Below, piece after piece: positions 1-64,000 of a DNA stretch of 64,000 bases. The stretch is from the NCBI GenBank assembly GCA_016650125.1, contig JAENWT010000003.1:124001-188000 (forward strand). The letters run 5' to 3'. The stretch's first letter is position 1, and each line of letters opens with the position of its first letter. Under the pieces are notes generated by a model. That model was not told the origin of the DNA. It ran no database searches and saw nothing but the letters and a program-made list of their open reading frames with translations. The position numbers were made by a program, and so were the translations under genes. The stretch comes from Thermoleophilia bacterium (GTDB lineage Bacteria; Actinomycetota; Thermoleophilia; Solirubrobacterales; 70-9).

Positions 1-1
1 G

Positions 2-433
2 TTCTTCCTGTTCCTGGGCCGGCACATCGGTCTGCCGGTCTGCCTCGAAGGCGCGCTCAAGCTGAAAGAGGTCTCTTACATCCCGAGCGACGCCTACGCG
101 GCCGGCGAGATGAAGCACGGCCCGATCGCGCTGCTCGACGAATCGACCCCGGTCGTCTGCGTCGCGACCAACAGCCCGATCCTGGACAAGATGCTCTCGA
201 ACATCGAGGAAGTCCGGGCCCGCGGTGCCCAGACGATCGCGGTCGCGACCGAGGGTTCCGGACGGGTCGAGGCCGTGGCCGAGGAGACGATCACGATTCC
301 CACCACCGACTGGGTTCTCCAGCCGTTGCTGGCGATCCTGCCACTGCAGCTGCTGGCTTACCACGTGGCTCGTCTGAACGGCCTGAACGTGGACCAGCCG
401 CGCAACCTCGCAAAGACGGTCACCGTCGAATAG
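2..433 (+). CDS. glmS: Glutamine-fructose-6-phosphate aminotransferase, C-terminal part (partial)
   Basis: The gene enters from the left edge, so only its last 143 codons are visible. They match the second SIS (isomerase) domain of GlmS, which makes glucosamine-6-phosphate for cell-wall precursors. Visible hallmarks are LEGALKLKEVSYIPSDAYAAGE near the start (sugar-phosphate binding), then EMKHGPIALLD, and a C-terminus ending in PRNLAKTVTVE, the usual GlmS terminus. The glutaminase domain lies outside the window. It is followed after 67 bases by a lipoprotein gene on the same strand. Confidence 0.95.
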   Translation, partial: FFLFLGRHIGLPVCLEGALKLKEVSYIPSDAYAAGEMKHGPIALLDESTPVVCVATNSPILDKMLSNIEEVRARGAQTIAVATEGSGRVEAVAEETITIPTTDWVLQPLLAILPLQLLAYHVARLNGLNVDQPRNLAKTVTVE

Positions 434-500
434 CCGGTATGCCGATGGCTGGTAGCCGGCCGCTAGAACCTCGCGATCACACGCTGTAAGGTTCCGGACC

Positions 501-2111
501 ATGCCTACCAAAGTGCTTCGTTACACAGTCCCAGCCCTGATCGCAACCGCAGCTCTGGCCCTCGCCCTCTCCGCCTGTGGTGGCGGCAGCAGCGGTGACG
601 ATGCGACTTCGGCACTCGCCAAGTACGTGCCGGCCGACGCGCTCGTCTACGTCGAAGGCAGCGTCCGCCCGGACCAGGAGCTCGCAGACAACGTCAACAA
701 GCTCGCGACCAAACTGACCGGCAGCCCGCTCAGCGACACGATCGATGACGCCCTGGCCAACGCCGAAGAAGGCGACGTCAGCTACACGGAAGACGTCGAG
801 CCCTGGCTCGGCGAGAACGCCGCCTTTTACGTCGGCGGCGACTTCGCGACCGATGCTGCGGATTCGGTCGCTTCCGGAGATGCTTCCTTGACGCCTGATA
901 TGGACGCGACCGATGGCGAAGACGTCGGCCTCGTCGCGGAGACGACTGACGTCGATGCCAGCCAGTCCTTCATCGAGAAGGCGGCCGGTGAAGAGAACGC
1001 GACCGATGGTGAGTACGAAGGCTTCTCCTACAAGGTCAGCAAAGACGACGATTCAGTACTCGGCATCGTCGATGACTATGTCGTCTTCGCGACTTCCGAA
1101 GACGTGTTCAAGGCGATGGTCGATGCCTCGCAGGGCGATTCGCTCGAAGGCACCTCCGCCTTCTCAGACGTGTCCGGCAAGGCGGCCGACGGCAGCCTGC
1201 TGAACGTCTACATCATCCACGAGCCGCTGCTCGCCGCCACGAAGTCGAGCGGGTTCGACGTCTCTTCGCTCTACTCGACGCTCGGCTCGGACGTGACTGA
1301 TACCGCAACCCTCATCAGCCTGGTCCCCACGGCTGACGAGATCTCGCTGGTCGGCGCGACCAACCTCGAGCCGGCGCTCGAAAGCGGCGACCCCAGTGCC
1401 GTACTGGAGACCTTCCCGGCCAATTCGCTTTACGCGGCCGGCACCGGTGATGTCGGTGCCAACATCACCAAGATCCTCGACGCGATCGACAAGGAAGGCA
1501 TCGAAGGCGTCGTCGAGCCGGGTCAGCTAAACAAGGAACTCGACAAGATCTCGAACCAGGGCTTCGACGTGCGCAGCATCGTCGAGTCGCTCGAGACGGT
1601 CGGCGTCTTCGTCAGCGGCGATTCGGTCGACACGCTCGGTGGCGCCCTGGTCGCCACGACCTCGGACCCCGAGCCGCTGAAGAGCACGCTCGGAGCGTTC
1701 TCATCGCTGATCGGACTCGCCGGCGACGCCAAGGTGAAGCCTCTCGGCGGAGGCCAGACCGGCTTCAGCGTCAAGACGCCGGAACTACCGGGACGCCCGG
1801 TCGTGATCGCCCTCCAGGGTGACCGCCTGGTCATCGCCATCGGCCTGCCCGCCGCGCAGCAGGCGCTGTCCGGCAAGGGCGAGACCCTGGCGGACTCTGA
1901 CTCCTACAAGGCGGCCGAAGAGTCGCTATCGGGCGAGAACGTCGACATGTTCGGCAACCCGGCGGCGATCGGCGGGCTGATCGCCGACGCGACCGGTGGC
2001 GATCCCGACGTGGCTAAATTCGCCGACATCCTGAAGAAGTTCCAGTACCTGGTCAGCGGATCCGGATCCGAGGACAACACGTTCGAGCTCAACCTCGGTC
2101 TGAAGGACTAG
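501..2111 (+). CDS. DUF3352-type lipoprotein
   Basis: The 536-aa product starts with a lipoprotein signal peptide: hydrophobic residues about 9-24, then lipobox LSAC with the lipid-carrying Cys at about residue 26, followed by a Gly/Ser-rich linker. The body (YVPADALVYVEGSVRP near residues 40-60, and repeated alternating strands to the end) resembles the actinobacterial DUF3352 family, whose function is unknown. It should be anchored on the outer face of the membrane. It stands between glmS and acpS and is probably transcribed with them. Assignment to DUF3352 is by eye. Confidence 0.8.
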   Translation: MPTKVLRYTVPALIATAALALALSACGGGSSGDDATSALAKYVPADALVYVEGSVRPDQELADNVNKLATKLTGSPLSDTIDDALANAEEGDVSYTEDVEPWLGENAAFYVGGDFATDAADSVASGDASLTPDMDATDGEDVGLVAETTDVDASQSFIEKAAGEENATDGEYEGFSYKVSKDDDSVLGIVDDYVVFATSEDVFKAMVDASQGDSLEGTSAFSDVSGKAADGSLLNVYIIHEPLLAATKSSGFDVSSLYSTLGSDVTDTATLISLVPTADEISLVGATNLEPALESGDPSAVLETFPANSLYAAGTGDVGANITKILDAIDKEGIEGVVEPGQLNKELDKISNQGFDVRSIVESLETVGVFVSGDSVDTLGGALVATTSDPEPLKSTLGAFSSLIGLAGDAKVKPLGGGQTGFSVKTPELPGRPVVIALQGDRLVIAIGLPAAQQALSGKGETLADSDSYKAAEESLSGENVDMFGNPAAIGGLIADATGGDPDVAKFADILKKFQYLVSGSGSEDNTFELNLGLKD

Positions 2112-2129
2112 ATAGATGGCCGAGGGTGA

Positions 2130-2495
2130 ATGAAGCCCTCCGGGCTGGGGATGGACCTGATCATGATTGCGCGGGTTGAACGCGCCCTCGATCGCCATCC
2201 CCGGCTAGCGCAGCGGCTCTTCACCCCGGGGGAACTCGACTACGCGGCCTCGTTCGGCCGCCCGGGCCGTCACCTGGCGGCCCGTTTTGCCGCCAAGGAG
2301 GCCGTGGTCAAGGCGCTTGCCCTCGGCCCCGGCACCAGTCTCCGCGACATCGAAATCGTCGCCGGGACCCCGCCCGAGGTCCGGCTCCATGACGGCGTCC
2401 GCCGGGCCGCCGACGAACGCGGATTGCGGGTCAGCGTGAGCCTGACCCACGAACGCGAGATCGCCGGCGCCGTGGCCATCGCCGAGGCCGCCTGA
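2130..2495 (+). CDS. acpS: Holo-[acyl-carrier-protein] synthase
   Basis: This 121-aa protein transfers 4'-phosphopantetheine from CoA to the Ser of apo-ACP. The family signature is visible: GLGMDLIMIARVERAL (Mg-binding Asp in GxGxDL), LFTPGELDYA, and FAAKEAVVKAL (the Mg-binding Glu in the KEA motif), ending with VSLTHEREIAGAVAIAE. Length is typical. The start at 2130 keeps the conserved first strand; the ATG at 2151 would remove it. The stop codon overlaps the start of nnr (TGATGG), implying translational coupling. Confidence 0.95.
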   Translation: MKPSGLGMDLIMIARVERALDRHPRLAQRLFTPGELDYAASFGRPGRHLAARFAAKEAVVKALALGPGTSLRDIEIVAGTPPEVRLHDGVRRAADERGLRVSVSLTHEREIAGAVAIAEAA

Positions 2496-4030
2496 TGGCG
2501 AGCTGGCTTGACCCGGTCTATGACGCCCGCGGCATGGGAGCGGCGGACCGCTGGGCGATCGACGAGGGTGGCATCGCGTCGCTCGACCTGATGGAGGCCG
2601 CCGGGCGGGCGCTGGCCGAATCGACCGCCGAAGTGGCCGGGCCCGGTCCGATCCGGGTGGTCTGCGGAAAGGGCAATAACGGAGGTGATGGCCTGGTCGC
2701 CGCCCGCCACCTGGTCGAAGCCGGGTACTCCGCCGAGGTGCTGCTGCTCTATGTCGTCGACGAACTCAGTACCGACGCCTTCGCGAACTACCGGAGGCTG
2801 ATCGGCGTCGAGATCTTCGAAGGATCCGAGACCCTGAGCCGCCTGGACGGCTCGGGCACGATCATCGACGCCGTCCTCGGAACAGGCTTCGAGGGTGAGC
2901 CCCGGGACCCGGCCGGCACGGCGATCAAAGCGATCAACGCCGCCGGGGCGACCGTGGTCAGCTGCGACATACCGTCGGGCGTGAACGCTTCGACCGGGGA
3001 GGCCGGGCTTGCGGTGAGGGCTGATCACACAGTGACCTTCCACGCATTGAAGATTGGACACCTGATTGCCCCCGGAAAGCATCTGTGCGGGGCGGTTCAG
3101 GTCGTCGACATCGGCATTCCGCGTGGCGCCCCCGCGGGTGACGCGGCGGGGCGGATCAACTCAACCGTGCTCGGGCTGCCGCCGCGGCGGGGAGTCGCCT
3201 CGAACAAGTTCAGCTCCGGCCGCGTTTCCGTGGTCGGCGGCTCAAAGGGCCTCACCGGGGCTGTCTGCCTGGCCGCGGAGGGTTCGATCCGGGCCGGCGC
3301 CGGTTACGCCACGGTCGCCGTGCCGGCCGACCTCGAATCAATCTTCGAAGTGAAGCTGACCGAAGTGATGTCGCTCGGCTGCGGTAGCACCAAAGGACAC
3401 CTCGGCAGCGACGCGAAGGACGAGATCCTCGAGCACTGCGCAGGAGCTGCCGCGACCGTGCTCGGTTCCGGCATGGGCCGTCGCAAGGACACCGGCAAAC
3501 TGATCCGGTCCCTGGCCGCGAAGATCGCCGGACCGCTGGTGATCGACGCCGACGGCCTCGGCGGGCTCGACGGCAAGCTTGCGTCAATCAAGGGCCGCAA
3601 GGGCACGACCGTCCTGACGCCGCACACGGGGGAGATGGGCAAGCTGCTCGGCCTGACCTCGTCCGAGGTCGACGCCTTTCGCCTCCAATCCGCAAGGGAC
3701 CTGGCAGTGGCCACCAATGCTGTGGTCGTACTCAAGGGTGACGACACGATCGTCACCGACGGTGAACGGGTGGCGATCAACGATCTGCCGGCCCCGGGGC
3801 TGGCCACGGCCGGCACCGGTGACGTGCTGGCCGGGGTCGTCGCGGCGATGCTCGCACGCGAGCTCGAGCCCTTTGCGGCCGCCTGCGCCGCGGTCTATGC
3901 CCACACCGTCGCCGGCCGGATCGCCGCCGATCAGGTCGGCAGCAACGAAGGCGTGATCGCCTTCGATGTGATCGAGGTCCTGCCGCAGGCGTTACGAGCC
4001 GCAGCCCCTGATGACCGGGCCTTGGAATAA
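2495..4030 (+). CDS. nnr: Bifunctional NAD(P)H-hydrate epimerase / ADP-dependent dehydratase
   Basis: The 511-aa fusion repairs damaged NAD(P)H hydrates. The N-terminal YjeF_N epimerase domain (about 1-215) contains the GKGNNGGDG loop near residue 56 and the DAVLGTGF segment near 125. The C-terminal ribokinase-like dehydratase domain (about 225-500) contains VIDADGL, LTPHTGEM and the nucleotide-binding AGTGDVLAG motif. Fusion of the two domains is usual in bacteria. It overlaps acpS by one base and lies 11 bases upstream of a CBS-domain gene; an acpS-nnr-alr order is common in bacteria. Confidence 0.95.
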   Translation: MASWLDPVYDARGMGAADRWAIDEGGIASLDLMEAAGRALAESTAEVAGPGPIRVVCGKGNNGGDGLVAARHLVEAGYSAEVLLLYVVDELSTDAFANYRRLIGVEIFEGSETLSRLDGSGTIIDAVLGTGFEGEPRDPAGTAIKAINAAGATVVSCDIPSGVNASTGEAGLAVRADHTVTFHALKIGHLIAPGKHLCGAVQVVDIGIPRGAPAGDAAGRINSTVLGLPPRRGVASNKFSSGRVSVVGGSKGLTGAVCLAAEGSIRAGAGYATVAVPADLESIFEVKLTEVMSLGCGSTKGHLGSDAKDEILEHCAGAAATVLGSGMGRRKDTGKLIRSLAAKIAGPLVIDADGLGGLDGKLASIKGRKGTTVLTPHTGEMGKLLGLTSSEVDAFRLQSARDLAVATNAVVVLKGDDTIVTDGERVAINDLPAPGLATAGTGDVLAGVVAAMLARELEPFAAACAAVYAHTVAGRIAADQVGSNEGVIAFDVIEVLPQALRAAAPDDRALE

Positions 4031-4041
4031 TCTCAAGCGCT

Positions 4042-4503
4042 ATGCCGACCGTAGCCGACATCATGGACCGTGAGCCCGCCACCGTTTCACCGGACGACGA
4101 CGTCCGGTCGGTGATCGCGGCCCTCCAGACGAACGACCTTCCCGGATTGCCGGTCGTCGACGAAACCCGCAAGGTCGTCGGCATCATCACCGAGGCCGAT
4201 CTCGTGATCTCGGACGAGAACGCCGATTTCCACCTGCCGCACTACGTCAACATCATGGGAGGTGTCGTCTTCCTCGAATCGACCAAGCACTTCGAGGAGC
4301 GCGCGAAGAAGGCGTTCGCCTCGAACGCCTCCGAGATGATGACTTCCGATCCGCTGACCGTTCACCCGGACGAACCGGCCGAGCACGCGGCCAAGCTGAT
4401 CTCCGAGAAGCATCACAACCGTCTGCCGGTAGTCGATGAAGAGGGCCGACTGGTCGGCGTGGTCACCCGGGTCGACGTCCTGGCCGCCCTCACCGGCGAC
4501 TGA
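4042..4503 (+). CDS. Tandem CBS-domain protein
   Basis: The 153-aa protein consists almost wholly of two CBS domains. The first begins TVADIMDREPATVSPDDDV and contains LPGLPVVDE; the second begins near residue 95 with ASEMMTSDPLTVHPDEPAEHAA and ends with NRLPVVDEEGRLVGVVTRVDVL. Such modules bind adenosine nucleotides and act as sensors, but the partner cannot be read from the sequence. The insert between the domains (YVNIMGG to SNASEMM) is typical of two-CBS proteins in this phylum. The stop overlaps the alr start, so the gene is co-translated with alr. Confidence 0.9.
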   Translation: MPTVADIMDREPATVSPDDDVRSVIAALQTNDLPGLPVVDETRKVVGIITEADLVISDENADFHLPHYVNIMGGVVFLESTKHFEERAKKAFASNASEMMTSDPLTVHPDEPAEHAAKLISEKHHNRLPVVDEEGRLVGVVTRVDVLAALTGD

Positions 4504-5627
4504 TGTACCAGCGGGCCGAGGCCCGGATCGATCTCGGCGCTCTCCGCCACAACGTGACGGCGCTGCGAACGCGCATCGCCGACGACGTCGAACTCTGCCC
4601 GGTTCTGAAAGCCGATGGCTACGGCCACGATTCGGCCCTCGCCGCCGTTGCCGTGACCGAAGCCGGGGCCGACCGCATCGCGATCGCCACCGTGCGTGAA
4701 GCGATCCGGATCCGTGAGGTCACGCCGGAGATCCCGCTGCTGATCCTCGGGGCGATGACTCCGACCGAGGTCGACCTCGCCGTTTCGGTCGGCATCGAAG
4801 TCTCGGCCTGGGACCCGGATTTCATCGCCGCGCTCGGAGCTCGGGCTTCAGGTGCCGGAAGCACCATCGGGGTGCACGTCAAGTACGACACCGGCATGGG
4901 CCGGCTCGGCTCGGCCGACCCCGGCCAGGTTGTCGAGATGGCGCGCACGGTCGATTCCCATCCGAACCTCCGGTTGGCGGCGGTCTGGACCCATTTCGCC
5001 ACGGCCGACGAGCGGGACCGCTCGTTCGAGATCATCCAGCGGGACCGGATGGCCGAGGTGGGTGGCCGGATCCGGGCCGAGTTCCCGCGGGTGAAGATCC
5101 ACGCGGCGAACAGCGCCGCCTTGATCAGCGATCCCAAATCGCACTTCGACATGGTCCGTCCGGGCGTCGCGATCTATGGCATGGATCCGTTCGGGGCGGA
5201 TCCGGCCGGGCACGGCCTCCAGCCGGTGCTTTCGCTTCATTCCTGGGTCGCTTCGATCAAGCAGTTTGACCTTGGCATGAGCGCCGGTTACGGCCGGACC
5301 TGGATCGCGAAAGAGCCGACCCGGCTCGCGACGGTCCCGGTCGGTTACGGCGACGGGGTGCGGCGCGGACTTTCGAACCGGGGGCAGGTCCTGATCGGCG
5401 GGGTGGCCCGGCCGATCTGCGGCACGATTTCGATGGACAACCTGGCGGCCGACATCGGCCTTGACGACGAAGTCCGGGTTGGTGACGAAGTGACCCTGAT
5501 CGGCACCCAGGGTCCGGCCCGGATCACCGCTGAACAGTGGGCCGAAAAGCTCGACACGATCAACTACGAAGTGACCTGCGGCATCTCGCCCAGGGTTCCC
5601 CGTATCGGGGTCGAGGAGCAGGGTTGA
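4503..5627 (+). CDS. alr: Alanine racemase
   Basis: This PLP enzyme of 374 aa interconverts L- and D-alanine for peptidoglycan. The PLP lysine lies in VLKADGYGH (about Lys36), and the second catalytic Tyr in SAGYGRTW (about 262). Other family blocks are VKYDTGMGRLG, AANSAALI, RPGVAIYG and the C-terminal ISMDN. Length and domain order (TIM barrel, then beta domain) are normal. Its TGA overlaps the TTG start of the next gene. Confidence 0.97.
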   Translation: MYQRAEARIDLGALRHNVTALRTRIADDVELCPVLKADGYGHDSALAAVAVTEAGADRIAIATVREAIRIREVTPEIPLLILGAMTPTEVDLAVSVGIEVSAWDPDFIAALGARASGAGSTIGVHVKYDTGMGRLGSADPGQVVEMARTVDSHPNLRLAAVWTHFATADERDRSFEIIQRDRMAEVGGRIRAEFPRVKIHAANSAALISDPKSHFDMVRPGVAIYGMDPFGADPAGHGLQPVLSLHSWVASIKQFDLGMSAGYGRTWIAKEPTRLATVPVGYGDGVRRGLSNRGQVLIGGVARPICGTISMDNLAADIGLDDEVRVGDEVTLIGTQGPARITAEQWAEKLDTINYEVTCGISPRVPRIGVEEQG

Positions 5628-7051
5628 ACTTCGAGGACGAAGCCCGCGCAACGATGGCGGTCGAGCTGGTGCAGCGGGTGAAGGCGGCACTTGAAGGCGA
5701 GGACGCGTGGGTGGTCGGTGGGGCCGTGCGGGATGCGGTCCTCGGCCGGGACGTGGACGACCTGGATCTCGCGGTCGACGGGTCTCCGGAGGCGGTGACC
5801 CGGCGCGTGGCCTCGGCGCTCGGCGGCTTCGCTTTCGAGTTGTCCTCTGAATTCCCGACTTGGCGGGCGCGCGACCGCGACGGCAGCTGGCAGGTCGATT
5901 TCGCGTCGCTTCGGGGTGGCAGCATCGAATCCGACCTCGGATTCCGGGACTTCACGGTCGGCGCGGTCGCGGTCGACCTGGCCACCGGCGAGGGTCTCGA
6001 CCCGTTCGGCGGCCTGGCCGACCTGGAGGCGGGGATCGTCCGTGCTGTGGGTCCGGAATCATTCACCGCCGATCCGCTGCGGCTGATGCGGGCGGCGCGC
6101 CTGGTCGCACAGTTCGGCTGGCAGATCGACCCGGATACGGTCGAGCTCGGCCTCGCCACTGCCGCACGTGCTGGCGAGCCCGCCGGCGAACGGACCCTGG
6201 CCGAGCTCTGTCAGTTGATCGCGGCGGCTGACCCGCCGGCCGGCCTCGGCGCGATGGACCAGCTGGGACTCTTCGAACCGGTGCTGCCGGAGATCGAGGC
6301 GCTCAAAGGTGTGGTCCAGGGTCCGAACCACCACCTGGACGTCTACGGGCACACGATCGAGGTACTTGAAGGCGTGCTCAGGATCGAATCCGATCTCGAG
6401 ACATTCGTCGGCGACAGCGCCGCAGGGGTTCGCGAGCTGCTTGATGAGGATCTCGCGGACGGGGTGTCACGCTCGACCGGACTGCGACTTGCCGCCCTCT
6501 TCCACGACTGCGCCAAACCGCAGACCCGAACCGATGAGAACGGGTTCGTCAGCTTCCGCGGTCACGACAGCCAGGGGGCCGAGGCGATCAAGGGGATTTT
6601 CAGCCGGCTGAAATCGAGCAACCGTCTGTCCGAGTATGTCGCGGCCCTGGCCCGGCACCACCTGATCCTCGGGTTCATGGTGCCGCAGCGCCCGCTGGAC
6701 CGGCACCAGGTCTACCGCTACCTGATCCACACCGACCCGGTTTCGATCGACGTGACCCTGCTGACCGTCGCCGATCGCCTGGCCGCCAGGGGGACGAGCA
6801 GCATCGCCAACGACAAGATGGTGGCGGGCCACCTCGAATTGGCTTCGGAAATGGTCGCGGACGCGCTCGAGTGGCGCCGCACCGGACCACCGGCCCAGTT
6901 CATGCGGGGCGACCAGCTCGCCAAAGAGCTCGGCATCGATCCGGGCCCGGATCTGGGCCGTTTGATCGATGCGCTCGCGGAGGCCCGTTACGCCGGAGAA
7001 GTCGATTCTGCAAGCGAAGCTGTGGAATTTGCGCGTCGCTTCCTCGGCTGA
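5624..7051 (+). CDS. cca: CCA-adding tRNA nucleotidyltransferase with HD domain
   Basis: The protein is a class II nucleotidyltransferase that builds or repairs the tRNA CCA end. VVGGAVRDAVLGRDVDDLDLAV (about residues 25-48) gives the GGxxRD flexible loop and the metal-binding acidic motif; a poly(A)-polymerase-type RNA-binding region follows, and an HD domain (LAALFHDCAKP, later RHH) lies near residues 285-345. I chose TTG at 5624 because a GAGGAG Shine-Dalgarno sits five bases upstream at 5613-5618 and it forms a TTGA overlap with alr; an ATG at 5654 is the alternative. infA follows 25 bases later. Confidence 0.9.
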   Translation: MNFEDEARATMAVELVQRVKAALEGEDAWVVGGAVRDAVLGRDVDDLDLAVDGSPEAVTRRVASALGGFAFELSSEFPTWRARDRDGSWQVDFASLRGGSIESDLGFRDFTVGAVAVDLATGEGLDPFGGLADLEAGIVRAVGPESFTADPLRLMRAARLVAQFGWQIDPDTVELGLATAARAGEPAGERTLAELCQLIAAADPPAGLGAMDQLGLFEPVLPEIEALKGVVQGPNHHLDVYGHTIEVLEGVLRIESDLETFVGDSAAGVRELLDEDLADGVSRSTGLRLAALFHDCAKPQTRTDENGFVSFRGHDSQGAEAIKGIFSRLKSSNRLSEYVAALARHHLILGFMVPQRPLDRHQVYRYLIHTDPVSIDVTLLTVADRLAARGTSSIANDKMVAGHLELASEMVADALEWRRTGPPAQFMRGDQLAKELGIDPGPDLGRLIDALAEARYAGEVDSASEAVEFARRFLG

Positions 7052-7076
7052 CGGGGCGTAGTACGCTCCTTCGTCG

Positions 7077-7295
7077 ATGGCAAAAGAAGAAAAAATCGAG
7101 ATGGAGGGCGAAATCACCGAAGCCCTCCCAAATACGATGTTCCGCGTCAAGCTCGACAACGACCACGAGGTCCTCGGGCACATTTCCGGCAAGATGCGCC
7201 GGCATTATATCCGCATCCTGCCTGGTGATCGCGTGAAGATCGAACTCTCGCCGTACGACCTCACCCGCGGCCGCATCACCTACCGCTACAAGTAG
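7077..7295 (+). CDS. infA: Translation initiation factor IF-1
   Basis: The 72-aa single OB-fold protein is full length. It starts [11 protein letters not shown] and contains the near-invariant [20 protein letters not shown] core, ending ITYRYK. IF-1 occupies the ribosomal A site during initiation. infA is more often placed beside ribosomal protein genes or map; here it follows cca, 25 bases downstream. There is no doubt about identity, but a second infA copy elsewhere in the genome cannot be excluded. Confidence 0.97.
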
Positions 7296-7346
7296 GCCAA
7301 CCGGCCGGGGCGGAACCTTTCAGCGTCCCGGGTGTTCTGGACAGAG

Positions 7347-8207
7347 ATGCTTAATCCCAAGCTAACACTTGTCGAACATTTCACCACGACTTTGCTCAAG
7401 GTCGCGACGGCCGCTTTGCTGATCGTTTTTCTCGTCGTTTCAGCAGTTTCTTTCGTCCCGGACTTCGCCAACGCAGAGACGACGAAACGGGTCGTCCTGG
7501 GTAAGACGGCGACGAAGCTCGAGCCGAACTGCGGGGTTTCACAGTCCGACCGGCTCTGCGCGGCCGAGGGCCGGGTCACCGGATACCAGGTGTTTGCCAA
7601 GGGCACCGACCAGAAGCGCAGCTTCAACGTCCCGTTCAAGGGCAAGATCATTTCCTGGTCGATCTCGCTCGCGAAGCCCACCCGCAAGTTCACCAAGACG
7701 GTGAAGGACGCGCAGGTTCCTTTCTTCAACAACCTCTTCGGCTCACCGGCCCAGGCCCGGATCGCGGTACTGCGACAGGTTGAGAAGCGAAAGAAAGGCC
7801 CGCCGCGTTACAAGATGGTGCGACAGAGTCCGACCCAGATTCTCAATCCTTACTTCGGCACGACGGTCCATTTCGCCCTGTCGAAGCCCCTGAACGTGAT
7901 TCCCGACCAGGTGGTCGCCCTGACCATCCCAACGTGGGCACCGGCCTTCTGGCGGCCCGGGGCCTGCGACGCATCGCTGAACGGAGGGCTGGTCAATGAA
8001 GCCGCCTGCGAAGGCTTCCGCAAGGAGTACACGTGGCGCGGCAGCCGTGGCCCGAAGAAATGCGAGCTCGGCGGCGACACCCAGGAAGAGATCGAAGCAA
8101 GCATTGCCAGCAGTCACTCACAGCAGAAGGTCAACACCGTCAAGCGTTACGGCTGCTACTACGACGGCAGTCGTCTGCTTTACACGGCGACGATCGTCGG
8201 CAAGTAG
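7347..8207 (+). CDS. Secreted protein of unknown function
   Basis: The product has about 286 aa from the ATG at 7347 (a GTG at 7332 is also possible). An N-terminal hydrophobic segment (TLLKVATAALLIVFLVVSAV) is followed by a probable signal-peptidase site near FANAETT. The mature part is basic and has six or more Cys (NCGVSQSDRLCAAEG, GACDASLNGG, ACEGF, KCELGG, YGCYYDG), suggesting a disulfide-stabilised beta-rich exported protein. I do not recognise the family. It lies between infA and a convergent zinc-ribbon gene. Confidence 0.75.
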   Translation: MLNPKLTLVEHFTTTLLKVATAALLIVFLVVSAVSFVPDFANAETTKRVVLGKTATKLEPNCGVSQSDRLCAAEGRVTGYQVFAKGTDQKRSFNVPFKGKIISWSISLAKPTRKFTKTVKDAQVPFFNNLFGSPAQARIAVLRQVEKRKKGPPRYKMVRQSPTQILNPYFGTTVHFALSKPLNVIPDQVVALTIPTWAPAFWRPGACDASLNGGLVNEAACEGFRKEYTWRGSRGPKKCELGGDTQEEIEASIASSHSQQKVNTVKRYGCYYDGSRLLYTATIVGK

Positions 8208-8213
8208 AAGCGC

Positions 8214-8480
8214 TCAGCCGAGCGGCAGTCCGCAGAACTCGCAGGTGGCGAGGTCTCGGGCGGTGAGCTGTTCGCAGCGGCGGCAGACCCGGAGGTTCAC
8301 CGGGGTGCGCGGAAGACGTGATGCGGAAGGCGAAAGCGGCAGGACCTGGGCGACCGGTTCGAGCTCTTCGCCGGTCTCGGCGTCGCGGTAGACCACGTCC
8401 GGTTCAGCCGGGGCGAAGCCCTCACGGCCGGAGACGGGGGCCCGAAGGCGGTACAGCTGCTCGCTCTTGGCTGAGTCCAT
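8214..8480 (-). CDS. Small zinc-ribbon protein
   Basis: This 88-aa - strand gene ends with CRRCEQLTARDLATCEFCG, two CxxC knuckles 12 residues apart, forming a treble-clef or zinc-ribbon-like site. The N-terminal half is charged and probably disordered. Its start lies 21 bases from the divergent glycosyltransferase start, so the promoters must overlap. Function is unknown; RNA, DNA or protein binding are all possible. The gene faces the preceding secreted-protein gene end to end, with a 6-base gap. Confidence 0.65.
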   Translation of the reverse strand: MDSAKSEQLYRLRAPVSGREGFAPAEPDVVYRDAETGEELEPVAQVLPLSPSASRLPRTPVNLRVCRRCEQLTARDLATCEFCGLPLG

Positions 8481-8501
8481 AACCGGGAGAATATCTTAGA
8501 A

Positions 8502-10031
8502 ATGAAGATCCTGATCTTTCACGGCTACCTGCTGCGCGGTACCGGCAGCAACATCTACAACGCGAATCTGGCTCAGGCCCTGGCCGGACTCGGGCACGAC
8601 GTCCATCTGCTCTGCCAGGACCGTGACGCCGAAAAGCTCGAATGGGTGTCCGCCATCGGGACCTGGGACGAGTCCGGCCTGGCCGTGGAGGGGCTGCGCG
8701 AACCGGCCGGGGACGGATCGGTAACGGTCTACCGGCCGCCGATCGGCACTCTGCTGCCGGTCTATGTCGAAGACCCGTACGAGGGGTTCGAGGCGCGGGC
8801 CTTCCCGCGGCTCAGCGACGATGAGATCGATCACTACATTGACGTGAACGTGTCGGCGGTCCGGGACGTGCTCGACCTGATCGGCGGCCATGACGCCGCC
8901 CTGGCCAACCACCTGATCATGGGTCCGGTGATCTTCGCCCGCGCCGGAGTCCGGCCGTACGCGGTGAAGAACCACGGCTCCGACCTCGAATACACGGTCA
9001 AGCCGTTTCCCCGGTTCGTGCCGTATGCCCGGGAGGGGCTCGAGCCGGCCGCGGCCGTCCTCGTCGGTTCGTTTCACACGGCAGCCAGTCTGTGGGAGGC
9101 GATCCCTGAACTTGACCTCGAAAGAAAGACCGGGATGGGCCCGCCCGGCGTCGACACCGAGGAGTTCCATTCGATTCCTCGGGACCAGGCGATCGGCCAG
9201 CTTCGGGATCTCGCGGAGGAGATAAAAGGGGGTCCGCCGTCACCCGTGTTCGGGCGGGACGAAGACGAAGCTGTTGCAGCGCTTACGGAATACGCGACGG
9301 CGACTGGCCCGCGGGTCGTCTTCGTCGGCAAGCTGATCGTCTCCAAGGGGGTGGACCTGCTGGCGGCCGCGTGGCCGGTGATCCACGCAATGAACCCCGG
9401 CGCCCGGCTGCTGCTGATCGGCTTCGGTGCCTACGAGGTCGGCCTGCGCGCCCTGGTCACGGCGATCGGCGAGGGCGACCTCGAGGCGATGGACCACATC
9501 GCCGCCGAGGGGCGCGGACTGGAGGGCGACGAGGCTTCCCGTCTCGAGTATCTCTCGGCGTTCCTCGAGAACCTGCCGCCGGATTACCGCGAGGCCGCGA
9601 TCAACTCGGCGGGCTCGGTTTCCTTTGCCGGCCGCCTCGAGCACGACGAGGTGGCGCGGGTGCTGCCGGCCTCCGACGCGATGGTCGTGCCCAGCACCTT
9701 CCCCGAGGCCTTCGGCATGGTCGCTGCGGAAGGGGCCGCCTGCGGTGTGCTGCCGGTCTGCGCCGAGCACTCGGGGCTGGCCGAAGTCACGATGACGCTC
9801 GGCACGGAAGTGCCGGCGGCGGCCGGGCTGACCGGGTTCCGCCTGGGCCCTGATTCGGTGACCGATCTGGCGGCGAAGGTCAACGGCTGGCTGGCGCTCG
9901 AACCCCCGGAGCGGGCCGAAATCGGCCGGGAGATCGCTGCCGTGGCCGACCGGAACTGGAGCTGGCGCGGCGTGGCGGCCGATGTGATTTCCGCTTCAGC
10001 GGGAGAAGTGAGACCGGCGTCCCCGTCCTGA
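8502..10031 (+). CDS. Glycosyltransferase family 4-like protein
   Basis: The 509-aa product has a GT-B architecture: an N-terminal Rossmann domain starting MKILIFHGYLLRGTGSNIYNANLAQAL, and a C-terminal donor domain with VVFVGKLIVSKGVDLLAAAW near residue 270, then VVPSTFPEAFGMVAAEGAACG, the E-x7-E retaining glycosyltransferase signature (about 395-415). It probably transfers a sugar from a nucleotide sugar. The acceptor is unknown, and no other sugar genes lie alongside. A strong hairpin overlaps its stop codon. Confidence 0.85.
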   Translation: MKILIFHGYLLRGTGSNIYNANLAQALAGLGHDVHLLCQDRDAEKLEWVSAIGTWDESGLAVEGLREPAGDGSVTVYRPPIGTLLPVYVEDPYEGFEARAFPRLSDDEIDHYIDVNVSAVRDVLDLIGGHDAALANHLIMGPVIFARAGVRPYAVKNHGSDLEYTVKPFPRFVPYAREGLEPAAAVLVGSFHTAASLWEAIPELDLERKTGMGPPGVDTEEFHSIPRDQAIGQLRDLAEEIKGGPPSPVFGRDEDEAVAALTEYATATGPRVVFVGKLIVSKGVDLLAAAWPVIHAMNPGARLLLIGFGAYEVGLRALVTAIGEGDLEAMDHIAAEGRGLEGDEASRLEYLSAFLENLPPDYREAAINSAGSVSFAGRLEHDEVARVLPASDAMVVPSTFPEAFGMVAAEGAACGVLPVCAEHSGLAEVTMTLGTEVPAAAGLTGFRLGPDSVTDLAAKVNGWLALEPPERAEIGREIAAVADRNWSWRGVAADVISASAGEVRPASPS

Positions 10032-10042
10032 GGACGGGGGCG
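10018..10042 (+). terminator. GC-rich hairpin over the stop codon of the glycosyltransferase gene
   Basis: CCCCGTCC at 10021-10028 pairs perfectly with GGACGGGG at 10032-10039, and the three-base loop is the TGA stop codon itself (10029-10031). Outer pairs extend the stem by about three more. No U-run follows, so this could be a Rho-type, pausing or stability element rather than a classic intrinsic terminator. Confidence 0.55.
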
Positions 10043-10107
10043 TGCTGTCCATAGGACGAGGGTCACAGAGCTTCCGACCGCCTCTTCAATAGAATCCCGG
10101 GCGCCCC

Positions 10108-10947
10108 ATGACCCGACTTCCGTATCTCAAACTGGTCCTCGCCACCCTTGCCTTCGGCACCGTCCTGAGCGTGGTCATGCTGATCCCGAACTGGTTCGGT
10201 GAGGAGGGCTCCACGGCGGCACCGGAGATCGACCGGCTCCTTGACGTCACGATCATCCTTTCTTCCTACATCTTCGCTGGTGTCTGCGTTGCCCTCGGAT
10301 ACGCCCTGATCAAGTGGAGAGTCAAGCCGGGCGACGAAAGCGACGGACTTCCGATTCACGGCAACACCAAGCTCGAAATCATCTGGACGATGATTCCGCT
10401 GGTAATCGTCCTGGGACTCGGCGCTTACAGCTGGATCGTGCTCGATGACATCGAAGCCAAGGACAACGACGCGCAGATCATCAACGTCTACTCGCAGCAG
10501 TTCGCCTGGACCTTCGGTTACCCGGAGGAGGGCAACAAGTGGTCCGAAGGCGAACTCCACGTGCCGGTCGACCGCCAGGCCATCTTCAAACTCAACGCGC
10601 AGGACGTCCTCCACTCATTCTGGGTCCCTGAATGGCGGATCAAGAAGGACAACGTGCCCGGGATCACGACCGAAGCGGTCGTCACCCCGGACAAGATCGG
10701 CCACTACCAGATCGTCTGCACCGAGCTTTGCGGCTTCGGCCACGCAACCATGCGGGCCCTCGTCGTGGTCGAGAGCGAGGCGGATTTCGCCAAGTGGGTC
10801 AAGGGGCTCAGCCAGGAAGTTCCGCAGACGCTCGAGCTCACCGCCGACCAGGCGCTCAAAGTCGAGCAGGAGGCGCAGGCCAAAGAGGGCGGCATCGGTG
10901 GCAGCGGCGTTGACGAAACCGGGAAGGACAACGTCGATCAGTCATGA
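10108..10947 (+). CDS. ctaC: Cytochrome c oxidase subunit II
   Basis: The 279-aa protein carries the CuA centre that takes electrons from cytochrome c. Two N-terminal membrane helices (about 8-30 and 45-68) are followed by a cupredoxin domain. The full CuA ligand set is present: His in DVLHSFWVPEW, then CTELCGFGHATM (two Cys, bridging Glu, His, Met). The aromatic electron-entry segment FAWTFGYP is also present. It is the first gene of the + strand oxidase operon, 13 bases before ctaD. It contrasts with the ligand-less paralogue at 20536-21405. Confidence 0.96.
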   Translation: MTRLPYLKLVLATLAFGTVLSVVMLIPNWFGEEGSTAAPEIDRLLDVTIILSSYIFAGVCVALGYALIKWRVKPGDESDGLPIHGNTKLEIIWTMIPLVIVLGLGAYSWIVLDDIEAKDNDAQIINVYSQQFAWTFGYPEEGNKWSEGELHVPVDRQAIFKLNAQDVLHSFWVPEWRIKKDNVPGITTEAVVTPDKIGHYQIVCTELCGFGHATMRALVVVESEADFAKWVKGLSQEVPQTLELTADQALKVEQEAQAKEGGIGGSGVDETGKDNVDQS

Positions 10948-10960
10948 TGAGGATTAGCTA

Positions 10961-12871
10961 ATGGCCATGGCAATCAGACAACCCGGCTGGTACCGCGGTG
11001 CGATCGGCACCCTCCTCGGAGCGGCCTTCGGATTCTTCCTGGTGATCGGTCTGCGGGCCCTCATGGGCCTCGACATCTACCAGACCGAACAGACCGGTTA
11101 CCCGCACATCGTGGTGCCGCTGATCACCGCTCCGTTCGGCTTCCTCTTTGGTCTCGGGGCCTTCGACTACTGGTTCCGCTGGGCGGCCGGCAAGCCGACC
11201 ATTCCCGAGGACCACTCGGGTCACGGCGCCACGAAGTGGCAGGACTACTTCAAGTTCAACACCGACCACAAGGTCATCGGCACCCAGTACGTCGTGACCA
11301 CGATGTTCTTCTTCCTGATCGGCGGCCTGCTGGCCCTGATGATGCGGGCCGAACTGGCTCAGCCGGGCAGCCAGATCGTCGCCGCCAACACGTTCAACGG
11401 CCTGTTCTCGACCCACGCCGTGATCATGATCTTCCTGTTCGTCATCCCGGTCTTCGCCGGACTGGCCAACTACGTGCTGCCGCTGATGATCGGCGCGCCG
11501 GACATGGCCTTCCCGAGGCTGAACGCGCTCAGCTTCTGGCTGCTGCCGATCGCCGGCGTCATCTTCATCAGCAGCTTCCTGGCGCCGGGTGGTGCTTTCG
11601 ACGCCGGCTGGACCGGTTACGCGCCGTTATCCACGGGCGCCCCCCTCGGGCAATCGTTCTTCAACATCGGCGTGCAGTTCGCCGGTGCGTCGTCGATCGC
11701 GACGGCGCTCAACTTCCTGGTAACGATCATCACCATGCGTGCGCCCGGAATGAACCTCTGGCGCATGCCGTTGCTGGTCTGGGCCAACATGTCGACTTCG
11801 CTCCTGGTCGTCGGTGCCACCCCGTTCATCGCCGGCGCCCAGTTCATGGTGCTCTTGGACCGGGTCCTCGGCATGAACTTCTTCGAGTTCCTCGAGGGGG
11901 GTGATGTCCTCAGCTACCAGCACATCTTCTGGTTCTACTCTCACCCTGCGGTCTACATCATGATGTTACCCGGGTTCGGAATCGTCTCCGAGATCATTTC
12001 GACCCATGCCCGAAAGCCGGTATTCGGCTATCGATTGATGGCGCTCGCGCTGATCGGGATCGTCGTCCTCAGTTACTCGGTCTGGGCTCATCACATGTTC
12101 GTGGCCGGCATGTTCGACTGGCTGCGCGTGCCGATCATGATCACGACCATGCTGATCGCGGTGCCGACCGGCATCAAGATCTTCTCCTGGCTGGGCACGC
12201 TGTTCTACGGCAAGATCCACGTCTATTCGACGGCAATGCTCTTCGCGCTGGCTTTCATCGTGACTTTCACAATCGGCGGCATCAGTGGCGTCATGCTCGG
12301 CATGATCCCGATCGACATACACGTGTCGGACACGTACTTCATCGTCGCGCACATCCACTTCGTGCTCTTCGGCGGATCGGTCTTCACGATCTTCGCCGGG
12401 ATCTATCACTGGTTCCCGAAGATGACCGGACGGATGTATGACGAGAAGCTCGGCCGCGTCCATTTCTGGGGCACGGTCATCGGCACCTGGGGTACCTTCG
12501 TGCCGATGCACTGGATCGGCATGGACGGCATGCCGCGACGTGTCGCCGACTACGCCAGCCAGTACGGCGACTGGAACCTCTTCATCTCGGTCTTCGCCTT
12601 CATCCTCGGCTCGGTCCAGCTCGTCTTCTTCTACAACATGATCGTCAGCTGGCGGTTCGGCCCGAAGGCCGGCGACAACCCCTGGCGCTCGAACACGATC
12701 GAGTGGCAGGTCAGTTCGCCGCCGCCGGTCTTCAACTTCGACGAGATCCCGCGTGTGGTCGGCGGTCCTTACGAGTTCGGCACCCCCGGTGCGCGCCACG
12801 CAATCATGGGTGGCGAGACACCAGCCGACATCCCGGAGCCGAAACCGACCACAGTGACCGCACCTTCATGA
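10961..12871 (+). CDS. ctaD: Cytochrome c oxidase subunit I, A2-like
   Basis: This 636-aa protein is the catalytic heme-copper subunit. All ligands are visible: heme a His in LFSTHAVIMIFLF, CuB His and cross-linked Tyr in WFYSHPAVYIMM, the CuB His pair in VWAHHMFVAGM, and the heme a3/heme a pair in VAHIHFVLFGG. D-channel Asp is in IGAPDMAFPR and K-channel Lys in PTGIKIFSW. The YSHPAVY form lacks the helix VI Glu and has Tyr-Ser instead, which is characteristic of A2-type oxidases. Its stop overlaps the next gene (ATGA). Confidence 0.97.
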   Translation: MAMAIRQPGWYRGAIGTLLGAAFGFFLVIGLRALMGLDIYQTEQTGYPHIVVPLITAPFGFLFGLGAFDYWFRWAAGKPTIPEDHSGHGATKWQDYFKFNTDHKVIGTQYVVTTMFFFLIGGLLALMMRAELAQPGSQIVAANTFNGLFSTHAVIMIFLFVIPVFAGLANYVLPLMIGAPDMAFPRLNALSFWLLPIAGVIFISSFLAPGGAFDAGWTGYAPLSTGAPLGQSFFNIGVQFAGASSIATALNFLVTIITMRAPGMNLWRMPLLVWANMSTSLLVVGATPFIAGAQFMVLLDRVLGMNFFEFLEGGDVLSYQHIFWFYSHPAVYIMMLPGFGIVSEIISTHARKPVFGYRLMALALIGIVVLSYSVWAHHMFVAGMFDWLRVPIMITTMLIAVPTGIKIFSWLGTLFYGKIHVYSTAMLFALAFIVTFTIGGISGVMLGMIPIDIHVSDTYFIVAHIHFVLFGGSVFTIFAGIYHWFPKMTGRMYDEKLGRVHFWGTVIGTWGTFVPMHWIGMDGMPRRVADYASQYGDWNLFISVFAFILGSVQLVFFYNMIVSWRFGPKAGDNPWRSNTIEWQVSSPPPVFNFDEIPRVVGGPYEFGTPGARHAIMGGETPADIPEPKPTTVTAPS

Positions 12872-13791
12872 AACCGCTGGTCCTATTCCTGAACGAGGTT
12901 GCCGGTGGGCGAAAGCTGCTCAAGGCTACGCTGGAGCGGGCCGATGAGGCGTCCTACGTGGTCGTTGTCGCGCCCCAGAACCAGCCGACCGCAGGTCAGC
13001 TCTTCAGCCCTGAAGAGGCGAATGAGGCTGCGCGCACCCGGGTCGACGTGACCCTGGCCGTGCTCGACGAATTCGGCATCGACGCCGTCGGTGAGGTTCT
13101 CGACCCCGCTTCCGATCTGGCCCTGGGCGACGCGATCCGCAGCCACCGTCCTTCCGAAGTCCTGCTTTCCTGCCTCTACGACAGTCGCTTCGGCCTCACC
13201 CGCCGGGCGCTGGAGGAGTGGGCCGAGCTCACGTTCGAGCCCGATACCAAGATCACGCACATCCCGGTGCGGATCGAGGACGACTCGATCAGCCAGGAAG
13301 TGACGCACACCCTGGTGGTCGCCAACCAGACGCTTTCCAGCCCCGATCTTGCTGAACGCCTGATCGATCGTTCGAAGGAGCGCCCACACCGCTTCACGAT
13401 CATCGCTCCGGAAACCGATGGCGTGCCGATGAACAAGGTCGCTCGTGACCTCGCCGGCTTGATGTCCGCGCTCTACCGAGAGGACATCGACGCCACCGGC
13501 CAGCCGATGAGCCCCGATCCTTTCACTTCGATCCAGGACTCGATTGCTCACTACCGGGTCGACGATGTACTGATCTCGACCCTCAGCGGCGAGCAGTCCC
13601 GTTGGCTGGAACAAGATTTGGTCGGCCGTGTCCGCGAGGTCACCGACAAGCCGGTCGCCCACCACGAGGCCGGGCGCTCGCCCGAAACCGTGGCCACCGT
13701 GGTCGCCGAAGGCGAGCCTGTTGAAGCCCAATCGAGCGATGCGGAATCCGGCGATACCCAGCCCGCAGACACCGGGAAAGACGAGGCCTGA
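12868..13791 (+). CDS. Tandem Usp-like protein inside the oxidase operon
   Basis: The product has about 307 aa and two consecutive alpha/beta units: residues 1-140 (start MKPLVLFLNEVAGGRKLL) and about 145-270 (VTHTLVVANQTLSSPDLAE onward). Each has the strand-helix pattern of universal stress/HUP-type Rossmann domains, though the ATP-binding Gly motif is not clear. An acidic tail of about 35 residues ends the protein. It overlaps ctaD by four bases and ends three bases before ctaE, so it is made with the oxidase. The fold call is tentative and function unknown. Confidence 0.75.
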   Translation: MKPLVLFLNEVAGGRKLLKATLERADEASYVVVVAPQNQPTAGQLFSPEEANEAARTRVDVTLAVLDEFGIDAVGEVLDPASDLALGDAIRSHRPSEVLLSCLYDSRFGLTRRALEEWAELTFEPDTKITHIPVRIEDDSISQEVTHTLVVANQTLSSPDLAERLIDRSKERPHRFTIIAPETDGVPMNKVARDLAGLMSALYREDIDATGQPMSPDPFTSIQDSIAHYRVDDVLISTLSGEQSRWLEQDLVGRVREVTDKPVAHHEAGRSPETVATVVAEGEPVEAQSSDAESGDTQPADTGKDEA

Positions 13792-13794
13792 GAG

Positions 13795-14427
13795 ATGGAA
13801 AGCGCCTCAGTCGCACTCGGCCACGGCCACGCTGAAGACGATCATCACCACGGACCGCCCGAGGCCAATCAGAGCGCCCGGATTGATCGCTCGGTCCTCG
13901 GCATTCTGCTGTTCATCCTTTCCGAGGTCATGCTGTTCGGCGCGTTCTTCGCCGCCTACTTCTTCCTCCGGGTCGTGGTCAGCCCCGATACCTGGCCGCC
14001 GGTCGGCGTTGAACTCCCGGTCCTCGTTGCCGGCATCAATACCGTGGTGCTGGTCTCTTCCAGTTTCGCGGTCCATTACGCGCTCGAAGCGATCAAGCAC
14101 GACAACCACCGCGGCCTGAAGCTCGGCCTCGGCATCACCTGGCTGCTCGGCGCGACCTTCCTCTTCATCCAGATCAACGAATACATCCACATCGGCTTCT
14201 CGCCGCGTGACGGTGCCTTCGGCACGATCTTCTTCAGCCTCACCGGCCTGCATGGTGCCCACGTGTTCATCGGGCTGCTGCTGCTGACCTTCGCCAACAT
14301 CCGCGCCTGGCGGGGTCACTTCGGACCGGAACAGAAGGACCACCTGGGTGTCGAAGTGCCGGGGATCTACTGGCACTTCGTCGACATCATGTGGATCATC
14401 GTGTTCCTGGCCGTCTACATCATCTAG
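13795..14427 (+). CDS. ctaE: Cytochrome c oxidase subunit III
   Basis: The 210-aa protein is the short five-helix form of subunit III, which stabilises subunit I and its proton uptake. After a His-rich N-terminus (HGHAEDDHHH), helices begin near residue 30. Family motifs are SEVMLFGAFFAAYF, LTGLHGAHVFIGL and the terminal WHFVDIMWIIVFLAVYI, including the Glu and His residues typical of CoxIII. It completes the ctaC-ctaD-Usp-ctaE operon. Confidence 0.96.
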   Translation: MESASVALGHGHAEDDHHHGPPEANQSARIDRSVLGILLFILSEVMLFGAFFAAYFFLRVVVSPDTWPPVGVELPVLVAGINTVVLVSSSFAVHYALEAIKHDNHRGLKLGLGITWLLGATFLFIQINEYIHIGFSPRDGAFGTIFFSLTGLHGAHVFIGLLLLTFANIRAWRGHFGPEQKDHLGVEVPGIYWHFVDIMWIIVFLAVYII

Positions 14428-14452
14428 TCCCGCCGGGAATAGACTCGGCTTC

Positions 14453-14698
14453 GTGGGCAATCCGCTTACATCTGAAGGTGCTGCTTTCCGCTGGTTCCTT
14501 GTGGTGCTGATCGCCGCGGTCTCGGTCGGGATCGTTGCCAAGGTGTTCGGATCGACGCCCGCGATCTTCTACGGGATGGCCCTGATCGCCATCGTCTCGG
14601 TGGTCATCGCCAAAGGAATGGCCCACCTGCTCGGCAACCCGGAGAACGACGAGCCTCCGGCGGATGAAGATCCGCCTGCGGGAGCCCCACCGGCCTAG
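14453..14698 (+). CDS. Small two-helix membrane protein
   Basis: The 81-aa protein starts at GTG 14453, 25 bases after ctaE. It has two membrane helices (FRWFLVVLIAAVSVGIVAKVF and AIFYGMALIAIVSVVIAKGM) and a Pro/Glu/Asp-rich tail. Position as the last gene of the oxidase operon suggests an accessory oxidase subunit, but no family is recognised. A large inverted repeat follows its stop codon. Confidence 0.7.
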   Translation: MGNPLTSEGAAFRWFLVVLIAAVSVGIVAKVFGSTPAIFYGMALIAIVSVVIAKGMAHLLGNPENDEPPADEDPPAGAPPA

Positions 14699-14705
14699 CG
14701 CGAAG

Positions 14706-14746
14706 GATGTGCGATCGGTGTCGTATATCGACACCAAACGCACATC
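14706..14746. terminator. Nested inverted repeat between convergent genes
   Basis: GATGTGCG (14706-14713) pairs with CGCACATC (14739-14746), and inside it GGTGTCG (14717-14723) pairs with CGACACC (14729-14735). The result is a long two-part stem with a TATAT loop. It fills the gap between the convergent ends of the membrane-protein gene and ctaA and reaches the ctaA stop codon. A bidirectional terminator is the simplest reading. Confidence 0.65.
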
Positions 14747-15671
14747 ATTCGTCGGGAGCTGATCGTCGGGTCCGGGCTTCGAGCTGGCCGGCGGCGGCGA
14801 CCGACCAGAGGATCGAGACCCAGGTGAGCGTCGCCACGGCGACGTGGACCCAGACCAGGGCCGCAGGCAGTTCAAGCAGCCACTGGGTGATGCCGATCGT
14901 GATCTGGAGGCAGATCAGGCCGAAGGCGACGGTGAGCGGCTTGATCGCGCGGCGGTCGCCGCCCTGGCGCCGGAGGATGAAGATCACGGCGAGCACCGAG
15001 AGAGCGAAGAGCACCGCCATCGTCGCGTGACGCTGGGCGATCCACTCGAGGGTGTCCTTGCCCTGGAACTCGAAACGGTGGACCAGCTCTTCGTTGTGGT
15101 CGCCGGGGTGGGGGCCCGAGGCCGTGGTGATCGTGCCGAGGAAGATGGTGAACTGGCCGATCGGGATCAGGCAGCGTGTGGCCCAGACCCCGAGCCGGTC
15201 GGTCGAGAAGCGACGCTCGCCGACTTCATACCGGGAGCACCAGAAGAGGGCGAAGGCGGCATCGATCAGGATCATCGAGAGCAGGAAGTGGCCGATCACC
15301 AGCTCCGGCGGCAGGTGGTACTCGACCACGAAGGCGCCCAGTACCGCCTGGCCGATCACCCCGAGCGGCAGCAGCCCGCCGAAGAGGGCCAGGTGCCAGC
15401 GGTAGGGCCGGCGGACAAAGGCGAGCAGCGAGGCGGCGATCACGGCGATTCCGACGAAGCCGGTGAGCACGCGGTTGCCGTATTCGATCACCGCGTTGAG
15501 CTGGGCGGGGGCGACGTAGCCGCCGTAACACTTGGGCCAGTCGGGGCAGCCGAGGCCGGAAGCGGAGAGCCGCACGGCCGAGCCGGTGAGGACGATCAGG
15601 ATCAGCGCGACCAGCGCGATCATCGTCACCTGGGCGTAGCGTTCGGGGGATATCTGGACGCGTTTCAGCAT
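14745..15671 (-). CDS. ctaA: Heme A synthase (COX15/CtaA family)
   Basis: The 308-aa membrane protein oxidises the C8 methyl of heme O to make heme A for the oxidase. Features are the first-loop Cys pair in SGLGCPDWPKCYGG, EYGNRVLTG (helix II Glu/His region), VIGHFLLSM, a large loop with GPHPGDH, and C-terminal heme-binding segments AQRHATMAV and VWVHVAVATL. Eight hydrophobic helices can be counted. It is convergent with the oxidase operon and lies about 50 bases downstream of the dihaem cytochrome gene. Confidence 0.93.
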   Translation of the reverse strand: MLKRVQISPERYAQVTMIALVALILIVLTGSAVRLSASGLGCPDWPKCYGGYVAPAQLNAVIEYGNRVLTGFVGIAVIAASLLAFVRRPYRWHLALFGGLLPLGVIGQAVLGAFVVEYHLPPELVIGHFLLSMILIDAAFALFWCSRYEVGERRFSTDRLGVWATRCLIPIGQFTIFLGTITTASGPHPGDHNEELVHRFEFQGKDTLEWIAQRHATMAVLFALSVLAVIFILRRQGGDRRAIKPLTVAFGLICLQITIGITQWLLELPAALVWVHVAVATLTWVSILWSVAAAGQLEARTRRSAPDE

Positions 15672-15718
15672 TGGCCCGGAATCCTTTTAGTGTCGGCGCC
15701 GGGAGGCGCGGGACTGGT

Positions 15719-16429
15719 TCAGCTCTTGGCGCCGTCGGCCGCGGTTGACGACATCAGGAACTGGATGAGCTGCTCGAGCTGGTCCGGCGGGATCGTGTCG
15801 AAGCCGGGCATGACCGCGTTCTCGTAGCCCGGGGCTTTGGTCTTTTGGGGGTCGAGGATCGCTTCCTCGATCTCGGCCTTGCTCATCCCGGGAATCACTT
15901 CGTCGAGGTTGGGTCCGACCACGCCGGCCGACTGCGCCGCGGCCAGGACATGACAGCTGCCACAGCCGTTGTTGGCGAAGACCTGGGCGCCAGAACCTTC
16001 GCCGGGCGCCTTGGGAGGTGCGGCTCCGGGCACGCCGGCGTAACGGGCGATGTAGGCGGCGACGTCATCGAGGTCGTTGCCTTCGACCAGGCCGGCCGGC
16101 ATCGAGACCCCGGGGAAGTTCGCTTCGGACGGCCGCGGATCTTCGACCTGGGCCTCTACGACGCCGCGGATCGTGTCTTCGTCCATGCCGACTTCGCGCA
16201 TCGCGGCGAACGCTGCGTCGAGGTCCGGGCCCTGCTGGCCGACGCTGGCGGCGGCGGCCATCTTGTGGCAGGTACCGCACTTGGCGTTGAAGAGCTGGCG
16301 GCCGCGGTCCTGGAAGTCACCGTTGATCGGCGCTGAATCAGAGGTTCCGCAGCCGGCGAGCACGATCATCGCCAGACCGGCCGTGGCCAGGAGCAGGCTG
16401 ATCTTGGACTTGAGCTTGGTGGCAGGCAT
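15719..16429 (-). CDS. Dihaem cytochrome c lipoprotein
   Basis: The 236-aa product has a lipoprotein signal (IVLAGCGTS, lipid Cys near 27) followed by two cytochrome c domains. Domain 1 has CGTCH with the likely axial Met in VSMPAG; domain 2 has CGSCH with the Met in AVMPGF. It is probably anchored on the outer face and donates electrons to the CuA site of the + strand CtaC. It is transcribed before ctaA. The CxxCH spacing implies covalent haem attachment. Confidence 0.9.
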   Translation of the reverse strand: MPATKLKSKISLLLATAGLAMIVLAGCGTSDSAPINGDFQDRGRQLFNAKCGTCHKMAAAASVGQQGPDLDAAFAAMREVGMDEDTIRGVVEAQVEDPRPSEANFPGVSMPAGLVEGNDLDDVAAYIARYAGVPGAAPPKAPGEGSGAQVFANNGCGSCHVLAAAQSAGVVGPNLDEVIPGMSKAEIEEAILDPQKTKAPGYENAVMPGFDTIPPDQLEQLIQFLMSSTAADGAKS

Positions 16430-16546
16430 AAAGGAAGGCGAAGCTTGGCCATTCTATATATCGCGGCGGCTTCCACGGGCTGCGATGATCAGTTAAGCTG
16501 GCAACGATCGTCACAAGCAGACAGAGAACTTCAGAGAGGGACTAAA

Positions 16547-16945
16547 TTGCAGGTCAGCGTCGGGATGTCAGAAGTGGTTCTCCGGGTCGGTCCGAGTCAC
16601 ACGCTCCGCGAAGCGGCGACGAAGATGACCGAACAGGGGATCGGAGCGGCGATCGTCGAAGACGAGAACTGGCCGGTTCCGCGGATCCTCACGGAGCGGG
16701 ACATCCTCAAGGCGATCGGCACCGGGCGCGATCCCGACGTCGAACTGGTCAGCGATCACATGAGCGAGAGCGTGATCACGGCGGGACCCGAGTGGAGCAT
16801 GGAGCGCGCGGCGACGGAGATGTCGCGCCGGAAGATCCGCCACCTGGCGATCTACAAGGACGGAGAACTCATCGGCGTCCTCTCAATGCGAGACATCATG
16901 CGCGTCTGGACCGCGGAAGGCGCCACAGCCCAAAGGCCTGAGTGA
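16547..16945 (+). CDS. Two-CBS-domain protein
   Basis: About 132 aa from TTG 16547, chosen because AGAGAGGG (16533-16540) is a good ribosome site six bases upstream, and because the family usually begins with a strand equivalent to MQVSVGMSEVVLRVGPSHTLREAATKM. The second CBS starts near residue 64 (VSDHMSESVITAGPEW) and ends HLAIYKDGELIGVLSMRDIMR. An ATG at 16565 is the alternative start. It is a probable adenosine-nucleotide sensor. It is divergent from the cytochrome c gene, 117 bases apart. Confidence 0.85.
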   Translation: MQVSVGMSEVVLRVGPSHTLREAATKMTEQGIGAAIVEDENWPVPRILTERDILKAIGTGRDPDVELVSDHMSESVITAGPEWSMERAATEMSRRKIRHLAIYKDGELIGVLSMRDIMRVWTAEGATAQRPE

Positions 16946-17156
16946 CCTGAGGCGGCGGTGGCGACCTGAGGCAGCGGGCGGCCCTCAGGAACGACCTGAG
17001 CTCGCCTGGGCTTCGTCGACACTCGCTCGGCTTGCTCATTGACGGAAGTCAAATCGCTTCGCCGGCTCGTTTACTCCTCGCCAGCCACGCTTAGGACGTC
17101 CCTGTGCACCACCCACTTACGAACCGTGAAAAAGCCGAGTCGTGGGTGCCTTATGG

Positions 17157-17207
17157 CGGCGAGACCACGAAAGTCCCCGATAATCCCGGACTTTCGTGGT
17201 CTCGCCG
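17157..17207. repeat. Perfect 20-bp inverted repeat, 11-base loop
   Basis: CGGCGAGACCACGAAAGTCC at 17157-17176 is the exact reverse complement of 17188-17207. The loop is 11 bases and no U-run follows on either strand. It lies in a convergent gap, so it may terminate both transcripts, but the arm length is unusual for a simple terminator. Confidence 0.8.
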
Positions 17208-17230
17208 GTCTGTCCCTTAGCCGGAGCTTC

Positions 17231-17279
17231 GAAGTGACCGGGATCGAGGCCATCTCACGGCCCTTATCGAGGTCACTTC
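17231..17279. repeat. 9-bp inverted repeat (GAAGTGACC)
   Basis: GAAGTGACC at 17231-17239 is complementary to GGTCACTTC at 17271-17279, and a GGCC/GGCC pairing inside could extend it. It forms the second stem of the structured convergent region. Confidence 0.55.
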
Positions 17280-17359
17280 CCGGAAAGTCGGCCAAAAGCC
17301 GTGACGGATACGCGGGCTGACCACGTACCGCTGACTTGTAGGCAATCCACTTCTCTAAA

Positions 17360-17387
17360 CAGGGTTTTCCCGGAGGGAACAACCCTG
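17360..17387. terminator. Hairpin with two stacked stems
   Basis: CAGGGTT (17360-17366) pairs with AACCCTG (17381-17387); inside, TTCCC (17367-17371) pairs with GGGAA (17375-17379) around a GGA loop, with one bulged C. It lies about 90 bases past the stop of the CoxIV-like gene on the - strand and could end that operon. There is no U-run. Confidence 0.5.
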
Positions 17388-17478
17388 CCTTATTCAGAAC
17401 TGTGAGGTCTTTGAGAGGGCAAAAACTTCAGGATTGTTCTCCTGATCAAGTCTTGCCCGCCACCCGCGGTAGACCGAC

Positions 17479-17772
17479 CTACTCGCGAGTTGGAGCGCTG
17501 AAGCTCTCCACAGGCAGTTCCGCGCGGGCGTCGCCCTGTTCGCGGGGCAGGCTGTAGAAGGCGCGTGATCCCTTGCGGGACATGCTGCGGATCGCGCCGA
17601 CGAAGAAGATGAAGCCGGCGAGGCCGTAGGCCCAGGCCGGGAACATGAAGTCGTTGGCGAAGAGTCCGGCCAGCATTCCCATCACGCCGAGTGCGAAGAA
17701 CGCCGGGCCCCAGGAAGGAGCCGGCAGCTGGATCGTCTCGGTCGGCACGATGATCTGTTCGGAGTCGCTCAT
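17479..17772 (-). CDS. Cytochrome c oxidase subunit IV-like small membrane protein
   Basis: The 97-aa protein has two membrane helices (WGPAFFALGVMGMLAGLF and AWAYGLAGFIFFVGAIRSM) after a short N-terminus with LPAPSWGP, resembling the small actinobacterial oxidase subunit IV (CtaF). The cytoplasmic tail is about 35 residues. Its start overlaps the stop of the 37-aa gene upstream (ATGA), and both follow ctaB in the same - strand operon. Whether it belongs with the active oxidase or with the ligand-less pair cannot be told. Confidence 0.7.
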   Translation of the reverse strand: MSDSEQIIVPTETIQLPAPSWGPAFFALGVMGMLAGLFANDFMFPAWAYGLAGFIFFVGAIRSMSRKGSRAFYSLPREQGDARAELPVESFSAPTRE

Positions 17773-17882
17773 GCGGCGATGTAGAACATTGCGAACAGGA
17801 AACTGACGGCGAATACGGTCGCCGAACCGGCACCGATCAGCATGCCGGTCGAGAAATTGGATTTCGAAGTCTGACGGTCCAT
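17769..17882 (-). CDS. 37-residue single-helix membrane peptide
   Basis: An ATG at 17882 opens a 37-codon frame with a polar N-terminus (MDRQTSKSNFSTG) and one membrane helix (MLIGAGSATVFAVSFLFAMFYIA). Its TGA overlaps the ATG of the CoxIV-like gene by four bases, and it lies 13 bases downstream of ctaB. The tight coupling and clear helix argue for a real gene. Tiny oxidase subunits or assembly peptides of this kind are known in other oxidases, but no family is recognised. Confidence 0.65.
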   Translation of the reverse strand: MDRQTSKSNFSTGMLIGAGSATVFAVSFLFAMFYIAA

Positions 17883-17895
17883 GGACAGAGTTTTA

Positions 17896-18834
17896 TCAGG
17901 CGACGGCGTCGACGGCCATGGCCACGAACAACAGGGCCAGGTAGGCGAGCGAATAGAGGTAGGTGCGCAGGGTAAGCGCCGCCGAGGGCTTGCGCCAGAG
18001 CGCGAAGGAGAACCCGAAGAACACCGTTCCGAGCACGATCGCCGAGGCGAGGTAGAACGGCCCCAGGAGCCCGGTGCAGTAAGGGCCGACCGTGAATCCG
18101 ATCATGAAGACCGTGTAGATCAGGATCTGGAGGCGGGTGGCCGCCTCGCCCTTGACCACCGGCAGCATCGGTATTCCGGTGCGTTCGTAATCGTCCTTGA
18201 TCATCAGGGAGAGCGCCCAGAAGTGGGGCGGGGTCCAGAAGAAGACGATCAGGAAGGGCCAGAGCGCTTCCCAGCTGAGGGTCCCGGCCGCCGCGGCCCA
18301 TCCGACCAGCGGCGGCATCGCACCGGCGCTGCCGCCGATCACGATGTTCTGCGGCGTCAGCGGCTTCAGCCAGAGGGTGTAGAGGAAGACGTAACCGAGC
18401 AGGCCGACCATCGCGAGGCTGGCCGCAAGGAGGTTGACCGTCAGCCAGAGCTGGAAAAAGGCGATCACACCGAGCGAGATGCCGAAGATCAGTCCGTGGA
18501 GAGGAGCGATCCGGCCGTTGACCAGGGGCCGGGAGTCAGTCCGGGCCATGTGGGCGTCACGCTTGCGGTCGATGTAATGGTTGATCGCTCCGGCGCCGCC
18601 GGCCGCGAGGTAGCCACCGAGCATCGTCCAGAGGATCAGCGAAAGCGCGGGGCCTGATGGGTCGGCCACATACATCGTGGCCACCGTGGTCAGCAGCAAC
18701 AGACTGATGACCCGGGGCTTGGTCAGGGTGATGTAGTCGCGAACGATCGCAACCGCGTCATGGAACGGGTTGGCGGGAGCCGTCTCTACTGTCTGGGATA
18801 CGCGCGTCGTCCGCGCATCGGCGCTGCCGATCAT
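17896..18834 (-). CDS. ctaB: Protoheme IX farnesyltransferase (heme O synthase)
   Basis: The 312-aa UbiA-family membrane enzyme adds a farnesyl group to protoheme, giving heme O, the substrate of CtaA. The first Asp-rich motif is NHYIDRKRDAHMARTDSRPL (about residues 95-114), and the second region is the YERTGIPMLP segment. Nine membrane segments can be traced. The start at 18834 lies four bases past the stop of the second CoxI gene, so ctaB is expressed from that operon. Confidence 0.94.
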   Translation of the reverse strand: MIGSADARTTRVSQTVETAPANPFHDAVAIVRDYITLTKPRVISLLLLTTVATMYVADPSGPALSLILWTMLGGYLAAGGAGAINHYIDRKRDAHMARTDSRPLVNGRIAPLHGLIFGISLGVIAFFQLWLTVNLLAASLAMVGLLGYVFLYTLWLKPLTPQNIVIGGSAGAMPPLVGWAAAAGTLSWEALWPFLIVFFWTPPHFWALSLMIKDDYERTGIPMLPVVKGEAATRLQILIYTVFMIGFTVGPYCTGLLGPFYLASAIVLGTVFFGFSFALWRKPSAALTLRTYLYSLAYLALLFVAMAVDAVA

Positions 18835-18838
18835 GAAT

Positions 18839-20536
18839 TCAGGCTACCGGCTGGGGTTCGTCGGCCACCTCGGTGGCTTCGGCGTCGCGGCGGGCGAGGG
18901 CGTCGCGGATATCGCGCATCGGCTGGGTCGAGCGCACGTCCGGCAGCACGTCGAAATTGTGTTCGACCGGGGGCGAAAGGGTCAGCCATTCGAGCGAGTC
19001 GCCGCGCCACGGATCGGGTGTCGCCACGGCGCCTTCGGTCCGGCTCTTGATCAGGTTGCCGACGGCCATGACGATGCCGACCATGAGGATCAGAGTGCCG
19101 AAGACGGCGATCAGGTTGTAGATGTCGACGTCCTCGCTGGCGTAGAAGCGGTAGGCGTCGGTCACCTGTCCGGAGACGCCGGCCGCGAACAGCGGCAGCA
19201 GTGCGATCAGAGTGCCGGCAAACATGACACCGAAGGAGATCTTGGCCCGCTCCTCGTTGAGCATCCGGCCGGTGATCTTCGGGTACCAGTAACTGACCGC
19301 GGCCAGACCGCCGAAGATGGCGAACCCGATCAGCGCGAAGTGCGTGGCCGCCCACGCGTCATAGGTGTGCTGGAGCTGGGTGCCGACGGCGATCGTCGAC
19401 TGGGAGATCTCCACGGCCAGCCCGATGGAAGCCAGCGAGAGTGCCCCCATGGCGTAACGTAGCGGCGCCCGCATGTGGAAATCGCTCGAGGCGACGGTAC
19501 TGATCAGGTTGTAGAAGATCAGGCCGAACGGCACGATCAGCGAGATCGAGACCAGCATCGCGAAGTACTTCCAGCCGCTGGGCAGCGGAGCGGTGATCAT
19601 GTTCTGGGTCCAGGCGAGCGTGCCGAGGACCGCGATCGCTACCAGTGAGCCGATGACCGCGCCGCGGCCGGGCAGCTCGCGGCGGGTGAAGGACTGGACG
19701 ATCTCCGAGATCGCGGCCAGCATGGTCACGGCGATGATCATGTAGCCGGCGGTGAAGTAGATGTAAGTCATGTGCTGCCAAAGCAGCGGCGCCCCGCCGG
19801 AACCGCCGGCGAAGAAAGCGCCGCCCAGCCGCCGGTCGATCATCAGCATCGTCAGCGCGGCCAGCATGATCGGCGCGACCACGACCATCAGCCAGGTGAC
19901 GATCGCGGCGGCCCAGGTGAAGATCGGGGCGCGGCGCCAGGCCATGCCGGGGGCCCGCAGGTTGTGCAGGGTGGTGAGCAGGTCGATCGAGATCAGCAGC
20001 AGGCCGAGGACGATCATCGCGGTCGAGGAGATCCAGACGTCGACGCCGTTGTTCGGCGTGAATGCGAGCTCGGAGAGCGGCGGCAGCGGGTTGATCCCGG
20101 CTTCCGGCGGTGTGAAGAGGAATGCTGCGTAGAGCATGATGCCGCCGAGCAGGAAGAGCCACATCCCGGACTGGCCGAGGCGCGGCAGGGCGGTTCCGCG
20201 GCTGCCGATCTGAAGCGGCACGACGTAGTAGAAGAGTCCGATGCAGAGCGGCAGAGCAAAGAGGAAGATCGCGGTTTCGCCGTAGACCGAGAGCAGACGG
20301 TCGAACGTGACCGCGTTGAGGAAGACGTTCTCTGGGACCGACAGCTGGATCCGCAGGAGCAACAGCTCGAGTGCGGCCAGGAAGAGCGAGCCGAAGGCGG
20401 TCGTCAGAAGGACCGAGGCGATCGACTTATGGTCGGCGCTGGTGGCGATCTGGGCCCAGCGCGGGCGCGGGTCGGTGTCCGGCAGGTTCGAGATCTCGGG
20501 CCTGGTCGGCGGCATCGTGGTCGGGTAACTGCCCAT
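18839..20536 (-). CDS. CoxI-like heme-copper oxidase paralogue lacking active-site ligands
   Basis: The 565-aa protein aligns along its length with subunit I (SADHKSIAS start, WQH in helix VI, YWYPKITGRM). Against the CtaD of this window, gapless motif alignment shows heme a His replaced by Tyr85, the helix VI CuB His by Thr262 and cross-linked Tyr by Met266, the CuB His pair by Gln311-Asn312, and the heme a3 His by Ala397; only His399 (heme a side) remains. The D-channel Asp and K-channel Lys (Ile340) are lost too. The frame is intact, so decay looks unlikely. It cannot be a normal oxidase. Confidence 0.9.
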   Translation of the reverse strand: MGSYPTTMPPTRPEISNLPDTDPRPRWAQIATSADHKSIASVLLTTAFGSLFLAALELLLLRIQLSVPENVFLNAVTFDRLLSVYGETAIFLFALPLCIGLFYYVVPLQIGSRGTALPRLGQSGMWLFLLGGIMLYAAFLFTPPEAGINPLPPLSELAFTPNNGVDVWISSTAMIVLGLLLISIDLLTTLHNLRAPGMAWRRAPIFTWAAAIVTWLMVVVAPIMLAALTMLMIDRRLGGAFFAGGSGGAPLLWQHMTYIYFTAGYMIIAVTMLAAISEIVQSFTRRELPGRGAVIGSLVAIAVLGTLAWTQNMITAPLPSGWKYFAMLVSISLIVPFGLIFYNLISTVASSDFHMRAPLRYAMGALSLASIGLAVEISQSTIAVGTQLQHTYDAWAATHFALIGFAIFGGLAAVSYWYPKITGRMLNEERAKISFGVMFAGTLIALLPLFAAGVSGQVTDAYRFYASEDVDIYNLIAVFGTLILMVGIVMAVGNLIKSRTEGAVATPDPWRGDSLEWLTLSPPVEHNFDVLPDVRSTQPMRDIRDALARRDAEATEVADEPQPVA

Positions 20537-21405
20537 CAGCTCTGCCCGTCCCCGGCACTCTTGGCCGTGTCGGTGTTGTTGGTCGCCGCTTCTTTATGGA
20601 TCTTGGCGGTGTTTTCGGCCACGGCTTTGTTCTTACGCTCGACCGTGTCCTGGGCCGCCTGGATGTCGGCACCCAGCTGCTTCACGTAAATCTCGTACTG
20701 ATCGGGTGAGACGACGCTGACCTCGATCGACATCGTCGAGTAACCCTGGCCGGAGAGGACAGCGGAGCGCCCGTTGTAAATGCCCTCGTCATCGGCGCGG
20801 AAGTAGACCCAGTTGGTCTTGCCCGGCACGGCATCGGCCTTGCCGGTGAGCGAAGGTACGTTCCAGCCGTGGATCACGTCAGTCGACTTGAGCTTGAGGG
20901 CCACGGTCACGCCGGCCGGTACGACCAGGCGCCGGTAGCTGAAGGCGCCATTCGGATAGCTGAAGCGCCAGAGCCACTGCTGTCCCGTCGCTTCGATTTC
21001 GAGCTGGTCGTCGCCGGTCATGCCGGCGACGGTCTCGGTGCTGACCGGGACCACACGGGACTGGTCGGAGAAGACGGTGGCGGTGACGAAAATCGCAAGC
21101 GCGACGACGCCGAGTCCGAGCCCGACCTTGAGCTGGCCGCCCTTCTTTACGGTGGCGCCGTCACCCGGGATGTGACGGTGCCGCGGCCGGGCGGCACGAA
21201 GGATCGCGAGATTGACCACCACAATGATGATTCCGATGACCACGAACAGGATCCAGTACAGCGTGTTCGCTTTATCGATCCCGGCGGAACCCGCATCGGG
21301 ATTGAGCGAAAGGGCGGTCGCCGGACCGGCGAACGCGGCGATTCCGGTCAGAAATCCGGCCAGTGCAATGGACAGAGAGACGATTTTTCGTGGGCGAGGC
21401 AGCAA
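20536..21405 (-). CDS. CoxII-like protein lacking the CuA site
   Basis: The 289-aa product has a signal or first helix, a second helix region (about 50-70), a third hydrophobic stretch (about 93-112), and a cupredoxin domain with WLWRFSYPNG and DVIHGWNVPSL (His179 kept). At the CuA loop the aligned 16 residues read YNGRSAVLSGQGYSTM: both Cys are Ser (214, 218), Glu is Val216 and the second His is Tyr222; Met225 stays. Binuclear copper therefore cannot form. It is translationally coupled to the CoxI-like gene (TGATG overlap). A Lys/Ala/Glu-rich tail follows. Confidence 0.9.
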   Translation of the reverse strand: MLPRPRKIVSLSIALAGFLTGIAAFAGPATALSLNPDAGSAGIDKANTLYWILFVVIGIIIVVVNLAILRAARPRHRHIPGDGATVKKGGQLKVGLGLGVVALAIFVTATVFSDQSRVVPVSTETVAGMTGDDQLEIEATGQQWLWRFSYPNGAFSYRRLVVPAGVTVALKLKSTDVIHGWNVPSLTGKADAVPGKTNWVYFRADDEGIYNGRSAVLSGQGYSTMSIEVSVVSPDQYEIYVKQLGADIQAAQDTVERKNKAVAENTAKIHKEAATNNTDTAKSAGDGQS

Positions 21406-21494
21406 GGCCGGGCCATTCTAATCGGAAGAGCCGGACAGGGGCCTTGGCGCCGTTCGCCCCGACGCCCGGGCGTCGCCTAATCTGTTAGTCCCGG

Positions 21495-22505
21495 ATGAGA
21501 TTGCCGACCGCATTCAAGCCTCGCATCCCTTCGGCCAGAACCACAGTCCGGTTCAGTGCCGTGGGAGCTCTGGTTGCCGCGATACTGATTCCGCACGTGC
21601 GGCGGCAGCTCCGCGTTCCGGCTTCCGTGACCGTCGCTTCAACCGTCGCCGCGCCGCTGGCGATCGCCGTACTGTGGCCGCGATCGAAGAAACGGGACCT
21701 CGGTCTCTTCTTCGGACAGATGTGGGCCTTCGCGGTCAGTCATGAACTTCCCTACGACAATCCGGACCGCCTGCGGGAGCGGCTGCGCATCGAATACCCG
21801 ATCAAGGTCGACCGCTGGATCGGTCGGGGGGTACTGCCCAACGCCCGCCTGCAGCGCGCCGTTCACGCCGGGCCGGCGGGCGACGCGGTGACCAAGGTCG
21901 CGGCCTGGGTCCACTGGCTCTGGTTCATCGAGCCTTACGGCGCGCTGTTCTGGATCCTCCTGCGCAAGAACGCGATGTTCCCGCAGTCGGCCCGTCAGAT
22001 GGCGGCGGTCTTCGACATCGGCTGCGCTCTCTACTTCCTCGTGCCGACCGCGCCGCCCTGGTGGGCCTCCGAGAACGGCTACACAAGGCAACCCGTCGAG
22101 TCGCGCCGGCAGCTCGAGCACGAGTCGGGCATCGATGTCGACGAAACCGTGCATCGCGTCATGGTCGAGTTCGGGGAGGACCTGTGGGGCCCGAGCTGGA
22201 CCCGGGTATTCGGCACCCTGAACGGCAACCCCTGGGCGGCAATGCCGTCGATCCACTTCGCCACGGCCGTGATGGCGGCCATCCTGGTCAGCGATGCCGG
22301 TGGCAAGATCGAAGGGGTCGTCGCCTGGGGCTACGCGGTGACACTCGGTTTCTCCCTGGTCTACCTCGGTGAGCATTACGTCACCGACCTGATCGCCGGG
22401 GCCGGAGTCGTCGCCATCGCACGCAACGCGGAGCCGCTGACCCGCCCGCTGGTCCGGCTGATCAACAACCGCATGCGCCGCCTCGAAGCGATTGCCGCTA
22501 GCTAG
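21495..22505 (+). CDS. PAP2-like membrane phosphatase/transferase
   Basis: The 336-aa membrane protein has the C-terminal acid-phosphatase-type signature AAMPSIHFATAVMA (about residues 244-257) and YLGEHYVTDLIAG (about 288-300). These are the second and third motifs of the PAP2/inositol-phosphotransferase (Aur1/Ipt1-like) group, with catalytic His in both. An earlier block, PTAPPWWASE, matches the family. It probably acts on lipid phosphates. It is divergent from the CoxII-like gene and 15 bases ahead of a flippase-like gene. Confidence 0.8.
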   Translation: MRLPTAFKPRIPSARTTVRFSAVGALVAAILIPHVRRQLRVPASVTVASTVAAPLAIAVLWPRSKKRDLGLFFGQMWAFAVSHELPYDNPDRLRERLRIEYPIKVDRWIGRGVLPNARLQRAVHAGPAGDAVTKVAAWVHWLWFIEPYGALFWILLRKNAMFPQSARQMAAVFDIGCALYFLVPTAPPWWASENGYTRQPVESRRQLEHESGIDVDETVHRVMVEFGEDLWGPSWTRVFGTLNGNPWAAMPSIHFATAVMAAILVSDAGGKIEGVVAWGYAVTLGFSLVYLGEHYVTDLIAGAGVVAIARNAEPLTRPLVRLINNRMRRLEAIAAS

Positions 22506-22520
22506 CATGGGCTCTCCCGG

Positions 22521-23663
22521 GTGGCTTCGATAACTGAAGAAAAAGAGAGAGCAGTCGTCGATCCCGGGGAGGAAGACGAAGGCGACGGGCTTCCCGTCAT
22601 CTCGACGAGGGCCGCGGTCCAGACCGTGCTGATCATCGCGGTCCTGATCGTCGGCATCTACTTCCTGTTGCCGAAGCTGGTCGGCTTCGGCGACGCGATC
22701 GGCATGCTCAAGGAGGCGAGCGCGGTCTGGGTGACGGTCGCGATCGGCTTCTGCGTTCTTTCCTTCCTCACCTACATCGCCCTGTTCCGCGCGGTGGTCG
22801 GCGGTGAGGCCTTTCCGATTTCCTGGCGCGAGGCCTACGAGATCAACATGGCCGGGTTCGCCGCGACGCTGTTCTTCTCGGCCGGCGGTGCCGGCGGGGT
22901 GGTGCTCACCTATTGGGCTCTGAGACAGGGCGGCATGGAGCGGCGCGACGTCGGCACACGCATGGTCGCTTTCATCGTCCTCCACTATCTCTTCTACCCC
23001 TTGGCGATCGTCATTTGCGGGATCCTGCTGAGGACCGGTGTGCTTCAAGGCAGCACCGAGGTTTCCCTGACCATCGTGCCGGCGGCGATCGCCGGGTTGG
23101 TGATGATCGTCGGGCTGACGGTCGCGCTGGTGCCCGGGGACATCGAGCGCCGCATCAGGAACCTCTCAGCCAGCCGACCGTCGATCAAGTTCCTGGCGAA
23201 GCTGGCGACCGTGCCGGCGACGCTGGCCGAAGGCGTGCGGGTCGCGCTCAGGCTGGTCGCGCATCCGACCCGGGCCGGCCTCGCCATTCTCGGTGCGATC
23301 GGGTTCTGGGCCGCCAACGTCGGCATCCTCTGGGCTTCGTTCAAGGCTTTCGGCATCGCCGTCCCCTTCGGCGTGGTCGTGATGGGCTTCTTCATCGGCA
23401 TGACCGCCAACCTGGTTCCCTTCGTTCCGGCCGGCGTGGGCGCGGTGGATGCCGGCATGATCGGCACCTTCGTGCTCTTCGGACTGCCCGAGTCGGAGGT
23501 CTTCGCGGCGATCCTGATCTACCGGCTGGTCGCCTTCTGGCTGCCCATCCCGCCGGGGGTCATCGCCTTCTTCCAGTTGCGCAAGACGGTGAAGAGGTGG
23601 AAGACTGACGGCCTGCCGGTTGACCGACCGCCGCAGCCGATGTTGATCAAGACGGGGACTTGA
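22521..23663 (+). CDS. Lysylphosphatidylglycerol synthase TM-region / flippase-like protein
   Basis: Starting at GTG 22521, the 380-aa product has eight or so membrane helices and the UPF0104-type blocks FSAGGAGGVVLTYWALRQ (about 118-135) and NLVPFVPAGVGAVDAGMIG (about 295-313), typical of the MprF/AglD membrane domain. No synthase domain is attached, so a lipid flippase or transporter role is the usual inference. It follows the PAP2-like gene closely, suggesting joint work on membrane lipids. Confidence 0.8.
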   Translation: MASITEEKERAVVDPGEEDEGDGLPVISTRAAVQTVLIIAVLIVGIYFLLPKLVGFGDAIGMLKEASAVWVTVAIGFCVLSFLTYIALFRAVVGGEAFPISWREAYEINMAGFAATLFFSAGGAGGVVLTYWALRQGGMERRDVGTRMVAFIVLHYLFYPLAIVICGILLRTGVLQGSTEVSLTIVPAAIAGLVMIVGLTVALVPGDIERRIRNLSASRPSIKFLAKLATVPATLAEGVRVALRLVAHPTRAGLAILGAIGFWAANVGILWASFKAFGIAVPFGVVVMGFFIGMTANLVPFVPAGVGAVDAGMIGTFVLFGLPESEVFAAILIYRLVAFWLPIPPGVIAFFQLRKTVKRWKTDGLPVDRPPQPMLIKTGT

Positions 23664-23674
23664 CCGAAGGTCTA

Positions 23675-23688
23675 TACTTCATTAAGTA
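23675..23688. promoter_or_regulatory. Short AT-rich inverted repeat upstream of trxB
   Basis: TACTT (23675-23679) and AAGTA (23684-23688) form a perfect inverted repeat with a four-base centre in the only AT-rich stretch before trxB, about 60 bases ahead of its start. It could be a repressor site; no regulator is assigned. Confidence 0.35.
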
Positions 23689-23746
23689 AAGTAATGGATC
23701 GCAACTCGCCCCGAGTAGCTTTCCGACAACAACCAAGGATCTGAAA

Positions 23747-24688
23747 ATGAGTGGCAACGAAGTTGAAAATCTGATCATCATCGGTGGCGGACCCGCCGGT
23801 TACACCGCCGCTCTCTACGCTGCCCGCGCCGAGCTGAATCCCCTCGTCTTCGAAGGCTTCCAGTGGGGCGGCCAGCTCCAGAACACGACTGATGTCGAGA
23901 ACTACCCCGGATTCCCCGAAGGCATCATGGGCCCCGAGATGATGACCAAGTTCCGCGCCCAGGCCGAACGCTTCGGCACACGCTTCATCTCCGACGACGT
24001 CGACCGGGTCGAGCTCAGCGACGGCGGCATCCAGAAGGTCTACCTCGGCGACGAGGAGTACCAGGCCAAGTCGCTCATCCTCGCGATGGGTGCTGAGCCC
24101 AAGCGCCTCGGGATCCCGGGTGAGATGGAACTCGCCGGCCGCGGCGTATCGACGTGTGGTGTCTGCGACGGAGCCTTCTTCAAGGACAAGACGACAATGG
24201 TGATCGGCGGTGGTGACACGGCCCTGGAAGACGCGATCTTCATCTCCAAGTTCGCCTCGAGCCTCGATCTCGTCCACCGGCGCAAGGAGTTCCGGGCCTC
24301 GAAGATCATGCAGGAGCGGGCCGAGAGCCTTTCGAACATCGCCCTCAAGACGCCCTGGTCCCCGGAGGAGTTCATCGCCGGCGACACCGGCGCGCTCGAG
24401 AAGGTGCGCCTGCGCCGGTCCGATACCGGCGAGGTGGAGGACGTGAATGTCGACGGGGCGTTCGTCGCGATCGGTCACATCCCCCGCTCGGAGATCGTGG
24501 CCGGACAGATCGACACTGACGAAGACGGATACGTGAAAGTCGAAGAGCCTTCGACCAGGACCAACCTCAAGGGCGTGTTCGCGGTCGGCGACCTGGTCGA
24601 CCGCGTCTACCGCCAGGCGGTCACCGCGGCAGGTTCAGGCTGCCAGGGGTCCCTGGACGCGGAGTGGTACCTGAGGGATCTGACCTAA
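23747..24688 (+). CDS. trxB: Thioredoxin reductase
   Basis: This 313-aa flavoenzyme uses NADPH to reduce thioredoxin. The FAD motif is GGGPAGYTAALYAARA (about residues 12-27), the redox pair is CGVCDGAFF (about 138-146), the NADPH motif is IGGGDTALEDA, and the C-terminal FAD site is GVFAVGDLVDRVYRQAVTAAGSGC. Length matches low-molecular-weight TrxR. No thioredoxin gene is adjacent. It converges with the class IV aminotransferase gene, overlapping by four bases. Confidence 0.94.
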   Translation: MSGNEVENLIIIGGGPAGYTAALYAARAELNPLVFEGFQWGGQLQNTTDVENYPGFPEGIMGPEMMTKFRAQAERFGTRFISDDVDRVELSDGGIQKVYLGDEEYQAKSLILAMGAEPKRLGIPGEMELAGRGVSTCGVCDGAFFKDKTTMVIGGGDTALEDAIFISKFASSLDLVHRRKEFRASKIMQERAESLSNIALKTPWSPEEFIAGDTGALEKVRLRRSDTGEVEDVNVDGAFVAIGHIPRSEIVAGQIDTDEDGYVKVEEPSTRTNLKGVFAVGDLVDRVYRQAVTAAGSGCQGSLDAEWYLRDLT

Positions 24689-25467
24689 GCGTTCAGGGCT
24701 GCCGTGAAAGCGGCAGCGCACTCGACGGTCCTGGGTCCCGGATCGACCGGGATCGGCTGACCGTCGATCGAATCCACCGGCTGGATCTCGCGAGTAGTCG
24801 AAGCGAGGAAGGCTTCCGATGAACCCATCACGTCTTCGATCGGGAAACTGCCGACTTCGACTTCGACACGATGGATGATCCGGTCACGCGTGATCGAGTC
24901 GAGGACGCCGGCTTCGAGCTCGGTAGTGCGCAGGTTGCCGCCGGGGGAAACCCAGAAGAGGGTGGAGGTCGGCGCTTCGAGCACCGTGCCGTCGGGCGCC
25001 ACCAGCAGCGCTTCCAGTGCGCCGGCCTTCCTGGCGATCCTGGTTGCCTGCATGTTCGCCGCGTAAGAGAGCGACTTGACCCCGTTGAGGATGACGGTCG
25101 GCGAACAGGTAACGGTGGCCAGCGAGATCGAAGGCGGGTGGGCAAGGAGGTTCTCGAGCGTGATGATCCGCCTGCCCATCCGGGTCGAGACGATGCGCAG
25201 CAGGCAATCGGTGCCTTCGGCCCGCTCGAGCAGGCTCAGTGATTCGGCTTCGAGTGAGGCGCGGTCGACGGTGAGATCGATCGCCGCTGCCGAGCGTTCG
25301 AGCCGGTCGAGGTGGTCCTCCAACGCGAACAGCTTCGGCCCGTAAGCGCGGAGAACCTCGAACACGCCGTCCCCACGGAAGGCCCCGTCATCGGGAAGAG
25401 GCAAGTGGGCCTCATCAGAAGGAGTGACCAAGCCATCAATACTCGTAAGCAGGGGAAGTTCTTCCAT
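24685..25467 (-). CDS. Class IV PLP aminotransferase / aminodeoxychorismate lyase-like
   Basis: The 260-aa fold-type IV enzyme has GDGVFEVLRAYG (about 30-41), the PLP Lys in GVKSLSYAANM (about 137), and the acidic substrate-side motif in VLEAPTSTLFWV. Family members include branched-chain aminotransferase, D-amino-acid aminotransferase and 4-amino-4-deoxychorismate lyase; sequence alone does not decide. The short length favours lyase or D-amino-acid types. It overlaps the trxB end on the opposite strand. Confidence 0.8.
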   Translation of the reverse strand: MEELPLLTSIDGLVTPSDEAHLPLPDDGAFRGDGVFEVLRAYGPKLFALEDHLDRLERSAAAIDLTVDRASLEAESLSLLERAEGTDCLLRIVSTRMGRRIITLENLLAHPPSISLATVTCSPTVILNGVKSLSYAANMQATRIARKAGALEALLVAPDGTVLEAPTSTLFWVSPGGNLRTTELEAGVLDSITRDRIIHRVEVEVGSFPIEDVMGSSEAFLASTTREIQPVDSIDGQPIPVDPGPRTVECAAAFTAALNA

Positions 25468-25545
25468 CGCCAGAGCTTAGCCGGGCATTCTGGAAAGCAT
25501 TTCCCGCTCTATCAACGTGAAATGCTTTCCAGAACGGTCTTTTGG

Positions 25546-26115
25546 TCAGGTGAAGGCTTTGATCCTGGTCAGGAAATCGCTCAGGATCCTGGCAGTAGCC
25601 CCCCAAATCAAGACCCTGTCCATTTCGAACGTGGGGGTCCTGATCGGGACTCCCCGCCGGACCAGGCGGCGCATCGCGTAGGAGTCGACCAGCTCGTCGA
25701 TGCCGAAGTTGAGGATCGCCGCGACCTCCGAGGGGTTCGGGACCAGCGGTTGGTCGCCAGAGACCAGGCCGACGAAGGGCTGGATCCGGTACGAAGTGAC
25801 GAAGGTCCCGACCGGGGCCAGGGCGCCGACCACTTCCACCCGGTCGGGGCTGATGCTCACCTCTTCGTGGGTCTCGCGCAAGGCGGTCCATTCGAGGTCG
25901 CGGTCGCCGGCGTCGGACATGCCGCCCGGGAAGGAGATCTCGCCGGCGTGCTTCTTCAGGTCGGCGTGGCGCTCGGTGAAGATCAGCTTCGGGTCGGCCG
26001 GCCAGCCGGTGATCGGAACCAGCACCGCGGCTTCACGATTGCCGTGGGCCCCGAGGTCGCCGGCGTCCGATGCCGTGAGCAGGAGTCCCTGGAGGTTGGT
26101 CGAGCTGTAATCCAC
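25546..26115 (-). CDS. Nudix hydrolase, CoA pyrophosphatase type
   Basis: The 189-aa protein has the Nudix box with GGMSDAGDRDLEWTALRETH followed by EEV, and the preceding UPF0035 motif LIFTERHADLKKHAGEISFPGG, which together mark the NudL/PCD1 family that splits CoA to phosphopantetheine and 3',5'-ADP. It is divergent from apt, only 32 bases apart. The substrate is inferred from the family motif. Confidence 0.85.
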   Translation of the reverse strand: MDYSSTNLQGLLLTASDAGDLGAHGNREAAVLVPITGWPADPKLIFTERHADLKKHAGEISFPGGMSDAGDRDLEWTALRETHEEVSISPDRVEVVGALAPVGTFVTSYRIQPFVGLVSGDQPLVPNPSEVAAILNFGIDELVDSYAMRRLVRRGVPIRTPTFEMDRVLIWGATARILSDFLTRIKAFT

Positions 26116-26147
26116 GGTCGGATCATTACCTAACGGATAAAGTGCCG

Positions 26148-26666
26148 ATGATGGACCTCCGGCGTTTCATTCGGGACGTTCCCGACTTCCCCGAGCCGGG
26201 AATCGTCTTCCGAGACATCACGCCGCTGCTGCTCGATCCGTCGGCTGCCCGGCAGGCGACATCCGAACTGGTCGAGTTCGCGGCGCCTCTGGCCGTGGAT
26301 ATCGTGGTCTCGGCAGAGGCGCGAGGGTTCATCCTTGGTGGTGCGATCGCACAAGGGCTGGGGGCGGGCTTCGTGCCGGCCCGCAAGCCCGGCAACTTGC
26401 CGGCCGAGACGGTCTCGGTCGAGTACGAACTCGAGTACGGGTTGGACGAGCTCGAGATCCATGCCGACGCCTTCGCCCATGGGGCGCGTGTCCTTGTGCA
26501 TGACGACCTGATCGCAACCGGGGGAACAGCCGCCGCCACGGTCGAGTTGGTTGAGAAGCTCGGCGGCGAGGTGGTCGGGTGTGCCTTCCTGATTGAACTC
26601 GCAGGGCTGAAGGGTCGGCAGCGGATAGCTGCTCACGAGTTTCATGCGCTGATGTCGCTCGACTGA
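26148..26666 (+). CDS. apt: Adenine phosphoribosyltransferase
   Basis: The enzyme salvages adenine with PRPP to AMP. Visible are LRRFIRDVPDFPEPGIVFRDITPLL at the N-terminus, SAEARGFILGGAIA, and the PRPP-binding loop VLVHDDLIATGGTAAA (about 119-134). The start could be GTG 26142, ATG 26148 or ATG 26151; none has a strong ribosome site. GCTCGAC/GTCGAGC (26657-26663 and 26679-26685) form a hairpin across the stop codon. Confidence 0.92.
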   Translation: MMDLRRFIRDVPDFPEPGIVFRDITPLLLDPSAARQATSELVEFAAPLAVDIVVSAEARGFILGGAIAQGLGAGFVPARKPGNLPAETVSVEYELEYGLDELEIHADAFAHGARVLVHDDLIATGGTAAATVELVEKLGGEVVGCAFLIELAGLKGRQRIAAHEFHALMSLD

Positions 26667-26703
26667 CCTCTTTTCCCGGTCGAGCAGACGCTATGATCGC
26701 GAC

Positions 26704-27171
26704 ATGAGACACCACTGCGCCGGTACGTCCAATTCCGTCCGTCCCATCATGTCGCTGCTCGCATTGCTGCTCGCCGCGGTTGCCAGCCTGCTGCTGCTTC
26801 CAGTTACCGGTGCATCCGCCGCAAAGGACGGCAAGTACGTCGGCAAGGACGAAGGCGAGGCCAAGGTGGTGCTCAAAGTGAAGAACGACCGGGTGGTGTA
26901 TTTCAGCGGTTCTCCCTGGACCTATTGTGGCGGAGATTATGGATGGCTTTCGACCTTCGCTTACCCACCGGCCGGCAAGAAGGGGGCGAAGATCAAGATC
27001 AAGAAGAGCGGACTCTTTGCCGCGGTCTTCAAGGGGAGTCCTGACATCAGCTATGCGGATGACAACCGTCTCCTTTCGGGAACCTTCCAGGGCCGCAAGG
27101 TCAAGGGATCCATGAAGATCCAAGGCCTCTGCTCTGCCGACAGCAAGTTCAAGGCGACGCTCAGGAATTAG
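26704..27171 (+). CDS. Small secreted protein
   Basis: The 155-aa product has a signal peptide (hydrophobic SLLALLLAAVASLLLLPV, cleavage near ASAAKDG). The mature part is basic and repeats a K-x-K-x pattern (KGAKIKIKKSGLFAAVFKG), with two Cys (YCGGDYG and LCSAD). No family is recognised. Similar small exported beta-rich proteins occur at 52682 and 63106 in this window, but sequence similarity is weak. Confidence 0.7.
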   Translation: MRHHCAGTSNSVRPIMSLLALLLAAVASLLLLPVTGASAAKDGKYVGKDEGEAKVVLKVKNDRVVYFSGSPWTYCGGDYGWLSTFAYPPAGKKGAKIKIKKSGLFAAVFKGSPDISYADDNRLLSGTFQGRKVKGSMKIQGLCSADSKFKATLRN

Positions 27172-27220
27172 TCCGGTTGCCCGTAGCGGCTTCTCGCCGG
27201 CCCCGAGCGGGCTGCACCGC

Positions 27221-28021
27221 TCAGATGATCACCGGCACGGTGCCGCCGTCGACTCCCCAGGCGGCGCCGGCGACGAACGAAGCGCGATCGGAACAGAGGA
27301 AGGTGATCACCGAGGCGATTTCCTCCGGAGTCGCGAGCCGGCCGATCGGCCGCTTCGAGCCGACTTCTTCCCGCGCCGCTTCACGATGCTCGGCACCTGA
27401 GTGTTCCTTGGCCTGATCGAGCAGTCCGCCCGATTCGAGCCAGAGTTCCGAGGCGGTCGGCCCGGGGCAGACCGCGTTGACCAGCACCCCGCCCGCGGCA
27501 TACTTGTCGGCGTAGAGGCGGGAGAGTGAAAGCATCGCGGCCTTGCCGACTGAATAGTCGGGCATCTGCGCGGAAGGCCTTTTGCCGGCGGTCGAGGAGA
27601 CGTTGACGACGCGGCCCCAGCCGCGTTCCAGCATGCCGGGGATCGCCGCTTTCATCAGGTTGTGCGGGGCCATCACGCTCAGCTCGAACTGGTCCCGGAA
27701 GTCCTGGTCGGGCGCGTCCTCGAGGTCGCGCCACTTGGCGGCCCCGGCGTTGTTGACGAGAACGTCGAGCTTGCCGAACTCCTGGGTCGCCGCGGCGACG
27801 ACGTGCTCGCCGGCGTGGGCTTCCGTGATGTCGATGACCAGCACCCCGGCGTCGCCACCCTCGGCGCGAACCACTTCGGACATCGCCGCCAGCTGCTCCG
27901 GGTTGCGGGAGATCATCAGGACCTTCGCGCCCTCCGAGCAGAGCTGCCGGGTGGCTTCGAAGCCGATGCCACTGCTGGCGCCGGTCACCGCGCAGACGCG
28001 GTTTTCGAGGCCGAGGTTCAT
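27221..28021 (-). CDS. SDR family oxidoreductase
   Basis: The 266-aa protein has the NAD(P) motif TGASSGIGFEA, the NNAG strand, catalytic Ser in VNVSSTAG, and the YSVGKAA Tyr/Lys pair (about 157-163); the C-terminus ends with GAAWGVDGGTVPVII. The start is the ATG at 28021, which overlaps the stop of the OsmC gene (ATGA). Substrate is unknown. It belongs to a three-gene coupled operon with OsmC and cobalamin adenosyltransferase genes. Confidence 0.88.
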   Translation of the reverse strand: MNLGLENRVCAVTGASSGIGFEATRQLCSEGAKVLMISRNPEQLAAMSEVVRAEGGDAGVLVIDITEAHAGEHVVAAATQEFGKLDVLVNNAGAAKWRDLEDAPDQDFRDQFELSVMAPHNLMKAAIPGMLERGWGRVVNVSSTAGKRPSAQMPDYSVGKAAMLSLSRLYADKYAAGGVLVNAVCPGPTASELWLESGGLLDQAKEHSGAEHREAAREEVGSKRPIGRLATPEEIASVITFLCSDRASFVAGAAWGVDGGTVPVII

Positions 28022-28407
28022 GCCGGCGTCACCCGGACCTCGGTCGCTTCGGCGAGCAGCCGGTGGACCGGGCACTTGCCCGCGATCGTCAGCAGGCGTG
28101 CGGTCTGCTCTTCGTCGAAGCGGTCGGGAATGCCGACTGTCACTTCGAACAGCTTCGGGTTCGGGCCGTCGTAGGTCGTGTCCACCGCGACCTCGAGGCC
28201 CTCGAGGTCCCAGCCCTTGCGATCGGCGTAGACCCTCAGGGTGCCGACCGTGCAGGCGGCGAGCGATGCGCTGACGCCTTCGGTCGAATGCGGGCCGAGG
28301 CCTTGACCGCCGTGATCCTCACCGAGGTCGAAGGTCAGGATGTGGCCGCTCGAGAGTTCGATCTCGGTCGGCAGCTTCGAGCCGGTTGTGGCGACCGCAC
28401 GGGTCAC
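28018..28407 (-). CDS. OsmC family protein
   Basis: The 129-aa alpha/beta protein belongs to the OsmC/Ohr group of peroxide-protective thiol proteins. GLGPHSTEGVSASLAACTVGTLRVYADRKGW contains the family's resolving Cys (about residue 53); the second conserved Cys lies in IAGKCPVHRLL (about 113). Both Cys are present, consistent with hydroperoxide reductase activity. It overlaps both neighbours by four bases. Confidence 0.85.
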   Translation of the reverse strand: MTRAVATTGSKLPTEIELSSGHILTFDLGEDHGGQGLGPHSTEGVSASLAACTVGTLRVYADRKGWDLEGLEVAVDTTYDGPNPKLFEVTVGIPDRFDEEQTARLLTIAGKCPVHRLLAEATEVRVTPA

Positions 28408-28973
28408 TTTGGCTTGCGGCGTCCTTCGAAGAGTTCCGGGTCGTTGACGTCACTGACTCGGGCCATGGCGAAACAGAGGTCGGAGGCGCGGTTCAGGAAG
28501 CGCAGGATCTCGGCCGAGGCGAGCTCACCGTCGAGCTGGATCTTCACGACCTTGCGCTCGGCCCGGCGGATGATCGTCCGGGCCACGTCAAGGTGGGCGG
28601 AAAGAGCGGTGCCACCGGGGATGACGAACTTGGGCGGCAGCTCGACCTGCGACATGTACTTGTCGATTTCGGCGTCGAGCGCGTCGGTCATGTCGGCGGT
28701 GATTCGGCTGATTCCGTCTTCGAGCCGCTCGGCCGCTTCGGGCGCGGTCGCCAGCTCGGCGCCGGCGACGAAAAGCTCGTTCTGGAGGGCGAGGATGTCG
28801 TCGTGCAGCTCTTGCTGATCTGAATTGCATTGCGAGCGGGCCACTCCGAGGGCCGAACAGGCTTCGTCCAGGGTCCCGTAGGCGTCGGTCCGCGTGCCCG
28901 ACTTCTCGACCCGTCCGCCGTACCAGAGGCCGGTCGTGCCGTCGTCGCCCTTCTTCGTATAGATCTTGACCAT
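28404..28973 (-). CDS. Cob(I)alamin adenosyltransferase, PduO type
   Basis: The 189-aa enzyme adds the adenosyl group of ATP to cob(I)alamin. The ATP-binding N-terminus is KIYTKKGDDGTTGLWYGG, followed by YGTLDEACSALGVAR; the helical C-terminal half has VIPGGTALSAHLDVARTIIRRAER, with the family Arg residues, and FLNRASDLCFAMAR. Length and helix pattern fit PduO/MMAB. It is the first gene of the SDR operon. Confidence 0.92.
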   Translation of the reverse strand: MVKIYTKKGDDGTTGLWYGGRVEKSGTRTDAYGTLDEACSALGVARSQCNSDQQELHDDILALQNELFVAGAELATAPEAAERLEDGISRITADMTDALDAEIDKYMSQVELPPKFVIPGGTALSAHLDVARTIIRRAERKVVKIQLDGELASAEILRFLNRASDLCFAMARVSDVNDPELFEGRRKPK

Positions 28974-29055
28974 GAGTCGATCCTAGTCTGCCGGTAACCG
29001 GTCAGCTCGGGGAAATCTTCATCGGTGATCGGACATGTGACCCAGCATCATCGCA

Positions 29056-30318
29056 TCAACTCAACGGATTGAAGGCCATGCCCGAAAGCAGCTTCGGGTA
29101 AAAGTAGGTCGACTTCGGTGGCATGGTTTCGCCTGCCGCAGCGACCGCCCGGACCTGTTCGATCGGGGTCGCCCGCAGGATGAACGCTGCCTGGTAGGTG
29201 CCTTCGGCGACCAGTCCCAGCGCGCTCTCGATGCTCTTTGCGTAACCGATGCCGCGCTTGGTTTCGACGTCTTCCTCGGAGAGTCCGAGGATGTTCTGGA
29301 GCACGACCTTCTCGAGGATGGCGGCGTCAAGGTGGCGGTAGGCCTCCGAACGACCCTCCATCAGCTGGTCGAGCCCGAGCGGATCCTTGAGCCGCAGCTT
29401 GAGGTAACGGCCGGCGGTCTGGTCGATGAATCCGAAACAGCCGATGCCTTCCATGCCGTCCGGATCGAGTCCGTCGAGGTCGGTCACCTCGACGTCGAAG
29501 GCGTCGGAGATGCCGTTGGTCAGGTGGTCTTGAATGTCCGGGCTCCCGGCGAGGCCCGAGAGCAGGCGGTGGGTGGGGAAGACGGTCAGTCCCGGGTCGT
29601 CGAGACCGGTCAGCGCCATCAGCGTGAAGCATTGCGCGCCTTCACCGGGGACTTCGGCCATGTAGGTGCGCGCGGTCTCGTACCGGTGGTGGCCGTCGGC
29701 GATCAGCAGTTCGGCGTCGGCCAGGACTTCGGATACCGCGGCGTGGACCACCGGGTCTTTGATCGGCCACAGCCGGTGGGTCGTGCCTTCGTCGTCGGTG
29801 ACCGTTGCCCACGGCTCCGTCTCCGTAACGGCTGCGACTTGCGGCCAGGCATCCTTGCTGGTCAGGGAAAAGATCGGCGAGAGGTTGTAGCGGGTGGCCC
29901 GGGTCAGGTCGAGCCGGTCCTGTTTCGGACCGGGCTGCGTCCGTTCGTGCGGCCGGATCTGCCCCGGCCCGTAGTCGGTCACGCGGACCCGCGCGAGGAT
30001 CCCGTTCCGGGTGTGGGTCGTCCCGTCCGGCGCTGCGTACTCCTGGGTCAGTGCCCAGATCGTCGGATCGCGGTCCTGGGTGAGCACACCGCTCAGTACC
30101 CACTCCTCGAGGGTGTCGGCCGCGTGCTGATACGGATCCGAGCCCTCGCCACTCGCCTTGGGCAGGTCGATCTCGACCACGTTGAAGGACGAATGCTGGA
30201 GGAGCTTGCGACGCTCCTGGTCGTCGATCACGTCGTAGGGCGGAGCGGTGACCGACTGAAGCGAATTCACCGCCGCGAGGTTGTAATGGAGGGCGGGGAA
30301 GGTTCTGACGTCGGCCAT
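29056..30318 (-). CDS. DUF1015 family protein
   Basis: The product has 420 aa from the ATG at 30318. It shows the blocks of the DUF1015/SerK-like group: VTAPPYDVI, NVVEIDLPK near the start, then IRPHERT, and the ADGHHRYETARTY motif (about 215-227). The family includes ADP-dependent serine kinase-like proteins, but most members are uncharacterised. It starts 83 bases from the divergent monooxygenase gene. Confidence 0.85.
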   Translation of the reverse strand: MADVRTFPALHYNLAAVNSLQSVTAPPYDVIDDQERRKLLQHSSFNVVEIDLPKASGEGSDPYQHAADTLEEWVLSGVLTQDRDPTIWALTQEYAAPDGTTHTRNGILARVRVTDYGPGQIRPHERTQPGPKQDRLDLTRATRYNLSPIFSLTSKDAWPQVAAVTETEPWATVTDDEGTTHRLWPIKDPVVHAAVSEVLADAELLIADGHHRYETARTYMAEVPGEGAQCFTLMALTGLDDPGLTVFPTHRLLSGLAGSPDIQDHLTNGISDAFDVEVTDLDGLDPDGMEGIGCFGFIDQTAGRYLKLRLKDPLGLDQLMEGRSEAYRHLDAAILEKVVLQNILGLSEEDVETKRGIGYAKSIESALGLVAEGTYQAAFILRATPIEQVRAVAAAGETMPPKSTYFYPKLLSGMAFNPLS

Positions 30319-30401
30319 GGCCCCAAACCTACCCTGTCCGTGCCCCGGCCAAAAGACCCGCACGAAGGGCGCTCTGCGAAGGGCCGGTAGGATCACGCCT
30401 C

Positions 30402-31727
30402 ATGGCCGAGCGAGAGGACGTTTCCGGGGATGTACTGCCTTACGCGGTGATCGGTGCCGGGCCGGCCGTGCTTGCCGGAGCACGCAACCTCGCGCGGCGG
30501 GGGATCGATTTCGTCGGCTTCGACGTCGGACCCGGTGTTGGCGGACTCTGGGATATCGAAAGCCCGAAGAGCACGATGTACGAGTCGGCCCACCTGATCT
30601 CCTCGAAGACCACGACGTCCTACGACGAGTTCCCGATGAGGGAGGACATCGCCGACTACCCCAGCCACCGCGACATGAAGGTCTATTTCAACGACTACGC
30701 CGACACCTTCGACCTCAAGAAGTACTTCCGGTTCGAGACGGAAGTGATCAGAACCGAACCGGACGGCGACAACTGGTCGGTCACGACCCGGGGCCCCGAC
30801 GGCAAGGAGACAACCGGGACGTACGCCGGGCTCATCATCGCCAACGGTCTGCTCTCGAACCCGAGCATTCCCGAGTTCGAGGGCGATTTCGACGGCGAGC
30901 TGCTTCACACCAGCGAGTACAAGAGCCCCGAGATCTTCCAGGACAAGCGGGTGCTGATCATCGGCGGTGGCAACTCCGGCTGCGACATCGCCGTCGACGC
31001 GGTCCACCAGGCGAAGTCAGTCGACATGAGTCTGCGCAGCGGCTACTGGTTCTTCCCGAAGTACATCCTCGGCAAGCCCTCGGACACGCTCAACGAAGGC
31101 AGGGCCCTGCCGGCCTGGATCAAGACCCGCGTCGACGGGTGGGTCATCCGCTTGATCACTGGCAACCCGGCGCGGCTCGGCTTCCCGGAACCGGAAGGCC
31201 GGATCTATGAGACCCACCCGGTGCTGAACACCCTGGTGCTCTACTACGCGGGCCACGGCGATATCAAGGTGCGCAAGGACATTGATCGCTTTGATGGATC
31301 CGAGGTGAAGTTCGTCGACGGCACCAGCCACGAGTACGACATGGTGATGCTGGCGACCGGCTACAAACTCGACTACGGCTTCATCGATCCCGAACACCTG
31401 AACTGGGTCGGAAACCACCTCGACCTCTACCTGAACATCTTCACTCCGAAGCACCGCAACGTGTTCGTGCTCGGCATGGTCGAGGCGACGGGGCTCGGCT
31501 GGCAGGGGCGATACAACCAGGCGATCCTGGTGGCGGAGTTCATCAAGGCCCAGCGGGACGACCCGGCCCGGGCCGAGCAGATGTGGCAGCGCGTGAACGG
31601 CCCCAAGCCCGACCTCTTCGCCGGGTACAATTACCGCCAGATCGAACGGCTTCCTTACTACGTGAACAAGGATGCCTACCGCCAGCAGATCCAGAAGCAC
31701 CTGGAGATTTTTTCGGCCTCGGTCTGA
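30402..31727 (+). CDS. Flavin-containing monooxygenase-like protein
   Basis: The 441-aa protein has an FAD Rossmann motif VIGAGPAVLAGARNLARRG (about 11-29; the usual Gly after Pro is Ala-Val here) and a second nucleotide-binding motif IIGGGNSGCDIAVDA (about 187-201). LATGYKLDYGF near 320 is the late ATG motif of this class. It resembles FMO/Baeyer-Villiger-type enzymes that oxygenate soft nucleophiles or ketones. It begins a + strand run with an SBF transporter and an epimerase. Confidence 0.85.
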   Translation: MAEREDVSGDVLPYAVIGAGPAVLAGARNLARRGIDFVGFDVGPGVGGLWDIESPKSTMYESAHLISSKTTTSYDEFPMREDIADYPSHRDMKVYFNDYADTFDLKKYFRFETEVIRTEPDGDNWSVTTRGPDGKETTGTYAGLIIANGLLSNPSIPEFEGDFDGELLHTSEYKSPEIFQDKRVLIIGGGNSGCDIAVDAVHQAKSVDMSLRSGYWFFPKYILGKPSDTLNEGRALPAWIKTRVDGWVIRLITGNPARLGFPEPEGRIYETHPVLNTLVLYYAGHGDIKVRKDIDRFDGSEVKFVDGTSHEYDMVMLATGYKLDYGFIDPEHLNWVGNHLDLYLNIFTPKHRNVFVLGMVEATGLGWQGRYNQAILVAEFIKAQRDDPARAEQMWQRVNGPKPDLFAGYNYRQIERLPYYVNKDAYRQQIQKHLEIFSASV

Positions 31728-31752
31728 TGCCGACCTCCGTCGGTAGGCCCTT

Positions 31753-32697
31753 GTGATGCTGCCGATCGGGAACATCGACAACGTACACCTGGCCTTCAGC
31801 GATTCGTCGCTGCTGGTCCTCAACTTCGTGCTGGCGATCATCATGCTCGGCATCGCCATGGACACGAAGTTGTCCGACTTCCGCGAAGTCCGGACGTTGC
31901 GGAGGGCGATGGTGGTCGGCATCGCCGCCCAGTTCATCCTGCTGCCGGCGATCACCTTCTGCCTCACCCTGCTGCTCGGCGTTCGCGGCTCGATCGCGAT
32001 GGGCATGATCCTGGTCGCTAGCTGCCCGCCCGGAGGAACCTCGAACATCCTCACCTACCGCGCCCGGGGCAACGTGGCGCTGTCGGTCTCGATGACCGGG
32101 ATCTCGAGTCTGATCGCGATCTTCGTGATGCCGCTCAACGTCGCCTTCTGGGGCGGGCTTCAGCCGGAGGCTTCGAAGATCCTCGAAGACGTCGACCTGA
32201 GTGCGCTCGAGATGCTCGCCCACGTGATCCTGGTGATTGGTGTGCCATTCATCATCGGACTGGCCATCGCCCAGAAGAAGCCCGAGTTCACGAAGAAGGT
32301 CCAGCCCTGGGTCAAGCGCTTCAGCCTGTTTGCCCTGGTCGGCTTCATCCTGGCCGCGCTGCTCGCCAACATCGGCGTCTTCTGGGACTACATCCCGCTC
32401 GTCGCCCTGGTCGTTTTCCTCCACGACACGCTGGCGTTCGCGCTCGGTTATGGCATCGCATCGTCCTTCCGCCTCGACGAATACAACCGCCGGGCGATCA
32501 CCTTCGAGGTGGGCGTGCGTTACGCGGGACTGGGCCTCGGCATGGTCTTCAGCTTCTTCGACGGCATCGGCGGCATGGCGCTGGTCGCCGGGTGGTGGGG
32601 AGTCTGGGACCTGATCGCCGGCCTCGGCCTCTCCAGCTGGTGGGCACGGCGGCCCACCGGGCGAGAGGAACCCGAGGGTTCTAAGGTGGCGACATGA
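31753..32697 (+). CDS. Bile acid:sodium symporter (SBF/BASS) family transporter
   Basis: The membrane protein has about 314 aa and nine to ten helices. The family block LVASCPPGGTSNILTYRARG (about 92-111) contains the conserved Pro-Gly-Gly and Asn-like Na-site residues; EVGVRYAGLGLGM near 255 is the second core motif. Substrates of bacterial members are organic anions, not only bile acids. GTG 31753 or ATG 31756 can start it. The stop overlaps the epimerase start (ATGA). Confidence 0.85.
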   Translation: MMLPIGNIDNVHLAFSDSSLLVLNFVLAIIMLGIAMDTKLSDFREVRTLRRAMVVGIAAQFILLPAITFCLTLLLGVRGSIAMGMILVASCPPGGTSNILTYRARGNVALSVSMTGISSLIAIFVMPLNVAFWGGLQPEASKILEDVDLSALEMLAHVILVIGVPFIIGLAIAQKKPEFTKKVQPWVKRFSLFALVGFILAALLANIGVFWDYIPLVALVVFLHDTLAFALGYGIASSFRLDEYNRRAITFEVGVRYAGLGLGMVFSFFDGIGGMALVAGWWGVWDLIAGLGLSSWWARRPTGREEPEGSKVAT

Positions 32698-33650
32698 AAC
32701 GGGTTTACGTGACTGGCGGGAACGGGTTCCTCGGGCACTCGGTCGTGCGCGGTCTGGCCGCGGCGGGGGATGAGGTCGAGCTGGTGGTCAGCGCCGATCT
32801 GCGCGAGCCGGCCGACGAGCACATCATCGACGGAGTCCTCTACGAACAGGCAGACGTGACCGATGCCAAGGTGATCTCCGACCAGATCCTCGACCACGAG
32901 ATCGACACAGTGGTGCACCTCGCTTCGATCGTCAACCCGGGCAAGTCGACCACCACCGAGCAGGAATACGCGGTCGACGTGACCGGATCGAAGAACGTGC
33001 TCGAAGCCTGCGTCCGCCACGGGGTCAAGCGGATCATCGTCTCCTCGAGCGGAGCGGCCTACGGCTACCACGCCGACAACCCAGGCTGGCTCAAGGAGAC
33101 CGATCCGGTGCGCGGTACCGAGACCTTCCCGTACAGCCTGCATAAGCGGCTGGTCGAGGAGATGCTGGTCGAATACAAGGAGAGCGACCCGTACCTCGAG
33201 CAGGTCGTCCTGCGCATCGGCACGATCCTTGGGCGTTCGGTCGACAACCAGATCACCGACCTCTTCCGGGCGAAGCGCCTGGTCAAGATCCGCGGCTCGG
33301 ATTCACCCTTCGTCTTCATCTGGGACCAGGACGTGGTCGCGATCATGCTCCAGGCCGTGCTCGGCGACAAGACGGGGATCTTCAACGTCGCCGGCGACGG
33401 TTCGATGACCGTCGACGAGATCGCCAAGGAACTGGGGAAAGGCACCCTGCCGATCCCGGTGGGCGTGCTCAAGGCCGGGCTGAAGGTCGGCCAGAAACTC
33501 GGAAAGACACCCCACGGACCAGACCAGACCGACTTCCTCCAGTACCGCCCGGTGCTCGACAACACCCGCCTGAAAGAAGATTTCGGCTACACCCCGAAGT
33601 ACACCACCCGAGAAGCCTTCAAGGCCTGGCAGGCGGCCAACGGCCTGTAG
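32694..33650 (+). CDS. NAD-dependent epimerase/dehydratase family protein
   Basis: The 318-aa extended-SDR protein has the NAD motif VTGGNGFLGHSVVRGLAA, catalytic Ser/Thr in VSSSGAAYG, and the YSLHKRLVE Tyr/Lys pair (about 147-155). The C-terminal substrate part gives no clear sugar signature, so it could act on sugar nucleotides, steroids or isoprenoids. It is coupled to the SBF transporter gene and ends at a clear intrinsic terminator. Confidence 0.85.
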   Translation: MKRVYVTGGNGFLGHSVVRGLAAAGDEVELVVSADLREPADEHIIDGVLYEQADVTDAKVISDQILDHEIDTVVHLASIVNPGKSTTTEQEYAVDVTGSKNVLEACVRHGVKRIIVSSSGAAYGYHADNPGWLKETDPVRGTETFPYSLHKRLVEEMLVEYKESDPYLEQVVLRIGTILGRSVDNQITDLFRAKRLVKIRGSDSPFVFIWDQDVVAIMLQAVLGDKTGIFNVAGDGSMTVDEIAKELGKGTLPIPVGVLKAGLKVGQKLGKTPHGPDQTDFLQYRPVLDNTRLKEDFGYTPKYTTREAFKAWQAANGL

Positions 33651-33653
33651 CTT

Positions 33654-33679
33654 AAAAACCCTCGATTAGCAGGGTTTTT
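33654..33679 (+). terminator. Intrinsic terminator after the epimerase gene
   Basis: AAAAACCCT (33654-33662) pairs with AGGGTTTTT (33671-33679) around an eight-base loop, leaving a five-T run at the 3' side. It lies four bases past the stop. This is the only textbook U-tract terminator I found in the window. Confidence 0.85.
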
Positions 33680-33687
33680 GTCACACA

Positions 33688-33722
33688 ATTGTCGCATTCA
33701 CCCCTCGCAAACCTGCGACAAT
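33688..33722. promoter_or_regulatory. 9-bp inverted repeat ahead of the HTH-GEG gene
   Basis: ATTGTCGCA (33688-33696) and TGCGACAAT (33714-33722) form perfect arms around a 17-base centre, ending seven bases before the ATG of the next gene. The size and symmetry suit an operator bound by that gene's own HTH domain, or a recombination site; both are inference. Confidence 0.5.
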
Positions 33723-33728
33723 GAAGGC

Positions 33729-34376
33729 ATGGCTCACCCCGAATACATCCGGCAAAAGGCAATCGATCTGCGCACCAGTCAGGGGCTGACGATCGACGAG
33801 TTGGCCGAGTGCCTCTCAATCTCGAAGACGACGATCTACTACTGGGTGAACCACATTCCAATCGATCGGAAGCCTGCGACTTCGTTTCGATCTGAGGCTC
33901 AGAAGAAGGGAACCCTGGTCATGCAGGATCGATATCGCAAGGCGAGGGAGGCCGCCTACGCTGAGGGTGCAGCAGCCTTTCCTGAACTGCTCAAAGAGCC
34001 GACCTTCCGTGATTTCGTATGTATGTACATCGGGGAGGGATCAAAATACAGCCGAAACTCCGTGGCCATCTGCAACTCGGACCCCAAGGTGGTGAAGCTC
34101 GGCTCGACCTGGATTTGTCGATTCACGAAAAACAAGATCCGGTATTCGATTCAATACCACGCAGATCAATCGCTGGAAGAACTCAGAACGTTTTGGTCCG
34201 AGTATCTGGGCATTGATCCGGAAGCCGTGAAGTTTCAGCGTAAGTCCAATAGCAACCAACTCACGGGCCGGAAATGGAGATCCCAATACGGGGTCCTGGC
34301 AGTAGCGGTTGGCGACACCTATCTGAGAGCCCAGCTCCAGGCATGGATCGACTTGGTGAAAGCTGATTGGGGGTAG
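33729..34376 (+). CDS. HTH protein with GEG-motif (LAGLIDADG-like) domain
   Basis: The 215-aa product has an N-terminal helix-turn-helix (about residues 5-42: RTSQGLTIDELAECLSISKTTIYYWV), then CMYIGEGSKYSRNSVAICNSDP (about 98-119). The GEG-type motif and following fold are reminiscent of LAGLIDADG-related proteins found near tRNAs in actinobacteria. YSIQYHADQ and QRKSNSNQLTGRKWRSQYGV follow. Composition is less GC-rich than neighbours, suggesting transfer. The ATG at 33729 is preferred over one 51 bases upstream. It ends 13 bases before tRNA-Pro. Confidence 0.7.
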   Translation: MAHPEYIRQKAIDLRTSQGLTIDELAECLSISKTTIYYWVNHIPIDRKPATSFRSEAQKKGTLVMQDRYRKAREAAYAEGAAAFPELLKEPTFRDFVCMYIGEGSKYSRNSVAICNSDPKVVKLGSTWICRFTKNKIRYSIQYHADQSLEELRTFWSEYLGIDPEAVKFQRKSNSNQLTGRKWRSQYGVLAVAVGDTYLRAQLQAWIDLVKADWG

Positions 34377-34389
34377 ACTTCCTCCCTCA

Positions 34390-34467
34390 CGGGGTGTAGC
34401 TCAGCCTGGTCAGAGCGCCCGATTTGGGTTCGGGAGGTTTTCGCTGGTTCGAATCCAGTCACCCCGA
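34390..34467 (+). tRNA. tRNA-Pro (TGG)
   Basis: A 78-base cloverleaf: acceptor CGGGGTG (34390-34396) pairs with CACCCCG (34460-34466), the anticodon stem CCCGA/TCGGG encloses loop TTTGGGT (anticodon TGG), and the T-arm carries GGTTCGAATCC. CCA is not encoded, as the discriminator A is followed by TTC; this agrees with the CCA-adding enzyme at 5624. Confidence 0.93.
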
Positions 34468-34502
34468 TTCAGAAGACTATCCTCGTAGGTTCGAAACTCG
34501 GC

Positions 34503-36305
34503 CTATCGGGCAGGCAGCACGACCCGAAGGTCGCTCACGGTGACTTCGTAGTCACCGTTTGCCGGCCTGGACGTCGGGGCGTCGTTGCCGAGTAGCTCGA
34601 GCTCGATCGTGTGTCCGGCCTGGGCTCGCCAGGCGGCGGGGTGGAGTTCCCAGGTGTTCTTGCCGTCGGCCGGTCGGGAGAGGCCGCGGGCGATCAGGCG
34701 CTGTGACTCGCCGTCCGGGGCGACGTCCCAGAGCCGTGAGGCCAGCTGGGCAACGCCTGGCGCGACCCCGGTGACTTTGAGGCGGGCGCTGAGCTTCGGG
34801 GCCCCAAGCAGGCTGACCGACCTCTTTCCGACCTTCTGAAGTTTGTAACGGGCGGTTCCGGTGGCCGTGGCCCAAGGAGTCTCGATGCAGCCATCGCCAC
34901 CGCCGCCCAATGGATCGAGTGCGTTCCCGACCGCCGGGTCACCGCCGTCCGAGGTGATCGAGCGGGGCTTCTTGAAGGTCGAGGTGAGGCGCCGGTGTGA
35001 GAGCTTTGCGAAGGTCGCGGCGCGGAACGGCCCGATCGACTCCCGCTCCTTCGGGCAGGTCTGGATGTAGGCGGTCACTCCGCGGGCCGGCTTCCGTTTG
35101 GCATCACGCAGGTAGTGATCGAACCAGCGATGGATCCCCTGAAGCAGGCGCTTGCGTTCGACCGGGTCGTTCGAGGCCCGCTGGTGGCCGAAGTCGCCGA
35201 GGCGGATCGAGACCGGTGACCTCGGGTAGAGCTTGCGGGTCCGGTTCGCGTAGCGCAACACCTCGTCGACCGGGAAGAGGTCGTCCGTGAAACCCGAGGC
35301 CAGGAACAGCGGCGGCGGCTTGCTTCCAGGGTCGATGTAATAGGCGGAGTGGAAGCGCACGAGGTCGGAGACGATCGAGCGCGACTCGGGATCGGAATAC
35401 GGCTCGCCCTGATCGGTGCGAGCGATCAGCGAGGCGATGTCGGCGTCGGGGTCCGCGTCGGCCGGGGCGACGAAGCCCATCGGCCGCCCGAAGACGAACG
35501 GCTCGCCGATCGGCTGGCCCGGTCCCAGCGCGAGGCGGGCGGCCAGGGAGATTCCGGTGATGAATTTTGTCTTGACCACTCCGACCGGATTCGTGGCGGT
35601 GCGGCGGTCGGTGATCCCGTTGGCCGTCACCTTCCCGTTTGGCGCGGCGGCGGTCACCAGATCGCTCCAGGGGATGACCGGCGCTGCGGCGGCGATTGAC
35701 AGCGGTGTGCCATCGGGGCTGTGCCAGCGGACCAGCCTGCCGCCCGGCAGCATCATCCGGTCGCGCAGCGCGGCGAGCATCAACGACTGGCCGCCGCCGT
35801 AGCTGTCACCGGTGACCCCGATTCGTTTCTTCGCGACGTAGCCGTCGTCGACCAGCCGGCCGATCAGCGCCTGGGTGTCACGAACCTCGTAGCGCGCGTC
35901 GGCGAGATGGACGTAGCCCCGGGCGCAGCCCAACGGATCCGCCGCACGGGATTCCGGGGTCCCGCAGGAGCCCCAGAGACCGCGCGCCGAGTAGGCAAGC
36001 ACCGCGTAGCCCTCCCGAGCCCAGGCGTAAGCGTTGTCGGTGTAAGCGGTCGACTCGGGATCGAGGTACTCGTACTTGCTGTTGCCGAACCCGTGGATCT
36101 CGGCGACGAGCGCTCTTTTTCTCGCGTGCGAGGCCGGCAGGACCACGGTTGTGTCGAGCGGGACGCCGTCCCACGACTTCACGGTTCCGGAGCACTCGTA
36201 GACACCCTGCGTTTCCCGGCAATCGTCAAGACCGAGCGGACCGGCGGAGGCCGATCCAGCTGTCAGAAGCAGCGTCACCATCGTGGCTCCGAGCAGGCGC
36301 TTCAC
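34503..36305 (-). CDS. Secreted X-Pro dipeptidyl-peptidase (S15/CocE)-like hydrolase
   Basis: The product has about 600 aa from GTG 36305, which places a signal peptide (KRLLGATMVTLLLTAGSASA) at the N-terminus. The alpha/beta-hydrolase domain has EIHGFGNSKYEY, the nucleophile elbow VTGDSYGGGQSL (Ser near 195) and FGHQRASND with the likely catalytic His near 400. The C-terminal beta-sandwich (about 430-600) matches the X-Pro C-terminal domain. It probably cleaves exported peptides or esters. Confidence 0.8.
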   Translation of the reverse strand: MKRLLGATMVTLLLTAGSASAGPLGLDDCRETQGVYECSGTVKSWDGVPLDTTVVLPASHARKRALVAEIHGFGNSKYEYLDPESTAYTDNAYAWAREGYAVLAYSARGLWGSCGTPESRAADPLGCARGYVHLADARYEVRDTQALIGRLVDDGYVAKKRIGVTGDSYGGGQSLMLAALRDRMMLPGGRLVRWHSPDGTPLSIAAAAPVIPWSDLVTAAAPNGKVTANGITDRRTATNPVGVVKTKFITGISLAARLALGPGQPIGEPFVFGRPMGFVAPADADPDADIASLIARTDQGEPYSDPESRSIVSDLVRFHSAYYIDPGSKPPPLFLASGFTDDLFPVDEVLRYANRTRKLYPRSPVSIRLGDFGHQRASNDPVERKRLLQGIHRWFDHYLRDAKRKPARGVTAYIQTCPKERESIGPFRAATFAKLSHRRLTSTFKKPRSITSDGGDPAVGNALDPLGGGGDGCIETPWATATGTARYKLQKVGKRSVSLLGAPKLSARLKVTGVAPGVAQLASRLWDVAPDGESQRLIARGLSRPADGKNTWELHPAAWRAQAGHTIELELLGNDAPTSRPANGDYEVTVSDLRVVLPAR

Positions 36306-36312
36306 GGATTCC

Positions 36313-36909
36313 TCAGGAGCGCATCGCGCCGGGTATATGGAGAATCGCGCCCGGCAGATCCCGGCGGGAGCGGTCCATCGCTTCCTGTAGAGCAGTGGTC
36401 GCCCGCGGTCCGTGAATCGGATCGCCATGGCCGACCAGAAGGTGCTGCGGCAAATAGGTCCCGAGAGCCTGCCTCGGCGGCTTGGCGCGAAGCATGATGT
36501 GGACGCCGGCACCCGCATCGCCCGGCTTGGCCATCTTGTTGGTGCCGACAGCCTCGGAGATGATCAGAGCCTGCTCGGCCTGCCACCAGAGCGCCTTCTC
36601 TTTCCAGAACCGGTTGTTGACCACATCGATCGACTGGAAAGGGGAGCTCTTCATTTCGTCGGGCAGCACCACCAGGGGGATGTCGAGCCGTTTGGCGACC
36701 TTCTCGCAGTCCCGGCTATGGCGATCGAGCAGCTGGAGGACCGCGACCGGGGTGCCGAGCGCGGCGACGCGTTCCATCACCTCGGGGTTGTCGACCGGGT
36801 CGACGATCCAGACATTCCCGTCCGACGCCAGGGCGTGCGACGCCCGCGCCATCGGTTCATCCTGAACCCAGGTCAGTCCGATGTCACTCTCATCCACTCT
36901 CACAGCCAT
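36313..36909 (-). CDS. Metallo-beta-lactamase-fold-like protein without the usual ligands
   Basis: The 198-aa protein has strand patterns of the MBL fold: NVWIVDPVDNPEV, VAVLQLLDRHSRD where HxHxDH is expected, EQALIISEAVG, and LLVGHGDPIHGP near 165 resembling the fourth MBL motif. The first metal-binding motif is reduced to DRHSRD, so zinc binding is doubtful. Function unknown. It is eight bases ahead of the S15-like gene and may be co-transcribed. Confidence 0.6.
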   Translation of the reverse strand: MAVRVDESDIGLTWVQDEPMARASHALASDGNVWIVDPVDNPEVMERVAALGTPVAVLQLLDRHSRDCEKVAKRLDIPLVVLPDEMKSSPFQSIDVVNNRFWKEKALWWQAEQALIISEAVGTNKMAKPGDAGAGVHIMLRAKPPRQALGTYLPQHLLVGHGDPIHGPRATTALQEAMDRSRRDLPGAILHIPGAMRS

Positions 36910-36948
36910 GGGCGCAGTCTAGCCACGAAAGGTGTTTGCTCGGATAAC

Positions 36949-38643
36949 GTGGACAGCGTGTCTCGTCCAATAACTCTGGCTGCCCTCGCCGGGCTGGCGT
37001 TCGTCATCGGTGCCAGCCCGGCGATCGCTGCCAAATCGGACTCGTCGACCGTCGGCTTGCCCCGGCTTGCCCAGCCGATCAACGGAAAGTCAGCGTTGCT
37101 CGTGCCGGCCAGATATCCACTCGATATGTCGGGACGGAAGGTCACGGGCTCGATTCGGTTCGTGTTTCCCGGCGGCCGCAAACTAACGAGAAAATGGGTC
37201 GCGCGGCCCCACGGCGGCACCCTGCGGCTGGGCGATCGACGCACATTCTTCAACTTCACGCACTCCTTTCCGATCGGCTCGGGACTGACCCGGCTCCTCC
37301 AGAGCAACGCCCGCCGGGTCTCGGTATCGAGCTCGTACGAAATTGAACGCGTCGGGCTGGACCATGGATACGGACGTTCTGAGGGTGGAGGCTCGGACCG
37401 GACTGGAATTCGCCGGGCGGCCGCCAGCTTCTGCAGCACTCCGTCACTCGTCCTGATGACCGCGTCGCTCCCCGGTCGCGGCCAACTTCCGCGCTGCGGC
37501 GGCAAGGTCAAGTGGACGATCAGCGACCAGACCGACCGTGGCCTGGCAAGCATCAACGGCAACGGCTTCCAGTTCACCCGTGCCGAAACCCAGACCGGGA
37601 CGGACGAGTTCACCCTCACCGGTCGTATCAGGGGCAAGATCGTCGTGACCCGTCCGGTTCAGATCAGGATCAACCCGACCCCGGTTTCCTCGGTCTCGAT
37701 CCGCGCGATGGGTGACTCGGTCACTGCCGGTTTCGGCTACTTCGGCAAGACCGGCAAGCCGATGACGATCGGCCAGCTCTACAACTGCAAGCCGGCCGCC
37801 GTGACTTACAACGACGCCTGTTCGTCGAACGCGTACAACCGGAACAGCGGCGTCGGAACGGCCCCGGACTACCTGCCCGACTTTGGCCTCTCGCGCAACA
37901 TCTCCTGGGCCGCCCAGTGGGCAAACGCTCACGGCGTCACCGACTACAGGAACTACGCAGTGAGCGGTTCGGCTCCGAGCGACTGGCTGCCCGGCGGACA
38001 GTTCGACACGACCCGCCAGCAGATCGAAAAGGACAATCCGGACTACATCGTGATGACGATGGGCGCGAACCCGTTGCTCTCGAACGTGCTCTTCGGTATC
38101 GACAACATGGGCTGCGCCCTCGAGGCCGACCTTTTCGGTGACTTCCGTGAATGCATCCAGACGGCCTTTGCGTCGATCGACCTCGACCAGAATCTGAACG
38201 CGCTCTACACCCAGCTGGTGGACAGCACGGATTCCCGGATCGTCCTGATGCAGTACCACCTGGCGGTTCCGGCTGCCGACGTCGCCTACAGCGCGGTCCA
38301 GATCGAAATGATCGACGACCTGATGAATCAGACGATCAGCGCCGAGGCCAATCTCGTCTCGCCGGAACGGATCCAGGTGATCGCCCCGCCGCGGTTCGAT
38401 GTCGGCATCGACATGAGTCCGCTCTACAAGTCGAACTTCAGCTGCTCCTGGCTCGGCTACAAGGTGGACGGTCCGAGCGTCCAGGCGACTCCAGCACAGG
38501 ACTTCCTCGAGGCGCTTCATCCGCTGTCCTTCTGTACAGGCCCGGCTTTCGGCGCCCCGTGGACAATCAGCGGCGACACGGGCATCCACCCGAGCGCCAC
38601 CGGCTATTCACAAATGGCCGGCCAGATACCCGCACCGGAATAG
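36949..38643 (+). CDS. Secreted SGNH/GDSL-type hydrolase
   Basis: About 564 aa from GTG 36949 (GTG 36958 also possible); the start is placed so that a signal peptide (TLAALAGLAFVIGASPAIAA) leads. Residues about 35-230 form a beta-rich region, then the SGNH domain: AMGDSVTAGFGYFG (catalytic Ser), AVSGSAPSDWLPGG, MTMGANPL (block III Asn) and GDTGIHPSATGY (catalytic Asp and His). It probably has esterase or lipase activity outside the cell. Confidence 0.8.
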   Translation: MDSVSRPITLAALAGLAFVIGASPAIAAKSDSSTVGLPRLAQPINGKSALLVPARYPLDMSGRKVTGSIRFVFPGGRKLTRKWVARPHGGTLRLGDRRTFFNFTHSFPIGSGLTRLLQSNARRVSVSSSYEIERVGLDHGYGRSEGGGSDRTGIRRAAASFCSTPSLVLMTASLPGRGQLPRCGGKVKWTISDQTDRGLASINGNGFQFTRAETQTGTDEFTLTGRIRGKIVVTRPVQIRINPTPVSSVSIRAMGDSVTAGFGYFGKTGKPMTIGQLYNCKPAAVTYNDACSSNAYNRNSGVGTAPDYLPDFGLSRNISWAAQWANAHGVTDYRNYAVSGSAPSDWLPGGQFDTTRQQIEKDNPDYIVMTMGANPLLSNVLFGIDNMGCALEADLFGDFRECIQTAFASIDLDQNLNALYTQLVDSTDSRIVLMQYHLAVPAADVAYSAVQIEMIDDLMNQTISAEANLVSPERIQVIAPPRFDVGIDMSPLYKSNFSCSWLGYKVDGPSVQATPAQDFLEALHPLSFCTGPAFGAPWTISGDTGIHPSATGYSQMAGQIPAPE

Positions 38644-38767
38644 AACCGGGGCCAAACCCGGTCAGAAGAGCCGATGGTTCAGCGCTTGCCGGTGCGGTGG
38701 CTCGGGCCGTTTAGCGGCCCCACTCAATTAGGATGGCGCCGGTGTCTGCTGAGTTCAAAGGCCGGGC

Positions 38768-40933
38768 TTGACCCCGACCCTCTCTTCTTATCTGGTCGGG
38801 ACCATCGCGATGCTGGCGATCGTCCTTTCCCTCTGGCTGGGCGGATACTGGCTGCGCCGCTGGATCGTGCCCGAGTTCTCCGGCGCCCTGGCCCGCCTCG
38901 CCGAACTGACGATCTCGGTCGCGCTGCTGATAATCGCCCTGCAGATCCTCGGCACCCTTTCGATCCTCACCCTCGGCTGGATCGCGGCCGGCTGTGTGGT
39001 CCTCCCGTTGATCGCCGCGGCGATCGGCCACCACTACGCTGATCCCGATCCCGAGGTGGTGGCCGCGCCGCAGGTGCCGACCTGGGCCTTTCTGGTGGCG
39101 CTCGGCGTCGCTTCCTGGGTGGTTGCCGAATGGAGCTTCCCGTCGCAGCTCAGCCTCGACCAGGGGATGTTCGGTGGCGATACGACCTGGTACCACATGC
39201 CGGCCGCCGCCCGGTTCATCCAGGAGGGCTCGACCAACCCGCTTCATTACACCGACCCCCTGCGGCTGGCGGTCTGGTTCTACCCCCAGAGCTCGGAGCT
39301 GATGCACGGGGCCCTGATGGGCCTGATGCAGAGCGACTGGCTCTCGCCCCTGTTCAATATGTTCTCGGTCGGTGTCGCCCTGCTCGCCTGCTGGTGCGTC
39401 GGCCGTCCTTACGGGGTCGGGCCCGCCACCCTGGTCGGTGGCGCGATCCTGCTCGCATCGGGGGTGATGATCGAAACCCAGCCCGGTGAGGGCCGCAACG
39501 ACATCGTCTGCTTCGCCTTCCTGATCGCCTTCGCCGCCTTCCTGATCAACGGCCACCAGCGACGGGCTCCGAAACACGGCACGGTCGAGGATCAGCCTGA
39601 TCCGGACGCACCACTGCTCGACCGGGGGCCGCTGATAATCGCCGGCATCGCGGCCGGCATAGCGATCTCGATCAAGGTTTCGATGCTGGCGCCGGTCGGC
39701 GTGATCTTCATCGGCATGGTCCTGATCAGCGGTCGCGGCCGCCGCATGATCACCGCGCTCTGGCTGGGAGCGTCGATCCTCGTGGTCGGCGGCTACTGGT
39801 ACGTCCGGGCGATGATCTTCACCGGCGGCAACCCGGTGCCGGCGATCGGCTTCGGACCGCTCAAGCTGCCGCAGCCGGACCAGATGCCACTTGATCCGCG
39901 GCCGCGCTTCTCGGTGTTCCACTACATCACCGACCTCGACATCTACCGCTACTGGTTCTTCCCCCGGCTGGACGACGCCTTCGGGATCCTCTTCCCGCTG
40001 ATCATGGTGATGCTCGCCGCCGCCGCGCTCTACCTCACCTTCCGGGCCCGCAACAAGGTGGTCCGGCTCCTGGCCGCCGCCTCGCTGGTCACCGCCTTCG
40101 TCTACCTGGTGACGCCGCTCACCGCGGCGGGACAGGAAGGCGAGCCGCGCGGCTTCTTCACCAATACGCGGTACCTGCTGCCCGGCCTCCTGCTGGCCGC
40201 GACGATGCTGCCGATCGCAAGGCCGCTGCGTGCTCCTGAAGGACGCGCAAAGAAGATCCTGATCTTCCTCACGGTCATCTTCGCGATCACCGTGCTCACC
40301 TCGCCGCGCTGGTACCCGGGCCTCATCCTGGGCACGATTTTCCTGACGCTCGCCATCGTCTGGGCCCCGGTCGGGCTTTCATGGCTGCATGAGCACCGAA
40401 AAGCGCCGCTCAGCGTCATCGTGACTTCGGTCGCCGCGATCGTCCTGGTGGCGGTGGTCTGGGGCCGGGGCGAAGAGGTCGGATACGCGCACAAGCACTA
40501 CACCCGTTCGACGCTCTTTCTCCAGGAAGGCGGACCCCAGGAGGCATTCGACTTTACCCGCGACCTCAAGGACAAACGCATCGCGCTGGCCGGATCGGGA
40601 GAGATCTATTTCGGCCAGTACGGCTTTTACGGAGTCGACCGCTCGAACTACGTCGAGTACATCGGCAAGGAGGGCGACAACGGCACCTATCGCCTGTACG
40701 ACACCTGCGAGGCCTTTATCGGCAAGATCAACAAGGGCGACTTCGACTACATCATCACCAGCGAGAACACCCAGGACTCGCCCGACTCCGACTACTTCTA
40801 CCCGGTGAACAACTGGATCAAGGACAACCCCGGCGTCAAGGTCGCGGTCGAGGAACCGGACATCACCCCACAGCCCGACTACGTATACGAAGTCACCGGC
40901 AAGCTGGACCCGAAGGCCTGTCCTTCTGGCTAG
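38768..40933 (+). CDS. Large membrane glycosyltransferase-like protein
   Basis: The 721-aa protein (TTG start) has about 12 membrane helices. After the first helices the loop FGGDTTWYHMPAAARF (about 135-150) carries an acidic residue as in GT-C enzymes, followed by a long periplasmic C-terminal domain (about 570-721) with NGTYRLYDTC and NTQDSPDSDYFY. GT-C mannosyl- or arabinosyl-transferase-like architecture is likely but the family is not certain. No sugar genes are adjacent; a tRNA follows. Confidence 0.65.
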   Translation: MTPTLSSYLVGTIAMLAIVLSLWLGGYWLRRWIVPEFSGALARLAELTISVALLIIALQILGTLSILTLGWIAAGCVVLPLIAAAIGHHYADPDPEVVAAPQVPTWAFLVALGVASWVVAEWSFPSQLSLDQGMFGGDTTWYHMPAAARFIQEGSTNPLHYTDPLRLAVWFYPQSSELMHGALMGLMQSDWLSPLFNMFSVGVALLACWCVGRPYGVGPATLVGGAILLASGVMIETQPGEGRNDIVCFAFLIAFAAFLINGHQRRAPKHGTVEDQPDPDAPLLDRGPLIIAGIAAGIAISIKVSMLAPVGVIFIGMVLISGRGRRMITALWLGASILVVGGYWYVRAMIFTGGNPVPAIGFGPLKLPQPDQMPLDPRPRFSVFHYITDLDIYRYWFFPRLDDAFGILFPLIMVMLAAAALYLTFRARNKVVRLLAAASLVTAFVYLVTPLTAAGQEGEPRGFFTNTRYLLPGLLLAATMLPIARPLRAPEGRAKKILIFLTVIFAITVLTSPRWYPGLILGTIFLTLAIVWAPVGLSWLHEHRKAPLSVIVTSVAAIVLVAVVWGRGEEVGYAHKHYTRSTLFLQEGGPQEAFDFTRDLKDKRIALAGSGEIYFGQYGFYGVDRSNYVEYIGKEGDNGTYRLYDTCEAFIGKINKGDFDYIITSENTQDSPDSDYFYPVNNWIKDNPGVKVAVEEPDITPQPDYVYEVTGKLDPKACPSG

Positions 40934-40982
40934 CTCGAAGTACCGGCTTTCGCTGGCAATAGGATGCGGGACGCGTCACCTT

Positions 40983-41056
40983 GCCCCCGTAGCTCAGCTG
41001 GATAGAGCGCTGGCCTTCTAAGCCGGATGTCGCAGGTTCGAATCCTGCCGGGGGTA
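40983..41056 (+). tRNA. tRNA-Arg (TCT)
   Basis: A 74-base cloverleaf: acceptor GCCCCCG (40983-40989) pairs with CGGGGGT (41049-41055, first pair G-U), the anticodon stem CTGGC/GCCGG holds loop CTTCTAA (anticodon TCT), the D-arm is AGCTCAGCTGGATAGAGC and the T-arm is GGTTCGAATCC. CCA is not encoded. Confidence 0.93.
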
Positions 41057-41094
41057 CTGGCTGTCGGGACCTGCCGGTCCCCGGCTGCTGGGCT

Positions 41095-41376
41095 TCAGAC
41101 CTCGGCGTGCTGCTCGGCCCAGGCGACGATGTCTTCGGATCCGCTGATCCACTCGTCGTCATCGGTCTGGAGTGCGGGCACCCAGGGGCTTCCGGTTGCG
41201 TCATCGACGAGCTTTCGCCCCGATGTCTGAAGCGCTCTTGGCATGGCGCCCCAACTGAGCGTCTTGATGACCTCGGGCTCGTGATCGGCCTGGACGAGAG
41301 CCTCATACGCGATCCGGCAGGGATGCTCTCGCGCTCCCGGCACCTGAAAAGTTCCCCAGCAGACATAAAGCTTCAT
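41095..41376 (-). CDS. Glutaredoxin/GST N-terminal-like domain protein
   Basis: The 93-aa protein starts MKLYVCWGTF and has the thioredoxin-fold order of a GST N-domain: strand, HPCRIAYEAL helix, EVIKTLSWG, then SPWVPALQTDDDEWISGSEDIVAWAEQH with the cis-Pro (VPAL) and the SEDI glutathione-site-like motif. No C-terminal GST helical domain is present, so it is a stand-alone thioredoxin-fold protein. It lies between tRNA-Arg and a secreted hydrolase. Confidence 0.75.
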   Translation of the reverse strand: MKLYVCWGTFQVPGAREHPCRIAYEALVQADHEPEVIKTLSWGAMPRALQTSGRKLVDDATGSPWVPALQTDDDEWISGSEDIVAWAEQHAEV

Positions 41377-41485
41377 GTGCCCAATCTATCCGGCTAACGG
41401 TAGGGCCGCTACTCGCCGTCCCGGGTTGTGTTTGTATTCAGGAGTGGCCCCGGGAGGGTCGAAACCTAATGAGGAGAAATCTGAC

Positions 41486-42889
41486 ATGACTGGTCGCAGG
41501 ACGATTTTGGGATTTGCCGGAGGAATGGCCGCAGTGGCCGCGATGACGTTGTCGATGGCAGGGGTTTCCCAGGCCGCGCCGACGACGATGACCCTCAAGG
41601 GTTTCGAAGCTCCGGGCACGCCCGCGAAGTACAACAAAGTCAAGGTCGTCAAGCAGGGGCCGGCGACGGCGAAGAAGATCCTCGTCCTCATTCCCGGAAC
41701 TTCGGCCGGTGCAACCAACTTCACGCCGCTCGGCGAAGGGCTGCTCGCCAAGCTCAACAAGGGCAAGAAGCGGAACTGGGCGATCTGGTCGATCGAACGC
41801 CGCGAGAATCTCCTCGAAGACCACTCTTACCTCGAGAAGTACATGGACGGTGACGTCACCGCCAAGGAGATGTTCGATTATTACCTCGGCTGGATCCTCG
41901 ATGGTTCCGTCTCACCCCGTTTCGTCCCCAAGACCGATGAAGAAACCGCTTTTGCCCGCGACTGGGGAATGAACGTCGCGGTCCAGGACGTGAAGAAGGT
42001 CGTCAACGTGGCCAACAAACGCGGACGCGAAGTCGTGCTCGGTGGGCACTCGCTCGGTGGTTCTATCACTACGGCATACGCCACCTGGAACTTCAACGGC
42101 AAGGCCGGCGCCAAAGACCTCGACGGCCTCGTCTTCATCGACGGTGCCGGTGCCCGCGAACCGGAAGACCTTCCGACAGCCGACGAGGCCCAGGCGACCC
42201 TGGACGCACTTGCCGAGCAGGATTCACCGTTCATCACGCTGGTCCCGCCATTCCCGTGGGCAGCCGGAGTCTTCAACGCAACCGGCTCGAGTAGCGCCGT
42301 CCTCGAACCAAACGAGGCATCGACCGTCCAGAGTTCTCCGATCATCCCGGCCAACCTGAAGCCGCCGGTTCCGGCCACCAACCTCGCCCAGTACGGATAC
42401 GCGGTTGACTCGGACACCGGTCCGGATTCGCTGAAGCTGGTTCAGAGCCACATCGGTCAGCTCGCGGCCAGCGGAGATCCACGCGGCTGGCAGAACGGCG
42501 AGCTGGGGACGGCCACCAGGGCCGCCCGGGTGTTCGCCGAGAAGGACGGCATGGATGGAACCTCCTGGTACCACCCGGCCCGACTCAGCGCCGATTCCGG
42601 GGCGATCAACAACGGCATCAACAACCCGGCTCAGGCGGTCTTCGGAATCAAGGCCACAAAGGGCAGCAGCGTCAAGCTGCCGATGTACTCGTTCGACACC
42701 TCACTGGGTGACGGGCGGGTCGCCAGGGCAACCCGCTCACTGGCGAAGCAGTCGCACGTGCCCGATAGTCAGGTGCGTACGGTCGAACGGATCAAAACCT
42801 ACGCCCACATCGATCCGCTCAGCGCCCTGCCGTCGAAGAACGACTTCATCAAGACGCTGGTCCCGTTCCTGAAGAAGCAGATCAAGTAA
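41486..42889 (+). CDS. Secreted alpha/beta hydrolase
   Basis: The 467-aa protein starts at ATG 41486 with a GAGGAG ribosome site nine bases upstream. The signal peptide (GGMAAVAAMTLSMAGVSQAA) is cleaved near residue 30. The hydrolase core has VLIPGTSAGATNF (oxyanion region), the nucleophile elbow VVLGGHSLGGSI (about 188-199), and a late His in TYAHIDPL (about 447). The substrate is unknown; an exported esterase is likely. Confidence 0.82.
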   Translation: MTGRRTILGFAGGMAAVAAMTLSMAGVSQAAPTTMTLKGFEAPGTPAKYNKVKVVKQGPATAKKILVLIPGTSAGATNFTPLGEGLLAKLNKGKKRNWAIWSIERRENLLEDHSYLEKYMDGDVTAKEMFDYYLGWILDGSVSPRFVPKTDEETAFARDWGMNVAVQDVKKVVNVANKRGREVVLGGHSLGGSITTAYATWNFNGKAGAKDLDGLVFIDGAGAREPEDLPTADEAQATLDALAEQDSPFITLVPPFPWAAGVFNATGSSSAVLEPNEASTVQSSPIIPANLKPPVPATNLAQYGYAVDSDTGPDSLKLVQSHIGQLAASGDPRGWQNGELGTATRAARVFAEKDGMDGTSWYHPARLSADSGAINNGINNPAQAVFGIKATKGSSVKLPMYSFDTSLGDGRVARATRSLAKQSHVPDSQVRTVERIKTYAHIDPLSALPSKNDFIKTLVPFLKKQIK

Positions 42890-42900
42890 CGCGTGTCCGC

Positions 42901-42931
42901 GCACCGCTCAACGGTAAAAGTTGAGCGGTGC
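42901..42931. terminator. 12-bp inverted repeat between convergent genes
   Basis: GCACCGCTCAAC (42901-42912) pairs perfectly with GTTGAGCGGTGC (42920-42931) around GGTAAAA. It lies 11 bases past the hydrolase stop and just ahead of the convergent DUF4352 gene end, so it can serve both strands; a U-run is missing. Confidence 0.7.
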
Positions 42932-42945
42932 TCGGAGCCGCGAAT

Positions 42946-43521
42946 CTAGAGGCCGAGCTCTATATCGCCGGTTGAGTCTGAGAACAAATCGCTCACTTGA
43001 AGCACGGCGCCGTTGAGGGCACTCTTCGGAACGTCGTAAATGAGCTTTCCGGACTTGGTCAGACCGGGCTGAATTTCTTCAAGCAGGAACGTCTGGTCGG
43101 GATAGGCAAATATCGCGTCAGTGGAGGTGGAATACTCGTTTCCCCCTGATATCAGCCTGAGATTATCCTCGATTATTGTTGCTGGCTCGCTCTTTTCGTT
43201 AGTCAGATCCAGGTCGACAATGACGAATATGCCGTCAGCCTTAGCGCCGGTGTATTGGTCCCCGACGGACTTTGCTGTGCTGACCTTCGTCACTTTGTAG
43301 GTTGTTCCCTTGAGGCTTAGGCTGTCGCCAACCTTGGCAACGGGTTCTCCGCTGTCGGTGCTCTCCTGACCGGCAGAATTGGCGTTGCCGTCCTTCTGGT
43401 CCGATTTCTTTGTAACCGTTGGTTCTTCGTCCTCGACGGAGCACGAATCATCGGCTCCGGCCAGAGGGATGATCATTACCATCAAGGCAACAAGAAGCAG
43501 TGGACGAAACTTAGCTTTCAT
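42946..43521 (-). CDS. DUF4352-like exported protein
   Basis: The 191-aa protein begins with a signal-like segment (LLLVALMVMIIPLAGADDSC), a Ser/Asp/Lys-rich linker, and an immunoglobulin-like domain with KVGDSLSLKGTTYKVTKV, GIFVIVDLDLTNEKSEPATI, and FLLEEIQPGLTKSGKLIYDVP. These are marks of the DUF4352/telomeric-repeat-like exported domain. Composition is less GC-rich than its neighbours. Function unknown. Confidence 0.8.
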   Translation of the reverse strand: MKAKFRPLLLVALMVMIIPLAGADDSCSVEDEEPTVTKKSDQKDGNANSAGQESTDSGEPVAKVGDSLSLKGTTYKVTKVSTAKSVGDQYTGAKADGIFVIVDLDLTNEKSEPATIIEDNLRLISGGNEYSTSTDAIFAYPDQTFLLEEIQPGLTKSGKLIYDVPKSALNGAVLQVSDLFSDSTGDIELGL

Positions 43522-43620
43522 CAGAAAATCCTCCTAGATTTTCAAGCGTTTCCCAAATCCATTCAGGACGATCCTAGGCACTCGAGGGCCCTTGGGCGTA
43601 GGGAACTGGATTTCGCGTAC

Positions 43621-44757
43621 TCAGTTTTCGAAGAGGACTACCTGCCGGACCGCCTCGCCTGACGCGAGGCGGTCGAATCCTTCGTTGATCTGGTCCGGTG
43701 TCAGCCGGTGGCTCAGCAGGCGATCGACCGGCAGGATTCCGGACTCGTACATCTCGATGAACCGCGGGATGTCCCGGGACGGCACACAGGAACCGAGGTA
43801 CGACCCTTTGAGGGTGCGCTCCTCGGCGACCAGCGACAGGGCCTGGATCTCGAGGATGCCATCCGGGTGGGGGAGGCCGGCGGTCACAGTCAGGCCACCT
43901 CGTTTAGTCGCCGCGTAAGCCTCGGCCAGGACGGCTTCGTGTCCCACGGTTTCCACAGCGACTTCGACCCCGCCTCCGGTCGCTTCCTTGACGCGGGCCG
44001 CAACGTCGCCTTCAGTGGCATCGATCGCGGTGGTCGCGCCGAGTTCGAGGGCCAGCTCGAGTTTCGCCGGCACCCGGTCGACGGCGACGATCTCGGAGGC
44101 ACCCTGGGACTTGGCCGCGATCAACGCGGCAAGCCCGACGCCACCCAGTCCGAACACGCCGAAAGACTCTGCCGGCAACGCCTCGGCCGCAGTGTTGAGA
44201 ACCGCGCCGGCTCCGGTCAGGACGGCACAACCGAAGAGGGCGGCGATCTCGAACGGCAGATCGTCCGGCACGACGACAGCCGATCGCTCGGAGACCACGA
44301 TGTGGTCAGAGAAGGCCGAGACACCGACGTGATGGTGAACGTAGTCGCCATTGTCGTCGCGCAGCCGGTGATGGCCTCCGAGGAGGGTCCCTTCATTGTT
44401 GGCCACGGCGCCGGCTTCGCAGAGTGCGGGCCGGCCCTGAAGGCAGAAAGAGCACTCACCGCAGGCCGGAACGAAGGCAAGCACCACATGATCGCCGACC
44501 GAGAAGGCGGAATCCGGAGAGCCCGTCTCCACGACCTCGCCGGCAGCTTCGTGGCCGAGCGCCATCGGCATCACCCGCGGGCGTTGCCCGGTGATCACCG
44601 AAAGGTCGGAATGGCAGAGCCCCGCGGCGCGCACTTTGACCAGCAGCTCTCCGGGGTGGGGCGGTTCGAGTTCGAGTTCGACCCGTTCGAGCGGCCTCGA
44701 CTTGGCAAACGGCGTTTCGTGGCCCATGGAGCGCAAAACGGTCGCTGTGGTTCTCAT
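43621..44757 (-). CDS. Zinc-dependent alcohol dehydrogenase (class III-like)
   Basis: The 378-aa medium-chain dehydrogenase has the catalytic zinc region AAGLCHSDLSVITG (Cys near 49), GHEAAGEVVETG, the structural zinc cysteines in CGECSFCLQGRPALC, and the NAD motif VFGLGGVGLAALIAA (about 195). Start ATG 44757 overlaps the thioesterase stop. Domain order resembles S-(hydroxymethyl)glutathione/mycothiol-type dehydrogenases, but substrate is not fixed by sequence. Confidence 0.88.
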   Translation of the reverse strand: MRTTATVLRSMGHETPFAKSRPLERVELELEPPHPGELLVKVRAAGLCHSDLSVITGQRPRVMPMALGHEAAGEVVETGSPDSAFSVGDHVVLAFVPACGECSFCLQGRPALCEAGAVANNEGTLLGGHHRLRDDNGDYVHHHVGVSAFSDHIVVSERSAVVVPDDLPFEIAALFGCAVLTGAGAVLNTAAEALPAESFGVFGLGGVGLAALIAAKSQGASEIVAVDRVPAKLELALELGATTAIDATEGDVAARVKEATGGGVEVAVETVGHEAVLAEAYAATKRGGLTVTAGLPHPDGILEIQALSLVAEERTLKGSYLGSCVPSRDIPRFIEMYESGILPVDRLLSHRLTPDQINEGFDRLASGEAVRQVVLFEN

Positions 44758-45194
44758 GAGGCCGGGCCTTCCAGTCTTTCCAGCGAACTTCGGATCGCAT
44801 CCGGGATCGGCATCGGCTCGCGACTCTCGCGGTCGACGAAGACATGGACGAAGTGCCCCTCGGCCAGTGCCTGGCCATCGGCGTCGAAAAGGCCGATTTC
44901 GTACTTGACGCTCGAGTTGCCGAGCCGGCCGACCCGCAGTCCGGCCTCGACCGGTGCCGGGAAGGCGATCGACGCGAGGAACCGGCAGCCGGATTCGGCG
45001 CAGACCCCGATCGAGCTGCCGGAGTGGATGTCGAGGCCGCCTTCTTCGATCAGCCAGGCGTTGATCACGGTGTCGAAGAAGGAGTAGTACTCGACGTTGT
45101 TGACGTGACCGTAGATGTCGTTGTCCTTCCACCTGGTGGGGATGGTGCGGATGTGCGGGAACTGGTCACGAGTCGGCGCTGCGGGCTTTTCCAT
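44754..45194 (-). CDS. Acyl-CoA thioesterase (4HBT family)
   Basis: The 146-aa hotdog-fold protein starts at ATG 45194. The catalytic region RWKDNDIYGHVNNVEYYSFFDTVIN (about 18-42) has the family's Asp and the GHVNN block. It probably hydrolyses acyl- or aryl-CoA. It is co-translated with the alcohol dehydrogenase, hinting at a shared aldehyde/acid or CoA-ester route. Confidence 0.88.
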   Translation of the reverse strand: MEKPAAPTRDQFPHIRTIPTRWKDNDIYGHVNNVEYYSFFDTVINAWLIEEGGLDIHSGSSIGVCAESGCRFLASIAFPAPVEAGLRVGRLGNSSVKYEIGLFDADGQALAEGHFVHVFVDRESREPMPIPDAIRSSLERLEGPAS

Positions 45195-45263
45195 AAGGCG
45201 ATTATCGCGCCTTTCGAGGCGGGCCGAGGGGCACGGCACGGAGGTCGAGGCGGGTGCTTGACT

Positions 45264-46142
45264 GTGGACGTGCCCACTCAGGACCAGTCACCGACCCCGG
45301 CCGCGGTGGCCATGGTGCTCGGATCCATCCTTTCGATCCAGATCGGCTCGGCGATCGCGGTCGACCTCTTCTCGGATATCGGCGCGACCGGAGTCGTATT
45401 CATGCGGGCCCTGGTCTCGGCTGTCCTTCTGGTCGCGATCTGGCGCCCGGACTTCAGGGTCCCCAGAAGCGATCGCAAGGTAACGCTGCTCTTCGGGATC
45501 GCGCTGGCCGGAGTCAATCTCTGCTTTTACGAGTCGATCGACCGCATCCCGCTCGGTACGGCGGTGACCTTCGAGTTCCTCGGTCCTCTCACGGTGGCCC
45601 TGATCACTTCACCGCGGCGCCGCGACTGGCTGTGGGCCGGACTCGCCGCAGCCGGCATCCTGCTGCTCACCGGCGGCGTCGGAGGAGATGACCTTGACCC
45701 CGTGGGTATCGCGTTCGCGCTGGTGGCAGCGTTCTTCTGGGGTGCCTACATCATGCTCGGTACGCGTCTCGGCCAGCAGGCCGCGGGAGGCAAGGGGCTG
45801 GCTGTGGCGATGACCATCGCGGCCGTGCTGACGGCCCCCACGGGGATCATCGACGGCGGCATGGAGTTGCTCGACCCGACGGTCATCCTGATCGGAATCA
45901 GCGTCGGCATCCTGAGCTCGGCGATCCCCTTCTCGCTCGAACTCGAAGCGATGCGGCGCCTGCCCTCGAATGTCTTCGGAGTGATGATGAGCATCGAGCC
46001 CGGGGTCGCTGCGATCGTCGGCTTCCTGCTTCTGGACCAGGGCGTGGTTCCGATTGAGATCGTCGCGATCGGCCTGGTCGTCGTCGCCTCGGCCGGAGCG
46101 ATCCGGTCGAGCACCAACGCTCCGCCGCCGATCGAGCCTTGA
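45264..46142 (+). CDS. EamA/RhtA-type DMT exporter
   Basis: About 292 aa from GTG 45264 (TTG 45258, seven bases after GAGG, is the alternative). Ten membrane helices form two EamA halves; typical blocks are FMRALVSAVLLVAIWRP, SIDRIPLGTAVTFEFLGPL (about 90-108) and EPGVAAIVGFLLLDQ in the second half. The RhtA-like form exports small metabolites such as threonine or homoserine. It is followed by tRNA-His. Confidence 0.85.
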   Translation: MDVPTQDQSPTPAAVAMVLGSILSIQIGSAIAVDLFSDIGATGVVFMRALVSAVLLVAIWRPDFRVPRSDRKVTLLFGIALAGVNLCFYESIDRIPLGTAVTFEFLGPLTVALITSPRRRDWLWAGLAAAGILLLTGGVGGDDLDPVGIAFALVAAFFWGAYIMLGTRLGQQAAGGKGLAVAMTIAAVLTAPTGIIDGGMELLDPTVILIGISVGILSSAIPFSLELEAMRRLPSNVFGVMMSIEPGVAAIVGFLLLDQGVVPIEIVAIGLVVVASAGAIRSSTNAPPPIEP

Positions 46143-46164
46143 CTCGGTAGATTTGTCTCCTCGC

Positions 46165-46239
46165 GGTGGGCGTAGCTCAGTTAGGTAGAGCTCCTGGTTG
46201 TGGTCCAGGTGGTCGCGGGTTCGATCCCCGTCGCTCACC
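46165..46239 (+). tRNA. tRNA-His (GTG)
   Basis: The cloverleaf includes the extra G(-1) typical of tRNA-His (46165, opposite C46239). Acceptor GTGGGCG (46166-46172) pairs with CGCTCAC (46232-46238, one G-U), the anticodon stem CCTGG/CCAGG surrounds TTGTGGT (anticodon GTG), and the T-arm has GGTTCGATCCC. No CCA is encoded. It marks the left side of the region with broken genes. Confidence 0.93.
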
Positions 46240-46664
46240 CTCCGTCGTACCGAGCATCCATGGGTTTCCGGTACGCATACATAGATGCATGGGCGTGCTG
46301 GGGTACTCCACGGGGTACTAGCGCCGGCCTCGCGCCCCCCGGCCACCCGTTCAGCGGGTCCCATCCGCGCCGCACACCATGAGACTCCCCACCGTCAACG
46401 CGCGTTCGGATGCCGGCCTCCGGATCCTCCTCGGTCCAACTCCCCGCAACCGGGGTCATCCAAAGCGGGATAGAGTCGACCCGTGACGGTCCACGTTCCC
46501 AAATGGGGGCTGTGGCTACTGGGGGTTCTCGCCGTGGGTAGACCTGACCCGTTCCGGTGGACAGTTTCAAGTCCGCTCATTCCGCACTCTCGAACACCTG
46601 TCGGTTGGGAAGCGACCTGGAACGAGCTGCCGCGCTCATGCACTACGCCGACAGCACGTAGGAC
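46240..46664. other. Apparently non-coding stretch after tRNA-His
   Basis: About 425 bases with no convincing gene: frames in both directions lack ribosome sites and family content. A GGGTACT word recurs at 46300-46320 (GGGGTACTCCACGGGGTACT). No copy of the tRNA-His 3' end that would define an integrated element was found by eye in the window. Confidence 0.4.
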
Positions 46665-47162
46665 ATGTACGTTGGCCGACACACGATGGGGTGGCATGAA
46701 GCAGATACCAGCGTCGTCGTCCTCGCGCGTCCGCGGCGTTGCTTCGACGTTCTGATCGATTGCATCGGCATGCCCGTGTGGCAGGTCGGGCTACGCGCCT
46801 GCAGGGTGTTGTCACGAGATGGGCAGGGCCGACCCAAGGACGTCGCCTTCGAGGTTGACGCGATCGTCAAGATGATGAAGTACACGTTGCGACACAGTTA
46901 TGAGGAGCCGCGGCGAATCACCGGCGTGTACCTCGAAGGAGACTTCAAGGACTTCGCCGGAGAGTGGCTGATGGAGGAGGCCGCGAGCGGGGAGACCAAG
47001 GTCACCTTCAAGGTCGGGATCGACCCAGGCGCTTGGGTCCCCGGGCATATCGCACGAAAGCTCAACCAGCAGATCCTGCGCGAGTCCGTCGAGCGGCTGA
47101 AGACAGAGGTGGAGCAGTGCTCACGGAGAGCAGAACGGGATAACGACCCGCCGCAGGGGTGA
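46665..47162 (+). CDS. SRPBCC/polyketide-cyclase-like protein
   Basis: The 165-aa product has the START/SRPBCC order: an early strand (HEADTSVVVLARPRRCFDVLIDCIGMPVW), central beta sheet (GVYLEGDFKDFAGEWLMEEA) and the long C-terminal helix (PGHIARKLNQQILRESVERLKTEVEQ). Such proteins bind hydrophobic ligands or take part in lipid transfer; specific role unknown. The internal ATG at 46686 may be the true start. It is the first recognisable gene of the accessory region and is convergent with broken genes. Confidence 0.7.
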   Translation: MYVGRHTMGWHEADTSVVVLARPRRCFDVLIDCIGMPVWQVGLRACRVLSRDGQGRPKDVAFEVDAIVKMMKYTLRHSYEEPRRITGVYLEGDFKDFAGEWLMEEAASGETKVTFKVGIDPGAWVPGHIARKLNQQILRESVERLKTEVEQCSRRAERDNDPPQG

Positions 47163-47591
47163 GGGCCGCAGAAGGCGGACCCGGCACCTTCGACGGTAAC
47201 CACCTTCTGCGGCGCCTCGGCGATGGCGTCGAGCCTGTGCTTGGCATAGGCGAACGGCAGGATCATCGCCCAGTCGGCGATCGTAATCAGCGCGAGCACC
47301 GAGCGGGGCGCGTCGCCCGCCCGGTAGCCGATGGTGGTCGCGGTCGCCGAGACGAGCTTCTCGGCCCAGCCGTATCGGATCAGCGCGCGCTTGCCGAGCG
47401 GATCGGCGGCGATCTCCTGGAACATGAAGCGGATGCGGGGCCGGCGAGCCGAGCATCTCCGCGCTCCACCGCGGCGCGACCATCGCCGGCTCGGCGATCA
47501 GCCAGTTGGTGACGCCGGCGGCACGAAACATCGTCGGTATCCAGCGGGGAACGTCGGCGCGCGAGGTCGGCGCAACGCCCGGCACGGTCAT
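47160..47591 (-). pseudogene. Frameshifted small membrane protein (four helices)
   Basis: Two - strand frames join near 47430: the first gives MTVPGVAPTSRADVP and FRAAGVTNWLIAEPAM, then the other continues FQEIAADPLGKRALIRYGWA and DAPRSVLALITIADWAMILPFAYA. Together they make one four-helix protein of about 140 aa interrupted by a one-base shift. The start overlaps the stop of the SHOCT gene (ATGA). Its true 3' end is uncertain. A sequencing error is possible. Confidence 0.55.
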
Positions 47592-47861
47592 CGTTGCGTC
47601 TCCTCGATCGCCTTGAGGCTCTCTCGAAACTCCTCCGTGCTCAGCTCGCCGGCGGCGTAGCGCCTCCTCAGTAGCGCGATCGGATCCTCGGGTGCCCCCA
47701 TCTCCACCCTGATCCTTCGGCCTGCGCATCATCGACCACATCATGTAGCCCATGCCGCCCATCATCACGACCATTGCGCCCACGGCGAGCCAACCCCAGT
47801 CGCCGCCCATGTGGCCATTGTCGGAGCCGAACTGCGCGATTAGTGGGAGTACGGCGCTCAT
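47588..47861 (-). pseudogene. Frameshifted membrane-SHOCT protein
   Basis: From ATG 47861 one frame encodes a signal-like start and a Met-rich helix (GAMVVMMGGMGYMMWSMM). The SHOCT motif, DPIALLRRRYAAGELSTEEF, lies in the next frame (about 47590-47680), so one base has been gained or lost near the RRPK segment. Together the two parts read as a standard small TM-SHOCT protein. The stop overlaps the start of the next gene and the start overlaps the OsmC-like stop. Confidence 0.6.
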
Positions 47862-48376
47862 GCGACGAGATGGGTCGTCAACTCGACCGGGTTGCGGAGG
47901 CAGTAGACGCCCGGACAATGGTCGTCAGCGATTCGCTTGAGCTCGTCGAGCTTCTCGCGCGACGCGTCTGCCTCGACCTCCAGGTACCAACCGATGCTTT
48001 GCACGGGGGCGTTTTCGGTGACCCCGAGCGCACGGCTCACGTCAACCTCGGCCTCGGCGCGGGCTTTCAGCGCACGGAGCTCCACCCCTTGGCGCGCGGC
48101 CTCCTGGGCGTAGGTCATGGCGTAGCAGGCCAACCCGCCCCAGAAGCAATAGGCCAGGGGGTTCGGCGCTGACCCGGTGCCGCCCATCGGCGGTGGGAAG
48201 TCGGCCTCAAACACGACTGGCTTGCCATTGGGCACAGGAATCGTGGCTCGAAACTGCGGTCGGCCCTCTGCGGTTTGCCACTGACCGTCGAAGCTCACCT
48301 GTTGAACGGCTGCGTCGGGGTCGGACTCCATTCGAGCAACCGTCTGCTCGAGTGCGTCGACGTTGACGTTATGCAT
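47858..48376 (-). CDS. OsmC-like protein
   Basis: The 172-aa protein starts at ATG 48376, behind a strong AAGGAGA ribosome site (about 48383-48390). It has the OsmC core [23 protein letters not shown]-like block (first Cys near 97) and the second Cys in [16 protein letters not shown] (about 155). Both Cys positions are kept, suggesting peroxide or reactive-thiol chemistry. It heads a coupled three-gene operon whose other two genes are frameshifted. It shares only the fold with the OsmC gene at 28018. Confidence 0.82.
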
Positions 48377-48447
48377 GATCGATCTCCTTTGGTTCGAGGA
48401 TCTATGAGCTGGGCGGACCGCCCAGGAAAAAAGCGCTGACGGGCAGG

Positions 48448-48625
48448 TTAGGCGGCAACTGCGACGACCAGACCGGCGAATGCCCTCCCGAGCACCTGCT
48501 GCGGCACGTGGGTGGCGAGCCGGACCCCGGCGAGTGCGCCGACGACGCAGGCAGCAGCCATGACCACGGTGAGGTCGAGATCCACCGAGCGCCTGGCGCT
48601 GAGGTGCACGATGACCCCGAGCAAC
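48448..48625 (-). pseudogene. C-terminal fragment of a TauE/SafE-type membrane permease
   Basis: The - strand frame ending at TAA 48448 reads [22 protein letters not shown] and [20 protein letters not shown], then [17 protein letters not shown], the last two helices of TauE/SafE sulfite-exporter-like permeases. The N-terminal helices are missing; upstream DNA instead matches thiC. It is a remnant, with no own start. Confidence 0.6.
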
Positions 48626-48639
48626 GTCGAGGATCGCTT

Positions 48640-48964
48640 GTCTTGTCTCGACGATGCGCTTGCCGGTGGAGAGATCCATGACGGTATCGGCGCCCCAGCG
48701 CTCGGACAGGCGCATCTTGTCGACCTCTTCGTCCAGGGACGAGGTCGTCGGTGAGTTGCCGATACTTGCGTTGATCTTGACCCGTGCCATCAGGCCGATC
48801 GCCATGGGGTCGAGCGCTGAGTGGTGGACATTGGCCGGGATGATCATCCGCCCCCGAGCCACCTCCTCGCGGATCAGGTCCGGCATCAGTTCCTCGCGCT
48901 CGGCAACACGCTCCATCTCAGGGGAGATGACTCTTGGCGAGCAAGGTGCATCTGCGTCCGGCAG
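48640..48964 (-). pseudogene. thiC: Internal fragment of phosphomethylpyrimidine synthase
   Basis: The - strand frame gives [52 protein letters not shown] and [20 protein letters not shown], which are clear ThiC blocks from the first third of the enzyme. The catalytic radical-SAM C-terminus is absent, and the sequence runs into the TauE/SafE remnant. The ThiC start region after the riboswitch (ATG 48998) is in a different frame. ThiC makes the pyrimidine part of thiamin; this copy cannot. Confidence 0.8.
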
Positions 48965-48999
48965 CTAACGTCGACGGGAAGGCGGATCGGTAGGACATC

Positions 49000-49086
49000 T
49001 GGTTCCCTTCGCCGGAACGACCCGGATCAGGTTCGGCGGGTCGGCGCTCGGTGCGCCCTCTCAGCCCCGGCTGGGACTCCCCGGAT
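49000..49086 (-). ncRNA. TPP riboswitch (THI element)
   Basis: Read on the - strand, the segment has CCCAGCCGGGGCTGAGAGGG, the invariant CUGAGA of the pyrimidine-sensing helix, then GCCGACCCGCCGAACCTGAT and CCGGGTCG, ending GGCGAAGGGAACC, the conserved pyrophosphate-sensing and closing parts. It lies just before an ATG at 48998 and would control thiC. Since thiC here is a fragment, the switch appears orphaned. Exact ends are approximate. Confidence 0.9.
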
Positions 49087-49602
49087 GGATGTGTAGAAGT
49101 TACTACGCGGATCTCGCGCTTCGCGGGTGCTGGGCCTAGCGGTGTGCTCATGCCCGCCTTCGATCCGAAGGGGGAACGGCCACGACGATCTCCACCGCTG
49201 CCCCCTTCGCGTCAAAGCGGAAGCGCAGAAGGGATGATCGCTAGGGCGTCTCGCCGTCGCGATTAGGGCATTGAGAATCTCTGAGCCGGAGGATCGCCCG
49301 GATGGCTACCTGGTTCGAAAGCCATCCAATCAGGGACCTTCCGGTTGGTTGCTTGGCGGTGAGACCCGGTGGCTGATGCCCTGCGAAGCACGATCGGGCA
49401 GCAGAATTAGGCACGTGACTGATGCGGGCCCGCGCGTGCGCAGCGCTGCCAGCCAAGTAGCCATGAGGGTCATCGGGAGAAGCACACCGCCCAGGGTGAT
49501 GCGGATCTTGGGCTACGCTCGCGCACCTTCGAGAGCACAGCAGCCATGTCGTAGCCTCGTGTCTCAATCTTCTGCGGCTCTTTTCGATATAGTCTCGTAC
49601 TA
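49087..49602. other. Gene-poor stretch containing repeat copy A
   Basis: No supported gene is seen between the riboswitch and the TetR gene. The only structure is the 55-bp repeat at 49284-49338 and its right flank GGTTGGTTGC, shared with copy D. The AT-richer DNA just before 49603 (TTCGATATAGTCTCGTACTA) probably holds the TetR promoter. Confidence 0.4.
49284..49338 (+). repeat. Dispersed 55-bp repeat, copy A
   Basis: Core GGTTCGAAAGCCATCC at 49312-49327, with upstream AGCCGGAGGAT and downstream TCAGGGACC. GGATGGCT/AGCCATCC (49300-49307, 49320-49327) can pair here. The last 31 bases equal those of copy C, and the right flank resembles copy D for a further 50 bases or so. Confidence 0.85.
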
Positions 49603-50205
49603 ATGAAAGTAAGCCGTCCCTATCATCAGGCTCAGCGAGCCCACGCGCGCGAACGTACGGGCGAGCGCATACTCGAAGCCGCCGAGAGCCTCTACCGCCA
49701 CGGTTGGTACGACGAGGTGACCCTCCGCGACGTGGCCAGAGAGGCCGATGTTGCCACTCAGACGGTGGTCAATCACTTCGGGTCGAAGGCGAAGCTCCTG
49801 GCGGCCGTCGCCGAGCGTATCGGCGAACGCTTCGACCCCAGGCGCGACGAGATCGCGGGGGGCGATGCGGACGGAGCCGTCGCCATGATCTTCGATGAGT
49901 ACGAGGAGATCGGGGACTCGATCGTCCGGATGATCACTCTCGAGGGACGGGTTGATGAGCTGACTGCCCTGCTCTCCCACGGCCGCAAAGTGCATCGCGC
50001 GTGGGTTCAGCGCGTTTTCGCGGCAGCGCTTCCGCATGCGTCGGGAATCGAGCGAGACCGTCGAACGGCCATGTTTGTTGCGGCAACCGACGTGCTGACC
50101 TGGAAGATCCTACGTCGCGAGCAGGGGCTCAGCCGGCGCGCCGCCCAGGCGGCGATGCGTGAGACCGTCGAAGCGCTGCTCGGTCAACGGACAGCTCGAC
50201 GATGA
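49603..50205 (+). CDS. TetR family transcriptional regulator
   Basis: The 200-aa protein has the N-terminal TetR DNA-binding helices: ERILEAAESLYRHGWYDEVTL, then DVAREADVATQTVVNHFGSK (HTH about residues 35-62). The C-terminal ligand-binding part ends in AAMRETVEALLGQRTARR. Its TGA overlaps the start of a glycosyltransferase gene (ATGA), so it probably controls that gene and itself. The ligand is unknown. Confidence 0.9.
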   Translation: MKVSRPYHQAQRAHARERTGERILEAAESLYRHGWYDEVTLRDVAREADVATQTVVNHFGSKAKLLAAVAERIGERFDPRRDEIAGGDADGAVAMIFDEYEEIGDSIVRMITLEGRVDELTALLSHGRKVHRAWVQRVFAAALPHASGIERDRRTAMFVAATDVLTWKILRREQGLSRRAAQAAMRETVEALLGQRTARR

Positions 50206-51473
50206 GCCGTTTCCTCTTCACCCTCTGGGACGGGGGAGGCAACTCGCCGCCGGTCCTCAGCGTTGCGGCCGCCCTGGCCCGCCGCGGCCACGACGTTCGC
50301 GTGATGGCCGACCCAACCCTCCGTGAGGACGTGCTTGCGACTGGCGCACGTCACCTCCCTTGGGCAACGGCGCCGCAGCGGTCCTCGCGAGACGCCAGTA
50401 CCGAGTTTGTTCGCGATTTCGAGGCGCGCACACCCATGGGCGCTACTGCACGCCTGCGCGACCGCCTGATCGTCGGTCCCGCGCCGCAGTTCGCCCGCGA
50501 CACGTGCGGGGAGCTACGTCGCGAGCCCGCCGACGCCGTCATCTCTGAGGCGCTGCTGATGGGATCGCAGGTCGCGGCCGAGGCCGCGGGTTTGCCCAAC
50601 ATAACGCTGGTTCCGAACATCTACCCGGGGGAGGTGCCAGGCGTGCCGCCGTTCGGCATCGGTCTGGGGCCGCGACACGACCGCTTCGGGCAGCTCCGCG
50701 ATCGGATCGTTCGCAGAATGGGGAGCCGCCTGTGGGACAAGCGCCTAACCGAGCTGAACGCGCTCCGCAACGGCTACGACCTGCCCTCCGTGTCCTCTGT
50801 CTTCGCGATGCTCGAACGTCCAGACCGGGTGCTGGTGCTGACCTCCGCCGCATTCGAGCTCGGCGGCGGGGAGCGAGTGCCTGCACACGTCCGCTATTGC
50901 GGCCCGCGGCTGGACGATCCGGGATGGGTCCGCGACTGGAATGAGCCGCGGGGCACCGATCCGCTGGTTCTCGTCTCGCTGAGTACGACAACGCAAGGTC
51001 AGGATCCGATGATTCGCCGCGTGGTCGAAGCCCTCGGCCGACTCCGCGTTCGCGGCCTGGTCACCACCGGACCCAGTTTCGACGGTGATGGACTTCAGGC
51101 GCCGCCCAACGTGACGATCGTCGCATCGGCGCCGCATTCGGCCGTCCTTCCTCATGCTGCCGCGGTCGTGACTCACGCCGGTCACGGCACGGTCATCAAG
51201 GCGCTCGCGCAGGGCGTTCCCCTCGTCTGTCTGCCGGTCGGCCGCGACCAACCGGACACGGCCGAGCGAGTGGCCGCGGCTGGGGCCGGCCTGAGGCTGC
51301 GGCCGGGCGCGCGCGCCAAATCGATCGAGCGAGCCCTGATGAAGGTACTCGACGATCCGGTGTACCGGGCAGGAGCGATGCGAATCGCCGCGGCGATCGA
51401 CGTCGACCATGAACACGATCGAGCCGTCGAGGAGATCGAGGCGATCACGGCCGCCGCCCCGACGCTGGCTTAA
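50202..51473 (+). CDS. Glycosyltransferase family 1 (UGT/MGT-like)
   Basis: The 423-aa GT-B protein starts FLFTLWDGGGNSPPVLSVAAALARRGHDV, typical of macrolide/UDP-glucuronosyl transferase-like enzymes. The donor-binding signature lies near 300-345: VVASAPHSAVLPHAAAVVTHAGHGTVIKAL and QGVPLVCLPVGRDQPDTAERV. It probably glycosylates a small molecule, perhaps detoxifying it under TetR control, as the overlap suggests. Confidence 0.9.
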   Translation: MSRFLFTLWDGGGNSPPVLSVAAALARRGHDVRVMADPTLREDVLATGARHLPWATAPQRSSRDASTEFVRDFEARTPMGATARLRDRLIVGPAPQFARDTCGELRREPADAVISEALLMGSQVAAEAAGLPNITLVPNIYPGEVPGVPPFGIGLGPRHDRFGQLRDRIVRRMGSRLWDKRLTELNALRNGYDLPSVSSVFAMLERPDRVLVLTSAAFELGGGERVPAHVRYCGPRLDDPGWVRDWNEPRGTDPLVLVSLSTTTQGQDPMIRRVVEALGRLRVRGLVTTGPSFDGDGLQAPPNVTIVASAPHSAVLPHAAAVVTHAGHGTVIKALAQGVPLVCLPVGRDQPDTAERVAAAGAGLRLRPGARAKSIERALMKVLDDPVYRAGAMRIAAAIDVDHEHDRAVEEIEAITAAAPTLA

Positions 51474-51574
51474 TGACCCTGTCGCCCCGGCCCGAAGACG
51501 GGGCCGGTCCTTGCGAGACTGGGGTGATGGAGAGCGGTGTTCTCCCCGTCGCCGCCTAGGGCAAGGAATCGCCG

Positions 51575-51629
51575 AGCCGGAGGATTGCCCGGACGACCCG
51601 GGGGTTCGAAAGCCATCCCACCAGGGACC
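51575..51629 (+). repeat. Dispersed 55-bp repeat, copy B
   Basis: Core GGTTCGAAAGCCATCC at 51603-51618, upstream AGCCGGAGGATTGCC, downstream CAGGGACC. It lies about 100 bases past the stop of the glycosyltransferase gene and before the HicB gene. Between them GGCAAATC (51658-51665) and GATTTGCC (51688-51695) form a further inverted repeat; otherwise I see nothing in 51630-51858. Confidence 0.85.
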
Positions 51630-51858
51630 CAAAGTCCCGGAATCCCAATAGCCATGCGGCAAATCGCCCTTTTTCAAACAGGGGAGAGATTTGCCTCACT
51701 CGAACCATCGTGCGTAGAGTGGAGCCACAGAGCGAGGCTGCATCAGCAAACGCATCGAGCCAGGCTTCGATTCCGCGCGGAGCCGCCCGCCGCCGATCGC
51801 GGAAGGCTCGTTGAGTGTGCCCTTGCAAGTCCTTCGAGCGACGGCGTATCCTGAAGGC

Positions 51859-52080
51859 ATGAGCAAACCGCGCGAATACGAAATCGTCTTGATCCCTGAG
51901 AAAGAGGGTGGCTACAGCGTGGTCGTGCCGGAGCTGCCGAGCGTGGCGACCCAGGGCGAGACTGTCGACGAGGCCTTGAAGATGGCCAAAGAGGCGATCG
52001 AGCTCTACATCGAGGTGATGGAAGAAGATGGCTTGCCGCTGCCAACGGTGCAACGTAAGCAGGTTGCAGTCGGCGGGTGA
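51859..52080 (+). CDS. hicB: HicB family antitoxin
   Basis: The 73-aa protein starts at ATG 51859 (an upstream GTG frame start is less likely). The partial RNase-H-like fold of HicB is visible: YEIVLIPEKEGGYSVVVPELPSVATQGET and VDEALKMAKEAIELYIEVMEEDG. It lacks an added DNA-binding domain, as many short HicB do. It neutralises HicA and overlaps it by four bases (GTGA). The gene unit is bounded by repeats B and C. Confidence 0.88.
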   Translation: MSKPREYEIVLIPEKEGGYSVVVPELPSVATQGETVDEALKMAKEAIELYIEVMEEDGLPLPTVQRKQVAVGG

Positions 52081-52377
52081 GTGAGTCACTCCCGACCGTT
52101 TCTGGCAAGCAGCTGATTCGGGCACTCGAGCGGCAGGGCTGGTACGTCAAGCGCATCCGCGGCAGTCATCACGTGCTGCGGCACCCCGAGATTCCGGATG
52201 CGTTACCTGTCCCCGGTCCACGGCAACAGGCCAATCAAGCGGGGCACGCTTCACAGCATCCTCAAGACGACCGGTCTTAGCCGGGAGGAACTACGGCGGC
52301 TGATCAAGTGGCCGACTCAGGACGGTTTGTCTGAGCAGTCGTCGACCGGCCGCCCTTCAGCCGGAGGATCGCGTTGA
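52077..52377 (+). pseudogene. hicA: HicA-family toxin with a frameshift
   Basis: From GTG 52077 the frame gives TVSGKQLIRALERQGWYVKR and RGSHHVLRHPEIPD, the HicA double-stranded-RNA-binding-like core with its catalytic His. The expected continuation, VHGNRPIKRGTLHSILK and TTGLSREELRRLIKW, is in another frame beginning near a run of C at 52207-52215. One base seems gained. The unshifted frame ends at 52280. The toxin is probably inactive unless this is a sequence error. Confidence 0.75.
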
Positions 52378-52413
52378 CGGCTTCCTGGTTCGAAAGCCAT
52401 CCAATCAGGGACC
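52359..52413 (+). repeat. Dispersed 55-bp repeat, copy C
   Basis: Core GGTTCGAAAGCCATCC at 52387-52402. The last 31 bases are identical to copy A. It overlaps the shifted 3' end of HicA and stands ahead of the next secreted-protein unit; a GGGTACT word repeated at about 52476 and 52490 follows. No other structure is seen up to 52681. Confidence 0.85.
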
Positions 52414-52681
52414 TAAGGCGGAATCGGCTCTGTCACGCCCTTTAGGCGGATGGAGCTGATTCATGACCACTTCCTCGGGTACTAATCGGGTACTGATTCG
52501 GCCTCAGAGAAGAGGCTCCGCGTTCCCGGACCCATATGGAGATTTCTTAAGTGGATCTCCTATCGGGGACATCCATGCCGGTCCTTTTGGGTCCTCGGCT
52601 CGGGGGGCGACCCCAGAATTTCGACAGATCCGGCGGCGGCATGCAGCGAGCCAAGCGTCTCCGATGCCTTATGATGCGACC

Positions 52682-53527
52682 ATGTCGAATCTCACTCGGA
52701 CATCCTCCCTAGGCCCTGCTTTCGTGGCCCTGCTCACCGCCGTGAGCCTGTGCCTCATAACGCTCGGCCTCCGACCCACCGAGGCCGGTGCCGCAGCGCC
52801 CGTTAAGGGCGGGTCCTATGACGGAGGGGACAACTTCGCCCTACAGGTGAATGTGGCAGGCACGAAGGTGCAGTCGACCTTCCTCAACTTCAAAACGAGA
52901 TGCAACGGCCGCCTGCTGACGGGGTCGACCTCCGTGCCTCGCAACCTGCGAATTCGCAACGGCCGGTTCTCGTTTGCCAACACCATCAACTTCCCAAGCT
53001 CCGGTGGTGCACAGAAACAGCGCGGCAGGGGGCGCTTCATCGCTGGGCGGCGGGTGGTTTTCTTGTATCGCCAGACCATCGATAACCCGGTTTCGGGGCA
53101 GCACTGCGACACCGGAACCCTCAGGCTGGTTGCACGGGCCGGGGCCTTCTCCCCCTATCAGGTAGGGGCCTATGACGGCTCGACCTCAAAGGGCCGGGAT
53201 GTCTCGTTTTCACTGATTGAAACGGGATATGTCGAGAGGTTCAAGTCGGAGCTAAGGCTCGCATGTGACAGCGGCCCCGACCGCAACGAGCGGGTCTTCT
53301 TCGACAGCCTTCGACTTCGAGCGGGTCAGTTCTCTGTCAAGGACCGCGTCGACACGGCGGACGGGTACACGATTACCGAATTGAAGGGAACGCTGGCCGG
53401 GACCAGGGTCACCGGATTTCTGCGCGCAACCGGCAGCTTCGTGATCGGTTACACGGGGGAATTCGACGACATCCCCATTCGCGCCAATTGCGACTCCGGC
53501 CCGATTCGCTTCACCGCCAGGAAATAA
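52682..53527 (+). CDS. Secreted beta-rich protein
   Basis: About 281 aa from ATG 52682, which gives a proper signal peptide (FVALLTAVSLCLITLGLRPTEAGA). The mature part repeats twice a motif with SYDGGDNFALQV / AYDGSTSKGRDVSFSL, RCNGRL / ACDSGP, and closing HCDTGTLRLVAR / NCDSGPIRFTARK. It is therefore an internal duplication of a Cys-containing beta domain of about 115 residues. Function unknown. It lies between repeats C and D. Confidence 0.75.
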   Translation: MSNLTRTSSLGPAFVALLTAVSLCLITLGLRPTEAGAAAPVKGGSYDGGDNFALQVNVAGTKVQSTFLNFKTRCNGRLLTGSTSVPRNLRIRNGRFSFANTINFPSSGGAQKQRGRGRFIAGRRVVFLYRQTIDNPVSGQHCDTGTLRLVARAGAFSPYQVGAYDGSTSKGRDVSFSLIETGYVERFKSELRLACDSGPDRNERVFFDSLRLRAGQFSVKDRVDTADGYTITELKGTLAGTRVTGFLRATGSFVIGYTGEFDDIPIRANCDSGPIRFTARK

Positions 53528-53644
53528 GCGCTGCGCTGGGCGCGACGCCTCCTAAGACGGCTAGAGCGTCGTCATTGAGTTGCTTTACCCCTCATCGAAG
53601 GGACGGTGAGAAGCTTGCGCGTCAAGGAGCGATGACTGCATGCG

Positions 53645-53921
53645 GTGCTGTTCGCGGACGGTAGTGAGCTGCCGCGCGCTGGCCTGTTCATCCGGGCTGT
53701 GCCTGAGCCACGTTCGTCGCTGCTTGACGACCTCGGGTCTCGAGCGCACGAAGGCCGGGACCGTCGCCGTGGATGGGTGGGGCCGGACGAACGTGCCGCG
53801 GGTGTGGGCGGCCGGCGACGTGGCCGAGCCGGCGCCGAGCGCGGCCGTCGCGATCGCTGCCGGGTCTCGCGCAGCGGCCGGGATCACGCACGCGCTACTG
53901 ATCTCAGGTCATCGCCGATAG
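53645..53921 (+). pseudogene. C-terminal remnant of a thioredoxin-reductase-like flavoprotein
   Basis: Two + strand frames join near 53745: LFADGSELPRAGLFIRAVPE, then GTVAVDGWGRTNVPRVWAAG and DVAEPAPSAAVAIAAGSRAA. The VWAAGD motif is the late FAD-binding block of TrxR/NDH-type flavoproteins. The N-terminal FAD and redox parts are absent, and a frameshift is present, so this is a relic unrelated to the intact trxB at 23747. Confidence 0.6.
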
Positions 53922-53977
53922 GCACACAGGTCGGTCGGGAGGTCAGTCATCAGTTCCGCCAGCGCACGACGGCCTTG

Positions 53978-54032
53978 AGACTCAAGATGGACTCAACGGC
54001 CTCATGGTTCGAAAGCCATCCCATCAGGGACC
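53978..54032 (+). repeat. Dispersed 55-bp repeat, copy D
   Basis: Core GGTTCGAAAGCCATCC at 54006-54021; the upstream arm is the most diverged of the five (AGACTCAAGATGG). Its right flank (GGTTGGTTGC, then GGCG and TGAGAC) continues the similarity to copy A. Beyond it, up to 54406, only the possible N-terminal extension of the CSLREA gene is present. Confidence 0.8.
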
Positions 54033-54406
54033 CTGTGGTTGGTTGCCTAGGCGATCGGGCTGAGACTCGCGAGGCGCCAGCCTCAGCCGCACGCAGATAG
54101 CTTCAGCCGAGTCGTCTTGGTCTTGGCCTTGAGGGCGCTCCCGCTGCTGATCTTGGCCTTGACTTATGCAAGGCAGTGGTTGCCTGCTTCCGCGCTGGCC
54201 GAGGGCCGCTCGACCGCCATGGGATATCGGGGTTGAGTCGGGGCCGGCTGCCGAGGGTGGTGGTCTGGCGCGGTTCTGTGCCGGTACTGAAAAGGGAAGG
54301 GAGTAGAGTCGTTTCGCACAGGCCATTCGTTCATCCGCTGGCCTCCGACACGCCCGCAGGAGACAACCAGATCATTCCCACGGCACAAGCGCGCCAGCCC
54401 GGTTTC

Positions 54407-56233
54407 GTGCGTCGAACGATTCGACTTGCGGCTGCCTTGCTGCCTCTCCTTGTGGGGGCGCTTCTTCTCTGGCCCGGCCCGGCGAGCGCCGCTACGATCA
54501 CGGTAGACACGGCCACCGATGCCCCTGGCACCCAGTGCACGCTTCGTGACGCGATCAAAGCGGCGAACACCAATCTGGCCTCGAATGGCTGCGTCACCCC
54601 GGGATCGGGCACGGACACGATCCAGTTCCAGCTCCCCAACCCCAGCACGATCACACTGGAGAGCGCGCTTGATCAGATCACCGGAGATGTGAGCATCCAA
54701 GGACCAGGCGCGTCGCAGCTAACTGTGAGCGGCAACTCGCTCTATCGGGTTTTCAACATCGCCTCGGGCAAGACCGTCTCAATCTCCGGGCTCGCGGCCG
54801 CAGGCGGATCCGTGGTAGCAACGGGGTGCTCGAGCGCGAGCGAAGCGGGCGGCGGGATTCTCAACTTCGGCACGTTGACCCTCGATCGCATGGTGGTGAG
54901 CGGCAACCACGCAACCGCCACCGACAACAGCGGCGGCTCCACGTGCGTCTTTGGCGCCGGCATCTACAACGGGGGCACGCTGACGCTCAACAAGAGCACC
55001 GTGAGCGGCAATCGGGCAAGCGCCACCGAGACGGTGGCCGACCACGATGCTGACGCAGAAGCCGCCGGCATCTACAACCGCACCGCCGGCACACTAAGAA
55101 TCGACCAGAGCACGGTGAGCGACAACACGGCGCACGCCTATGTCAGTGGCGGCGCCGTAGCGCACGCCCAGGGCGCCGGCATCCTCAACGTCGGCTCTGC
55201 GACGCTGACAAACACCACCGTTACCAACAACGGCGAGATCACCCCCGGCGGGCAAGGTGGCGGCATCTACTCGGAGGACAGCCTGACGCTGCGCAACGAC
55301 ACGATCTCCCAGAACATCGCCAGCTCGCAGGCAGGCGACGGCGGCAACCTGTACAACGCGTCTTCCGCCGCCGACATGACGGTCAAGAACACAATCGTCG
55401 CCGAGCCGCTTACGAGCGGCAACTGCGGCGGCACACCCCCCACCTCGCTCGGCAACAATCTCGGCTTCGACACATTCGGCGATACCTATCCCTGCTTTGC
55501 GGCAGGTAACGGAAACGTCTTCGACGACCCCATGCTCGGCCCGCTACAGGACAACGGCGGACCCACACAGACGGAGGCAATCGGCCCCGGAAGCGCGGCG
55601 CTTGACGCGGGATCGGATTGCGAGGCCACCGACCAGCGGGGCCTTTCCCGCAGTGGCACGGCAGGGCCCTGCGATATCGGTGCGTTCGAGCTGGGGGCGG
55701 CCTCGTCAGCCGACACAACCGCGCCCAACACGACGATTACCTCGGGCCCGGCCGACGGCTCGCGCACCAAAGACTCGACGCCGACCCTCAACTTCTCGGC
55801 GACCGAGCCCGGCTCGACCTTCCAGTGCAAGCTCGACGAGGGCTCGTTCAACGCCTGCACCTCCCCGAAGACGCTTGCCGTCCTCTCCGACGGCTCCCAC
55901 ACCTTCTCGGTCGAGGCCAGCGACCCGACTGGGAACACCGACGCGAGTCCGGCTTCTCGAAACTTCACCGTCGACACCATCGGCCCGAATTCGAAGATCT
56001 CCAAGCACCCAAAGAAGAAGACGTCGAAGCGCAAGGCGAAGTTCAAGTTCAAGGCGCTTTCATCCGATGCCGCCGGCTTCGATTGCAAGCTCGATTTCAA
56101 GAAGTTCAAGAAGTGCAAGAGTCCTTTGAAGATCAAGGTGAAGCCGGGCAGGCACACCTTCCAGGTCCGGGCGATTGACGACCTCGGCAACAAGGGCAGG
56201 CCGGTCAAGTTCAGGTGGAAGGTGAAGAGGTAG
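54407..56233 (+). CDS. Secreted CSLREA-type parallel beta-helix protein
   Basis: About 608 aa from GTG 54407, which puts the Arg-Arg signal peptide (RRTIRLAAALLPLLVGALLL) first; the frame is open back to GTG 54176. The CSLREA-like motif TITVDTATDAPGTQCTLRDAI starts the mature protein. A beta-helix repeats GTLTL-x-STVSGN units (about 110-330) with AGIYN and GGGIL turns, then a Big/Ig-like domain (SADTTAPNTTITSGPADGS) and a Lys-rich C-terminal region. Probable surface or adhesion role. Confidence 0.8.
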   Translation: MRRTIRLAAALLPLLVGALLLWPGPASAATITVDTATDAPGTQCTLRDAIKAANTNLASNGCVTPGSGTDTIQFQLPNPSTITLESALDQITGDVSIQGPGASQLTVSGNSLYRVFNIASGKTVSISGLAAAGGSVVATGCSSASEAGGGILNFGTLTLDRMVVSGNHATATDNSGGSTCVFGAGIYNGGTLTLNKSTVSGNRASATETVADHDADAEAAGIYNRTAGTLRIDQSTVSDNTAHAYVSGGAVAHAQGAGILNVGSATLTNTTVTNNGEITPGGQGGGIYSEDSLTLRNDTISQNIASSQAGDGGNLYNASSAADMTVKNTIVAEPLTSGNCGGTPPTSLGNNLGFDTFGDTYPCFAAGNGNVFDDPMLGPLQDNGGPTQTEAIGPGSAALDAGSDCEATDQRGLSRSGTAGPCDIGAFELGAASSADTTAPNTTITSGPADGSRTKDSTPTLNFSATEPGSTFQCKLDEGSFNACTSPKTLAVLSDGSHTFSVEASDPTGNTDASPASRNFTVDTIGPNSKISKHPKKKTSKRKAKFKFKALSSDAAGFDCKLDFKKFKKCKSPLKIKVKPGRHTFQVRAIDDLGNKGRPVKFRWKVKR

Positions 56234-56284
56234 CGACGGGGGCCGGGGGCCAATCGGCCTCCGCCGAAGGCTCCTTGGCCGCCC

Positions 56285-56313
56285 GTGCCGCGCGCCCATA
56301 GACCGCGCGGCAC
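56285..56313 (+). terminator. Hairpin after the CSLREA gene
   Basis: GTGCCGCGCG (56285-56294) pairs perfectly with CGCGCGGCAC (56304-56313) around a nine-base loop, about 50 bases past the stop. No U-run follows. The rest of 56234-56456 shows only GC-rich sequence. Confidence 0.5.
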
Positions 56314-56456
56314 CCGCCGCGCGTGCAAGCTGCCATGCATTCTCCCCCGTGGTCCAACAAGGGCCCATTCTAGGGGCGGAGGGGGGACCCGGCAACTGAA
56401 CTCGGCACCAGGTCCTTGCTCAGTTCAGCTTGTCTGACTTGCCGAGGAAAGGCAGC

Positions 56457-56511
56457 AGGCGGATGATGGCCGCAACCGCCCCAGGGTTCGAAAGCCATCC
56501 CGTCAGGGACC
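56457..56511 (+). repeat. Dispersed 55-bp repeat, copy E
   Basis: Core GGTTCGAAAGCCATCC at 56485-56500, upstream GGCGGATGATGGCC, downstream CGTCAGGGACC. The repeat ends three bases before the ATG of the next gene at 56515, so its 3' end doubles as that gene's leader. Confidence 0.8.
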
Positions 56512-56514
56512 CTC

Positions 56515-57381
56515 ATGAAGGCAACGACAAACTCAGTTCTGGTGCCTGGCCGGTGGCAGGTGGCCGCAACTCTCCTGGTATCCGGATTGATTTGCCTGCT
56601 GCTTTCAATCGCTGCTGACGGAGCCGGAGCGGCCGGCCTCAAGCTGCGGGTGACACCGGCCAGGAACATCCCGGCGGGCAAGGTGACGTGCTTCAGCGGT
56701 CACGTTCGTGGCACCCGTGGCAATCCGGTCAAGGGGGCGACGGTGAACCTGGACGGGAAAATGGTCACCTCGAAGAAGGCCGGGAAGTCCCGGCTCTGCA
56801 AGGGGCTCAATTGGCCGGGCCGGCACGCGGCGAGCGCAGTCAAGGGCAAGCGAAGTGGTTCCGCCTTCCTTCGGGCCAGGAGCTTCGGCCTTGGGCTCGG
56901 CGGCACCTGGGTCCGTCAGGAACTGCAGCTGTCGGCCTATCCCGCCGCGAATCCGAAGAAAAACCGCTGTTTCCTCGGGGGTTCCGGCAAACAGGAGCAG
57001 CCGGATTTCGCTGAGGTTGCGGGGACTTGTGAAGGTGTCGCGAACCGCGTCTCCGACGGGGGCATCTTCTCAGGCAGAAACGCTTTCATCCGGTGGCCGA
57101 CGACTTCCGTCGGCGAAAAGGTCGAGTTGACGGCCGAGGCGATGTTTCCGACCAAGAACTATGGATTGGTCGGCTATCTGACCAGTGAAGCCGCCCGAAT
57201 TTACTACGTCACATCCGGGCAGATCGACGCGAAGGAATCCAAGGTCTACAGCGGGACCGACCCCGGCAAGGCCGGCCAACAGGGCGGACCATTCCTCATC
57301 AATATCAACCGTCACGAGACCGGGCTGACGGCGGACGGATATACCTTCCATTTCATCGGCTGGGTCTTCAAGGAAGACTGA
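56515..57381 (+). CDS. Secreted protein of unknown function
   Basis: The 288-aa product has a signal peptide (ATLLVSGLICLLLSIAADGAGA) and an N-terminal domain like a carboxypeptidase-regulatory/Ig fold (TCFSGHVRGTRGNPVKGATVNLDGK, about 55-80). The C-terminal half has a Cys pair (NRCFLGGSG, AGTCEGVA) and ends GYTFHFIGWVFKED. No family is recognised. It directly follows repeat E and has no clear ribosome site other than the repeat's GGGACC. Confidence 0.7.
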   Translation: MKATTNSVLVPGRWQVAATLLVSGLICLLLSIAADGAGAAGLKLRVTPARNIPAGKVTCFSGHVRGTRGNPVKGATVNLDGKMVTSKKAGKSRLCKGLNWPGRHAASAVKGKRSGSAFLRARSFGLGLGGTWVRQELQLSAYPAANPKKNRCFLGGSGKQEQPDFAEVAGTCEGVANRVSDGGIFSGRNAFIRWPTTSVGEKVELTAEAMFPTKNYGLVGYLTSEAARIYYVTSGQIDAKESKVYSGTDPGKAGQQGGPFLININRHETGLTADGYTFHFIGWVFKED

Positions 57382-57478
57382 CGCGCTTGCTGTTGGCTGG
57401 CTGTATCGTCGCTGAATGATTTCGGCACTCGGTTGGGGGACGCAGCGCGGCCGTCTCCCTGAGCAAACTTCCGGCAGG

Positions 57479-57655
57479 TCAGTCCTTGCCGGTCAGCTTG
57501 TCCTTGACCGAGTCGGCGGCGTTCTCGGCCTTTTCCTTCACCGAGGCGGCGGCCCGATCGACCTTTCCTTCGTTCTTCAGTTCGTCGTCACCGGTCAGGG
57601 ATCCGGCTGCTTCCTTGACACGGCCTTTTGCTTCGTCAGTCTTGCGGTCGCTCAT
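57479..57655 (-). CDS. CsbD family general stress protein
   Basis: The 58-aa hydrophilic protein starts at ATG 57655, five bases after AAGGAG. The CsbD pattern is plain: MSDRKTDEAKGRVKEAAGSL, TGDDELKNEGKVDRAAASVK, ending KDKLTGKD. Family members are induced by general stress, with unclear molecular action. It faces the preceding secreted-protein gene. Confidence 0.88.
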   Translation of the reverse strand: MSDRKTDEAKGRVKEAAGSLTGDDELKNEGKVDRAAASVKEKAENAADSVKDKLTGKD

Positions 57656-57730
57656 CGTCACTCCTTTTTAGGGGTTCATGTGGAGCCCGGTTATCGGGAG
57701 AGTACCCGGACGCTGCCCCGCGAAACCGGA

Positions 57731-57845
57731 TCAGACCAGCAGCGCGATGCCGATCGCGACCAGCCAGAGTGACCAGACGATGTAGGCAATCGGGATTATC
57801 TGGCCGGCGAGCGATCAGGAAGAGTGCGGTGACGTTTGTGCTCAT
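57731..57845 (-). pseudogene. Frameshifted small membrane peptide
   Basis: ATG 57845 opens MSTNVTALFLIARRPDN; the other frame then supplies IPIAYIVWSLWLVAIGIALLV and a TGA at 57731. Joined, they make a 37-aa single-helix protein with one base too many in 115. It may be a broken gene or a sequence error. Confidence 0.45.
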
Positions 57846-57898
57846 GCGAGAACCAGATCCTAGATGTTGCACCAGCGATTCCCGCATAGGATGAGTCG

Positions 57899-58015
57899 GT
57901 GAGCGCGAAAGAAGAAGGATCAGGAGGGTCCCGGAAGTCCGGCCGCCCGAAGATCGTCGCCGCCGGGGTCGAGATCCTTCGCCGCCGGACGCTGCGCGAG
58001 TTTCCCGCGGATTGA
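57899..58015 (+). CDS. Possible 38-aa basic leader ORF
   Basis: A GTG at 57899 opens 38 codons rich in Lys, Arg and Gly (SAKEEGSGGSRKSGRPK). Its TGA overlaps the TTG start of the next gene by four bases. The overlap, not the composition, is the reason to list it; no ribosome site is clear and it may instead be leader RNA. Confidence 0.35.
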   Translation: MSAKEEGSGGSRKSGRPKIVAAGVEILRRRTLREFPAD

Positions 58016-58950
58016 AGCCCGGCCATCCAGCAATCGCGGCCGGGCTGGTCTTCGTGGGCAGCCTGCTGGTGGTCGCCCTGATCTTCTCGGTCTGGGCAAA
58101 TCGCCAGGCCCTCGACACTGACAGCTGGGTGAACACGAGCGACAGGGTCCTCGAGAACCCGGAAGTGCAGGTCGAGCTGGCGCAGTACATCTCCGACGAG
58201 CTGTTCGACAGCATCAACATCGGAGGCGACGTCCGCAGCGAACTGCCGGCGCAACTCCGGGACTTGCCCGACACCACACCCGAAAGACTTCGTCGGGAAG
58301 TGTCGATCGAGGTGCTGAAAGCGTTCAACGTGCCCCGGTTCAAGCAGATCTGGTCTGAGTCCAACCGGACTGCGCATGAGGCCCTGATCAATGACCTGGA
58401 CAGCAGCGGCGAACTTTCGGGCCGGGACGCAAAGGTGACGCTCAACCTCAACCCGTTCGTCACCGCCATGAGTGCCCAGCTCGGCTTCGCTGATGACATC
58501 ACGGCGCAAATCCCACCCGACGTCGCCCGGCTGACGGTCGTCGAAGGGAACCGGGTCTCGACCGCCCGCGACGCGGTGAGGGTCACGCGCGCGCTGCTGT
58601 TCATACTGGGCATCCTCGTCATCGTGTTCTTCGGTGCTGCGATCCTTCTGGCCGGCTTCTACCGCCGCCTGATCGTCCTCGCGTCCGGCTTCGGCCTGGT
58701 CGCCGCCGGGGCGATGGCGCTGATCCTGCGAGGTATGGCCGAGCAGCCGGTGGTCGACTGGCTCGCTTCCGACGACTCGGTCCGGCCCGCCGTCGACGGT
58801 GCCTGGAGCGTCGGAACCTCCCTGCTCGTGACGATCTCGATCTGGACCATGGTCATCGGGGCAGTGATCATGCTCGGGGTCGGTCTGGCGGCCCTATGGC
58901 CCTCGGACCGGCGAACACCGGACCGGTTCCAGCACTATTCCGGGCCTTGA
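58012..58950 (+). CDS. Membrane protein with N-terminal helix and C-terminal helix pair
   Basis: About 312 aa from TTG 58012. The first helix (IAAGLVFVGSLLVVALIFSV) is followed by a large soluble region (about 30-185) with WVNTSDRVLENPEVQVELAQYISDELF, typical of actinobacterial integral membrane proteins of unknown role, and a four-helix C-terminal region. It faces dinB end to end with no gap. Confidence 0.7.
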   Translation: MKPGHPAIAAGLVFVGSLLVVALIFSVWANRQALDTDSWVNTSDRVLENPEVQVELAQYISDELFDSINIGGDVRSELPAQLRDLPDTTPERLRREVSIEVLKAFNVPRFKQIWSESNRTAHEALINDLDSSGELSGRDAKVTLNLNPFVTAMSAQLGFADDITAQIPPDVARLTVVEGNRVSTARDAVRVTRALLFILGILVIVFFGAAILLAGFYRRLIVLASGFGLVAAGAMALILRGMAEQPVVDWLASDDSVRPAVDGAWSVGTSLLVTISIWTMVIGAVIMLGVGLAALWPSDRRTPDRFQHYSGP

Positions 58951-60141
58951 TCAGTCGGGCAGCATCGGCACGGTCAGTCCGCCTTCGCCGTCGACCAGCG
59001 ACGCCCGGGTGATCGCGCCGGCACCGAAACGCTCTCGCACCTCGTCGATAGCGGCGTCGAGCGCGGCCGATTCGCCGTCGTCGAAGGCGAATTCCATCTG
59101 GACGGTGTCAGTCTCCTCGAGGTTTTCGAGGGAGACGCTGAGTAGCGTCATGCCCTTGCTCTCGATCAGCGGCCGGGCCGAGGCGATCAGCTCCCGGACG
59201 GCGGTCAGGATGGTGTCGGTCTGGGCGGTCGTGCCCCGGAAGGAATGGGAGCGACTCGCCCGCGAGAAGTCGCCGAATCGGAAACCGACGCTGACCGTGC
59301 GGCAGACCCGCTCCGCGGTGCGCAGGCGACGGGCGGTCCGGTCGACCAGGGCGGCGGCCAGGCTGTCGAGTTCCTGGGCAGACCTCGAGCCGAGCCGGAA
59401 GGCGCTCTGGGCACCGACCGAGCTGCGAGGATCCCGCGGCGTCACCCGTCGCGGGTCCTGGTTGTTCGCGAGGTCGAGCAGGCGCAGGCCGGCCGATGGC
59501 CCGAGCGCCGCGACCAGGCTCTCTTCCCGGCACGCAGCGATCTCACCGACCGTCCTGATGCCCATCGAATGGAGCTTTTCCGAGGTGACCTTGCCGACGC
59601 CCCAGAGCCGTTCGATCGGCAGCGGGTGCAGAAAGGCCGTCTCGCCTTCCTTCTCGACCACGAGCAGGCCGTCGGGCTTGCTGGCTCCGCTCGCCACCTT
59701 GGCCAGGAACTTGGTGCGGGCCAGGCCGACCGAGATCGGCAGGCCGACCTTTTCCAGCACCTCGCGGCGCAGTTTTACGGCGACTTCCCGCGGCGTTCCG
59801 GAGATGTGTTCCAGGCCGGCCACGTCGAGGAACGCTTCGTCGATCGACAGGGCTTCGACCAGCGGCGAAGTGTCGGCGAAAACCTCGTAAACGGCCCGGC
59901 TGGCCTCGGTGTAGGCCTCCATCCTCGGTGGGACGACGATCGCCTCCGGGCAGGCACGCTTCGCGGCCCCTCCGTTCATCGCGGTACGGACTCCCCGGGC
60001 CTTGGCCTCGTAACTGCAGGCGAGCACAACGCCGCCGCCGACGATCACCGGGCGGTCACGGAGTTCCGGGTTGTCGCGCTGCTCGACCGACGCGTAGAAG
60101 GCGTCGAGATCGGCGTGCATGATCGTCGGTCCGGCAGTCAC
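58951..60141 (-). CDS. dinB: DNA polymerase IV (Y family)
   Basis: The enzyme has about 396 aa from GTG 60141 (ATG 60120 is the alternative). Motifs are IMHADLDAFYASVEQ (metal-binding Asp), CSYEAKARGVRTAM, SIDEAFLDV (catalytic Asp-Glu), and the HhH region LWGVGKVTSEKLHSMGIRTV; the little-finger domain covers about 240-350. It performs translesion synthesis. The C-terminus lacks an obvious beta-clamp peptide by eye. Confidence 0.93.
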   Translation of the reverse strand: MTAGPTIMHADLDAFYASVEQRDNPELRDRPVIVGGGVVLACSYEAKARGVRTAMNGGAAKRACPEAIVVPPRMEAYTEASRAVYEVFADTSPLVEALSIDEAFLDVAGLEHISGTPREVAVKLRREVLEKVGLPISVGLARTKFLAKVASGASKPDGLLVVEKEGETAFLHPLPIERLWGVGKVTSEKLHSMGIRTVGEIAACREESLVAALGPSAGLRLLDLANNQDPRRVTPRDPRSSVGAQSAFRLGSRSAQELDSLAAALVDRTARRLRTAERVCRTVSVGFRFGDFSRASRSHSFRGTTAQTDTILTAVRELIASARPLIESKGMTLLSVSLENLEETDTVQMEFAFDDGESAALDAAIDEVRERFGAGAITRASLVDGEGGLTVPMLPD

Positions 60142-60244
60142 GAACCCATGTTCCCACCCGGTTAGGACGGCTAGAATCAAACGATCGATTTGCGAAATAA
60201 GAGTAGGTTGTGGCGGTCAGTCCATCCGAGAATCCGGGAGAAAA

Positions 60245-60757
60245 ATGAAAACAGTTGCGGTTGTTGTTGCGGGACTTCTGAGTGTCTTCGTCATTGCGTG
60301 CGGTGGTTCGGATTCCGACAGCGACTCGACCGGTTCGGATGACGCTGCGACCCTTTCCATGGCGGACGCGATCGCGCAGGGCGACCAGGCCTGTCAGGAC
60401 GCGAGTGATGGCCTTGGGCCGATCGAGAAGAGCTACACCAAAGCCATCAGCTCCGGGGACTTGGCCGGAGCGGCTGACGAACTCGACCAAATTGTCGAAC
60501 TGACCCAGGTTCGAAACGAAGCGCTTGCCGACATCCAGGTCGAAGGTGCCGACCAGGATGCTCTGGATTCCTACGTGGCCAACGCCGAAAAGACCGAAGA
60601 ACTCACGCAGTCGATGTCCGATTCATTGCGTGACGAAGACATTGCCGGAATCACCGACAGCACCCAGGAGATCGCGAAGCTCAACGTCGAGGCGCAGGCT
60701 TACGCTCAGGACTTCGGTTTCGAGCGGTGCGGGTCAGGTGCCACCGGGGCGGCCTGA
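60245..60757 (+). CDS. Small lipoprotein
   Basis: The 170-aa product has a lipobox in VFVIACGGS (Cys near 19), then a Ser/Asp-rich linker and a helical bundle (AIAQGDQACQDASDGLGPIEKSYTKAI to the end) with two conserved-looking Cys (QACQDA and ERCGSG). A GGGAG ribosome site precedes the ATG. Function unknown. The stop overlaps the next gene's ATG (TGATG). Confidence 0.78.
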   Translation: MKTVAVVVAGLLSVFVIACGGSDSDSDSTGSDDAATLSMADAIAQGDQACQDASDGLGPIEKSYTKAISSGDLAGAADELDQIVELTQVRNEALADIQVEGADQDALDSYVANAEKTEELTQSMSDSLRDEDIAGITDSTQEIAKLNVEAQAYAQDFGFERCGSGATGAA

Positions 60758-61140
60758 TGGGCCTTTTCGGAGGCGGCGTCGAAAAGGAAGCAAAGAAGGC
60801 GGCGGCCCAGGCCGAGTCCGACCGGCTGGCCGCGCTGCCGGTCCAGGATCTCGCCGCGGAAGTGATGCAGGCCTTCGGTCCGGACGGGCTGCAGATCAAG
60901 TCGGGTCACCAGCAGGGTGCCCTGCAGGTCGCCGGCTGGCTGCTGAGGGACTTCTCGACCAAGGTCAAGTACACCCAACCGGTCTTCGGCCCGACCATCG
61001 AAGCCCTCGGCATCCTCGACACGGCGGGCCTGGTGGACGGCCGGAACTTCGGCAGCGGCAACGCCAAGACCTACAACGTCACACGGCTGGGAGAGACCGC
61101 CCTGGCCGAGGGTGATGTGCGCGAACGCCTCGGGGCCTGA
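60757..61140 (+). CDS. Small hypothetical protein
   Basis: The 127-aa protein starts at ATG 60757, overlapping the lipoprotein stop. A Lys/Ala-rich N-terminal helix (VEKEAKKAAAQAESDRLAAL) is followed by a compact alpha/beta part with QQGALQVAGWLLRDF and a winged-helix-like end (YNVTRLGETALAEGDVRERL). No signal peptide. No family assigned. Confidence 0.7.
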   Translation: MGLFGGGVEKEAKKAAAQAESDRLAALPVQDLAAEVMQAFGPDGLQIKSGHQQGALQVAGWLLRDFSTKVKYTQPVFGPTIEALGILDTAGLVDGRNFGSGNAKTYNVTRLGETALAEGDVRERLGA

Positions 61141-61167
61141 GCACTAGACCGGGACGCCGGTCACGCC

Positions 61168-62337
61168 TCAGCGGTTGCGGCCGAGCTTGTCGTGGGCGGC
61201 GACGAACTCGTCGGCGACCACGGCCGATCCGAGCGAGAGCTCACCGCAGACCACGGTCGCAGCGACGATCTCGGCGAACTTATGGGCCTTGCCGGAACCG
61301 AAGCAGCCGAGCAGTTCGAGGCATTCGCGTTGGGTGGCGAGGCCGGTGCCACCGCCGTGGGTCGCGACGATCAGGGACGGCAGGGTGAGCGAGTAGTAGT
61401 AGTCGTCGTTCTCGCGCAACTCGACGTATGCAATGGCGGCCTGGGATTCGGCCACGTTGCCGGCGTCCTGGCCGGTGGCGATGTACATCGCGGCGATGCC
61501 GTTGGCCGGGTGGGCGGCGTTGGCCGCAGTGCCGGCGAGAATGCCCCCGATCGTGCCGATCTGACGCGTCCGGTAAACCTGCTTGCTGGTCACCCGCATG
61601 TGCTCACGCAGGAGGGCGTCGGGGATCAGGGCCTCGGCGACGACCCGTTTGCCCCGGGTGTGAAGCGTGTTCATGTGGGAATGCTTCTTGTCGGTCGCGA
61701 GCTGGGCCTCGAGCATGTAGTCGGACAGCTCGTCGTATTCGCCTTTGATCCACTCGCACGCAGCCCAGGTCGCTTTGCTGGTCATGTTCTGGCCGGCCGC
61801 GTCGCCGGTGGTGTAGTTGAATCGCGTGTAGACGAATCGGCTGACGACGAACCGCTGGATGTCCCGCAGCTTGCCGGTGCCGGTGGTCGATTCGGCGGCG
61901 GCGCGGATCTCGTCGAAGTGGGCATCCAGCCAGCCGACGAAGTCACGGGCTTCACGGGCGGATCCGAACAGGAACGCCGGGGCGCGCTGCATCGCCTCGT
62001 CGACAACCGTCACCTTCACCCCGCCGGCCGCGCGAAGAAGCTTCATCCCGCGGTTGTAGGAGGCGAGCAGGGTCCCTTCGGTTGTCGCCATGGGCACGTA
62101 GAAATCGCCCTGGGCATGCTCGCCATCGACCAGCAGGGGACCGGCCAGGCCGATCGGCACCTGGGCCACCCCGGTGAAGCTTTCGATGTTGCCGGGCAGC
62201 GTCGCCGGGTCAACCGAGAACGATCCGACGTGGTCAAGGCTCGAACCCGATTGCGCGGCGGCGAACTCACGGCGGGCGGCAGCCGCCTCGGCGCTGTAGT
62301 CGTTGTCGGGGTCGCGGGGAATTTTGGGCGTCGGCAT
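61168..62337 (-). CDS. Hydroxymethylglutaryl-CoA reductase
   Basis: The 389-aa enzyme makes mevalonate from HMG-CoA. Catalytic landmarks are all visible: VPIGLAGPLLVDG, VPMATTEGTLLASYNRG (Glu), ATDKKHSHMN (Lys), IATGQDAGNVAES (Asp), and a C-terminal AAHDKLGR (His). Length and order resemble the short class I-like bacterial form. It points to a mevalonate pathway for isoprenoids, rare but known in actinobacteria. No other pathway gene is beside it. Confidence 0.9.
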   Translation of the reverse strand: MPTPKIPRDPDNDYSAEAAAARREFAAAQSGSSLDHVGSFSVDPATLPGNIESFTGVAQVPIGLAGPLLVDGEHAQGDFYVPMATTEGTLLASYNRGMKLLRAAGGVKVTVVDEAMQRAPAFLFGSAREARDFVGWLDAHFDEIRAAAESTTGTGKLRDIQRFVVSRFVYTRFNYTTGDAAGQNMTSKATWAACEWIKGEYDELSDYMLEAQLATDKKHSHMNTLHTRGKRVVAEALIPDALLREHMRVTSKQVYRTRQIGTIGGILAGTAANAAHPANGIAAMYIATGQDAGNVAESQAAIAYVELRENDDYYYSLTLPSLIVATHGGGTGLATQRECLELLGCFGSGKAHKFAEIVAATVVCGELSLGSAVVADEFVAAHDKLGRNR

Positions 62338-62348
62338 GGGGAGGGATC

Positions 62349-62552
62349 CTATATGTACTGAGCGGGCTTTAGCTCCGGATCAGGCTTTGCGGGGCGGGTC
62401 AGACGACGCCACTGGTCCAGGTCGATCCGGCCCGGCGCGATGCCGCGCTCGCCCGGCTGGCCGGGGACCGCAGCTTCACCGTGCGGTTGAACCGCCTCTT
62501 CATGGCCGACGGTCAAAAGGGCATAAATCGCTTCCGGCGTATGGCTCGCCAC
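62349..62552 (-). CDS. Small hypothetical protein coupled to the GFA gene
   Basis: The 67-aa frame starts at GTG 62552, whose first base is the last of the preceding TAG stop (TAGTG). It is hydrophilic (HTPEAIYALLTVGHEEAVQP, ending LKPAQYI), without family match. It ends 11 bases before the HMG-CoA reductase start on the same strand. The overlap supports it, but it may be a chance frame. Confidence 0.4.
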   Translation of the reverse strand: MASHTPEAIYALLTVGHEEAVQPHGEAAVPGQPGERGIAPGRIDLDQWRRLTRPAKPDPELKPAQYI

Positions 62553-63001
62553 TACTCGTAGGACATGCGCTCTTCGAAGCGCGGCAGACCGTCCTCGGGG
62601 ATGTCGTACCAGGGTGCCACGTACTTAACGAACTGGTGGGCCCGGACGGGAACCTGCGGATCCTGGTCGAGGGCGCCCATCCTGATCGCGAGCAGATCCG
62701 GATTCTCGGCATTTCTGGTCAGCAGGTGGCTACCGCATTCCGCGCAGAAGCCTTTGTTCCAGCCGCCATCGCCCGGTTCGTACATCTTCACGTGCTCTTC
62801 GCCCTCGGTGATCCGGAAGGTGCCGGGCTGGGTCAGGCCGGTCTGGGAAAACGCGGTGCCGGTGCGACGCTGGCAGCGCTTGCAGTAGCACCGCGCGGCG
62901 CCGAGCAGGGGGGCGGTCACTTCGAATTTCACCGCGCCACACATGCAGCCGCCAGTCACGTGTTCGAGGGGTTCGCCCGGGGTCTCATCGGAGTCGCTCA
63001 C
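62552..63001 (-). CDS. GFA family protein (glutathione-dependent formaldehyde-activating-like)
   Basis: The 149-aa protein has the zinc-binding pattern of the family: TGGCMCGAVKFEV (two Cys), CYCKRCQRRTG (CxCxxC), and GFCAECGSHL (CxxC). GFA-type domains sit in many proteins beyond the formaldehyde enzyme, so the substrate is open. It heads the - strand run to HMG-CoA reductase. Confidence 0.88.
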   Translation of the reverse strand: MSDSDETPGEPLEHVTGGCMCGAVKFEVTAPLLGAARCYCKRCQRRTGTAFSQTGLTQPGTFRITEGEEHVKMYEPGDGGWNKGFCAECGSHLLTRNAENPDLLAIRMGALDQDPQVPVRAHQFVKYVAPWYDIPEDGLPRFEERMSYE

Positions 63002-63105
63002 GTCAGCTCACCTTTCTTTTGATCACGCTGACGGTTTACCACAAGAGGCAGAAACCTGTTAGCGGTGCTTCGGGACCAGCTGGTCCGGTGGGGTAGGTTG
63101 ACCCG

Positions 63106-63525
63106 GTGAAAAACACCCTCAGAACTTCCCTCATATCCGTGCTTGCCCTGGCTTCACTCGCTTCCCTCGGAGCGACTGCCGGCGCCGGCAACCATGAATT
63201 CAAGAAGACAGCGCTCTTCAATCTCACTGCGGAGCCCAAGGTCAAGCCGACCCGCGTATTCCTCACGGCCAACTCCGGCCCGTACCTCAAGAAGATCAAG
63301 TGGTCGAACTGGGGCTCGAACAGGACCGTCGGCCGCGGACGCTTCATTGCCGACTGCGCTTCGTGTGGCCCGAAGGAGAACAAGGCGATGACCCTGACCC
63401 TCTCCAAGCTCCGGCCCTGCCCGAAGTTCGGCGTCATGGCCTACAAGAAGGGTTACCTGAAGATCAACGATCCGAAGGACCCGAATCGCGGGGCCCCCTT
63501 GCCGCTCGGCTGCCCGGCCGGCTGA
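63106..63525 (+). CDS. Small secreted protein
   Basis: The 139-aa product (GTG start) has a signal peptide (SLISVLALASLASLGATAGA), then a Lys-rich beta-strand region with PKVKPTRVFLTANSGPYLKKIKWSNWGS and four Cys (DCASCG, RPCP, LGCPAG). Related in style to the exported proteins at 26704 and 52682 but not clearly homologous. Function unknown. Confidence 0.72.
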   Translation: MKNTLRTSLISVLALASLASLGATAGAGNHEFKKTALFNLTAEPKVKPTRVFLTANSGPYLKKIKWSNWGSNRTVGRGRFIADCASCGPKENKAMTLTLSKLRPCPKFGVMAYKKGYLKINDPKDPNRGAPLPLGCPAG

Positions 63526-63546
63526 ACAAACCCCCCGGTCATCCAG

Positions 63547-63861
63547 GTGGCGTTAGGCGTGGGGATCTTCGGACTCGCGAACGGCGTCACGATCACGCCT
63601 GCTACGACGGTGGTGTTGAACGACCTCGGAGTGGACAAAGCGGGCGATGCCTCCGACGTCAACCAGCTCGGGCGTCAAGTCGGGGGAGTCCTCGGCGTGG
63701 CGATCGTCGGCAGCATCTTCGCCGGGCTCTACGCGGGGAGTCTCGATTCGAAGATCGGCAGGCCGCCAGAGCACTCTCAAGATCTCGCGACCTGTGCGCT
63801 GTTCCTGGTCGCCGGCGCGGTCCTCGCCTTTCTCAGCGCGCGGGAGTCACCCGACGTCTGA
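63547..63861 (+). pseudogene. C-terminal fragment of an MFS (DHA2-type) exporter
   Basis: The frame encodes only the last three helices or so: GIFGLANGVTITPATTVVLN, then DASDVNQLGRQVGGVLGVAI and FLVAGAVLAFLSARES. The pattern matches the ends of EmrB/QacA-type drug exporters. The first eleven helices are missing and no start with a ribosome site exists, so this is a remnant. Confidence 0.65.
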
Positions 63862-63903
63862 ACCAGAGAGCAACTTCGAAGCGATGGTAGGTTTATTAAC
63901 ACG

Positions 63904-64000
63904 GTGACAATAAGATGGCTGATATTGATGACGGGTCTGGCGCTGATGTCCTTTCAAGGCGTTGCCATGGCCGCGGACTCTCCGACCGGTTACAACCCGA
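63904..64000 (+). CDS. Start of a secreted protein (partial)
   Basis: GTG 63904 begins a signal peptide (TIRWLILMTGLALMSFQGVA, cleavage near MAADS) that runs off the right edge of the window. Only 32 codons are visible, so nothing can be said about the mature protein. Confidence 0.5.
   Translation, partial: MTIRWLILMTGLALMSFQGVAMAADSPTGYNP

What the first reader, a model, noticed from the sequence alone, without database searches (positions are those of the whole stretch)
18839..21405. A CoxI/CoxII pair that has lost the catalytic heme-copper and CuA ligands but remains intact
Seen directly, by gapless motif alignment to the active CtaC/CtaD in the same window: CoxI-like has Tyr85 for the heme a His, Thr262 and Met266 for the CuB His and cross-linked Tyr, Gln311-Asn312 for the His pair, Ala397 for the heme a3 His, and no D-channel Asp or K-channel Lys; one helix X His (399) stays. 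CoxII-like has Ser214/Ser218 for both Cys, Val216 for Glu and Tyr222 for His. Both subunits lost function in parallel, yet both frames are full length, coupled by TGATG, and followed at once by ctaB and two small membrane genes. Known from the family: these residues are essential for O2 reduction. Inference: the pair has been repurposed, for example as an assembly scaffold, a regulator, or a proton/ligand channel.
Basis: partly seen in the sequence, partly recalled or inferred. Interest (0 to 1): 0.88.

Follow-up and report, generated by a model that had tools for sequence, protein, structure and literature searches.

The report
Hollow cytochrome oxidase kept beside ctaB
A family of soil and freshwater bacteria keeps, under selection, a complete-looking copy of the oxygen-reducing respiratory enzyme from which nearly every heme- and copper-binding site has been removed, so an old enzyme seems to have become a non-catalytic membrane part whose job is still unknown.

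Summary
The CoxI/CoxII pair (18839-21405, minus strand) has lost the heme a3, CuB and CuA sites, one heme a His, the Tyr and both proton channels (one heme a His and two CuA ligands remain). Both frames are intact. It is no local decay: 48 of 50 sampled genomes of the same Solirubrobacterales family carry it, dN/dS is 0.16-0.32 (CoxI) within the genus, and new residues are fixed (Q311-N312, R80, E376, D460, D533). Synteny and trees show in-place descent from an active second oxidase: sister families have a fully liganded pair at the same spot, followed by the same ctaB, 37-aa and two-helix genes. The same locus lost its ligands independently in at least one other lineage; there a congener is still active and the heme a histidines survive. 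The predicted folds are intact. Function is untested; I favour a non-catalytic structural or assembly role for the heme A oxidase pathway. Precedent: a ligand-free COX1 gene beside ctaB in Acetobacter. New here: another phylum, CoxII emptied too, fixed across a family, living active orthologues, repeated loss. New variant of a known kind.

The parts
18839..20536 (-). CoxI-like pseudo-oxidase subunit I, 565 aa: 12-helix COX1 fold without heme a3/CuB ligands
20536..21405 (-). CoxII-like subunit, 289 aa: membrane helices and a cupredoxin domain without the CuA Cys/Glu/His; H179 and M225 kept. TTG start as listed; the true start could be internal
17896..18834 (-). ctaB, heme O synthase, intact; the only copy found in the genome
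   Evidence: TIGR01473 317.8 bits; single copy
17769..17882 (-). 37-aa one-helix protein MDRQTSKSNFSTGMLIGAGSATVFAVSFLFAMFYIAA, conserved in active and dead operons; likely small oxidase subunit
17479..17772 (-). 97-aa two-helix protein; its positional counterpart in active operons hits Cyt_c_ox_IV only below threshold
10108..10947 (+). ctaC, active CoxII with full CuA site (comparison)
10961..12871 (+). ctaD, active CoxI with all ligands (comparison)
13795..14427 (+). ctaE, CoxIII of the active oxidase
14745..15671 (-). ctaA-like heme A synthase
15719..16429 (-). cytochrome c with two c-type heme stretches, conserved neighbour in this family

Best explanation
It is a pseudo-oxidase: a second A-type heme-copper oxidase that lost its redox cofactor sites in place and is kept as a folded, non-catalytic membrane complex (CoxI + CoxII + 37-aa + two-helix subunits). 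Shown: ligand loss, intact frames, purifying selection, in-place descent from an active oxidase, shared accessory genes, intact predicted folds. Inferred: the complex still forms, holds no heme a3/CuB/CuA and does no O2 chemistry. Inferred and less certain: it serves as a structural or assembly partner of the remaining heme A oxidase pathway (CtaB/CtaA and the CtaCDE oxidase), perhaps through its conserved cytosolic face.
For: Same substitutions throughout the family (N312 46/46, Q311 45/46). dN/dS within genus: CoxI 0.16-0.32, CoxII 0.23-0.43, close to ctaB 0.14-0.27 and ctaA 0.11-0.36, though about 2-3 times active ctaD 0.08-0.12. Active orthologue at the same spot between flippase/PAP2 and ctaB in sister families, with the same 36-37-aa and two-helix genes. 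CoxI model pLDDT 80, pTM 0.85, TM-score 0.88 to actinobacterial aa3; CoxII model keeps the cupredoxin fold. Constraint is released most in helix VI and loop 6-7 (active site), while the cytosolic tail 502-545 keeps 22/44 near-invariant sites. ctaB next door is the sole heme O synthase found. A ligand-free COX1 also sits beside ctaB in Acetobacter, where a role in stabilising CtaB was proposed (PMC10715153).
Against: No direct evidence of expression, complex formation or partners. In genera g10/g11 of the family ctaB belongs to another lineage than in the rest (apparent in-place replacement), so a tight CoxI-CtaB partnership is not required. Rate-correlation analysis did not single out a partner. 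dS is near saturation in these GC-rich genes, so omega values are approximate and more distant pairs give higher ones. The named records are all MAGs; the others are unnamed.
Confidence: 0.5

Rival explanations
1. Specific CtaB stabiliser: dead CoxI is a membrane chaperone of heme O synthase, as proposed for the Acetobacter case.
For: Immediate linkage to ctaB in almost all loci of the family, single ctaB in the genome, same arrangement reported in Acetobacter.
Against: ctaB was exchanged for a different lineage in g10/g11 while the pair stayed; linkage to ctaB already existed when the pair was active, so it is inherited; does not explain keeping CoxII and the small subunits.
Confidence: 0.17
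2. Sensor or regulator: the empty heme/CuA sites bind a ligand (heme, Cu(I), a quinone) and report respiratory state.
For: New fixed polar residues (Q311, N312 in the former CuB site; R80, E376) and invariant H179/M225 in CoxII.
Against: No signalling domain or regulator gene joined to it; the new residues could simply fill the empty pocket.
Confidence: 0.1
3. Proton, ion or small-molecule channel/transporter built on the CoxI fold.
For: Intact 12-helix fold and a conserved new carboxylate E376.
Against: D-channel Asp and K-channel Lys are lost and not replaced by an evident conserved proton path; no transporter-like neighbours in the operon.
Confidence: 0.06
4. Slow decay: the pair is a vestige kept only because it lies upstream of essential ctaB in one operon.
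For: Faster evolution than active ctaD; several f2/f3 genomes show no close match to the pair at all, so the active form can be lost.
Against: No stop inside the family's matches, dN/dS 0.16-0.43 in both subunits within the genus, fixed new residues across about 11 genera.
Confidence: 0.1
5. New redox or other chemistry with a different cofactor in the old pocket.
For: Specific fixed residues in the pocket; CoxII keeps one His and one Met of CuA.
Against: No conserved set of metal or heme ligands remains in CoxI across the family; H399 is lost in outer genera.
Confidence: 0.07

Closest known systems
Deranged COX1-like protein of Acetobacter spp., in a ctaB cluster (Degli Esposti et al. 2023, PMC10715153, citing Matsutani et al. 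2014, doi 10.1016/j.bbabio.2014.05.355)
   Same: COX1 homologue lacking all conserved metal-binding residues, retained beside ctaB, presumed structural.
   Different: Alphaproteobacteria, not Actinomycetota; the passages read describe COX1 only, whereas here CoxII is also emptied and two small membrane genes are kept; here an active aa3 oxidase coexists and active orthologues survive at the same locus in sister families. I could not fetch the Acetobacter sequence, so common descent was not tested.
A-type heme-copper oxidases (CtaC/CtaD; bcc-aa3 oxidase of Corynebacterium/Mycobacterium)
   Same: Sequence family, 12-helix fold, CoxI/CoxII gene pair, ctaB/ctaA neighbours.
   Different: All catalytic ligands but one heme a His and two CuA ligands, and both proton channels, are missing.
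Deranged bc1 complex of acidophilic Acetobacteraceae (PMC10715153)
   Same: Respiratory complex retained after loss of cofactor ligands, proposed structural role.
   Different: Different complex and lineage.

Membership tests
A-type heme-copper oxygen reductase | COX1 fold and sequence homology | tested here: met
   Pfam 258 bits; TM-score 0.88
A-type heme-copper oxygen reductase | six His ligands of heme a, heme a3 and CuB | tested here: not met
   one of six (H399) remains in the window protein; lost as well in outer genera
A-type heme-copper oxygen reductase | cross-linked Tyr, D- and K-channel residues | tested here: not met
   M266, G114 and no Lys
A-type heme-copper oxygen reductase | CuA site in subunit II | tested here: not met
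   both Cys, the Glu and one His replaced
Ligand-free COX1 next to ctaB (Acetobacter kind) | metal-binding residues lost, intact frame, ctaB neighbour | tested here: met
   one heme a His persists in part of the family
Ligand-free COX1 next to ctaB (Acetobacter kind) | common origin with the Acetobacter gene | not testable with these tools
   Acetobacter sequence could not be fetched; nearest relatives of this one are active Solirubrobacterales oxidases, so separate origin is likely
Ligand-free COX1 next to ctaB (Acetobacter kind) | structural role for CtaB | not testable with these tools
   needs a deletion experiment; ctaB replacement in g10/g11 argues against strict pairing
Pseudogene | disrupted frame or neutral evolution | tested here: not met
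   no stops, dN/dS well below 1 within genus

The most novel reading that the evidence does not exclude
A cofactor-free 'hollow' complex IV is a recurrent evolutionary outcome: in one bacterial order the same oxidase locus lost its redox sites at least twice and kept its folded core and accessory subunits as a structural partner of the remaining respiratory chain, with an intermediate (heme a only) and an active form still alive in one genus.
Probability: 0.4. Interest if true: 0.8.

Novelty: new variant of a known kind. Interest (0 to 1): 0.64.

Why it matters
Heme-copper oxidases are usually judged by their ligands, and at least one widely used survey discarded sequences without the six histidines (PMC3084760), so such proteins can go unseen and be annotated as ctaD/ctaC. 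A family-wide hollow CoxI/CoxII with living active orthologues and a recent independent loss within one genus makes it possible to test what complex IV does besides catalysis, in assembly, supercomplexes or heme delivery.

Tried and rejected
Recent decay or assembly error: rejected by recurrence in 48 of 50 genomes of the family and in public MAGs of separate projects. Missing pair in G007 as evidence of dispensability: rejected, because trxB and ctaB of the locus are absent there too. One versus two losses for families f1 and f4: the CoxI tree joins them (100*) but on long branches, and rpoB leaves f1/f3/f4 unresolved, so left open. First rpoB tree used antisense ORFs in some genomes and was discarded. 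Mirror-tree search for a partner: inconclusive, since unrelated neighbour genes correlate equally. Literature search for a description in Thermoleophilia/Solirubrobacterales: nothing found. Retrieval of the Acetobacter sequence: not possible with the collections left. Other orders of the class were not surveyed for further losses.

Full report
What is there. On the minus strand at 18839-21405 lie two complete frames that match COX1 and COX2. In CoxI: Y85, T262, M266, Q311-N312, A397, G114 for the D-channel Asp and no K-channel Lys; H399 remains. In CoxII: both Cys, the Glu and one His of CuA are replaced, while H179 and M225 remain. The NCBIfam model for active CoxI matches far below its cut-off (351 against 671 bits; the active CtaD of the window scores 656). 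Downstream are ctaB, a 37-aa one-helix frame (17769-17882; sequence) and a 97-aa two-helix frame.

Distribution. A search of 151 genomes of the order found close relatives in 48 of 50 genomes of the window's own family (f1; one of them only as a fragment). One exception is a 54% complete genome; the other (G007) lacks ctaB and trxB of the locus as well. Motif columns in the family show the key ligands replaced: N312 in 46/46, Q311 in 45/46. The helix X His is kept in genus g1 and most of g10/g11 and lost in the outer genera. Other residues are newly fixed: R80, L373, E376, D460 (Arg in active forms), G410 and D533. Named public records are MAGs of uncultured Solirubrobacterales and other Actinomycetota from several separate projects.

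Origin. In sister families f2 and f3 the best match is a pair at the same place (flippase and PAP2 genes on one side, ctaB on the other) with all ligands intact: about 78 sequences, one exception. The active operon is cox2-cox1-(ctaA)-ctaB-36 aa-two-helix protein, with no CoxIII recognised in it. The small genes are kept in dead operons too. So the dead pair is the in-place descendant of an active second oxidase. Family f4 has its own emptied pair with different replacements (one CuB His kept); the tree joins it with f1, but on long branches, and rpoB does not resolve f1, f3 and f4. The exception in f2, G045 (L109/L197), is an independent loss: it groups with its active congener G057 (99*). 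rpoB is 99.2% identical between the two while CoxI is 67%. G045 lost CuA, CuB and the heme a3 His but keeps both heme a histidines, which looks like an intermediate stage.

Selection. Within genus g1, dN/dS is 0.16-0.32 for CoxI and 0.23-0.43 for CoxII, in the range of ctaB and ctaA and above active ctaD. dS is near saturation, so these are estimates; more distant pairs (other genera) give higher and unreliable values, 0.4-0.7, for ctaB as well. Compared with active orthologues, constraint has fallen most in helix VI and the short loop 6-7 (the CuB/Tyr/Glu region); short loop 2-3, which holds the D-channel Asp, fell strongly too. The cytosolic tail 502-545 remains among the best conserved regions.

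Structure. AlphaFold2 gives CoxI pLDDT 80 and pTM 0.85; the best fold match is CoxI of the Corynebacterium bcc-aa3 supercomplex, TM-score 0.88. CoxII keeps membrane helices and the cupredoxin domain (pLDDT 82.5; matches to CoxII). No complex was predicted, and a fold predicted from a homologous family is only weak evidence that the protein is made and assembled.

Function. The shown steps end with a conserved, folded, nearly ligand-free pair. I infer that it is a non-catalytic complex. The most economical role is structural or assembly support for the remaining heme A oxidase, since the organism has an active CtaCDE, one ctaB, a cytochrome b and no NrfD-type alternative complex III. A specific partnership with CtaB, proposed for the Acetobacter case, is weakened by replacement of ctaB in genera g10/g11 and by the fact that the linkage predates the loss. 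Rate correlations did not identify a partner.

Known or new. A ligand-free COX1-like gene in a ctaB cluster was reported in Acetobacter and judged structural (PMC10715153, citing Matsutani et al. 2014, which I could not read). An HCO classifier excluded sequences without the six histidines (PMC3084760). I found no report for Thermoleophilia or of a CoxI/CoxII pair emptied together, but only open-access papers were searched. Hence: new variant of a known kind.

Noticed in passing
L109 / L197 (G045) versus L166 (G057): Within one genus an active and an emptied version of the same oxidase coexist at 99.2% rpoB identity; the emptied one keeps both heme a histidines but not heme a3, CuB or CuA.
   Followed up: yes
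L157-L160 (family f4), e.g. L159:6139-8933: A second family with its own emptied CoxI/CoxII at the same locus, with different replacement residues and one CuB His kept.
   Followed up: partly
ctaB of L022-L032, L042 (genera g10/g11): ctaB next to the dead pair belongs to the f2/f3 lineage, unlike the rest of the family: apparent in-place gene replacement.
   Followed up: partly
window 17769-17882 and homologues in L054-L219, L116, L130: A 36-39-aa one-helix protein (start MDR/MDK..., then a single hydrophobic helix) follows ctaB in many Solirubrobacterales and some Dormibacterota; the window copy matches no NCBIfam model; likely an unannotated small oxidase subunit.
   Followed up: partly
G000:C3:60000-68500 (L155:3337-5421): A further COX1-family protein with a His pair (YSHHLY), followed by a cytochrome c gene; type unclear.
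   Followed up: no
G000:C29:17000-26000 (L156:3254-5638): A 795-aa COX1-family protein resembling quinol-dependent NO reductase by its N-terminal part (judged by eye).
   Followed up: no
L033:294-1466: In one relative the dead CoxII frame extends C-terminally into a cytochrome c-like domain (CSVCHG motif).
   Followed up: no
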